DNA of 36,843 nucleotides. Source: Vicingaceae bacterium (lineage in GTDB: Bacteria; Bacteroidota; Bacteroidia; Flavobacteriales_E; Vicingaceae). This document shows, one piece after another, positions 1-36,843 of the stretch. Each line of letters opens with the position of its first letter. Positions within the stretch are counted from its first letter, which is position 1. Location: the NCBI GenBank assembly GCA_026003395.1, contig BPHE01000021.1, positions 1 to 36,843 of the forward strand, in the 5' to 3' direction. The notes beneath the pieces are model-generated. The model made no database searches, had not been told where the DNA came from, and saw only the letters and a list, made by a program, of their open reading frames with translations. Made by a program: the position numbers and the translations under genes.

Positions 1-869
1 CGTTTGGGAGTGTGATGGAGGGGAGGGGAAAAGATTCTGTAAATTACCGTTACGGCTTTAATGACAAAGAAAAGGTCAATGAAATATACGGTGCGGGAAA
101 TGCTTATGATTTCGGAGCTAGGCTTTATGATGGAAGGGTGGGAAGATGGATGAGTGTTGATGTAAAAAACAAAGTTTCACCAAATTGGTCCCTATATCGC
201 ATGTCATTTGATAATCCCTTAAAATATTATGATCCAGATGGTAATTTTGAGATTCCGATTCACAAAGAAATTACAAAAGAGGCTGCTAAATTTACTAAAC
301 TTACAAATAATCAAATAAAGTTTTTAATTATGGGAGTACAAAATGCCGATATTTTAGGATTTGCTGAAGATTGGCATTTTGATGGACGAAAAAACTTTGC
401 AGAAATTCAAGAAACTTGGAATAAATTAAATACGAGTATAAAAAGTAGAGCTGGTGATTATTACGGTCTTGGAGCTGATCTTCATACAGTCCAAGATTTT
501 TATTCTCACTCCAATTATATAGAACTTTATATACAATATTATAAAGATCAAGGAGGTGATATGTCTAAATTTTCTGCAGAAATGATTCCTTTATATGAAG
601 AAGGTGTAAAAGATGAAAAATTCAGAGAATATTTAGAAAAAAATTTAAGGACAGGTAATTTTGAGTTATTAAATAACGAAAAGATGCCATGGACTAATAA
701 AGAAGATTTAGGAAAAGACTCACATTATGAAATGAATAAAGATTCTAATGAATCAAAACATGGAGGTGAAAAAGTAAATGGCACAGACTTAACATATCAT
801 GAAATAGCAAAAAATGTGTCAATACGTGCAACAATAAAAATCCTGAAAGAGCATGAAAAAAATAATTAA
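1..869 (+). CDS. Rhs-family protein, C-terminal part with HET-C/phospholipase-like toxin tip (5' partial)
   Basis: The frame is open to the window edge (codons from base 3) and the residues before the first GTG (FGSV, then MEGRGK) fit the usual Rhs lead-in to YRYGFN-KE, so the real start lies upstream. Residues 12-78 (counted from the GTG at 12) form the Rhs-associated core: YRYGFNDKEK, YDFGARLYDGRVGRWMSVD, and the DPDGN boundary (bases 231-245). After the boundary the sequence becomes AT-rich and unrelated to the core, as in polymorphic toxins. The tip (residues 79-285) has an early His (H84), WHFDG (121-125) and GADLHTVQDFYSHSN, with H158, D162 and H166 spaced like metal ligands. This resembles fungal and bacterial HET-C proteins and zinc-dependent phospholipase C. 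Known of the family: Rhs tips are delivered effectors. Inferred: membrane-lipid hydrolase toxin. The overlapping downstream membrane protein would be its immunity partner. Confidence 0.8.
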   Translation, partial: FGSVMEGRGKDSVNYRYGFNDKEKVNEIYGAGNAYDFGARLYDGRVGRWMSVDVKNKVSPNWSLYRMSFDNPLKYYDPDGNFEIPIHKEITKEAAKFTKLTNNQIKFLIMGVQNADILGFAEDWHFDGRKNFAEIQETWNKLNTSIKSRAGDYYGLGADLHTVQDFYSHSNYIELYIQYYKDQGGDMSKFSAEMIPLYEEGVKDEKFREYLEKNLRTGNFELLNNEKMPWTNKEDLGKDSHYEMNKDSNESKHGGEKVNGTDLTYHEIAKNVSIRATIKILKEHEKNN

Positions 870-1245
870 AGACAGGTTTGTTTTGTATCTTTCATTGATC
901 TCGATAACTATTATAATAAGTTTTATTATGACATTAATCGGTATTATTGTAAGTCAAAGTCGATTAACTGGTATAAGTTGGGGTATTTCATTTGGTATAA
1001 TAGCTGGGCATTTTTTGTTATGTTTATTTTTACGGTTTGGTTTTATTTTTTCAGTTATTAAAACGATAATTTATTGTATTCTATTGTTGTTTTTGTACTA
1101 TTTTATTTCAAATTATTTTTTTAAAAATTTATTTTTTAATAATAGTAAATTATATATCCCTTTTTATATTTTATCAATAATCATTTCATGGGAAATATCT
1201 TTCTTTTTTGCAAAAAAGCTACAAACAGTCAGAATATCTCTTTAA
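853..1245 (+). CDS. Small four-helix membrane protein, candidate immunity protein of the Rhs tip
   Basis: This 130-residue protein is almost entirely hydrophobic, with four predicted membrane segments at about residues 9-33, 41-63, 65-92 and 99-121 and a Lys-rich N-terminus. I do not recognise a named family. Its ATG lies inside the last codons of the Rhs tip (17-base overlap, 853-869), so the two are translationally coupled. Very low GC matches the toxin tip rather than the flanking genes, suggesting that they moved together. Known of Rhs loci: a cognate immunity gene directly follows the toxin tip. A membrane location would suit protection against an enzyme attacking phospholipids. The role is inferred only from position, overlap and topology. 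Confidence 0.65.
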   Translation: MKKIIKDRFVLYLSLISITIIISFIMTLIGIIVSQSRLTGISWGISFGIIAGHFLLCLFLRFGFIFSVIKTIIYCILLLFLYYFISNYFFKNLFFNNSKLYIPFYILSIIISWEISFFFAKKLQTVRISL

Positions 1246-1378
1246 ATTGTTAATTTATTTTTATTTAAACAAAATCTTGAAAGCCAATCAAAATAATTTA
1301 TGGAATCTTCCAAATAAACTATCTATTGCTTCAAATCAAAAGAAATATCAACACATTGATAAGTAGAAACCCATATAA

Positions 1379-1528
1379 GCCATTTTACCGAAACTCACCT
1401 TCCGCTACGACGCCACCGGCAACCGACTGGAGAAGGAGTATGTCTTGCACTACAAAGACATCTACCTAAGAGACCCGCAGGGAAATGTGATGGCGGTGTA
1501 AAAAACAGAATGGACATTTTTCTGATTT
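1379..1528 (+). pseudogene. Orphan Rhs/YD-repeat core remnant
   Basis: A short GC-rich island in an AT-rich gap. Bases 1391-1501 translate to KLTFRYDATGNRLEKEY, then LHYKDIYLRDPQGNVMAV and a TAA stop. RYDATGNRLEK is a YD repeat, and YLRDPQGNVMAVY is the usual Rhs core text just before the tip-proximal region. The stop falls exactly where a Tyr is expected (TAC/TAT to TAA), and the frame continues KTEWTFF before another stop at 1526-1528. There is no start codon, and an in-frame stop lies just upstream (1376-1378). It is therefore a decayed piece of a second Rhs core, left downstream of the active tip/immunity cassette. The rest of 1246-1719 holds no gene that I can support. Confidence 0.7.
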
Positions 1529-1698
1529 TTTATTTTACTCGTTAAACCAAATTGCTTAATGGTGAAATTTGCCCTAAATTCCACCTTCTCTTAAAAAGTC
1601 AACCCCTTGTCCGACAATTATACATTTTCTGAATGATTATGTCAACCTTAGCAATGAACTTATATTTTACTCTGTTCATGTATAAGTGAAGTTTTTAG

Positions 1699-1706
1699 TA
1701 AGTTTG
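1699..1706 (+). promoter_or_regulatory. Candidate Bacteroidota -7 element upstream of dusB
   Basis: TAAGTTTG matches the Bacteroidota housekeeping -7 consensus TAnnTTTG perfectly and lies 14 bases before the GTG and 26 before the TTG start candidate of dusB. I see no convincing -33 TTG at 19-21 bases upstream, so support rests on the -7 box and position only. Confidence 0.35.
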
Positions 1707-1719
1707 TAATCAATTCAAA

Positions 1720-2757
1720 GTGCTACACGTTTTGGTTAAAATTGGAAACATAATTTTTGAAGATTTTCCCATTTTGCTTGCACCGATGGAAGATGTGAGC
1801 GATCCTCCTTTTCGCCGCTTGTGCAAGATGAATGGTGCCGATATGATGTACACCGAATTCATCTCCTCCGAAGGACTCATTCGTGATGCAGCCAAAAGCA
1901 AACAAAAACTTGATATTTTTGAATACGAGCGTCCCATCGGCGTTCAATTGTTTGGCGGTGATGAAGAAGCCATGGTACAGGCCGCACAAATCGCCGAACA
2001 GGTCAATCCTGATTTGATTGACATCAATTATGGTTGTCCGGTCAAAAAAGTCGTATGCAAAATGGCCGGAGCTGCTTTGTTAAAAGATGTCGACAAAATG
2101 TCGCGGCTTACATCCATGGTTGTCAAAGCCGTAAAACTGCCCGTAACAGTAAAAACCCGACTGGGATGGGATGATAAATCAAAAAATATTCTGGAAGTAG
2201 CTCTTCGCTTACAAGACGTTGGCATCCGTGCTATAACGGTACATGGACGTACGCGCGTTCAAATGTATAAAGGCGAGGCCGACTGGACATTGATCGGAGA
2301 GTTAAAATCTTGTGGAAAAATTTTTATCCCGGTTTTTGGCAACGGTGATGTTGATTCTCCGTTTAAAGCATTGACAATGAAAAACAAATACGGCGTGGAC
2401 GGAATAATGATAGGCAGAGCTTCTATAGGTTATCCCTGGATTTTCAGGGAAGTGAAACATTTTTTAAAAACAGGTAGTCTTTTGCCTCCTCCCACCCTTG
2501 AGGAAAGAATCGAAGCAGTAAAAATGCACCTTGATTTTTCAATTGAATGGAAAGGAGAAAAATTGGGCATATTAGAAATGCGCCGGCACTATGCTAATTA
2601 TTTTAAAGGTTTTCCAAATTTCAAACCTTATCGCATGCGACTTGTCACTTCTAACCTTTACGATGAAATTATTGATACGTTAAATCAAATAAGCCATGAT
2701 TATGCGGGTTTTCAAACTGATTATCCTTACTCCGTGCCTGATACTTTGCATGCATAA
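1720..2757 (+). CDS. dusB: tRNA-dihydrouridine synthase, DusB type
   Basis: This FMN- and NADPH-dependent enzyme reduces specific uridines in the tRNA D-loop to dihydrouridine. The N-terminal LLAPMEDVSDPPFR (residues 19-32) is the flavin-barrel signature. The catalytic Cys is in INYGCPVKKV (C106). KTRLGW and ITVHGRTRVQMYKGEADW follow, then GNGDV and GIMIGRASIGYPWIF for phosphate/FMN binding, and a helical tRNA-binding C-terminus. 345 residues is typical. The listed GTG start is uncertain: relatives usually begin MVKIGN, which here would be the TTG at 1732. The 3' end overlaps the start of the CotH-family gene by 62 bases. The gene is housekeeping, and nothing suggests transfer despite the adjacent Rhs cassette. 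Confidence 0.93.
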   Translation: MLHVLVKIGNIIFEDFPILLAPMEDVSDPPFRRLCKMNGADMMYTEFISSEGLIRDAAKSKQKLDIFEYERPIGVQLFGGDEEAMVQAAQIAEQVNPDLIDINYGCPVKKVVCKMAGAALLKDVDKMSRLTSMVVKAVKLPVTVKTRLGWDDKSKNILEVALRLQDVGIRAITVHGRTRVQMYKGEADWTLIGELKSCGKIFIPVFGNGDVDSPFKALTMKNKYGVDGIMIGRASIGYPWIFREVKHFLKTGSLLPPPTLEERIEAVKMHLDFSIEWKGEKLGILEMRRHYANYFKGFPNFKPYRMRLVTSNLYDEIIDTLNQISHDYAGFQTDYPYSVPDTLHA

Positions 2758-4915
2758 CAGGATTTGCTCTCAATCTACCCATCATTGGGAAACAGCCGTT
2801 TATGCCTATGACTATTGGAAATACCTTGTACCTTCAGCCAATGTTGACCCTGATTGGGACACATTGGGTTTCAATGACTCTTCCTGGAATACGGGGAAAG
2901 GCGGTTTTGGTTATGGTGACAATGATGACTCGACCATTGTGCCAAATGGTACTTGGAGCGTATATACACGGATAATTTTTAACGTGCCTGATACCTCCAA
3001 AATCACCAAAGCCGTTTTATCGGTCGATTTTGACGATGCTTTTGTTGCATACATCAATGGTGTGGAAGTTGCTCGGTCAAATATAGGAATGCCGCAAGTA
3101 CCCCCGAATTACAATCAACCTGCCGGCGGTTTGCACGAGGCACAAATGTATCAAGGCGGCTTACCGGACAATTATATTATTCCCAAAACGGATTTATCCG
3201 GTTTTCTCAAAAATGGCAACAATGTTTTGGCCATTTCCTATCACAATGAAAGCAATACTTCTTCCGATTTAAGCGGTATTGCTTATCTGCATTTCGGCAT
3301 CAGCGACAATTCCCAATTTTTTGGGCCAACTCCTTCATGGTTTATCCCACCTGTATCACTTGATTCATTTAACCTTCCTTTATTAATTATCAACACCAAC
3401 AATCAAAACATTGTGCAATACACTACCATAACCGCCGATATGGGAGTAATCGACAATTATCCTTTTTACAATCACCCCAATGACCCTTTCAATAATTACA
3501 ACGGTAAAATTGGCATTCGCATCCGTGGGTCTTCATCAGCATCTATGTTTCCCAAAAAAGGATACAAAATAGAAACCCGCAACTTGCTTGGCAATCCCAT
3601 AGATGTCCATTTACTTGGTTTTCCGGCCGAGAGCGACTGGATATTGCATAATCCCTACAGCGATAAAACATTGATGAGAAATGCATTGATCTACCGTTTG
3701 ATGAATAAAATGGGACGGTATGCCACAAGAACCAGGTTTTGCGAACTGTTTATCAATGGTGAATATATGGGGGTGTATGTGTTTGAAGAAAAAATCAAAA
3801 GGGATAAAAATCGTGTAGACATTGCCAAACTTCTCCCACAAGACACTACCGGCAACGAACTAACGGGCGGATATATTTTGAAAATCGACAAATTCACCGG
3901 TAATTCATATCCCGGCTGGACGTCCAACTACACCGCCCCACCCGGAAATGGTATTATAAAATTTCAATATCATGACCCGGAGGAACCTGAATTGCACCCA
4001 TTACAAAAACAATACATTCAGGAATATGTCGACAGCTTTGAAACCGCATTGGCCGGACCTAATTTTTCGCATCCTCAGTTGGGTTTCAGAAAATATGCCG
4101 ATGAGTTTTCGTTTATTGATTTCTTCATAGCCAATGAAATTACCAAAAATGTTGACGGCTACCGGTTAAGTACATTTTTTTATAAGGACCGCAATTCAAA
4201 TGACCCTCGTATACATATGGGACCCATCTGGGATTTTAATTTAGGATTTGGCAATGCCAACTATTGTGCGGGGGGAGATACTACCGAATGGGCCTATTTG
4301 TTTAATTATATCTGTGGTTCACAAATTCCGTTTTGGTGGGAACGTCTGATGCAAGACACCATTTTTGTTAACAACCTGAAATGCCGCTGGTTAGAATTGC
4401 GAAATTCAGTGCTGCATACAGACAGTGTTTTGGGCTTGATAGATTCTGCCATCAATGTTTTAGGTCCGGCCATAGAACGTGAATTTTATCGCTGGCCTCG
4501 ATTAGGCACTTATGTCTGGCCCAACAATTACGTCGGTCAAACCTATCAAGACGAAATTAATTATCTGAAAAACTGGATCATTAAACGCCTGACATGGATA
4601 GATATGCATTTGCCCGGTGAATGTCATTTGCCGGGAGATTTAACCTCATCAGAAAAATACATTCCCCAAGACAATGATTTTTATCTTTTCCCTAACCCTT
4701 GCCGAAATTATCTCAATATTATGCTGCCGGCCAACGGACAATATCATCTGAAAATATTATCGATATCCGGACAAATGATCAAGGAAATACAGCTGAATTA
4801 TGGACAGGCATTGATCGACCTCTCATCTGTTCCTTCCGGAGTTTATTTTATTACCTATCAAAATCTTAATAACCCGGCTATTTTCGGAAATTTCAAATTC
4901 GTAAAAATTGAATAA
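2696..4915 (+). CDS. Secreted CotH-family protein with T9SS type A sorting domain
   Basis: 739 residues. The N-terminus (about 1-26) is a signal peptide (hydrophobic LIILTPCLILCM, then SQ). The start may be 2696 or the in-frame ATG at 2702; both lie inside dusB, but the signal peptide needs them. Residues ~30-200 look like a beta-sandwich binding domain (PDWDTLGFNDSSW, YINGVEVAR). Residues ~225-620 are the CotH domain: IRIRGSSSASMFPKKGYK, LLGFPAESDWILHNPYSDKT, LMRNALIYRL, FEEKIKRDKNRVDIAKL, GGYILKIDK, GPIWDFNLGFGNANY. CotH proteins are atypical protein-kinase-fold proteins; the substrate here is unknown. The last ~75 residues (FYLFPNPCRNYLNI to FKFVKIE) form a type A C-terminal sorting domain, so the protein should cross the outer membrane by T9SS and be anchored or released. 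It ends just before a GC hairpin. Confidence 0.88.
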   Translation: MIMRVFKLIILTPCLILCMHNRICSQSTHHWETAVYAYDYWKYLVPSANVDPDWDTLGFNDSSWNTGKGGFGYGDNDDSTIVPNGTWSVYTRIIFNVPDTSKITKAVLSVDFDDAFVAYINGVEVARSNIGMPQVPPNYNQPAGGLHEAQMYQGGLPDNYIIPKTDLSGFLKNGNNVLAISYHNESNTSSDLSGIAYLHFGISDNSQFFGPTPSWFIPPVSLDSFNLPLLIINTNNQNIVQYTTITADMGVIDNYPFYNHPNDPFNNYNGKIGIRIRGSSSASMFPKKGYKIETRNLLGNPIDVHLLGFPAESDWILHNPYSDKTLMRNALIYRLMNKMGRYATRTRFCELFINGEYMGVYVFEEKIKRDKNRVDIAKLLPQDTTGNELTGGYILKIDKFTGNSYPGWTSNYTAPPGNGIIKFQYHDPEEPELHPLQKQYIQEYVDSFETALAGPNFSHPQLGFRKYADEFSFIDFFIANEITKNVDGYRLSTFFYKDRNSNDPRIHMGPIWDFNLGFGNANYCAGGDTTEWAYLFNYICGSQIPFWWERLMQDTIFVNNLKCRWLELRNSVLHTDSVLGLIDSAINVLGPAIEREFYRWPRLGTYVWPNNYVGQTYQDEINYLKNWIIKRLTWIDMHLPGECHLPGDLTSSEKYIPQDNDFYLFPNPCRNYLNIMLPANGQYHLKILSISGQMIKEIQLNYGQALIDLSSVPSGVYFITYQNLNNPAIFGNFKFVKIE

Positions 4916-4937
4916 AAAAACGGGGCAAATTGCCCCG
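4914..4937. terminator. Hairpin terminator, left copy
   Basis: CGGGGCAAATTGCCCCG (4921-4937) is a near-perfect inverted repeat preceded by seven A on the plus strand. Read on the minus strand it is a GC stem followed by a T-run, the classic intrinsic terminator form. Before the IS inserted, it would have served the minus-strand transporter gene at 7074-7988 as well as marking the end of the CotH-family gene. This copy is part of the 42-bp direct repeat. Confidence 0.75.
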
Positions 4938-4956
4938 CTGCCAAATTATTAAACCT
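4915..4956 (+). repeat. 42-bp direct repeat flanking the IS, left copy (target-site duplication)
   Basis: Six A, the 17-base hairpin and CTGCCAAATTATTAAACCT are identical to 6922-6963. The copy abuts the left inverted repeat of the IS with no gap. IS1634-type elements are known for long, variable target duplications, so this is best read as a target-site duplication. Confidence 0.85.
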
Positions 4957-4974
4957 CTTGACTTTGACACTTTC
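4957..4974 (+). repeat. IS left terminal inverted repeat
   Basis: CTTGACTTTGACACTTTC, perfect 18-bp partner of 6904-6921. Confidence 0.9.
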
Positions 4975-5174
4975 AGATGGTTTTTTAAACCGTTCAATTT
5001 CTTAATTCCTTGATTTTTTGGCGTTTTAAGTTTTTATTAATTCCTTTTTCAAATTATTTGTAGTGCGAATTATGTTAAAAAATATTAAAAATAATTTTTA
5101 ACAATTAATTGTTATACAAAACTTAAAAAATTTTTATCATCTTTGTAAATAAAATAACTTAGTCCGAAACAATT

Positions 5175-6848
5175 ATGGCATTCTTCAAGTTCGATAAAAA
5201 ACCCCAAGGCACTTACATCCGTATCGTTGAAAGCTATCGCCCCAACAAAAACTCTACACCTCGACACAAAACCCTTCTTACACTTGGCAAAGTAGAGGAC
5301 ATTGATGTCCAAAAATTTGTTGCCCTCATCGCCCGCATCTGCCAAATCAAAGGCATTCCAATGCCTGCCGAACTTGAAAACGTCTCTATTCATCACATCC
5401 AAGAGACAGCACGGCTTCAATACGGCATCATCGCCATTATTCGCTGTCTGTTCAAAGTTTTTCAATTAGATAAATTTCTCGCTTCTATCCAAACATCTTC
5501 TAAAACACAATTCTCTATTACTGACATTTTGGAACTGATGGTAGCCGACCGCATGCTGATGCCCTGCAGCAAATTGGCTTCATATCATCGTCAAACCGAG
5601 TATTTACAACACATTCCGCATACTCAAAAACAAACACATGCTTTGCAGCATTTTTACAGGACATTAGATGTCTTGGCAGACAACGAAGATGCGTTGAAAG
5701 AGCATTTGTTTAAGGTGCAAAGAAACTTATTCAGCGACGAATTGGAAGTGGTGTTTTATGATGTAACGACCTTGTATTTTGAGAGCGAGCAAGAAGACGA
5801 ACTTCGCAAGAAGGGGTATAGCAAGGATCATCGTCCGCACAAAACGCAAATTGTATTGGGCGTGTTGGTGGATGGTTTGCGGAATCCTTTAACATATCAC
5901 ATTTATGAAGGCAATCAATTTGAAGGACACACGATGGAGAAGGCAATAGAAGATATGAAAAACAAGTATGGCGTGAGCCGGATGGTAGTAGTGGCAGACA
6001 GCGGAATGATGAGCAAGCAGAACATTGAGATGTTGAAAAAATTTGAAGGTGTGGAATACATCATTGGTGAGCCGCTCAAACGCTTGACGGAAAAAGTGGT
6101 TGAAAAGCTAATAGAAAGCCATCAAGAAGATTACAAAGCGTTGGAAATAAAAGAGAAAAGAGAGGATGGAGAAATTGAAGAAAAGGTGTTGTGGAAAGAA
6201 ATAGAAGAAGGCGGCAAGCGAATCATAGCGACATACAGCGAGCGTCGTGCGGCACGAGACAAAAAGAAACGGGAAGAAGAGATGAGAGAAGCACAGGCAT
6301 TGGTAGAAAACATTGCCCAATTAAAGCAAAAAATGAAGCGGGGCAAAGGATTGAAATGGATAAAGTCAGAAGGCAGCGAAGAGATAAATTATGCGATAGA
6401 TAAAGAGAAAGCAGAAAAGATGGCCAGGTATGACGGATGGAAAGCAATAGCCACGAACAGCGAAATACCTGCGGAAGAAGCGATAAAGCGATATCATGAA
6501 TTATTTGAAGTGGAGCATTTTTTCAGGGCGATGAAGAGCGAGATGATGATACGCCCGATATATCATTGGACGCCGAAGAGAATAAGAGGTCATGTAGCGA
6601 TGTGTTTTGTGAGTTATTTATTTTTGAATTACATCAGGATAAAGACAGGCGAGAGTTACGGAGCGATAAAAGAAGGGATAAGGAGCATGGAAGTATCAGA
6701 GATAAAAGATAAGAAAAACGGAGGGATGTATTACTTGAAAGGGAATATCAACGATACAGGCAAAAAAATACTGAAAACACTTGGAATAAAAGAGATAGAG
6801 AAAGATGTTATTGAGATAAAAGAGATGGAAAAATACATACAGGAATAG
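5175..6848 (+). CDS. IS1634-family (IS4-like DDE) transposase
   Basis: 557 residues, full length for the family. It cuts and joins the ends of its own element. The N-terminal domain (1-190) includes the characteristic opening YIRIVESYR..., a helix-turn-helix-like DNA-binding region. The catalytic core carries a first Asp in VVFYDVTTLYFES (D196), a second in VVVADSGMMS (D275) and a Glu in the FEVEHFFRAMKSE stretch (probably E447), followed by a final helical segment. Between the second Asp and Glu lies the long insertion typical of IS4-like transposases (about residues 300-430, rich in Lys and Glu). The ATG at 5175 gives the expected N-terminus. The 200 bases before it inside the element are AT-rich. 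The sequence shows no frameshift or stop, so it is probably functional. Confidence 0.92.
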   Translation: MAFFKFDKKPQGTYIRIVESYRPNKNSTPRHKTLLTLGKVEDIDVQKFVALIARICQIKGIPMPAELENVSIHHIQETARLQYGIIAIIRCLFKVFQLDKFLASIQTSSKTQFSITDILELMVADRMLMPCSKLASYHRQTEYLQHIPHTQKQTHALQHFYRTLDVLADNEDALKEHLFKVQRNLFSDELEVVFYDVTTLYFESEQEDELRKKGYSKDHRPHKTQIVLGVLVDGLRNPLTYHIYEGNQFEGHTMEKAIEDMKNKYGVSRMVVVADSGMMSKQNIEMLKKFEGVEYIIGEPLKRLTEKVVEKLIESHQEDYKALEIKEKREDGEIEEKVLWKEIEEGGKRIIATYSERRAARDKKKREEEMREAQALVENIAQLKQKMKRGKGLKWIKSEGSEEINYAIDKEKAEKMARYDGWKAIATNSEIPAEEAIKRYHELFEVEHFFRAMKSEMMIRPIYHWTPKRIRGHVAMCFVSYLFLNYIRIKTGESYGAIKEGIRSMEVSEIKDKKNGGMYYLKGNINDTGKKILKTLGIKEIEKDVIEIKEMEKYIQE

Positions 6849-6903
6849 AAATGTAGTGCACAGCAAAAAATAATGATTGCTGATTATCAATTACTTAACA
6901 TTA

Positions 6904-6921
6904 GAAAGTGTCAAAGTCAAG
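6904..6921 (-). repeat. IS right terminal inverted repeat
   Basis: GAAAGTGTCAAAGTCAAG, exact reverse complement of 4957-4974. Confidence 0.9.
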
Positions 6922-6944
6922 AAAAAACGGGGCAAATTGCCCCG
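6922..6944. terminator. Hairpin terminator, right copy
   Basis: Second copy of the CGGGGCAAATTGCCCCG hairpin, again with an A-run on its left, so it is a canonical stem plus T-run on the minus strand. It lies about 130 bases downstream of the minus-strand EamA transporter gene and would end its transcript. It could also separate the transposase transcript from that gene. Confidence 0.75.
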
Positions 6945-6963
6945 CTGCCAAATTATTAAACCT
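6922..6963 (+). repeat. 42-bp direct repeat flanking the IS, right copy (target-site duplication)
   Basis: Identical over 42 bases to 4915-4956. It starts directly after the right inverted repeat; homology ends at 6964, where the left side continues into the IS. Confidence 0.85.
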
Positions 6964-7073
6964 TTTAAAACCTATCTCTATCTAAAATCGTCTTTAAGCT
7001 TAACAATGTAAAATTAAATACTGTACAATTGCCTTTTTCCCTTTTTAACATTTCATTAACAAGAAAATCTTTA

Positions 7074-7988
7074 TCAATCTGTTGCTTTATTGAATGAACC
7101 GGTTGCGAGAACAACTCCTGTTATGACAATCAATCCCAAAAGGATTTTTGATATTGTAAGAAAATCTTTGCCCATAGTCACGGCTATCCATCCGGCCAAT
7201 AATGGTTGTGAATAAATATATACCGCAACTACCGAAGAACTTACATACCTCAACGCCGTTAAGTTTAAGAAATAGGCCAGCACAGTTGTGCCCAACACTA
7301 CAAACACAGTCTCTGCCAAAATGACTGATGGCATGCTATGCCATTGAATCATACCGAACTCCCTCCATCCTGCTATTGAAACAGGAATCAACCCAAACAA
7401 GAAAACCCATTTCACCACAGTCAAAGGATGGTATTTTATCATCAACGGACGTGTAATTACCAAAAATACGGCATAACTGGCAGCATTCAAAAATATCATC
7501 AAATCACCCCAAGGATTGCTGACCGACAAAGTAGATTTTGACGAATTCAATATAAGCCCACCTGCACCAACAAAGCCAAGAATGATACCTGTTATTTTCC
7601 GCGCACTTATTGATGTTTTTCTTATTAAAGCAGAAAAAATCAACACCAATACCGGAGTAAAAATCATCAGAACGGAAGCATTGATTGGACTTGTCAGGTT
7701 TAAACCTGCAAAGAAAAACAATTGATTGATGGCTACGCCGGTAATTCCTCCCCAAAACAGCAATTTAAAATCTTTTTTCTCAACTTTTTCTTTTACGCCC
7801 AAACTTAATATCCAAAAACAAACAGTTGCCACCGAAACTCTCAGAAATATAAAGCCAAACGGGCGAATAAAGTCAGGCATTACATCTTTTGCCACCGAAT
7901 AATTGATGGCGTAAATAAGATTTGCCGACAGCAACATTATATGTGGAGTCCATTTCTTCAAGGAATGTTTATTTTTAATTGTCGGCAA
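7074..7988 (-). CDS. EamA/DMT-superfamily transporter
   Basis: 304 residues with about ten hydrophobic segments arranged as two EamA halves (roughly 17-147 and 163-297). The first half begins with LLSANLIYAINYSVAKD, a typical EamA opening; the second has SYAVFLVITRPL and closes with a long hydrophobic helix. Proteins of this superfamily export or import metabolites such as amino acids or nucleobases across the inner membrane; the substrate cannot be read from sequence. The start is a TTG: an in-frame stop lies two codons upstream and the next Met (residue 18) is already at the edge of the first helix. It is transcribed towards the hairpin at 6922-6944. Confidence 0.85.
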   Translation of the reverse strand: MPTIKNKHSLKKWTPHIMLLSANLIYAINYSVAKDVMPDFIRPFGFIFLRVSVATVCFWILSLGVKEKVEKKDFKLLFWGGITGVAINQLFFFAGLNLTSPINASVLMIFTPVLVLIFSALIRKTSISARKITGIILGFVGAGGLILNSSKSTLSVSNPWGDLMIFLNAASYAVFLVITRPLMIKYHPLTVVKWVFLFGLIPVSIAGWREFGMIQWHSMPSVILAETVFVVLGTTVLAYFLNLTALRYVSSSVVAVYIYSQPLLAGWIAVTMGKDFLTISKILLGLIVITGVVLATGSFNKATD

Positions 7989-8084
7989 AAATCATAAAAA
8001 ACACTATTGTAGTTGTTTGGCAACAATGATATTCTTAAAAAAAGTATAATAGGAATAAACAAAACCTTTGTCCGGCTAAATTGT

Positions 8085-8846
8085 TTAATATGTCTTGGTA
8101 TTTACAACCTTCCCGGAAGCATAGGTTTCTTCTTTGACAAGTTGTCCATCCCGGTAATATTTCCAGGTGCCCATTTTTACATAATCGAATATGTTTTTCG
8201 AATAAGCTAAAGTGCCCTCCATAGTAAGTTGACCATTTTGATCGAATTCTTTTTGTGTATAATAGAGTTTCTTTTTATCGGTTAATATCAATTCCGATTG
8301 CAATTGACCGTTTGGATACCATTGCTGTTTTATTATGTAGTACTCGCCCTTTTTATCTAACTCTTCATAAAATTCCGGTTGCCCATCGGCATAATAGTCC
8401 TTCCACTTTACGGGATTGCCATTGCGGTATTCAATCTCTGATTTAACGGCTCCATTCGGATGATACAATTTAAGTTTCTGACGAATTTCGTCAATTGCCC
8501 GGAATTCTCTTTCTATTTTCCCGTCAGGATAGTAATTGGTGTAATATTTCAACTTGCCGTCGGCATAAAATCCCTTGTGCAACAATTGACCGTTTGAATA
8601 ATAATCCTCAACAAAACCGGTACAGGCATATCCGCGACAATGCCTTACAGAATCACCCCCCATATAGGGATTATATTTTTCATACATCACTATACCATAC
8701 ACACTGTCTATTACAAGGTTGGGTTCATATACATCGTGATAAAGCCGTATGTCCTCCAGATTGTTGTTCTGTGCCTGTATGGACAAAATACTGAAGATTC
8801 GACAAAACACAAGAATAAAAACTATTTCAATTTTCGGCTTGATCAT
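8085..8846 (-). CDS. Exported MORN-variant repeat protein (YwqK-like)
   Basis: 253 residues from the ATG at 8846. The N-terminus (KPKIEIVFILVFCRIFSILSIQAQ) is a signal peptide. From about residue 80 there are seven or so repeats of the form YYxNGQLxxxGxYxDGK (YYSNGQLLHKGFYADGKL, YHPNGAVKSEIEYRNGN, YYADGQPEFYEELDKKGEY, WYPNGQLQSE and others), which match the MORN_2 repeat. Such proteins are common and multi-copy in Bacteroidota. Databases often label them 'YwqK family antitoxin', but an antitoxin role is not shown here and no toxin partner is adjacent. It overlaps the 3' end of nhaC by 20 bases, so it is probably the last gene of the pssA-purS-nhaC operon. The choice of the 8846 start rests on the signal peptide; a longer frame to 8879 would bury it. 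Confidence 0.8.
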   Translation of the reverse strand: MIKPKIEIVFILVFCRIFSILSIQAQNNNLEDIRLYHDVYEPNLVIDSVYGIVMYEKYNPYMGGDSVRHCRGYACTGFVEDYYSNGQLLHKGFYADGKLKYYTNYYPDGKIEREFRAIDEIRQKLKLYHPNGAVKSEIEYRNGNPVKWKDYYADGQPEFYEELDKKGEYYIIKQQWYPNGQLQSELILTDKKKLYYTQKEFDQNGQLTMEGTLAYSKNIFDYVKMGTWKYYRDGQLVKEETYASGKVVNTKTY

Positions 8847-10296
8847 CAAGATAACGAATTTTAATGTTGAACAAAGCAAATATAAGTGTCATAACAGGAC
8901 TTATCAAATTAAAAAAACAATACATCCAATAGGTGCCTGTGGCCACTCCCAACACAGATGCCTGGGTAGCACCACATGTGTTCCAGGGAATTAAAACGGA
9001 AGTGACGGTTCCGCTATCTTCCAATGTACGGCTCAAATTTTCAGGAGCCAATCCTCGTCTACGGTAAATCGGTTCAAACATTTTTCCGGGCACGACAATG
9101 GCAAGATATTGGTCGGCTGTTACCAAATTAAAGAAAAAACAGGTGATTACTGTGGAAAAAAATAAAGAAAAAACACTTTTGGCCAAGGCAATAATTTTTT
9201 CGGTAATCACAATCAAAAATCCCGAAGATTCCATTACCCCCCCAAATGTCATGGCACAAATTATCAACCAAATGGTATTCAACATTCCGTTCATTCCCTT
9301 TGTAGAAAGCAAACCCGCAACAACCGGATCTTCCGACGGGATGGTAACGCTTTCGGTAATGGATTTGACTATGGCTTTGTAAAAATCGTAAAATCCTGGA
9401 TGGGGATCACCGGCTATCCCTGCAATAACATCATTTTGAAATATGGCAGGAATAATGGCCAGGACGATACCTGCAAACAATGCAGGAAATGCCGGCATTT
9501 TTTTTAGTATTAAAATGATGACAACGACAGGAACCAATAACAACCATGGTGAAATAAAAAAAATGCTTTGAATTTCTTGTTCCAAAGTGTTTACCGAAGT
9601 CAACACATCACCGGATACAGTATAATTCAGCCCTATGATTAAAAAAAGCAAGATCGAAATCACAATGCTGGGAATAGTGGTATAGGTCATATAACGTATG
9701 TGGGTAAAAAGTCCGGTACCGGCCATGGCCGGAGCCAAGTTGGTTGTATCGCTCAAAGGAGACATTTTGTCCCCGAAATATGCACCGGAAATAATTGCCC
9801 CGGCTATGATACCTTCCGAAAACCCCATGGCTTTTCCGATGCCAAGCAATGCAAGACCCACTGTGGCCACCGTACTCCATGAACTTCCTGTCGATAAAGA
9901 AACAATGCAACAAACAATGCAGGCGGCAGGCAAAAAATAACCGGGAGAAAGTATTTTCAATCCGTAATAGACCATCGTTGGGACGATGCCGCTAACCATC
10001 CAAATACCTGAAAGACCTCCTATCAACAACAATATCAATATTGCCCCTAATGATGAATGCAAAGAGTGTAATATTCCTTCATATAATCGTTTCCATGGAA
10101 CTCCTTGCCATACAGCTACTATAGCCCCGATCATTGCACCCATCAACAATGCCCACTGATTGCTGCCACCCAGGGCATTGTCCCCAAAAATTTTCACATT
10201 GACAAAAAGAAAATAGATTAAAACGACCAAAGGTAATATCGCCGATATAGTGGCAATGCGCGGATATTTATATTTCCCGGTCAAACTTTCTTTCAA
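8827..10296 (-). CDS. nhaC: Na+/H+ antiporter, NhaC family
   Basis: 489 residues with about twelve membrane segments. The conserved core is visible: LSTGSSWSTVATVGLALLGIG, then GAIISGAYFGDKMSPLSDTTNLAP, the NhaC signature containing the charged residues thought to bind cations, and later TADQYLAIVVPGKMF and LIPWNTCGATQASVLGVATGTY. It exchanges internal Na+ for protons at the inner membrane, serving pH and sodium homeostasis. The start is a TTG at 10296, only six bases after the purS stop, so translation is likely coupled. There is no in-frame ATG near the N-terminus. It is the third gene of the minus-strand operon pssA-purS-nhaC-MORN. Confidence 0.92.
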   Translation of the reverse strand: MKESLTGKYKYPRIATISAILPLVVLIYFLFVNVKIFGDNALGGSNQWALLMGAMIGAIVAVWQGVPWKRLYEGILHSLHSSLGAILILLLIGGLSGIWMVSGIVPTMVYYGLKILSPGYFLPAACIVCCIVSLSTGSSWSTVATVGLALLGIGKAMGFSEGIIAGAIISGAYFGDKMSPLSDTTNLAPAMAGTGLFTHIRYMTYTTIPSIVISILLFLIIGLNYTVSGDVLTSVNTLEQEIQSIFFISPWLLLVPVVVIILILKKMPAFPALFAGIVLAIIPAIFQNDVIAGIAGDPHPGFYDFYKAIVKSITESVTIPSEDPVVAGLLSTKGMNGMLNTIWLIICAMTFGGVMESSGFLIVITEKIIALAKSVFSLFFSTVITCFFFNLVTADQYLAIVVPGKMFEPIYRRRGLAPENLSRTLEDSGTVTSVLIPWNTCGATQASVLGVATGTYWMYCFFNLISPVMTLIFALFNIKIRYLDDQAEN

Positions 10297-10302
10297 CTTA
10301 TC

Positions 10303-10566
10303 TTAATGTGTTTCCGTAAGTTGTTTTATTTCCAATTCATAATACTCCATCACCGGGTTTGCCAAAAGTTTTTTTGCAGCTTCACCGGCAACGGCCAAAG
10401 CTTGATTTTCATCAGTTGCCTCGATAGTAAGTTCAATATTTTTACCGATCCTTACGTCGGTAGTTTGTGTCAATCCAAGATTTTGCAAACCTTGCAATAC
10501 AGCTTTACCTTGTGGATCAAGCAACGCCTTGTGTGGCATAACTTTTACTGAAACCAAAAATTTCAT
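10303..10566 (-). CDS. purS: Phosphoribosylformylglycinamidine synthase subunit PurS
   Basis: 87 residues from the ATG at 10566, the usual PurS size. MKFLVSVKVMPHKALLDPQGKAV and GLTQTTDVRIGKNIEL followed by the alternating C-terminal strand (PVMEYYELEI) are diagnostic. PurS is the small structural subunit that joins PurQ (glutaminase) and short PurL to make formylglycinamidine ribonucleotide in purine synthesis. Its ATG overlaps the TGA of pssA (ATGA), showing tight coupling. A longer frame to 10683 lies entirely inside pssA and is not used. Neither purQ nor purL is in the window; the presence of purS implies the organism uses the split PurSQL enzyme. Confidence 0.92.
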   Translation of the reverse strand: MKFLVSVKVMPHKALLDPQGKAVLQGLQNLGLTQTTDVRIGKNIELTIEATDENQALAVAGEAAKKLLANPVMEYYELEIKQLTETH

Positions 10567-11336
10567 AACCGCTTTATTTGATAAATATACAACGACAAAA
10601 TAACGTAGAAAATCATTAACAACAATAAACTTCCGAATAAAAATCCTGAAATCAACCCAATGCCTAAAAATACCGATGCACAACCAATCATCAAATAGCG
10701 ATAATTGTTGATACCGTCTTTGTCATTAAATTTAAGTGCCATCAAACGCATGTCCGAAACCAGAAAATAAGCCAATGCGCAACTTATCAACACATACCAG
10801 GCCGGATGCAGATAAAAAGGCAAAACATCTGAACGTTCGGCAAAATTGATCAAATCGGCCCTGTTGTAGCCCAATTCCTCATTCAAAAACAACACCAAGG
10901 AATAAATCAATATTGTGTTTGCCGGGGTGGGCATGCCCTTGAATGATGTAGTTTGAGTGTTATCCAAATTAAATTTGGCCAATCTGAATGCCGAGAATAT
11001 CGTTATCAGCCAACCGCTCTGTGTCAATACATTGGCTGAAAAACTCCGCTCATGAATGGGCAATAGGTATACTCCCAACAAAAGAGATATAAATTGAAAC
11101 ATCAACAATCCGGGTACTAAGCCGAAAGAAATGACATCGGCGAGCGAATCGAGCTCTTTTCCAATGGATGTTGTGATGTTTAATTTTCTTGCCGCAAAAC
11201 CATCGAAAAAATCTGCAGCCAAAGACAAGCAAGTCCAATAAAATGCATCTAAAAACAAACCATGCGATATTAAAAACACAGCCATTATACCGGCCCATAG
11301 ATTGATGGCGGTCAGTATGTTGGGCAGGTTCAACAT
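10563..11336 (-). CDS. pssA: CDP-diacylglycerol-serine O-phosphatidyltransferase
   Basis: 257 residues, an integral membrane enzyme that makes phosphatidylserine, the precursor of phosphatidylethanolamine. The CDP-alcohol phosphotransferase motif is complete: D-F-F-D-G-F-A-A-R, then eight residues, G-K-E-L-D-S-L-A-D at roughly residues 42-68. MLNLPNILTAINLWAGIMAVF at the start is typical of the family (helix 1 with the NLWAG turn). About seven further hydrophobic helices follow. It is the first gene of the operon and shares ATGA with purS. The sequence upstream (11337-11511) separates it from the divergent porV2-like gene and contains the -7-like TAATTTCG on this strand at 11369-11376. Confidence 0.92.
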   Translation of the reverse strand: MLNLPNILTAINLWAGIMAVFLISHGLFLDAFYWTCLSLAADFFDGFAARKLNITTSIGKELDSLADVISFGLVPGLLMFQFISLLLGVYLLPIHERSFSANVLTQSGWLITIFSAFRLAKFNLDNTQTTSFKGMPTPANTILIYSLVLFLNEELGYNRADLINFAERSDVLPFYLHPAWYVLISCALAYFLVSDMRLMALKFNDKDGINNYRYLMIGCASVFLGIGLISGFLFGSLLLLMIFYVILSLYIYQIKRL

Positions 11337-11470
11337 AGTTTATCCGTTGGCTTTTCTTATCATTGCAGCGAAATTACCTCATTTTTAAGAATTAAAAAAT
11401 TTTTCAAAAAACTTTGATTATTTTTGATTTGGATAGAAAAAATAGTCATCCATACATCCTTGTGAACATT

Positions 11471-11502
11471 TTTGCAGTCATAATAAAAAAACCGTAATTT
11501 CG
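11471..11502 (+). promoter_or_regulatory. Candidate promoter of porV2-porU2
   Basis: TTTG (11471-11474), a 20-base spacer, then TAATTTCG (11495-11502). This matches the Bacteroidota TTG / TAnnTTTG arrangement with one mismatch. Transcription would begin near 11508, favouring the ATG at 11521 over 11512 as the start of the next gene. Confidence 0.45.
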
Positions 11503-11511
11503 TTGGTTTAA

Positions 11512-12621
11512 ATGTATTGGATGAAAGAGCTTTTTTTCATATTATTGCTGGTTGTCGGGTTTACAGTTTCTTTATCTGCACAAACCATCAGAAAATACAG
11601 CAATGAGTTTCTATCCATTGGTGTTGGTGCAGAAGCTCTTGGCAAAGGAAATGCTGCAATAGTCAATACCTCCGACGCTTTTTCCATTTATTGGAACCCT
11701 GCCGGCATGTTGCATGTCAAATCAGATGCACAACTTTCGTTGATGCACTCCGAATATTTTGCCGGAATTGCCAAATATGATTTCGGATCGGTAGTTATCC
11801 CTCACGACACATCTGCAGCTCTTGGCTTGGGCATCATGCGCTTTGGGGTCGACGATATCCCCAACACACTTTATTTGATTGATGCCAATGGAAACATCAA
11901 CTTTGACAACATCCAATCTTTTTCCATAGCCGATTATGCTTTTTTTCTTAGTTATGCACGTAAATTAAAGATTACAGGATTGTCAGCCGGCGGTAATGTC
12001 AAGGTTATCTACCGTCGTGTGGGAGAATTTGCCCATGCCTGGGGATTTGGTTTGGATGCTGCCGTTTCTTATTCTCACAACCGATGGAAATTTGCTGCCG
12101 TAGCAAGGGATATAACTTCTACTTTCAATGCATGGACATATACATTGACTCAAGAAGAAAAAGACATTTTCACCATAACCGGCAACGAAATTCCCCAAAA
12201 TGGCCTGGAAATTACATTACCCAAATTAATCCTCGGTGCCTCCCGTCAATTTTATTTCGATGCAGGAAAAAAATTCGGATTCTTGCCCGAAGTAAATTTC
12301 GAATTGACCTTTGATAAAATGCGAAACACGCTGATTAAGAGTGACCCCATAAGTATTGATCCACGGATGGGTTTTGCTTGTGACTACAAAAAAATTGTTT
12401 TTCTTCGTGCCGGTGTGATGAATTTTCAATATGTAAAAGACATTTACAATTTCAAACGTCTAAACTTCCAGCCAAATTTAGGTCTTGGCGTTAACATCAA
12501 AAACCTTTTCATCCTGGATTATGCATACACCGACATTGGCAACCTCTCCATTGCTCTATATTCACATGTGGTTTCTTTAACCGTAAACCTTCATAAAAAT
12601 GCTAAATCCACTGAAAAATAA
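11512..12621 (+). CDS. porV2: PorV-family outer-membrane protein, PorV2 type (T9SS-associated)
   Basis: 369 residues or 366 if translation starts at the ATG at 11521, which begins directly with the signal peptide (KELFFILLLVVGFTVSLSAQ). The mature part opens with KYSNEFLSIGVGAEALGKGNAAI and AFSIYWNPAGM, the hallmark of the PorV/PorQ family (UPF0164), and continues as alternating beta strands ending in an aromatic strand, as expected for a FadL-like outer-membrane barrel. PorV collects T9SS cargo by its C-terminal domain and passes it to the sortase PorU. The pairing here with a PorU-like protease (overlap 23 bases) makes PorV2 the best name. The classical PorV is a different locus, not seen here. 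Confidence 0.8.
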   Translation: MYWMKELFFILLLVVGFTVSLSAQTIRKYSNEFLSIGVGAEALGKGNAAIVNTSDAFSIYWNPAGMLHVKSDAQLSLMHSEYFAGIAKYDFGSVVIPHDTSAALGLGIMRFGVDDIPNTLYLIDANGNINFDNIQSFSIADYAFFLSYARKLKITGLSAGGNVKVIYRRVGEFAHAWGFGLDAAVSYSHNRWKFAAVARDITSTFNAWTYTLTQEEKDIFTITGNEIPQNGLEITLPKLILGASRQFYFDAGKKFGFLPEVNFELTFDKMRNTLIKSDPISIDPRMGFACDYKKIVFLRAGVMNFQYVKDIYNFKRLNFQPNLGLGVNIKNLFILDYAYTDIGNLSIALYSHVVSLTVNLHKNAKSTEK

Positions 12622-15600
12622 CATAACGGTTTTTAAATTGTTGGCATTTGTTTCCGGTTGGCTTTTTTTTGCCGCAAATAGTTTTTCGCAAAACACACAT
12701 GCCTGGATTGATTATAATTTACGCTACTTTAAAATTCCCGTTATCAACGACGGAATTTACAGGATCGATTCAACCACACTCGCCAATGCCGGCATTGACC
12801 TGACTCAGGTGAATCCGAAAAATTTTAAAATGTACGCCTACGGCAACGAAATACCGTTGTACATCGAAGGTGAATCCGACAATGTGTTTAATGGAATTGA
12901 TTTTATTGAATTTTATGCAGAAAACCGGAATGGACTTTTTGACACACTTCTTTACGGAAATAAAAAAGTATCACCCAATCCGTACTATAGCTTGTTTACC
13001 GACACTGCTTATTATTTTCTCACCTGGGACAACCAAATCAATCATTTAAGGGTACAACCCGAAACGGACCTTAATTTTTCCGCCTATACTCCTGAAAACT
13101 ATGTTTGGCGTACGGTGGTGTTTTTTCTTACTCAAACATTTTATCCCGGAGAAACCGACGATTTTGGTTCGACCGATCCTGAATTTGTCAGTAGCGAAGG
13201 TTTTTTTGCCTATGCCATCAACAAAAATGCGCAAGCCGACTATAACATTCCCACTGAATATCCCTATACTTCGGGTCCTGCCGCAATAGCAGAAATAGCA
13301 TTTACGGGGCAATCGGATTATGCTCAGTTGAACCCCGACCATCACACCAAAGTATATTTTGGCAATGGTTTCCCTTTGATGTTGGATACAATCTTTGAAG
13401 GTTACCGTTTGATAAAAAAGAAATTTAGTGTATCTGCTTCATCTCTCAACAATCTTACTACCACGCTCCGTATGCAAAGCGTGGGAGATCTTTCAACCCA
13501 ATATCCCAATTATGTAGATTATATAGCCCTGACCTATTTTACCTTACAATATCCTTTTATACCCACGTTTTTTGGCTATCCCCTTACCATTGAAGTAGAC
13601 GACCATCCTTTCATGAGCAAAAGCTTTGTCAATATATCCAACTTTACAGGCACACAAGCCATTGTTTGGGACATCACAAATGCCAAAAGAATTGCTTCGC
13701 AAGTAAATGGCAGCAATTTACAATTTTTGGTTCCAAATGCCGGAAACCGTAAAAAACTGTTTGTCTGCCCTGACGGCAATATTCAATATGTGAGCACACT
13801 CTATCCTGTTGGCAACAATGGTTATTTTACAAATTATATTGTCCCGGCCATCGATTCGGCATACGTGATTATTTCCCACTCTGCACTTTGGAATGAAGCA
13901 CAAAACTATGCTGCCTATAGATCTCTGTCCGGTTACAATACTTTATTGTGCAACATAGATGAACTTTATGATCAGTACGCCTATGGAATTAAAAAGCACC
14001 CCTTATCCATACGTTTTTTTGCCAATCATTTGAAAAGTCAATGGGGAAATCCTGCTTATCTGTTTTTGTTGGGTAAAGGCATAAAATACAACGACTTCCG
14101 GAATAATGCTACAAACTTTCATAAATGTCTGATTCCTACTTATGGATATCCCGGTTCGGACATTCGTCTCACTTCAGGACTCGGTGGTCAGCCCTGGCAA
14201 CCGGTCATGGCTACCGGACGTCTTGCAGCATCCACCCCACAACATGTCAATGATTACCTCAACAAAGTGATGCAGTATGAAGCAACCGCCCCTAACGAAG
14301 AGTGGAAAAAAAACATCCTCCATTTTGCCGGTGGCACCGACATCAATCAATCCAATTGGTTTTTAACGTATCTTAATGCGTTTCGCCTGATACTGGAAGA
14401 TACTTCCTTTGGCGGACACGTCACCACTTTTCAAAAAACTGTGAGTGTCCCCATACAAACCTCCCTTGCCGATTCCATCAAACAGCTAATCAAAAAGGGC
14501 GCTTCCATTATGACATTCTTTGGGCACGGATCTGCCGGTGGCGGCTTTGACCAAAATATAGACGACCCGTCCACCTGGGACAATTCCGGCAAATATCCCT
14601 TTTTGGTAGGAAATGCCTGTTATACCGGAGATATTTTCTTATCTTCCTCGGGCAGTATCAGTGAACAATATACTTTGATCCCAAATGAAGGGGTTATCGG
14701 GTTTTTATCGACTGTCGATCTCGGTTTGACTTCTTATCTTTTTGATTACAGTTATGAACTTTTTATGCAATTGGGACGAAAAAACTATGGAAAACCCATA
14801 GGAGTTTGCATCAAGGAAGATATCCTCACCCAACAAATCATCAACAGCAACGACAAATATCGACGTGCCGTTGCTTGGGGCATGATTTTACATGGTGACC
14901 CCGGTCTGGTCATAGCAAGTCCGGACCTGCCCGACTATATGATAAGTGCCGATAGAGTTTATTTTACTCCGGAGCTCTTATCCACCGAAACCGATTCGTT
15001 CACCATCAACATTATTATCACAAACCTTGGAAAAGCCATCAACCAACCGTTGACTATTGAAATCAAAAGAAAGTTCCCCAACCAGGCCAAACCCGACACC
15101 GTGTATGTGCAAACAATTCCGGCACCCTATTTCAAAGATACGTTTTCACTGAAACTTCCCACAGATTTTGTTTATGGAGTGGGGTTAAATTATTTCGAAA
15201 TTTCCGTTGACGGCTCCAATTTAATTCCCGAACTGGATGAAACCAACAATTATATTTTACTGCCAAAAGAAATTCGGTCGGGGTTGATTCATCCCGTTTA
15301 TCCATATAACTATGCCATAGTTCCCAATCAAGGCATTAAATTGATTGCCTCAACCGGAAATCCTTTCGAACAAAATCGAATGTATGTATTTGAATTGGAT
15401 ACTACCGACACCTATGACAGCCCTCTTAAACAAACCTATAAAGTGGCCTCCATAGGTGGCATTATCGAATGGAAACCTTCGTTATTGCAAAATATGCCCG
15501 ACAGCCAGGTGTATTTCTGGAGAGTCAGTCCCGATTCGGTGTATTTTGGTGAATATATCTGGAAGGAATTTTCATTTCAATATATTCCCGGAAAAAGGGG

Positions 15601-17677
15601 GTGGAGTCAGGACCATTTCTTTCAATTTAAAAACAATCAATTTACTTATCTAAATTACAACCGAACACAACGTAAATTTGAATTTTTCAATACGGTAAGA
15701 AATCTTTATTGTCAAAACATAGGCAATCCTACGACTTTTTCTGCTCTATACAATATCTTGTGGAAAATAGATTTCGAATTGCAAGATTACGCCGTTTGCG
15801 GATTTCCACCATCTATTCATGTAGCAGTAATTGATTCTCTCGATCTAACGGCATGGGGCACTTATGCCTGCAAACCCGGCGATCCGAATCCATGTGGTTC
15901 ATGTATTATGGAAAATGCCAATCACCAATTTGGCAATGCAAACAATGGATGTAACCAATGCCGGGCAAGAGTGGAAAAATATTTCATCTTCAGGGTTTTC
16001 GACGCCGCACAAATGTTAGCCATGCGTGATATGATCAACAATGCCGTGCCCAACGGAAATTATTTGTTGGTATATTCGGTTTTCAATCCTTTGTTTTCAC
16101 AATGGGATGCCATTGATCCATCGATCAAACAAGCATTGGTCAATTTGGGAGCCACAAAGATACAACCTGCCAATGACTCTTTGCCGTATATCTTCTTCAC
16201 GCAAAAAGGCAACAATGCATCCACCATAGAAATTATCGGTCAAACCAAATATGATACCATCACCCTACAGACCCCTATTGCCGGCAAGGCCGGTTTTGGT
16301 TTGATGAAATCAGAACTGATCGGAATGGCCGCCCGTTGGGATTCTTTGTTTATTGATTTCCACTCTACCGAATCTTCTGTTTCCGACAGCATACTCATCA
16401 AAATTATCGGCATTGACGCAAGTATGAATGAAACTACTTTGCTCTCGCAACTCTACGCAAATGACGTTAAAATGGAACTTAACAGTTGGATCAATGCCCA
16501 ACAATATCCTTATCTCAAACTTGAAGCTTATTTTAAAGATGATTTATACAAAACCGCGCCTCAACTCGACTATTGGATGATAACCTACGAACCTGTGCCC
16601 GAAGCGGCTTTGGCACCTAATATCTATTTTACTTTTCACAAAGACACCCTTCAAGAAGGAGAAATCATGAAATGCTCCGTGGCAGTCAAAAACATTAGTG
16701 AGTTCGATATGGACAGCTTATTGATTAATTATAAAATATTGGACAGAAATAATCAAATTCACGCAATTCCTTATCCAAGACAAAAACCATTACCTGCCGA
16801 CAGCATATTGATCAGTTCTGTAGAATGGAACACCTATGGCTATCCGTTTGCAAACAAACTACTCATTATGGTAAATCCAAATTACGACCAGCCCGAACAA
16901 TACCTCTTTAACAATTATGGTGAGATACCCTTTTATGTTAATACCGATAGACAAAATCCCTTACTTGATGTCACTTTTGACGGTATAAGGATTCTGGATG
17001 GCGATATTGTATCTGCAAAACCTACTATAGAAATCACTCTGAAAGACGAGAACCCTTTTCTGGCACTTGACGACACATCGGCTTTTGAGATTTATTTGAA
17101 GAAACCGGGGAGCACAAGTTTTCAAAGAATTTATTTCAGAAACTCCAATGGAAGTGAGATCATGCAATTTACACCCGGCAATCCACCCAAAAACAAAGCA
17201 AAAATTACTTGGCCCGCAAGATTTGATCAGGACGGTATTTACACATTGAGAGTTCAAGCCGCCGATAAAAGCAATAATAAAGCAGGTTCTGCCGATTATA
17301 CCATCAATTTTGAAGTGATCAACAAGCCCACCATCACACAAGTATTGAATTATCCCAACCCATTCAGCACATCGACACGATTTGTTTTTGTATTGACCGG
17401 CAGTGAAATTCCGGATGTGTTTAAAATTCAAATTCTCACCATTACCGGAAAAGTTGTAAGAGAAATAGATAAAGAGGAATTGGGACCGATCAGAATCGGT
17501 CGAAATATTACCGAATTTGCTTGGGATGGCACAGACCAATTCGGAGACCGCCTTGCCAATGGAGTATACCTCTACCGTGTTATTACTCAACTCAACGGAC
17601 AATCTATTGAATTGAGAAATTCATCGGCTGATCAATATTTTACCAAAGGTTTCGGAAAAATGTACTTGTTTCGTTAA
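12599..17677 (+). CDS. porU2: Gingipain-fold (C25) protease, putative T9SS sortase PorU2
   Basis: 1692 residues, longer than classical PorU. A signal peptide (to about residue 31, ending FSQ) is followed by beta-rich N-terminal domains. The C25 caspase-like domain spans about residues 420-740. The catalytic dyad is visible as His643 in MTFFGHGSAGGG and Cys674 in LVGNACYTGD. Next comes a CARDB-like domain (~790-880, ending LIPELDETNNYILLP), a large beta-rich region including a Cys cluster (CKPGDPNPCGSC and CNQCRA, ~1095-1120), a second CARDB-like part and a terminal domain starting NYPNPFSTSTRFVF and ending in a FlgD-like fold (WDGTDQFGDRLANGVYLYRV). PorU-type proteins remove the C-terminal signal of T9SS cargo and attach it to lipopolysaccharide. 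The role of PorU2 itself is inferred. Start chosen by the signal peptide. Confidence 0.82.
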   Translation: MLNPLKNNITVFKLLAFVSGWLFFAANSFSQNTHAWIDYNLRYFKIPVINDGIYRIDSTTLANAGIDLTQVNPKNFKMYAYGNEIPLYIEGESDNVFNGIDFIEFYAENRNGLFDTLLYGNKKVSPNPYYSLFTDTAYYFLTWDNQINHLRVQPETDLNFSAYTPENYVWRTVVFFLTQTFYPGETDDFGSTDPEFVSSEGFFAYAINKNAQADYNIPTEYPYTSGPAAIAEIAFTGQSDYAQLNPDHHTKVYFGNGFPLMLDTIFEGYRLIKKKFSVSASSLNNLTTTLRMQSVGDLSTQYPNYVDYIALTYFTLQYPFIPTFFGYPLTIEVDDHPFMSKSFVNISNFTGTQAIVWDITNAKRIASQVNGSNLQFLVPNAGNRKKLFVCPDGNIQYVSTLYPVGNNGYFTNYIVPAIDSAYVIISHSALWNEAQNYAAYRSLSGYNTLLCNIDELYDQYAYGIKKHPLSIRFFANHLKSQWGNPAYLFLLGKGIKYNDFRNNATNFHKCLIPTYGYPGSDIRLTSGLGGQPWQPVMATGRLAASTPQHVNDYLNKVMQYEATAPNEEWKKNILHFAGGTDINQSNWFLTYLNAFRLILEDTSFGGHVTTFQKTVSVPIQTSLADSIKQLIKKGASIMTFFGHGSAGGGFDQNIDDPSTWDNSGKYPFLVGNACYTGDIFLSSSGSISEQYTLIPNEGVIGFLSTVDLGLTSYLFDYSYELFMQLGRKNYGKPIGVCIKEDILTQQIINSNDKYRRAVAWGMILHGDPGLVIASPDLPDYMISADRVYFTPELLSTETDSFTINIIITNLGKAINQPLTIEIKRKFPNQAKPDTVYVQTIPAPYFKDTFSLKLPTDFVYGVGLNYFEISVDGSNLIPELDETNNYILLPKEIRSGLIHPVYPYNYAIVPNQGIKLIASTGNPFEQNRMYVFELDTTDTYDSPLKQTYKVASIGGIIEWKPSLLQNMPDSQVYFWRVSPDSVYFGEYIWKEFSFQYIPGKRGWSQDHFFQFKNNQFTYLNYNRTQRKFEFFNTVRNLYCQNIGNPTTFSALYNILWKIDFELQDYAVCGFPPSIHVAVIDSLDLTAWGTYACKPGDPNPCGSCIMENANHQFGNANNGCNQCRARVEKYFIFRVFDAAQMLAMRDMINNAVPNGNYLLVYSVFNPLFSQWDAIDPSIKQALVNLGATKIQPANDSLPYIFFTQKGNNASTIEIIGQTKYDTITLQTPIAGKAGFGLMKSELIGMAARWDSLFIDFHSTESSVSDSILIKIIGIDASMNETTLLSQLYANDVKMELNSWINAQQYPYLKLEAYFKDDLYKTAPQLDYWMITYEPVPEAALAPNIYFTFHKDTLQEGEIMKCSVAVKNISEFDMDSLLINYKILDRNNQIHAIPYPRQKPLPADSILISSVEWNTYGYPFANKLLIMVNPNYDQPEQYLFNNYGEIPFYVNTDRQNPLLDVTFDGIRILDGDIVSAKPTIEITLKDENPFLALDDTSAFEIYLKKPGSTSFQRIYFRNSNGSEIMQFTPGNPPKNKAKITWPARFDQDGIYTLRVQAADKSNNKAGSADYTINFEVINKPTITQVLNYPNPFSTSTRFVFVLTGSEIPDVFKIQILTITGKVVREIDKEELGPIRIGRNITEFAWDGTDQFGDRLANGVYLYRVITQLNGQSIELRNSSADQYFTKGFGKMYLFR

Positions 17678-17796
17678 CATTTTTTTCTCCGGTTGATGCA
17701 AATAAATGTTTATTCTCTATGGGCAAACAAATCCTTGAAAGGTTGTTCTTTGTTCGCATATCATTCGGACGATTCGCGCAATATCAAATTTTTTTC

Positions 17797-17825
17797 TTGA
17801 ATTTAAGTTAAATTGTTTATTTTCG
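17797..17825 (+). promoter_or_regulatory. Candidate promoter of the nfeD-SPFH pair
   Basis: TTG (17797-17799), an 18-base spacer, and TATTTTCG (17818-17825), one mismatch from TAnnTTTG. It lies 12 bases before the ATG at 17837, supporting that ATG rather than the TTG at 17813, which precedes the -7 box. Confidence 0.35.
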
Positions 17826-17836
17826 TAAAAAAAATA

Positions 17837-18274
17837 ATGACCTGGGAGTATTGGGCAATCATCGGATCTATTCTGCTTATTATTGAGCTTTTTATCCCTA
17901 CATTGGTGGCTTTGTCACTATCTGTAGCTTGTTTTGTCACATCCATATTTGCCTATGCATTTGACCTCACTCTGACCATGCAATTGGTCATCTTCTCTGT
18001 GACAGGTTTATTTTTATTTCTAATAATCAGACCTATTGCATTGAAATTATGGTTCAACAAAAATCCTGAGATAAAAACCAATAGCGAAGCCCTCATTGGT
18101 GCCGAAGGTATAGTAACCGAAACCATTGACAATTTGAACAATACCGGCCGGGTGCTGGTGATGGGGGATGATTGGAAAGCTAAATCGTCAAACGACGAGA
18201 TTATTGAAAAAGGTTCGAAAATTATAGTGGAAAAGGTTGATTCCACCATTTTAATCGTCAAAAAGAAACAATAA
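17837..18274 (+). CDS. NfeD-family membrane protein
   Basis: 145 residues. The first ~75 contain three membrane helices (YWAIIGSILLIIELFIPTLVALSLSVACF and following), and the C-terminal ~65 residues form the small OB-fold typical of NfeD (LIGAEGIVTETIDNLNNTGRV, DDWKAKS, GSKIIVEKVDSTILIVKK). NfeD proteins pair with SPFH-domain proteins, and the next gene is exactly that partner, 12 bases downstream. The pair is thought to act in membrane microdomain organisation and quality control, as for YbbK/QmcA. This is the short NfeD form without the ClpP-like serine protease domain. ATG at 17837 preferred over the upstream TTG. Confidence 0.85.
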   Translation: MTWEYWAIIGSILLIIELFIPTLVALSLSVACFVTSIFAYAFDLTLTMQLVIFSVTGLFLFLIIRPIALKLWFNKNPEIKTNSEALIGAEGIVTETIDNLNNTGRVLVMGDDWKAKSSNDEIIEKGSKIIVEKVDSTILIVKKKQ

Positions 18275-18286
18275 ATACATAAAATT

Positions 18287-19267
18287 ATGGGAACATACAT
18301 AGCCATTTTAATTGCCTTCTTTGTAGTGATATTAATTCTTAAAGGAATTGTGATTGTGCAACAATCCGAGACCATGGTCATCGAAAGATTGGGAAAATTT
18401 CACCGTGTACTCAATTCAGGGATAAATCTAATCATTCCTATCATCGACAAACCCAGGCAAATCATGTGGAGATATACCGTAGAAGGACCCGGAGGCAGAT
18501 TGATGGTGATCCGTAAAGCGATCTCACGCATCGATTTAAGAGAAACGGTATATGATTTTCCTAAGCAAAATGTAATCACAAAAGACAATGTTGTAACAGA
18601 AATCAATGCCATTCTCTATTTCCAAATCATAGACCCCATCAAAGCCGTATATGAAATTTCAAACCTACCCGACGCAATTGAGAAATTGACCCAAACTACT
18701 TTGAGAAATGTCATAGGCGAAATGGATTTGGACGAAACACTTAGCTCCAGGGATGTCATCAATGGCAAGTTGAGGGCTGTATTGGACGAGGCCACACATA
18801 AATGGGGTGTAAAAGTAAACAGAGTTGAACTGCAAGATATCAATCCGCCACACGATATTCGCGATGCCATGGAGAAACAAATGCGTGCCGAACGTGATAA
18901 ACGAGCCCGTATTCTTGAAGCCGAGGGGCTAAAAGCCGCCCAGGTGTTAGAAGCAGAAGGATTAAAAGCTGCTGAAATCAATCGTGCCGAGGGAGACAAA
19001 CGAGCCCGTATTCTTAAAGCCGAAGGTGAAGCCGAAGCCATTATTCGTGTTGCCGAAGCTGAAGCAGCAGCCATTGCAAAAATATCCCAGGCCATAGCGA
19101 GCACAAAAGGCGACCCTGTGCAATATCTGATTGCCATCCGCTACATTGACACCCTTAAAGACATGGTAAGCGGACAAGACAACAAAACCGTTTACATACC
19201 CTATGAAGCAACAGGCGTCTTGAGCTCCATCGGATCTATCAAAGAATTGTTTAAAAACAACGGGTGA
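18287..19267 (+). CDS. SPFH/band-7 (stomatin-like, QmcA type) membrane protein
   Basis: 326 residues. One N-terminal membrane helix (about 3-25) is followed by the SPFH domain (VQQSETMVIERLGKFHRVLNSG to VKVNRVELQDINPP, ~27-185). A coiled-coil of Ala/Glu-rich segments with repeated AEGLKAAQVLEAEG and AEGDKRARILKAEGEAEA units follows (~195-275), then a short C-terminal region. Members form large ring-like oligomers in the inner membrane that can surround proteases or organise lipid domains. The gene follows an NfeD partner at 12 bases, a conserved arrangement. DNA in the coiled-coil carries short imperfect direct repeats (about 18898-19040), reflecting the protein repeats. Confidence 0.92.
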   Translation: MGTYIAILIAFFVVILILKGIVIVQQSETMVIERLGKFHRVLNSGINLIIPIIDKPRQIMWRYTVEGPGGRLMVIRKAISRIDLRETVYDFPKQNVITKDNVVTEINAILYFQIIDPIKAVYEISNLPDAIEKLTQTTLRNVIGEMDLDETLSSRDVINGKLRAVLDEATHKWGVKVNRVELQDINPPHDIRDAMEKQMRAERDKRARILEAEGLKAAQVLEAEGLKAAEINRAEGDKRARILKAEGEAEAIIRVAEAEAAAIAKISQAIASTKGDPVQYLIAIRYIDTLKDMVSGQDNKTVYIPYEATGVLSSIGSIKELFKNNG

Positions 19268-19290
19268 TATAGAATTTTTAACTTAGAATT

Positions 19291-20322
19291 TTAAATTCTG
19301 GATTTATTCATGGCGCCTCCAAAAGGAGAAGGATAAACAAAACGAAGCATAACCTCGAAACCACCCCTGCCTTTTGATGCCTGCTGCAACGATGACGTAT
19401 TCAGATCATACGCAAATCCCAGTGCATAGTTACTCCACTCCAACAAAAACTTAAACACAACCGCATCTTTATTCCTGTAAAATATCCCGGGTCCGAATGC
19501 TATGGCATCCTTCAAACCCGTATATTTCGACCCCTCTTGAAATTGATATCTTATGTATGTCCCCATTAATAACTCCCTCGCAGGTCCCTGCATTTGATAA
19601 AATACCGATGGCGCTGCCGAAAATTTACTATTGCCTATTCCCACCAACCCCCTCGCAAATATCGATATCCGGCTGTATAGTTTGTCATTGCTTAAATCTA
19701 TAAATCCATACTTTGCCCGATTTAAATGATACATCGCCACACCTGCCGAAAACCATTGTTGATCCCCGCCTATTTTATATGTGTCGTGTTTTTTGTAATT
19801 GTATACTACCCCCACTCCTGCATCAAAAAATCCAAAAGACGAGTTGCTCACAAATTCGTTGGATGGGAGTGTACCATCCCATTTCAACCCATTGTATTGC
19901 GAACCCCAACGGGCATCATCGTAATTGATGCTGTTTTGATGATAGGCCCCCAACAAGGCGCCTCCAAGTGTTTGTCCTTCGCCAATCTTCACATGATAGC
20001 CAAATGAAAGGGAAATATTCGTGGCACTCACTTTTACCTCTCCTGCCTGATCGCTAAAAAATTGCAATCCTCCTGCAAAAAAACCTTTTTTATTTCGCCT
20101 GTTGTTTAAGCGCATATCAAACGATGCATTGATGGTCTTGAAAGGATAGGATATACTTTGCCATTGAGACCGATACAATGCTATGGCTTGCAACTCATGA
20201 TCGGCCCCCACTAACGCAGGATTAACCTGTATAGGCGAATAATTCATTTGTGAAAAATGCACGTCTTGAGCAAAAGCCGCCGTAAGCGTAATTAAACAAG
20301 AAGCAAGTAAATATTTTTTCAT
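19291..20322 (-). CDS. PorP/SprF-family type IX secretion system membrane protein
   Basis: 343 residues with a signal peptide (KKYLLASCLITLTAAFAQ). The mature start DVHFSQMNYSPIQVNPALVGA, then LYRSQWQSISYPFKTINASFD and GGLQFFSDQAGE, is the family signature. The rest is a beta-barrel-like alternation ending in FVYPSPFGGAMNKSRI. Family members (PorP, SprF) sit in the outer membrane and are needed for secretion or anchoring of particular T9SS cargo, often the protein encoded next door with a type B (gliding-motility) C-terminal domain. That is the case here: the adhesin-like gene ends 17 bases upstream on the same strand. Confidence 0.92.
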   Translation of the reverse strand: MKKYLLASCLITLTAAFAQDVHFSQMNYSPIQVNPALVGADHELQAIALYRSQWQSISYPFKTINASFDMRLNNRRNKKGFFAGGLQFFSDQAGEVKVSATNISLSFGYHVKIGEGQTLGGALLGAYHQNSINYDDARWGSQYNGLKWDGTLPSNEFVSNSSFGFFDAGVGVVYNYKKHDTYKIGGDQQWFSAGVAMYHLNRAKYGFIDLSNDKLYSRISIFARGLVGIGNSKFSAAPSVFYQMQGPARELLMGTYIRYQFQEGSKYTGLKDAIAFGPGIFYRNKDAVVFKFLLEWSNYALGFAYDLNTSSLQQASKGRGGFEVMLRFVYPSPFGGAMNKSRI

Positions 20323-20338
20323 GATTAATTTATTTAAA

Positions 20339-23300
20339 TTATTTTACTAAGGTAATAGTGCCTTTTTTTTCTATTATTTGATCATTCTTTAATACAACCT
20401 TTAATCGATAATGATATACACCCCCATTAACCGATTGTCCTCTATATGTACCATCCCATGATTGTTGTGGGTTATTGGTCAAAAAGACTCTTTCTCCCCA
20501 ACGATTATAAATCTCCCACAAGAAATCTTTGATGCAATTTCCATAAACAAACAAATAATCATTAGAACCATCTCCATTTGGGCTAAATACATTAGGAACA
20601 AAAATTTCACCACATTCATACTCAACAATTACTAAAACACAAGATTTATTCTCACACCCATTGCTGTCTGTTACCGTTACACAATACTGTGTAGTTTGTT
20701 CCGGACGTGCTACTGTTTCTTTGCAAGTGTCACAACTTAAACCGATTGTCGGATCCCAGCTATAGTATACTCCTCCGTCAGCCCATAAATATGCCTCTCC
20801 ATATTGATTGATAGTTGTATCATTACCGGCTTTTATTATGGGTAAACTATGCACCACGATAGTGATCACCGCTGTATCTTTACAATTTCCGGAACTGACA
20901 ATAACCTGATATGTTGTCGTTTGTGTCGGGCTGACTTCAATGATCGATGAAGTATTGCCATTATTCCACAAATAACTGTTACCACCTGATGCCGTCAATT
21001 TTGTTTTTTCTCCTTGACATATCTCATTGTCGCCGGATATTTGAGCAATAGGAGGTGGATTTACTGTAACGACAACCTCAGCACTATCTTGACATCCTGC
21101 AGCATTGGTCACAACAACTTGATAAGTAGTAGTTGTGCCGGGGCTTACTGTTATTGACGACGTGGTTGAACCATTATTCCAAAGATAACTCATCCCCCCT
21201 CCTGCTGTCAATGTTATTGTGTCTCCTTCACATATTACGGTATCAGGTGTTATTGTAATCACAGGTTTCGGATTTATAATTACATTAACACTCCCACTAT
21301 TGCTACATCCGTTGGGCCCGGTCACCATCACAGTGTATGTCCCACTTGCGTTTGTCGTTGCATTGGTAATCGTCGGATTCTGCTGCGTGCTCGTAAAGCC
21401 ATTCGGCCCACTCCAACTATATGTAGCCCCGCTTGTCGTATTGACACTCAAATTTAATGTCTGTCCCTCGCATATCGGACTGTTGCTGCTTGCCGTCACC
21501 GTTGGCAGGGGGTTGACTGTCACGCTCACACTCCCACTATTGCTACACCCGTTGGGCCCGGTCACAGTCACAGTGTATGTCCCGCTTGCGGTTGTCGTCG
21601 CATTGGCAATCGATGGATTTTGTTGCGTGCTCGTAAATCCATTCGGCCCGCTCCAACTATATGTAGCTCCACTTGTCGTATTGACGCTCAAATTTAATGT
21701 CTGCCCCTCACATATCGGACTGTTGCTGCTTGCCGTCACCGTTGGCAAGGGGTTGACTGTCACGCTCACACTCCCACTGTTGCTGCATCCGTTGGGCCCG
21801 GTCACCGTCACAGTGTATGTCCCGCTTGCGGTTGTCGTCGCATTGGCAATCGATGGATTTTGTTGCGTGCTCGTAAATCCATTCGGCCCGTTCCAACTAT
21901 ATGTAGCTCCACTTGTCGTATTGACGCTCAAATTTAATGTCTGTCCCTCGCATATCGGACTGTTGCTGCTTGCCGTCACCGTTGGCAAGGGGTTGACTGT
22001 CACACTCACACTCCCACTGTTGCTGCATCCGTTGGCTCCGGTCACCGTCACAGTGTATGTCCCGCTTGCGGTTGTCGTCGCATTGGTAATCGATGGATTT
22101 TGTTGCGTGCTCGTAAATCCATTCGGCCCACTCCAACTATATGTAGCTCCACTTGTCGTATTGACACTCAAATTTAATGTCTGTCCCTCGCATATCGGAC
22201 TGTTGCTGCTTGCCGTCACCGTTGGCAAGGGGTTGACTGTCACGCTCACACTCCCACTGTTGCTGCATCCGTTGGGCCCGGTCACCGTCACAGTGTATAT
22301 CCCGCTTGCGGTTGTCGTCGCATTGGCAATCGATGGATTTTGTTGCGTGCTCGTAAATCCATTCGGCCCGCTCCAACTATATGTAGCTCCACTTGTCGTA
22401 TTGACGCTCAAATTTAATGTCTGTCCCTCGCATATCGGACTGTTGCTGCTTGCCGTCACCGTTGGCAAGGGGTTGACTGTCACACTCACACTCCCACTGT
22501 TGCTGCATCCGTTGGGCCCGGTCACCGTCACAGTGTATGTCCCGCTTGCGGTTGTCGTCGCATTGGTAATCGATGGATTTTGTTGCGTGCTCGTAAATCC
22601 ATTCGGCCCACTCCAACTATATGTAGCTCCACTTGTCGTATTGACACTCAAATTTAATGTCTGTCCCTCGCATATCGGACTGTTGCTGCTTGCCGTCACC
22701 GTTGGCAGGGGGTTGACATTTACGACAACTGTATCAGTGTCTCTACAACCATTTTGGTCTATTACTTCTAGTATGTAATTTCCGGATTGAGATGTTTGTA
22801 CATTAGAAATAACAGGATTTTGAAGAGTGCTGGTAAAACCTGCCGGACCTGTCCAATTAAAATAAAAACCTGTATTTGCGGTTAAATTTAAGTTTGAACC
22901 CTCACACAATGGGGAATTGTAAGAAGTTGAAAGAAAATTACTGGCGCATTCGTATAATTTAACCAAATACCCATCATATGTTCCACCTCCGAAAGCTTGT
23001 AAATATGACGTACCACCCATGCTTTGCTGTAAAATAGTGTTATCTCCGGAATAACCGCCCAACCATATTGCATTGTTTGTTGTATATATAGCATTTAATC
23101 CATCATCTCCATTACCTCCAATAAATGTAGACCATGTAAAATTGTAAGTGTTATCCATGGTTATTAAAAACCCGTCACTTATCCCTCCAAAAGTATTATC
23201 AAAATAATTGTTTCCACCCGGGTTGATTGTTGGAAAGTTGTTTGATGAGGTTACTCCAACAATTGCGATTCCATTGCCCCAAGGTTTTAAATCCAATGCT

Positions 23301-23728
23301 TCATCGTTAGATGTTCCACCTATAAATGTACTATAAAGCAATGCTACAGAATTGTAATCAAAAACAAGTATAAAAGCATCTTGACCACCTGACAATGAAT
23401 TTTGAAAAGCTCCGGGAGTTGTATAAAATCCGCCGGATTGTGTTCTACCGCAGAAATATATTTTGTTTCCGTTTTTATATACTGATAATGCTACTTCACT
23501 ATTACCCCCACCATAATATGTTGCCCATGTTCTCACCCCACTGCTGTCAAATCTATTTAGCAATAAATCAGCCGCTCCGGCATGTGTGTTGTCAAAATAA
23601 GCACCGCCTCCTGGATTAACCAAAGTCCAGTTTGGAGAGGTGGCAGCTCCGGCAATCCATACTGTGACTGGTATCAGAAAAAATCTTGTATAAATAATCT
23701 TCATTATTTGATGATGTTCCTTTACCAT
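20339..23728 (-). CDS. Giant surface adhesin-like protein, C-terminal part (SBBP/Ig-like repeats, T9SS type B domain)
   Basis: As an independent frame it has 1129 residues and no signal peptide, so it is the continuation of the frame ending at 23616 rather than a gene of its own. It contains SBBP-type beta-propeller repeats (WATYYGGGNSEVALSVYKNGNKIYF and others, to ~270), Ig-like domains, six near-identical 80-residue Ig-like units (about residues 339-818; bases 21275-22714), two further Ig-like units with CEGDTITLTAGG and CQGEKTKLTASGG, and a final type B T9SS sorting domain (FVPNVFSPNGDGSNDYLFV, YNRWGERVF, WDGTYRGQSVNGGVYHYRL). Type B substrates use a PorP/SprF partner, encoded immediately downstream. 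Inferred: surface adhesion or motility. See the frameshift finding at 23663. Confidence 0.85.
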   Translation of the reverse strand: MVKEHHQIMKIIYTRFFLIPVTVWIAGAATSPNWTLVNPGGGAYFDNTHAGAADLLLNRFDSSGVRTWATYYGGGNSEVALSVYKNGNKIYFCGRTQSGGFYTTPGAFQNSLSGGQDAFILVFDYNSVALLYSTFIGGTSNDEALDLKPWGNGIAIVGVTSSNNFPTINPGGNNYFDNTFGGISDGFLITMDNTYNFTWSTFIGGNGDDGLNAIYTTNNAIWLGGYSGDNTILQQSMGGTSYLQAFGGGTYDGYLVKLYECASNFLSTSYNSPLCEGSNLNLTANTGFYFNWTGPAGFTSTLQNPVISNVQTSQSGNYILEVIDQNGCRDTDTVVVNVNPLPTVTASSNSPICEGQTLNLSVNTTSGATYSWSGPNGFTSTQQNPSITNATTTASGTYTVTVTGPNGCSNSGSVSVTVNPLPTVTASSNSPICEGQTLNLSVNTTSGATYSWSGPNGFTSTQQNPSIANATTTASGIYTVTVTGPNGCSNSGSVSVTVNPLPTVTASSNSPICEGQTLNLSVNTTSGATYSWSGPNGFTSTQQNPSITNATTTASGTYTVTVTGANGCSNSGSVSVTVNPLPTVTASSNSPICEGQTLNLSVNTTSGATYSWNGPNGFTSTQQNPSIANATTTASGTYTVTVTGPNGCSNSGSVSVTVNPLPTVTASSNSPICEGQTLNLSVNTTSGATYSWSGPNGFTSTQQNPSIANATTTASGTYTVTVTGPNGCSNSGSVSVTVNPLPTVTASSNSPICEGQTLNLSVNTTSGATYSWSGPNGFTSTQQNPTITNATTNASGTYTVMVTGPNGCSNSGSVNVIINPKPVITITPDTVICEGDTITLTAGGGMSYLWNNGSTTSSITVSPGTTTTYQVVVTNAAGCQDSAEVVVTVNPPPIAQISGDNEICQGEKTKLTASGGNSYLWNNGNTSSIIEVSPTQTTTYQVIVSSGNCKDTAVITIVVHSLPIIKAGNDTTINQYGEAYLWADGGVYYSWDPTIGLSCDTCKETVARPEQTTQYCVTVTDSNGCENKSCVLVIVEYECGEIFVPNVFSPNGDGSNDYLFVYGNCIKDFLWEIYNRWGERVFLTNNPQQSWDGTYRGQSVNGGVYHYRLKVVLKNDQIIEKKGTITLVK
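21275..22714 (-). repeat. Six tandem 240-bp repeats coding Ig-like domains
   Basis: Six head-to-tail 240-bp units (22475-22714, 22235-22474, 21995-22234, 21755-21994, 21515-21754, 21275-21514) encode NPLPTVTASSNSPICEGQ... TVTGPNGCSNSGSVSV. The units differ at few positions, including synonymous ones, so they were duplicated or homogenised recently; the last unit (21275-21514) is the most diverged. Each unit has two Cys (ICEGQ and GCSNS). Confidence 0.95.
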
Positions 23729-25043
23729 AATAAGTTGCCCATTTTAAACCCAAGTTGTTTCCGAATTTTAATATAAAACCATCCGACTGGTCATCTTTCG
23801 TACCTTGAAAATATGCTCCTCCTCCGGGATCCACAGTTGTAAGGTTACCCGACCATGTCCTTCCACATACATAAATGTTATAATTGTCATAAAAAACATC
23901 ATAAGCAATATCATTATTATTTCCCCCATAAAATGTGTTCCATTCCAATTGTCTTGTAGTTTTGTTAAATCTGCATACAAAAGCATCGGTCGAACCACCA
24001 TTTGTTCCGGCAAAATAAGCGGAACCGCCAGGATTAACTGTTGGAAAGGTATTGGTAGATGTTGTAGAACCTGTCAAAAATATATAATTGCCTTGCTGAC
24101 TCAATGCATTTGCCTGATCGTTTCCTGTTCCTCCCAAAAATGTAGCCCATACTAAATTTTGCATATTGTCAAATTGTAATAAAAAAATATCATTAGAACC
24201 GGATAAAGAACCCTGATAGTATGATCCACTACCCGGATTGAGTGTTGGAAAATTGGCAGATGCAGTATATCCGGTAACCCACAAATAAGTGCCATCAAAT
24301 TCCAAATCTGTCACAATATCAGTATTACTTCCTCCATAATTTGTCGCCCAAACAACTACAGGGTCTATAATCAAAGTATCTTTTTCATAACTTCGATCAA
24401 TTTTAAACGTAAAATAATGATTCTTGTTCTGAATATATTCTACATTAATGTGTTCATTATTGTTATTAAGATATGCCAAGGGGATATTTTCATAATGCGA
24501 TGCTTCCATAGATTTTACGAGGATCTCATTATCATTTAATTTTGTATTGGCAAATTTGTATCTCCAACAAATTTTTCCTGCATCACCTCCCGGATATACT
24601 ACAAAATCATATTTAAAATTTCCCTCCTCATCAAAATATAATTTCCAATCTATATTAGGGTAAATATTTTTTACAACCAGCATTTCTGTTGAAAAAGTTT
24701 CGACATTTTTATTCGACATATAATAAGATATCGGAATTGTTTTCCCGGCGTTTATAAAGTTTTCTTCATTTATTTCAGCATTAATAAACTCAAGATCAAT
24801 TCTATCATATCGATTTTTCTTCCAATTGAAATAATGAAAAATTAGACCTTTATTCGTGATAATAATTTCCCGAGAATAAGATCTGAATAAATAAAAGGCT
24901 TTTATATTTGAATTATTTTTTATTAAATTGTTGTTTTTTATAAATTTTATTTGTTCTAAATAATTCGTTTTTGAATTTTTTTTAGAGTCTGCCAATAGAG
25001 TTGTTGAGATAACAAAACAAATCAATAAGTAAAGTTTTTTCAT
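23616..25043 (-). CDS. Giant surface adhesin-like protein, N-terminal part (frameshifted, SBBP repeats)
   Basis: Signal peptide KKLYLLICFVISTTLLAD begins at the ATG at 25043; an upstream TTG at 25088 is really the -33 box of the promoter. Residues ~20-235 match the conserved domain that precedes SBBP repeats (GLIFHYFNWKKNRYDRIDLEF, NIYPNIDWKLYFDEEGNFKYDFVV, IDPVVVWATNYGGSNTDIV). Four SBBP repeats follow, each WxTxxGGxxND...xTGxTxSxxFPTxNPGG. The fifth breaks off at IFSDTSH: the frame then runs through about 15 unrelated residues (starting SMDCRSC) to a stop at 23616, while the expected continuation VWIAGAATSPNWTLVNPGGG is present in another frame. Joined, the protein would have about 1567 residues and export itself by Sec then T9SS. 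Confidence 0.82.
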   Translation of the reverse strand: MKKLYLLICFVISTTLLADSKKNSKTNYLEQIKFIKNNNLIKNNSNIKAFYLFRSYSREIIITNKGLIFHYFNWKKNRYDRIDLEFINAEINEENFINAGKTIPISYYMSNKNVETFSTEMLVVKNIYPNIDWKLYFDEEGNFKYDFVVYPGGDAGKICWRYKFANTKLNDNEILVKSMEASHYENIPLAYLNNNNEHINVEYIQNKNHYFTFKIDRSYEKDTLIIDPVVVWATNYGGSNTDIVTDLEFDGTYLWVTGYTASANFPTLNPGSGSYYQGSLSGSNDIFLLQFDNMQNLVWATFLGGTGNDQANALSQQGNYIFLTGSTTSTNTFPTVNPGGSAYFAGTNGGSTDAFVCRFNKTTRQLEWNTFYGGNNNDIAYDVFYDNYNIYVCGRTWSGNLTTVDPGGGAYFQGTKDDQSDGFILKFGNNLGLKWATYYGKGTSSNNEDYLYKIFSDTSHSMDCRSCHLSKLDFG

Positions 25044-25057
25044 ATTCGTTTTTTTAT

Positions 25058-25088
25058 CAAATTTAAATCTCATAAATGCCTGCTTCAA
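25058..25088 (-). promoter_or_regulatory. Promoter of the adhesin-porP/sprF operon
   Basis: On the minus strand TTG (25086-25088), a 20-base spacer and TAAATTTG (25058-25065), a full match to the Bacteroidota consensus. Transcription would start about eight bases before the ATG at 25043, so the leader is very short. Confidence 0.6.
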
Positions 25089-25200
25089 TTCTTTTTTATC
25101 AATTCTTTACTATTGTTAACATTTCCATAAAACATTCTTTTAAATTGATTTTCAATTATTTAATTCCTTCCCATAATACTATTATAAACCGATAATAAGT

Positions 25201-25231
25201 TTTGAAAAATTTCTGAAAATCTTTACTTTTA
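25201..25231 (+). promoter_or_regulatory. Candidate promoter of the 25269 gene
   Basis: TTTG (25201-25204), a 19-base spacer and TACTTTTA (25224-25231), one mismatch from TAnnTTTG. It is divergent from the adhesin promoter; the two share a 225-base intergenic region. Confidence 0.45.
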
Positions 25232-25268
25232 CATTAACTATAATAGTTATCAAATTTTTAATCCCTCA

Positions 25269-26798
25269 ATGAAAAAGAATAATTTAAGTGGAGATCAATT
25301 GATTGTATTATATAATCAATTATCATCTTCAGATAAAAAAAAGATTAGTCGCATCTTACGAACAAAGCATGCAAATACTCGTCATGCCGAATTATTTTCC
25401 CTGCTGCATTTAAATGACTATAATTTAATTCTAAAAAAAGCCAAATCTTTTGATAAAAGCCAACTTCATAATGTAAAAAAAATACTTTATGATTTGATTA
25501 TTCAAATTCTTAAAAAAAACAATCAGACACTTGAAAAGAAAATAAATGATTTGCTTGATGAAATTCAAGAATTATACAGGCTTTCACTTTATGATCTTGC
25601 TTTACAAAAGTTAAAAAAGGTCAACAACCTAATTGTTGAGAATCATTGTTTCGAATATTTGTTAATATACCATAAATTATACCTGAATATTTCATACGCT
25701 ATAGCGCCATCCGCATATTCTTTTCATCATCAAAATATTAAAATGTTTAAAGATCTGTATGATGAAATTGAACAAATTAAAAATTGGGTATTATTAAAAT
25801 ATGCTCAATCAAAAATATATTCAGCTTATTTCTCGAATAAAACAACCAACGAAAAGGAAAAAATTTATAAATCAACGCTTAACGATATCATATCAAAGGT
25901 TAATAAAAATACACTAAATCACTACAATTTAATTATATACTACTCCTTTTTAAGCTCGACCGAATTTTTATTGGGAAACTTTACGAGGTCCATCGAACTT
26001 AAGAAAAAAGAAATTGAAGTTATGGCCACCCTCATAAACAAAAACAAGCACAAACAATACTCTGTAAATCAAAGTTACTTATCTTCCATTTATAATCTTA
26101 TTGTCACTTATATACATTCCGGCAGATTTAAAGAAGCTTACGAACAATATTTCTTTTATTTTAAACAAAACAAATTATTAAATAAAATTATTTATCAGAA
26201 AGATATAAGCTTAAAGGAAAGATATGAAGTTTTATCTTATATCTTAGAATCATCCTTTTTAAATTTATTGCCTCAAAATGAAAAGAATTCCTTACATAAA
26301 ATTGAAAAAATCCATGATTTTATTGTAAATTCTTTAAAATATAAAAACCTGTTAAGTCAAAAAATTACCATCACCTTAAATTTATGCAATTATTATTTAA
26401 AAACAGGAAATTGGGATAATGTTCAAGCTTTACATCAATTGCTGGAAAAATACATATACAAATCTGAAAATTACGAATCGATAAGGTTATTTTTGATTCA
26501 AAAAATAATAATTTCAATTGAAAAAAAATATGAATCTGAACTTGTTGAAGCTCGAATAAAAAGTTTATACAGATTTCTTAAAAAACTATCCTCACCAAAT
26601 CAAATTGACTTATTATTTATCAAATACTTGCAAATGATATTAAAAAATGAAAAAGATATTTACAGAATAATATTGCAAGCAAAAAAAGATTTTCATTTAA
26701 TACTTTCACAGAAAAACAACATTACGGATAATACCATGTTATCGTTCAATTGGCTGGAATGGATGGAAAACTTAGCAATGAAATTAAAAAAAACTTAA
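25269..26798 (+). CDS. Uncharacterised AT-rich helical-repeat protein
   Basis: 509 residues, no signal peptide or membrane helix, predicted almost wholly alpha-helical and very rich in Lys, Asn, Ile and Leu. The opening LSGDQLIVLYNQLSSSDKKKISRIL...TRHAELFSLL resembles the N-terminus of a group of ~500-residue Bacteroidota proteins that start with a 'do not cross-bind' helix pair followed by TPR-like helices; I cannot name the family. Regularly spaced Tyr/Leu helices such as YRLSLYDLALQKLKKVNNLI and LGNFTRSIELKKKEIEVM look like TPR-like units. The base composition is clearly lower in GC than the neighbours, and the gene stands alone between a divergent adhesin gene and paaA. Function unknown; a cytoplasmic scaffold is a guess. 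Confidence 0.75.
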   Translation: MKKNNLSGDQLIVLYNQLSSSDKKKISRILRTKHANTRHAELFSLLHLNDYNLILKKAKSFDKSQLHNVKKILYDLIIQILKKNNQTLEKKINDLLDEIQELYRLSLYDLALQKLKKVNNLIVENHCFEYLLIYHKLYLNISYAIAPSAYSFHHQNIKMFKDLYDEIEQIKNWVLLKYAQSKIYSAYFSNKTTNEKEKIYKSTLNDIISKVNKNTLNHYNLIIYYSFLSSTEFLLGNFTRSIELKKKEIEVMATLINKNKHKQYSVNQSYLSSIYNLIVTYIHSGRFKEAYEQYFFYFKQNKLLNKIIYQKDISLKERYEVLSYILESSFLNLLPQNEKNSLHKIEKIHDFIVNSLKYKNLLSQKITITLNLCNYYLKTGNWDNVQALHQLLEKYIYKSENYESIRLFLIQKIIISIEKKYESELVEARIKSLYRFLKKLSSPNQIDLLFIKYLQMILKNEKDIYRIILQAKKDFHLILSQKNNITDNTMLSFNWLEWMENLAMKLKKT

Positions 26799-26879
26799 TT
26801 TCAATGATTTTTATAAATCACTCTAAGCGTTATTGCTACTTCAAATATTTCAAAATATATCCCTAAACACTTTTTTTCG

Positions 26880-26887
26880 TAAATTTG
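26880..26887 (+). promoter_or_regulatory. Candidate -7 element of the paa operon
   Basis: TAAATTTG matches TAnnTTTG exactly, 23 bases before the paaA ATG at 26911. No clear -33 TTG at the usual distance, which may mean an activator is needed. Confidence 0.4.
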
Positions 26888-26910
26888 AAGCAATTAAAAA
26901 CATTAGGATC

Positions 26911-27846
26911 ATGGAAGATAAATTAAAGGCATTTGAAGAAAAAATAGAAAAAGAAATTAAAATCGAGCCCAAAGATTGGATGCCTGATGAGTACAGGAAA
27001 AACCTCATCCGACAAATATCTCAACACGCTCATTCCGAAGTGATTGGTATGCAGCCGGAAGGCAATTGGATTACTCGTGCACCCAGTCTGCGGTCTAAAG
27101 CGATTTTATTGGCTAAAATTCAGGATGAAGCCGGTCATGGCTTGTATCTTTACAGTGCTTGCGAAACCCTTGGTGTTAGCCGCGATGAGCTTATAGAACA
27201 ATTGCATCAAGGAAAAGCTAAGTATTCCAGCATTTTTAATTACCCTACATTAACCTGGGCCGATATTGGGGCAATAGGATGGTTGGTTGATGGTGCCGCC
27301 ATTGTCAATCAAGTATCCCTTCAACGTACATCTTATGGCCCATATTCAAGAGCCATGATCAGAATCTGTATGGAAGAAAGCTTTCACCAGCGCCAAGGAT
27401 ATGAGATTATGGCGAAACTTGCCCAAGGCACCCCGGAGCAAAAAGCTATGGCACAGGATGCTCTCAACCGTTGGTGGTGGCCTGCTTTAATGATGTTTGG
27501 ACCTCATGACAGCGAATCGGTCCATAGCCAACAATCCATGAAATGGAAAATAAAAAGGGAATCCAATGACGAATTGAGACAAAAATTTATTGATAAAACA
27601 GTGCAGCAGGCAGAAGTTATTGGATTGAAAATACCCGATCCTCATTTGAAATGGAATGAAGAACGTGGACACTATGATTTTGGCCCCATCGATTGGGATG
27701 AGTTTTGGAATGTCGTTAAAGGAAACGGACCTTGTAATAAAGAAAGATTGGATCATCACAAACGGGCGCATGAAGAAGGAGCATGGGTAAGGGAAGCCGC
27801 TTTGGCTTATGCTGAAAAACAAAAAAATAAAAAACAAGTTGCATAA
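26911..27846 (+). CDS. paaA: 1,2-phenylacetyl-CoA epoxidase, catalytic subunit A
   Basis: 311 residues from the ATG at 26911 ([12 protein letters not shown]); an upstream in-frame start at 26833 lies before the -7 box. PaaA is the di-iron oxygenase that epoxidises the aromatic ring of phenylacetyl-CoA. The ferritin-like iron ligands are visible in [13 protein letters not shown] (E73, H76) and [17 protein letters not shown], and the substrate-pocket text [14 protein letters not shown] and [17 protein letters not shown] is nearly invariant in the family. It leads the operon paaABCD with short gaps. PaaA works with PaaC as a structural pair, PaaB bridging, and PaaE as reductase. Confidence 0.96.
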
Positions 27847-27857
27847 ATACAGGAAAT

Positions 27858-28148
27858 ATGAGTCAAGATAATCAAGGAAAATTGTGGGAAGTTTTTATTC
27901 AAAGTAAAACCGGCTTGCCGTATAAACATGCCGGCAGTTTGCATGCCTATGATGCCGAAATGGCTTTGCAAAATGCCCGCGATTTATACTGCCGCCGAGG
28001 AGAGAATCAAAGCATCTGGGTAGTTCCTTCAGAATGCATTGTTGCATCCAATCCTGCTGATGCCGAAATATTTTTTGACCCGATGAACGATAAAATTTAC
28101 AGGCATCCAACCTTTTACAAAGTACCCGAAGGAGCTAAAAATATTTAA
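27858..28148 (+). CDS. paaB: 1,2-phenylacetyl-CoA epoxidase subunit B
   Basis: 96 residues, the standard size. LWEVFIQSKTGLPYKHAGSLHAYDAEMALQNARDLY-RRGE and IWVVPSECIVAS are characteristic. PaaB is a small subunit that bridges PaaAC dimers and is needed for activity. It starts 12 bases after paaA and ends two bases before paaC, consistent with one transcript. Confidence 0.96.
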   Translation: MSQDNQGKLWEVFIQSKTGLPYKHAGSLHAYDAEMALQNARDLYCRRGENQSIWVVPSECIVASNPADAEIFFDPMNDKIYRHPTFYKVPEGAKNI

Positions 28149-28150
28149 TT

Positions 28151-28912
28151 ATGGATCTAAAAGAAGCTTTGTTTAAATATTGTTTGCGTCTGGGTGACAA
28201 TAACCTGATATTGAGTCACCGCTTGTCTGAATGGTGCAGCAATGGACCTACACTGGAAGAAGACGTGGCTTTAACCAATATTGCTCTTGACAAATTAGGC
28301 CAAGCAAGGTTTTTTTTGCAATATGCCGCTGAAATCGAGGGAAAAGGACGTACAGAAGACGATCTTGCTTATCTGCGATATGAACACGAATTTTTTAACA
28401 CCAAACTGGTAGAACTTCCCAGAGGCGATTTTGCCTTTACAATAGTCAGAGAATTAATCAACGATTTATTCGATTTGTTTTTTTACGAAAAATTGTTGCA
28501 CAGCAAAGACGAGAAACTTGCCGGAATTGCCGCTAAAGCTTTGAAAGAAGTGAAATACCATGTGAGACATGCTTCTTCCTGGATCATTCGTTTGGGTGAT
28601 GGCACCGAGGAAAGTCACCGCCGATCACAAAATGCTATAAATGAATTATGGCCATATACAGGCGAACTGTTTATGATGGACGATGTGGATAAAACTCTCA
28701 TTGATGCAGGCATTGGTGTTGACCTTGCTTCAATAAAACCTCTCTGGGACAGCAAAATGAAAGAAATTCTCACCGAAGCCACATTACAAATGCCCGAAGC
28801 CGGTTGGATGCAAAATCCTTCGAAATTCAATGGAGTACATACAGAACATCTGGGTTATATTCTGGCCGAGATGCAATATCTGCCCAGAGCTTATCCGGGA
28901 GCCAAATGGTAA
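28151..28912 (+). CDS. paaC: 1,2-phenylacetyl-CoA epoxidase subunit C
   Basis: 253 residues. It is a ferritin-like paralogue of PaaA that lacks the full iron site and acts as the structural partner. Family text: RLGDNNLILSHRLSEWCSNGPTLEEDVALTNIALDKLGQAR, LRYEHEFFNTKLVELPRGDFAFT, EVKYHVRHASSWIIRLGDGTEESHRR and LGYILAEMQYLPRAYPGAKW at the end. Its stop overlaps the paaD ATG by seven bases. Confidence 0.96.
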   Translation: MDLKEALFKYCLRLGDNNLILSHRLSEWCSNGPTLEEDVALTNIALDKLGQARFFLQYAAEIEGKGRTEDDLAYLRYEHEFFNTKLVELPRGDFAFTIVRELINDLFDLFFYEKLLHSKDEKLAGIAAKALKEVKYHVRHASSWIIRLGDGTEESHRRSQNAINELWPYTGELFMMDDVDKTLIDAGIGVDLASIKPLWDSKMKEILTEATLQMPEAGWMQNPSKFNGVHTEHLGYILAEMQYLPRAYPGAKW

Positions 28913-29394
28913 GTGACGAGAAAATAAATGTTTGGAACGAATTGTACAAAATTCCCGACCCCGAAATTCCTATGCTTACCATAGGAGAATTGGGCGTATT
29001 GCGTAAAGTAGAGAATCATGATGGCACTTGGTATGTTTATATCACTCCCACTTATTCAGGTTGCCCTGCCATGCATATGTTTGAAGAAGAAATAAAGCGA
29101 GTGATGGAAACGCACCGATGGATACCATTTGAGATTAAAACCATTTACCATCCTGCATGGACCACAGATTGGTTATCGGAAGAAGCAAAAGAAAAATTGC
29201 GTAAAGCAGGCATTGCCCCTCCGGAAGGGTCAGCAAGCAAAAAAGCCCTTTTGGGAGAACCCGACGAAGTCACTTGTCCAAAATGCGGTAAAAAAGATAC
29301 AAAAAAAATTAGCGAATTCGGATCAACTGCCTGTAAAGCTCTATATTTCTGCAACAACTGCAAAGACCCTTTCGAATATTTCAAATGCTTATAA
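28906..29394 (+). CDS. paaD: Phenylacetate degradation protein PaaD (Fe-S/di-iron maturation)
   Basis: 162 residues from the ATG at 28906, which overlaps the last codons of paaC; the longer frame from 28804 lies inside paaC. The first ~95 residues are a MIP18/DUF59 domain (YKIPDPEIPMLTIGELGVLR and TPTYSGCPAM), as in SufT-like iron-cluster assembly factors. The C-terminus is a zinc ribbon (CPKCGKKDTKKISEFGSTACKALYFC-CKDPFEYFKC). PaaD is thought to help assemble the metal centres of the PaaABCE complex. No paaE follows; the next gene is an esterase on the opposite strand. Confidence 0.95.
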   Translation: MVSDEKINVWNELYKIPDPEIPMLTIGELGVLRKVENHDGTWYVYITPTYSGCPAMHMFEEEIKRVMETHRWIPFEIKTIYHPAWTTDWLSEEAKEKLRKAGIAPPEGSASKKALLGEPDEVTCPKCGKKDTKKISEFGSTACKALYFCNNCKDPFEYFKCL

Positions 29395-29437
29395 TTTTTT
29401 CGGATTTTTATTTTATTGATTATGTAAGATAAATTCT

Positions 29438-30106
29438 TTACTCCCCGGCAATTACTTTATCTATAAACTCCCTGAACACTTTCCCGGGAATTGAATGCCC
29501 TCCGTCAAATGTAAAAAAATGGCTATTGAGTTTTAAAGCTTTTATCACTTCTTTCATTTTTTGATCTTGATTTTGATCGTGGTAAGGATCTTTGTCTCCT
29601 CTCACAATCCATATTTTGCCTGCGTTCAATGTCAAATTTTCAAATATCAGGTCATCCGGAAAATAACTTCCCCATAGCACCAGATTATCCACTTTTATTC
29701 CTGCCTCGCATAACCATCTGCAAGCTGTGGCTCCTCCTTGAGAAAATCCCAATACAATAATTTTTTCCGTACTTACTTTATGTAAATGCGCCTTAACCAA
29801 TTCATTCAAATAAGCAATATAATCTTTGATTTCGTTGATTCTATCTTCTTTTGTCATCCAACTGGCTCCTACTTTTCCATAGCTCCCTGATACATATGAT
29901 CTACTCAATGCTTCCGGAGCAAGGATCATTACTTCTTTTTGTTGGTCTTCTGTTAAAGAATCAAAAAGATGCCTGACAAAATCTTTGGCCAGTTGCATAT
30001 ATCCATGCAATGCAATTAAAAGAATCTTTGGACTTTCTACTTGTGATGCAACATAAAATCTTGCCGTACGCTTTGTTATAAAATGATATTCATTGATTCG
30101 ATCCAT
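29438..30106 (-). CDS. Alpha/beta-hydrolase, carboxylesterase/phospholipase-like
   Basis: 222 residues, cytoplasmic (no signal peptide). The alpha/beta-hydrolase fold is clear: LLIALHGYMQLAKDF near the oxyanion hole, nucleophile Ser122 in IIVLGFSQGGATACRW, Asp173 in IWIVRGDKDPYHD and His204 in FTFDGGHSIP. This is the phospholipase/carboxylesterase class (Abhydrolase_2/YpfH-like). The substrate is unknown. It is convergent with paaD, whose stop lies 43 bases away, and divergent from the TPR gene, with only 61 bases between their starts. Confidence 0.85.
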   Translation of the reverse strand: MDRINEYHFITKRTARFYVASQVESPKILLIALHGYMQLAKDFVRHLFDSLTEDQQKEVMILAPEALSRSYVSGSYGKVGASWMTKEDRINEIKDYIAYLNELVKAHLHKVSTEKIIVLGFSQGGATACRWLCEAGIKVDNLVLWGSYFPDDLIFENLTLNAGKIWIVRGDKDPYHDQNQDQKMKEVIKALKLNSHFFTFDGGHSIPGKVFREFIDKVIAGE

Positions 30107-30139
30107 TATTTTTAATTTTACTTTGCAAAAAAATAAAAA

Positions 30140-30147
30140 TAAATTTG
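30140..30147 (+). promoter_or_regulatory. Candidate -7 element of the TPR gene
   Basis: TAAATTTG, exact TAnnTTTG match, 20 bases before the ATG at 30168. No -33 TTG at 19-21 bases (a TTTG only 14 bases upstream is too close). Confidence 0.35.
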
Positions 30148-30167
30148 AAGGGTCTTAATAAGAATCA

Positions 30168-30884
30168 ATGAAATTGTGTGTCATTTTGGGAATCCTTATC
30201 TGTATTGCTTTACCAATTCATTCACAAGAATATTCGCCTGAAAAGTATTTTGATTTGGCATATGATTTACAGTCCAAAAATGAATACCGGAAAGCCATCA
30301 AACTTTACGATGCGTTGATAAAACTTGGTTACAAAACTGAAAAAATCTACTTCAACAAGGCCCAATGTCACCTCGCCATAGGAGAATACAACAAAGCAAA
30401 AAAACATTTCTTAAAATCGGCCAAAATGAATCCATCTTATCCACACCCGTGGATTTCTTTAGCAGTAATGGCATTGGAAAAAGAAAAAAATTACAAAAAA
30501 GCATTAAAATTCCTTGCCCGGGCACAAGACGCCGATTCGCTCAACCATTTAATATACTACAATGCCGGCATTGCCTATTTAAAATTAAAAGATCCCATTG
30601 TAGCAGAAAAAATGTTTTTAAAAAGCTATTCCTTGAATCCGGAACACGATCCCACCTGGTTTTATTTAGGGAAAGTTGAGTTTGAATTGAGGAACTTCCG
30701 ACATGCCGAAAATTTTTTCTCAAAATATCTGCAACTTCATCCAAAGCATGCGCAGGCCTATTACAATCGAGGCATTTGCAGGATTTATCAAAATAAAAAA
30801 ACAAGCGGATGTGAAGATTTAAGAAAAGCTGCTTCGCTGGGTATGCCGGATGCCGATCAAAAAATAAAAGAGTACTGTGAATAA
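30168..30884 (+). CDS. Exported TPR-repeat protein
   Basis: 238 residues: signal peptide (KLCVILGILICIALPIHSQ) and at least five TPR units from residue ~25 to 225, including YDLQSKNEYRKAIKLYDALI, KAQCHLAIGEYNKAKKHFLKSAKMNP, WISLAVMALEKEKNYKKALKFL, YNAGIAYLKLKDPIVAEKMFLKSYSLNP and WFYLGKVEFELRNFRHAENFFSKYLQLHP. TPR proteins assemble protein complexes; in this lineage exported TPR proteins often belong to envelope or T9SS-associated assemblies. The specific partner cannot be read. The gene stands alone and is followed by a tRNA on the other strand. Confidence 0.85.
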   Translation: MKLCVILGILICIALPIHSQEYSPEKYFDLAYDLQSKNEYRKAIKLYDALIKLGYKTEKIYFNKAQCHLAIGEYNKAKKHFLKSAKMNPSYPHPWISLAVMALEKEKNYKKALKFLARAQDADSLNHLIYYNAGIAYLKLKDPIVAEKMFLKSYSLNPEHDPTWFYLGKVEFELRNFRHAENFFSKYLQLHPKHAQAYYNRGICRIYQNKKTSGCEDLRKAASLGMPDADQKIKEYCE

Positions 30885-30901
30885 ACCAATTAAAAGAATC
30901 T

Positions 30902-30976
30902 TGGAGGCTTCGCCCGGAATCGAACCGGGATTTTGGGTTCCGGAGACCCACGTACTATCCTTTGTACTACGAAGCC
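30902..30976 (-). tRNA. tRNA-Arg, anticodon CCG
   Basis: Complete cloverleaf on the minus strand: acceptor GGCTTCG (30970-30976) with CGAAGCC (30906-30912), D-stem GTAC/GTAC, anticodon stem TGGGT/ACCCA with loop CTCCGGA giving anticodon CCG, T-stem CCCGG/CCGGG with loop TTCGATT. The discriminator base is U and CCA is encoded (30902-30904). It decodes CGG. Confidence 0.95.
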
Positions 30977-31137
30977 CTTGAATTTATTACGCTACAAAAT
31001 TGATAAATATCCTGAATTTTTACAATTATTCGCAGTTGAATTTAAGCTTTTGTTTTTTCAATAAGTCCGGATTCTTGATAAATGTAAAGGAAAAATAATA
31101 AATTCGCAGTAATTTAATTGAAATAACCTGTTGATGT

Positions 31138-32133
31138 ATGAATCGCATCGAAGAATTAACCAATCAATTTTTTGAACAAATTAAATACTCCACCGATTTG
31201 TTGGAAAATACAGACGATATCAATTGGCCTGAAAATATACAAAGCATCGTGATAGCCGGATTGGGCGGGTCCGGCGTTGGTGCCGGCATTGTAAGTGGCT
31301 TGTTGTTTGACAGTTTGCCCGTTCCGGTTACTATTGTCAAGGATTATTTTTTGCCGGGATTTGTCAACAAAAATACTCTGGTAATCTGTTCCAGTTATTC
31401 CGGTAATACAGAAGAAACATTGTCTTGTTATCATCAAGCCCTTGAAGCTCAAGCACCGATAATTGCCATTACCGGTGGAGGCCTACTCAAAGAGAATGCT
31501 CAACGTGATGGTCAATTATGTTTCACCGTTCCTGCCGGTATCCCTCCCCGGACAGCATTGGGCTATACCTTACCTGTTTATTTTTTTATTTTTTCCAATA
31601 TTTTCCGTCGGCCGGAATGGTACGAGAAATTTAAGAATTCGGCGCAAAAAGTAGAGTTGTGCGTAAATGACATTGACCGCACTTCTGCCGAAATTGCCGC
31701 ATTTTTTTATGGAAAACTACCCGTGTTTTACTCTTCTTCTGCAAGAGAAGGACTATTGATACGTTTGCGACAGCAAATCAACGAAAACGCCAAATCACTT
31801 TGCTGGCATCACATCATTCCTGAAATGAATCACAACGAATTGGTCGGATGGCGTAGTCAACATGAGGAACTTGCGGTATTGTTTATTTGGAATCAATTTG
31901 ACCATCCGAAAAATGTCCTGAGAATGAAATTAACCCGTGAAGTGGTGTCAAAATATACTTCCAACATTTTGACATATCAGGCGCCATGTGATGATGCGTG
32001 GGAAGAAATGCTTTATTTAATACACCTGTTTGATAAAATCTCTTGTAAACTGGCCGATATGTATGGCGTAGATGCCGAAGAAATAGATGTTATCAATTAT
32101 TTGAAGACATCTATTGGAGAAAAAAAGAAGTAA
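31138..32133 (+). CDS. Bifunctional phosphoglucose/phosphomannose isomerase
   Basis: 331 residues. Two SIS subdomains: the first with VIAGLGGSGVGAGIVSGLL, CSSYSGNTEETLSCYHQA and IAITGGG; the second (from ~170) with FYSSSAREGLLIRLRQQINENAK, ending in the characteristic CWHHIIPEMNHNELVGW (Glu and His for ring opening). The length and layout fit the archaeal/bacterial PGI/PMI subfamily (TIGR02128-type) rather than classical Pgi. It interconverts glucose-6-P, fructose-6-P and mannose-6-P. A weak -33/-7 pair, TTG at 31075 and TAAATTCG at 31099-31106, precedes the ATG at 31138. The gene is convergent with the SDR gene, stops seven bases apart. Confidence 0.9.
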   Translation: MNRIEELTNQFFEQIKYSTDLLENTDDINWPENIQSIVIAGLGGSGVGAGIVSGLLFDSLPVPVTIVKDYFLPGFVNKNTLVICSSYSGNTEETLSCYHQALEAQAPIIAITGGGLLKENAQRDGQLCFTVPAGIPPRTALGYTLPVYFFIFSNIFRRPEWYEKFKNSAQKVELCVNDIDRTSAEIAAFFYGKLPVFYSSSAREGLLIRLRQQINENAKSLCWHHIIPEMNHNELVGWRSQHEELAVLFIWNQFDHPKNVLRMKLTREVVSKYTSNILTYQAPCDDAWEEMLYLIHLFDKISCKLADMYGVDAEEIDVINYLKTSIGEKKK

Positions 32134-32140
32134 CGCCCCT

Positions 32141-32938
32141 CTATAAACATCCCGTACGTCCACCGTCTACAGGCAAATTCACTCCATTGATATATGCCGC
32201 GTGAGGAGAAGCCAAAAATGCCACGGCAAATGCAATTTCATCAGGTTGGGCAAATCTTCCGGCAGGTATTTCGTTTAACATCTCCGACTCGATTTCTTCC
32301 ACGGACTTACCGGTTGCTTGGGCTTTTGTGGCTATAATGTCTTTCAAACGAGAGGTCAATGTAGCACCGGGAAGCACATTGTTGACGGTAATACCAAATT
32401 GTGCCACTTCATTTGCCCAAGTTTTGGCCCACGAAGCCACAGCCCCTCTTATGGTATTTGATACTCCCAAATTGGGTAGAGGTTGTTTGACTGATGTACT
32501 AATGATATTGATGATACGTCCGTATCTTTCTTTTTTCATTCCTTCCAACAACATACCGGCCAAAAGTTGATTAACGATAAGATGCCTTTCAAAAGCAAGG
32601 CGGAAGTCCTCTATTTTGGCTTTGGTGATCGGTCCTGCAGGGGGACCTCCACTATTATTGACCAAAATATGAAAATTGACCTTGTTTTGTTCAATATATT
32701 GCCCGGCAATTTTAAGAACGTCTTCCGGATGGTTAAAATCTGCTACCAAATATTCATGTTTCTGACCTGATACTGAAACAGGGAGATGCTGCAAAACTTG
32801 TTTTAATTTGTTTTCATTTCTTGCAAATAAAACCACATTGCATCCGGCTTTTGCCAATGTTTCAGCCGTAGATTTGCCAATACCATCGGAAGCCCCGCAC
32901 ACCAATGCCTTTTTACCTTTCAAATCCAATGTTATCAT
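32141..32938 (-). CDS. Short-chain dehydrogenase/reductase with altered Tyr-Lys motif
   Basis: 265 residues, Rossmann fold: cofactor motif VCGASDGIGKS (residues 13-23), NNSGG at 94-98, and GRIINIIS with Ser147, the usual catalytic Ser. Thirteen residues later, where Tyr-x-x-x-Lys is expected, the protein has Ser160-N-T-I-Arg164 (GVSNTIRGAV). The C-terminal NNVLPG and PVDGG are normal. A known SDR subgroup reads this way, so it is a family trait rather than damage, but the classical proton-relay pair is missing. NADPH versus NADH preference is not clear (FARNE after strand 2 suggests NADPH). Substrate unknown. The gene is 49 bases downstream of radA on the same strand, which may place it in the lepA-radA transcript. 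Confidence 0.85.
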   Translation of the reverse strand: MITLDLKGKKALVCGASDGIGKSTAETLAKAGCNVVLFARNENKLKQVLQHLPVSVSGQKHEYLVADFNHPEDVLKIAGQYIEQNKVNFHILVNNSGGPPAGPITKAKIEDFRLAFERHLIVNQLLAGMLLEGMKKERYGRIINIISTSVKQPLPNLGVSNTIRGAVASWAKTWANEVAQFGITVNNVLPGATLTSRLKDIIATKAQATGKSVEEIESEMLNEIPAGRFAQPDEIAFAVAFLASPHAAYINGVNLPVDGGRTGCL

Positions 32939-32987
32939 ATTTTAATCTTTTTATTGCGTAATAGTATACAAATTTTTCTAAAATATT

Positions 32988-34367
32988 TTACCCAAATAAT
33001 TGTTTTAATACATCCTGCATCGTTTTGACGAAAATCAAGTCTATTCCTTTTGGTTTTTCCTCAATATTTTTTTTGTTGTATTCAGATAACATAAATTGCT
33101 TAAAGCCCAACTTAGCAGCTTCTTTAATTCTGGCATTTATCATGTTTACAGGCCTTATTTCTCCCGACAATCCGACCTCGGCAGCAAAACAAATAGTTTT
33201 ATCGATGGGAATGTCCAAATTGGATGAAAAGATAGAACAAATCACCGGTAGATCCATCGAAGGGTCATCCACTTTAAATCCACCGGCAATGTTGAGAAAT
33301 ACGTCTTTCATGGATATTTTGAATCCACACCTTTTTTCCAAAACAGCCAACAACATGTTTAACCTGCGTAAATCAAAACCGGTAGAGGACCTTTGAGGAG
33401 TGCCATAAACTGCTGAGCTGACCAGCGCTTGTGTTTCTATCAGCATTGGTCGCATCCCTTCCATAGTGCAACCTACCGTGATGCCACTCAGTTGAATATC
33501 AGAATATCCCAGCAATATCTCTGATGGATTATCAACCGGTTTCAAACCACCTTGCCCCATTTCATAAATACCAAGTTCATTTGCCGATCCAAAACGGTTT
33601 TTTACTCCTCTTACTATCCTGTAGGCATAATGCATATCCCCTTCAAATTGTAGAACCACATCTACCATGTGTTCCAATATTTTTGGACCGGCTATGGACC
33701 CTTCCTTTGTGACATGCCCGATAATAAAAACCGGAACACCCGTTGTTTTTGCGTATTTAATCAACTGCGATACCGTTTCTTTTATTTGTGAAACGCTTCC
33801 CTGAGGACTGTCCAATAATGGACTTTCAAGAGTTTGTACCGAATCGACAATTAATAATTGTGGTTGTATCTTGTCAAGTGCCTGGAAAATCAACGACAAA
33901 TCGGTTTCTGTAAAAATAAAACATTTTGGATTGGAAAAAGGTAACCTGTCGGCACGCATTTTAATTTGCAGATCGCTTTCTTCGCCACTCACATACATCA
34001 CCTTTACATTATGTAAGGACAGTGCAAGCTGCATCATCAGCGTGGACTTGCCAATGCCGGGTTCGCCTGCAAATAAAATTACCGAACCCGGAACAATTCC
34101 TCCACCCAACACTCTTGACAATTCAGAATCTTTGATGAATATTCTGTCATAATGCTCCGGATTGATATCTTGTATGGCAACAGGTTGTTTTTGTTGATTT
34201 GACAAAGGCAAAAAATCTTGTTTGTTTTCTTGTTGAATAATTTCCTCAACAAAAGTATTCCATTCGTTACAAGAAGGACACTTTCCCAACCATTTGGGTG
34301 ATTGATAACCGCAGTGGGTGCAAAAAAATGCTTTTTTTATTTTGGATTTGCCCAAACCTTTAATCAT
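32988..34367 (-). CDS. radA: DNA repair protein RadA (Sms)
   Basis: 459 residues. N-terminal zinc finger (C16, C19, C30, C33), RecA-like ATPase with Walker [10 protein letters not shown] (101-109), [10 protein letters not shown] as Walker B and the RadA-specific KNRFG in [17 protein letters not shown], and a C-terminal Lon-like domain ending in the region [13 protein letters not shown]. RadA is a helicase that aids branch migration in recombination repair. Its ATG overlaps the lepA stop by eight bases, so the two are cotranscribed and translationally coupled. Confidence 0.97.
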
Positions 34368-36156
34368 TTAATTTCAAAACAGCCAAAAATGCTTGCTGCG
34401 GCACTTCTACCGACCCAATTTGTCGCATCCGTTTTTTGCCTTCTTTTTGTTTTTCAAGCAACTTGCGTTTACGCGTAATATCTCCGCCATAACATTTTGC
34501 TGTTACATCTTTACGCAGTGCTTTTACTGTTTCCCTGGCAATTACTTTGGATCCTATGGCGGCCTGTATGGCGATTTCAAATTGTTGACGCGGTAATAAT
34601 TCTTTTAATTTTTCACAAATTTTTTTCCCCAGTTCATAGGCCTTGCTTCTGTGAATCAAAGCCGACAGAGCATCGACCGGATCTCCATTGAGCAAAATAT
34701 CCAATTTTACGAGGTCCGATGGTTGATATCCTATTGGATGATAATCAAAAGAAGCATAACCTCGTGAAATGGTTTTTAAACGGTCATAAAAATCAAATAC
34801 TATTTCAGCAAGTGGCATTTCAAAAACAAGTTCCACGCGGTCGGTAGTAAGGTATGATTGATTTTTCATAACACCCCGTTTTTCAATGCAAAGATTCATG
34901 ATGGCCCCAATGTATTCGGATTTAGTAATAATTTGAGCTCTGATAAACGGTTCTTCAATTCTGTCAAGTTTCGAAGGGTCCGGAAATTGACTGGGGTTGT
35001 TGACAATCACAGGGGTTTTGGGATCTTTTCTTAAATATGCATGATAAGAAACATTTGGCACCGTAGTAATAACCGTCATATCAAACTCCCTCTCAAGACG
35101 TTCCTGCACGATTTCCATGTGCAACATACCTAAAAAACCGCATCTGAATCCAAAGCCCAAAGCTGCCGACGATTCGGGCTCGAAAGTCAACGAGGCGTCA
35201 TTGAGTTGAAGTTTTTCCAATGCATCTCTTAGGTCTTCATACTCTTCGGTATCAACCGGGTAGATGCCGGCAAAAACCATAGGTTTAACATGTTCAAAGC
35301 CCTTTATGGGTTCAGGGGCCGGATTATCTACGTGTGTGATAGTGTCGCCCACTTTAACTTCAGAGGCCTTTTTTATACCTGAGATTATGTATCCCACATT
35401 GCCGGTAGATATTTCATCTTTTGGCACCGGATGCAATTTTAAAATACCTATTTCATCTGCTTCATATTCTTTACCGGTGGCCATAAATTTAACTTTATCA
35501 CCTTTCCTGATTTTACCATTCTCAACCTTAAAATAGGCCTTTATCCCCCGGTATGAATCAAATACAGAATCGAAAATCAATGCCTGCAAGGGAGCGTCAG
35601 GGTCGCCTTGCGGAGGGGGGATTCTCAACACAATTGCTTCAAGGATCTTATCCACTCCCTGACCGGTTTTGCCACTGGCATATAATATCTCTTCTCTTCT
35701 GCAACCCAGCAAATCCACAATTTGATCAGCCACCAATTCGGGATTGGCAGCAGGCAGGTCTATTTTATTGATAATCGGTATTATTTCCAAATCATGTTCC
35801 AATGCCAGATATAGATTTGATATGGTTTGAGCCTGAATTCCCTGCGAGGCATCCACAATCAACAATGCCCCCTCACACGATGCTATGGCTCTTGACACTT
35901 CATACGAAAAATCAACGTGTCCGGGTGTATCGATCAAGTTTAAAATATAATGCTCTCCATTGTAAATATAATCCATTTGAATGGCATGGCTTTTTATGGT
36001 GATCCCTCTTTCGCGTTCAAGATCCATATCATCGAGGACTTGATCGGTAAGCTCTCGTTCGGAAATGGTATTGGTAACCTGTAGCAAGCGATCGGCAAGC
36101 GTGCTTTTTCCGTGATCAATATGCGCAATGATGCAAAAATTCCTGATATTTTTCAT
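34360..36156 (-). CDS. lepA: Elongation factor 4 (LepA)
   Basis: 598 residues from the ATG at 36156, normal for LepA; an upstream frame to 36198 only adds 14 unusual residues. GTPase motifs: [17 protein letters not shown] (G1), [11 protein letters not shown] (G2), [17 protein letters not shown] (G3), NKIDLPAA (G4), YASGKTG (G5). Domains II-III and the LepA-specific C-terminus ([35 protein letters not shown]) are intact. It binds ribosomes and affects translocation or assembly. Convergent pairing is absent: the dnaJ-like gene is divergent, with 274 bases between them. Confidence 0.98.
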
Positions 36157-36430
36157 AATCTTTTGTAAATGATTAAGTCCGGTATATAAAGTTTGCAAAT
36201 TTATGATTTTCTGTTCTCTTTTTTTGTATTATTTTTTCAAGCAGTGTATTATTGACATCATCATAATGTTTATCTGCTGAAATGCATATCAAAATTTCTT
36301 TCCCCCATATACAGATGCAACTCCTCGTTTCTTTTGGAAATTACATTAGTTTCAAGTAAATTGTTGTTAAATTTTTTAAGCTCAATGCTAGTGTGTTTAT
36401 CTTTACAAAAAATAAAAATTTTTGCTCGGT

Positions 36431-36843
36431 ATGGAATACAAAGATTATTATAAAATTTTGGGTGTAGACAAGAACGCCTCACAGGACGAGATAAAAAAAG
36501 CATACAGAACATTGGCAAAAAAATACCACCCGGATAAAAATCCCGGAAATAAAGAAGCCGAGGCAAAATTTAAAGAAATCAATGAAGCATATGAGGTGTT
36601 GAGTGATCCCGAAAAAAGAAAAAAATATGACACGCTGGGTGAAAATTGGAAAAATTTCCAATCCAATGCCGGTGGATTTGATTGGTCTCAATGGACCGGA
36701 GGCAATGCCGGCGGAGGGACCTATTATTATTATGAGGGAGACCCATCTGAGGTTTTTGACGACAGTGGCTTTTCCGACTTCTTTGAAGCTTTTTTTGGGC
36801 GGGGTTTTAAAACAAGAAGTTCCCAAAAAAGAGGTTATCAATC
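36431..36843 (+). CDS. DnaJ/CbpA-like J-domain protein (3' partial)
   Basis: An ATG at 36431 opens a frame that runs off the window end. Residues 1-~70 are a J-domain: [36 protein letters not shown] with HPD at 33-35 and [17 protein letters not shown] Gly/Phe/Tyr-rich stretch follows, with [14 protein letters not shown], typical of CbpA-type J-proteins without a zinc-finger cysteine region in the part visible. It stimulates DnaK ATPase. TATCTTTA (36398-36405) is a weak -7-like box. The C-terminal client-binding domain lies beyond the window. Confidence 0.93.

Follow-up and report, generated by a model that had tools for sequence, protein, structure and literature searches.

A HET-C/VWA7_N-type toxin tip and an overlapping candidate immunity gene at the end of a Bacteroidota Rhs gene

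Genes at the contig edge

The window, i.e. the whole stretch of 36,843 nucleotides that was analysed, begins at the very edge of C21, a contig of a 2.54-Mb genome placed in Bacteroidota by its named relatives, and the upstream part of the Rhs gene is absent. The open reading frame at 3..869 (+) comprises the end of an Rhs core, the DPDG motif (231-242) and a C-terminal tip, its 5' end being open at the contig start. The GTG at 12 was rejected as the gene start because the frame runs off the contig edge at which the window begins. The following features were determined:

3..242 (+): C-terminal end of the Rhs core, ending in DPDG (TIGR03696, 37.5 bits against a cut-off of 32.5)
243..248 (+): N followed by F, the predicted P1 and P1' residues of Rhs self-cleavage by comparison with the Tse5 and RhsA sites
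246..869 (+): all-helical toxin tip of the HET-C/VWA7_N type, 207 aa, stop included in the range (PF25107, 37.1 bits)
483..509 (+): HTVQDFYSH, the predicted metal-ligand cluster H80-x3-D84-x3-H88
853..1245 (+): four-helix membrane protein of 130 aa, candidate immunity protein (open reading frame, hydropathy, shuffle test)

An Rhs-associated core (Rhs_assc_core, TIGR03696) ahead of a variable tip is the arrangement of Rhs polymorphic toxins. A candidate aspartyl-autoprotease pair was recognised in the sequence of the core at 159-161 and 231-233 (D-x23-D); the spacing of 24 compares with 22-23 in RhsA and Tse5 (D1141/D1164 in Tse5, PMC10684867). The GC content dropped from 39% in the core to 28% in the tip and 21% in the membrane gene, as would be seen in a cassette formed by recombination.

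Further Rhs pieces were detected in the same genome. A short core remnant (LTFRYDATGNRLEKEYVLHYKDIYLRDPQGNVMAV) lies downstream of the membrane gene at 1394-1501 (+) of the window, as would be left by an older core or tip after its displacement. On the minus strand of another contig (G000:C7:6599-10519), three tandem Rhs core ends with differing open frames of 273-399 aa resemble a series of orphan tip cassettes.

Family and predicted fold of the tip

The sequence-only reading of the locus had compared the tip with HET-C and zinc phospholipase C (PLC) proteins and had proposed a profile search. In this search the tip matched VWA7_N (PF25107) with 37.1 bits against a gathering cut-off of 27.5 (E 2.8e-9), and is thus not a chance feature. 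Of the families that had been expected, Het-C (PF07217) stayed at 16.1 bits, under its gathering cut-off of 21, and Zn_dep_PLPC (PF00882) gave no match with the window tip. The relative L036 scored above the cut-offs of both VWA7_N and Zn_dep_PLPC and came near Het-C, and by its sequence bridges the VWA7_N and Zn_dep_PLPC families.

F1, H6, D35, H44, H80, D84, H88 and N90 were invariant in a 32-row alignment and D46 and D166 nearly so, the conservation of F1 being partly by construction, since rows with a visible A-x-A|F site were deliberately trimmed there. H160 was also invariant in a 29-row alignment. The four residues on which the earlier comparison had been based, numbered H84, H158, D162 and H166, are codons 261, 483, 495 and 507; they correspond to H6, H80, D84 and H88 of the tip, all of them among the invariant ones. 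All six published motifs of Tox-HET-C, namely H, [DE], HxD, HxxxDxxxH, Nxx[DE] and [ST]G (PMC3482391), were found in the tip as H6, D35, HFD 44-46, HxxxDxxxH 80-88, N90xxE93 and T136-G137. With the VWA7_N match, the conserved motifs, the fold and the L036 bridge, the suggested HET-C/zinc-PLC relationship turned out to be largely right.

The AlphaFold2 model of the tip, obtained with the 29-row alignment, had a pLDDT of 91.4 and a pTM of 0.89 and was all helical, as is characteristic of the PLC/P1 nuclease superfamily. In the VIA-align comparison the first 15 rows were all zinc PLCs or S1/P1 nucleases with Z values of 6.8-8.9, in a range where helical models can reach 8 by chance. The next row had a Z of 2.7; this gap, together with the exclusive zinc PLC/S1-P1 list, argues against a chance match of the modelled fold. 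Foldseek alone was weak for the tip model (best E 0.16), and a sequence-profile search of the PDB with the tip gave no match, so that the structural link is provided by the fold model. PADLOC and PHROGs gave no match worth using. The candidate ligands of a putative trinuclear zinc site, the N-terminal residue included, were conserved in the alignments, and the metal of the putative phosphodiesterase is probably zinc.

The tip most likely acts as a phospholipase-type toxin. The alternative, which we consider rather unlikely, is an S1/P1-like nuclease or 3'-nucleotidase, in which case the membrane protein would block its entry or bind the tip at the membrane. S1/P1 nucleases share the fold and the ligand set (Z 6.8-7.4), a plant nuclease of the same fold with phospholipase activity is cited in PMC4144908, and Zhang et al. 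do not decide between nuclease and phospholipase (PMC3482391). However, the PLC structures stand slightly above the nucleases in the ranking (Z 7.7-8.9), relatives match Zn_dep_PLPC, and polytopic or lipoprotein neighbours suit the envelope better than the cytoplasm, the last being a weak argument in view of the controls described below. The idea of a lipid-directed Rhs effector with a membrane immunity protein, put forward in the sequence-only reading, thus stood as regards the layout of a toxin with an overlapping membrane gene; the lipid-directed part is no more than likely, given the fold shared with S1/P1 nucleases.

Relatives of the tip and their neighbouring genes

Five further Rhs-HET-C tips were found in Bacteroidota: L008/L002 (45% identical), L009, L021, L007/L017 and L173. 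Such tips are rare, with matches in 3 of the 395 genomes of the class, and the other relatives are mostly secreted stand-alone proteins from many phyla. Single-protein scans of viral and genome contigs gave no relative; a query with the alignment did find relatives.

Some of these tips are carried on short core fragments (357 aa in L008, 347 aa in L009). The L007/L017 tip is broken by an in-frame TAG just past SHSNYV (about 3058 in L017, about 1633 in L007) and the four-helix gene downstream of it in L017 is intact, so that either immunity was kept after the loss of the toxin or the TAG is an assembly error. That the window tip is likewise a remnant, an orphan cassette no longer delivered, is improbable. 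The short cores and the broken tip of the relatives, the upstream gene missing at the contig edge and the core remnant at 1394-1501 would agree with decay, but the tip of the window is intact with all its ligands, and the core retains both Asp of the candidate autoprotease pair. The locus is a real, intact-looking Rhs-HET-C tip with a candidate membrane immunity gene.

In all six Rhs-HET-C loci the neighbour is a polytopic membrane protein or a lipoprotein. The gene after the tip encodes a four-helix protein of about 130 aa in the window, L017 and L021, and a lipoprotein of about 200 aa in L008, L009 and L173. It overlaps the tip or lies at most 4 bases away in five of the six, and about 50 bases or more away in L008. 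The lipoproteins of L008 (about 3754-4338) and L009 (3702-4301), both of about 195-199 aa and directly 3' of the tips, are homologous to each other (E 5e-10), the one of L009 being without a Pfam family; they make up a candidate new immunity family.

The four-helix protein of the window has four hydrophobic segments and overlaps the tip by 17 bases (853-869), in agreement with the sequence-only reading. The same reading had proposed a search for homologues of this protein that always lie next to HET-C tips. No convincing homologue was detected in the 395 class genomes, and other tips are followed by proteins not detectably related to it or by lipoproteins. The 130-residue protein is therefore not a conserved partner of Rhs-HET-C tips. 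Neither the tips nor the membrane protein matched any plasmid, and the membrane protein matched no phage. Matches to DUF373, ABC2_membrane_5 and others were rejected as composition-level only, as they were either short, in frames with stops or confined to parts of proteins of about 380 aa. Homology among the three four-helix proteins (window, L017 and L021) was rejected as well, with z values of 0.4-1.2 in a class-preserving shuffle.

The orphan state, the unrelated proteins that fill the same slot at other tips and the general suspicion attached to AT-rich hydrophobic frames might indicate an unrelated or decayed open reading frame, with immunity elsewhere or absent. We regard this as quite unlikely. 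The longest stop-free run in 5000 dinucleotide shuffles of 853-1245, read in six frames, was 120 codons as against the 130 observed, and the frame is real, not a chance one. It also overlaps the tip, and in L017 and L021 the gene behind the tip encodes a protein of equal size with as many helices. As a rule, the immunity proteins of polymorphic toxins are orphans that change quickly.

The type of neighbour was also determined for 21 control tips, Rhs tips of Bacteroidota that are unrelated to these (L089-L123). Of their next genes, 17 were judged by eye to be of membrane, lipoprotein or signal-bearing type, and 3 of the 21 had at least three helices, as compared with 3 of 5 in a smaller set of the Rhs-HET-C tips (p = 0.06). 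A membrane neighbour as proof of a lipid target was accordingly rejected. Since such neighbours are usual for unrelated Rhs tips, they say little on the substrate; they fit an envelope target without proving one, hinting that many Bacteroidota Rhs tips act in the envelope.

Taken as a whole, the locus probably comprises the 3' end of an Rhs polymorphic-toxin gene from Bacteroidota and a candidate immunity gene. The tip would be a metal-dependent phosphodiesterase of the PLC/P1-nuclease fold, in its HET-C/VWA7_N branch and of phospholipase type, acting in a rival cell on the outward-facing side of its membrane or in the periplasm. Rhs-borne HET-C tips thus appear as small units with adjacent candidate antidotes, open to laboratory testing.

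A related arrangement outside Rhs was seen in L174. The protein at 106-3107 is a true Het-C protein (PF07217, E 2.9e-34) with a further N-terminal part, and its gene overlaps that of a DUF7738 lipoprotein by 4 bases; the two are candidates for a HET-C effector/immunity pair.

The first residue of the tip and Rhs self-cleavage

In Rhs proteins the cut has been located one residue past DPxG (PMC10684867, PMC8765631): Tse5 is cut at Leu1168|Ile1169, as determined by N-terminal sequencing (PMC10684867), and the density of RhsA stops at Trp1350 (PMC8765631). By analogy, the F at 246 is predicted to be residue 1 of the freed toxin. F stood exactly at P1', one residue past DxxG, in all six Rhs-HET-C tips and in 7 of 67 control tips, which corresponds to p of about 1e-5 if the tips were independent; the six are homologous and thus not independent events. 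The P1 residue was N in the window tip and E, K, D, R or L in the others. L173 has the canonical Leu, and P1 deviates from the Rhs consensus of L/W/F in five of the six.

The secreted relatives carried the same residue after a different kind of site. A small-x-small|F site following a hydrophobic run was detected in 59 of about 75 non-Rhs HET-C/VWA7_N loci; in a few of these the script took a neighbouring F, the A|F site still being visible. A blind site picker, which often chose an earlier A-x-A in the family signal peptides, placed F at +1 in 17 of 38 of them and in none of 59 other crude signal peptides from the same loci, which served as the comparison set. The structure alignment begins at residue 1 of the model and at the first residue of the mature PLC and S1/P1 chains. 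Bacillus cereus zinc PLC has Trp1 where the tip has Phe1. In S1 nuclease the mature N-terminal Trp, exposed after removal of the signal peptide, binds zinc via its main chain (PMC5201275).

The F at P1' in the tips and the F after a signal-peptide-like site in the relatives suggest that Rhs cleavage may double as enzyme maturation. The Rhs shell would hold the tip and the Rhs aspartyl autoprotease would cut after DPDG-N. The freed chain would begin with Phe, the amino end of which would complete the metal site with H6, D35, H44, H80, D84, H88 and H160. The enzyme would then hydrolyse phospholipid, and the overlapping four-helix membrane protein would protect the producer at the same membrane. 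We propose only tentatively that the DxxG-x|F cut frees a zinc-binding Phe and that the toxin has no activity before its carrier cuts it. Self-cleavage would thereby take the place of signal peptidase in exposing the metal-binding N-terminus. If this step is right, the cleavage site explains how a shell-carried toxin stays inactive until cut.

There is about an even chance that the HET-C domain is real and its Phe1 has only a structural role at the natural domain start, not being a metal ligand freed by Rhs cleavage. Recombination joins Rhs tips at DPxG, where a domain starting with F would land nearby anyway, and the P1 residues are mostly not L/W/F. L174 carries the domain internally, with an aromatic residue near the first His (FGAG), and Anaerolineae and archaeal relatives have such an aromatic and no signal peptide; in these forms a free N-terminus is not evident, and a free Phe may thus not be strictly required. 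A purely structural Phe1 would, however, have to account for the offset of exactly one residue in six of six tips, equal to the measured P1', for the same residue after the signal-peptide-like sites of most secreted relatives, and for the start of the structure alignment at residue 1 of mature PLCs.

Several of the features described have counterparts in known systems. Tox-HET-C toxins have been known since 2012 (Zhang et al. 2012, PMC3482391) and share with the tip an all-helical structure, the six motifs, a predicted PLC/S1-P1-like metal site and the role of a C-terminal toxin. In contrast to the Bacteroidota Rhs tips with their membrane or lipoprotein genes, that survey lists them without Rhs fusion, Bacteroidota or an immunity family. 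As far as the searched literature shows, the pair had not been described before, as the sequence-only reading had also supposed, and the Rhs carrier, the candidate antidotes and the coincidence of Phe1 with the cleavage site are new. Fungal cell death in self/non-self recognition, bacterial toxins and a vertebrate protein of the cell surface all make use of HET-C domains, the chemistry of which is still a predicted one (PMC3482391). The YdjM domain described at Rhs C-termini in 2021 (PMC8557891) is likewise a PLC/HET-C superfamily tip, but by its description belongs to another subfamily and is coupled to a beta-sandwich domain. B. cereus zinc PLC and its relatives agree with the tip in fold, ligand order and alignment from mature residue 1, and differ in being free secreted enzymes with 13-14% identity. 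The secreted VWA7_N proteins (PF25107), the best Pfam match, have the same conserved residues but stand alone, some with a VWA domain, and are not Rhs tips.

HET-C is also a delivered effector in the VgrG-HET-C proteins of Acinetobacter and Stenotrophomonas (PMC6838775, PMC13055248), which, unlike the present tip, are carried on the VgrG of type VI secretion. The VipA model of that system had no match in this genome; Bacteroidota-type systems can escape this model. The genome contains 18 PorP-family genes of type IX secretion. In the window, a CotH-like protein at 2696-4915 (+) has a tail that by eye resembles a type IX sorting tail, and a PorP/SprF-family gene lies at 19291-20322 (-); from these two the host probably uses type IX secretion.
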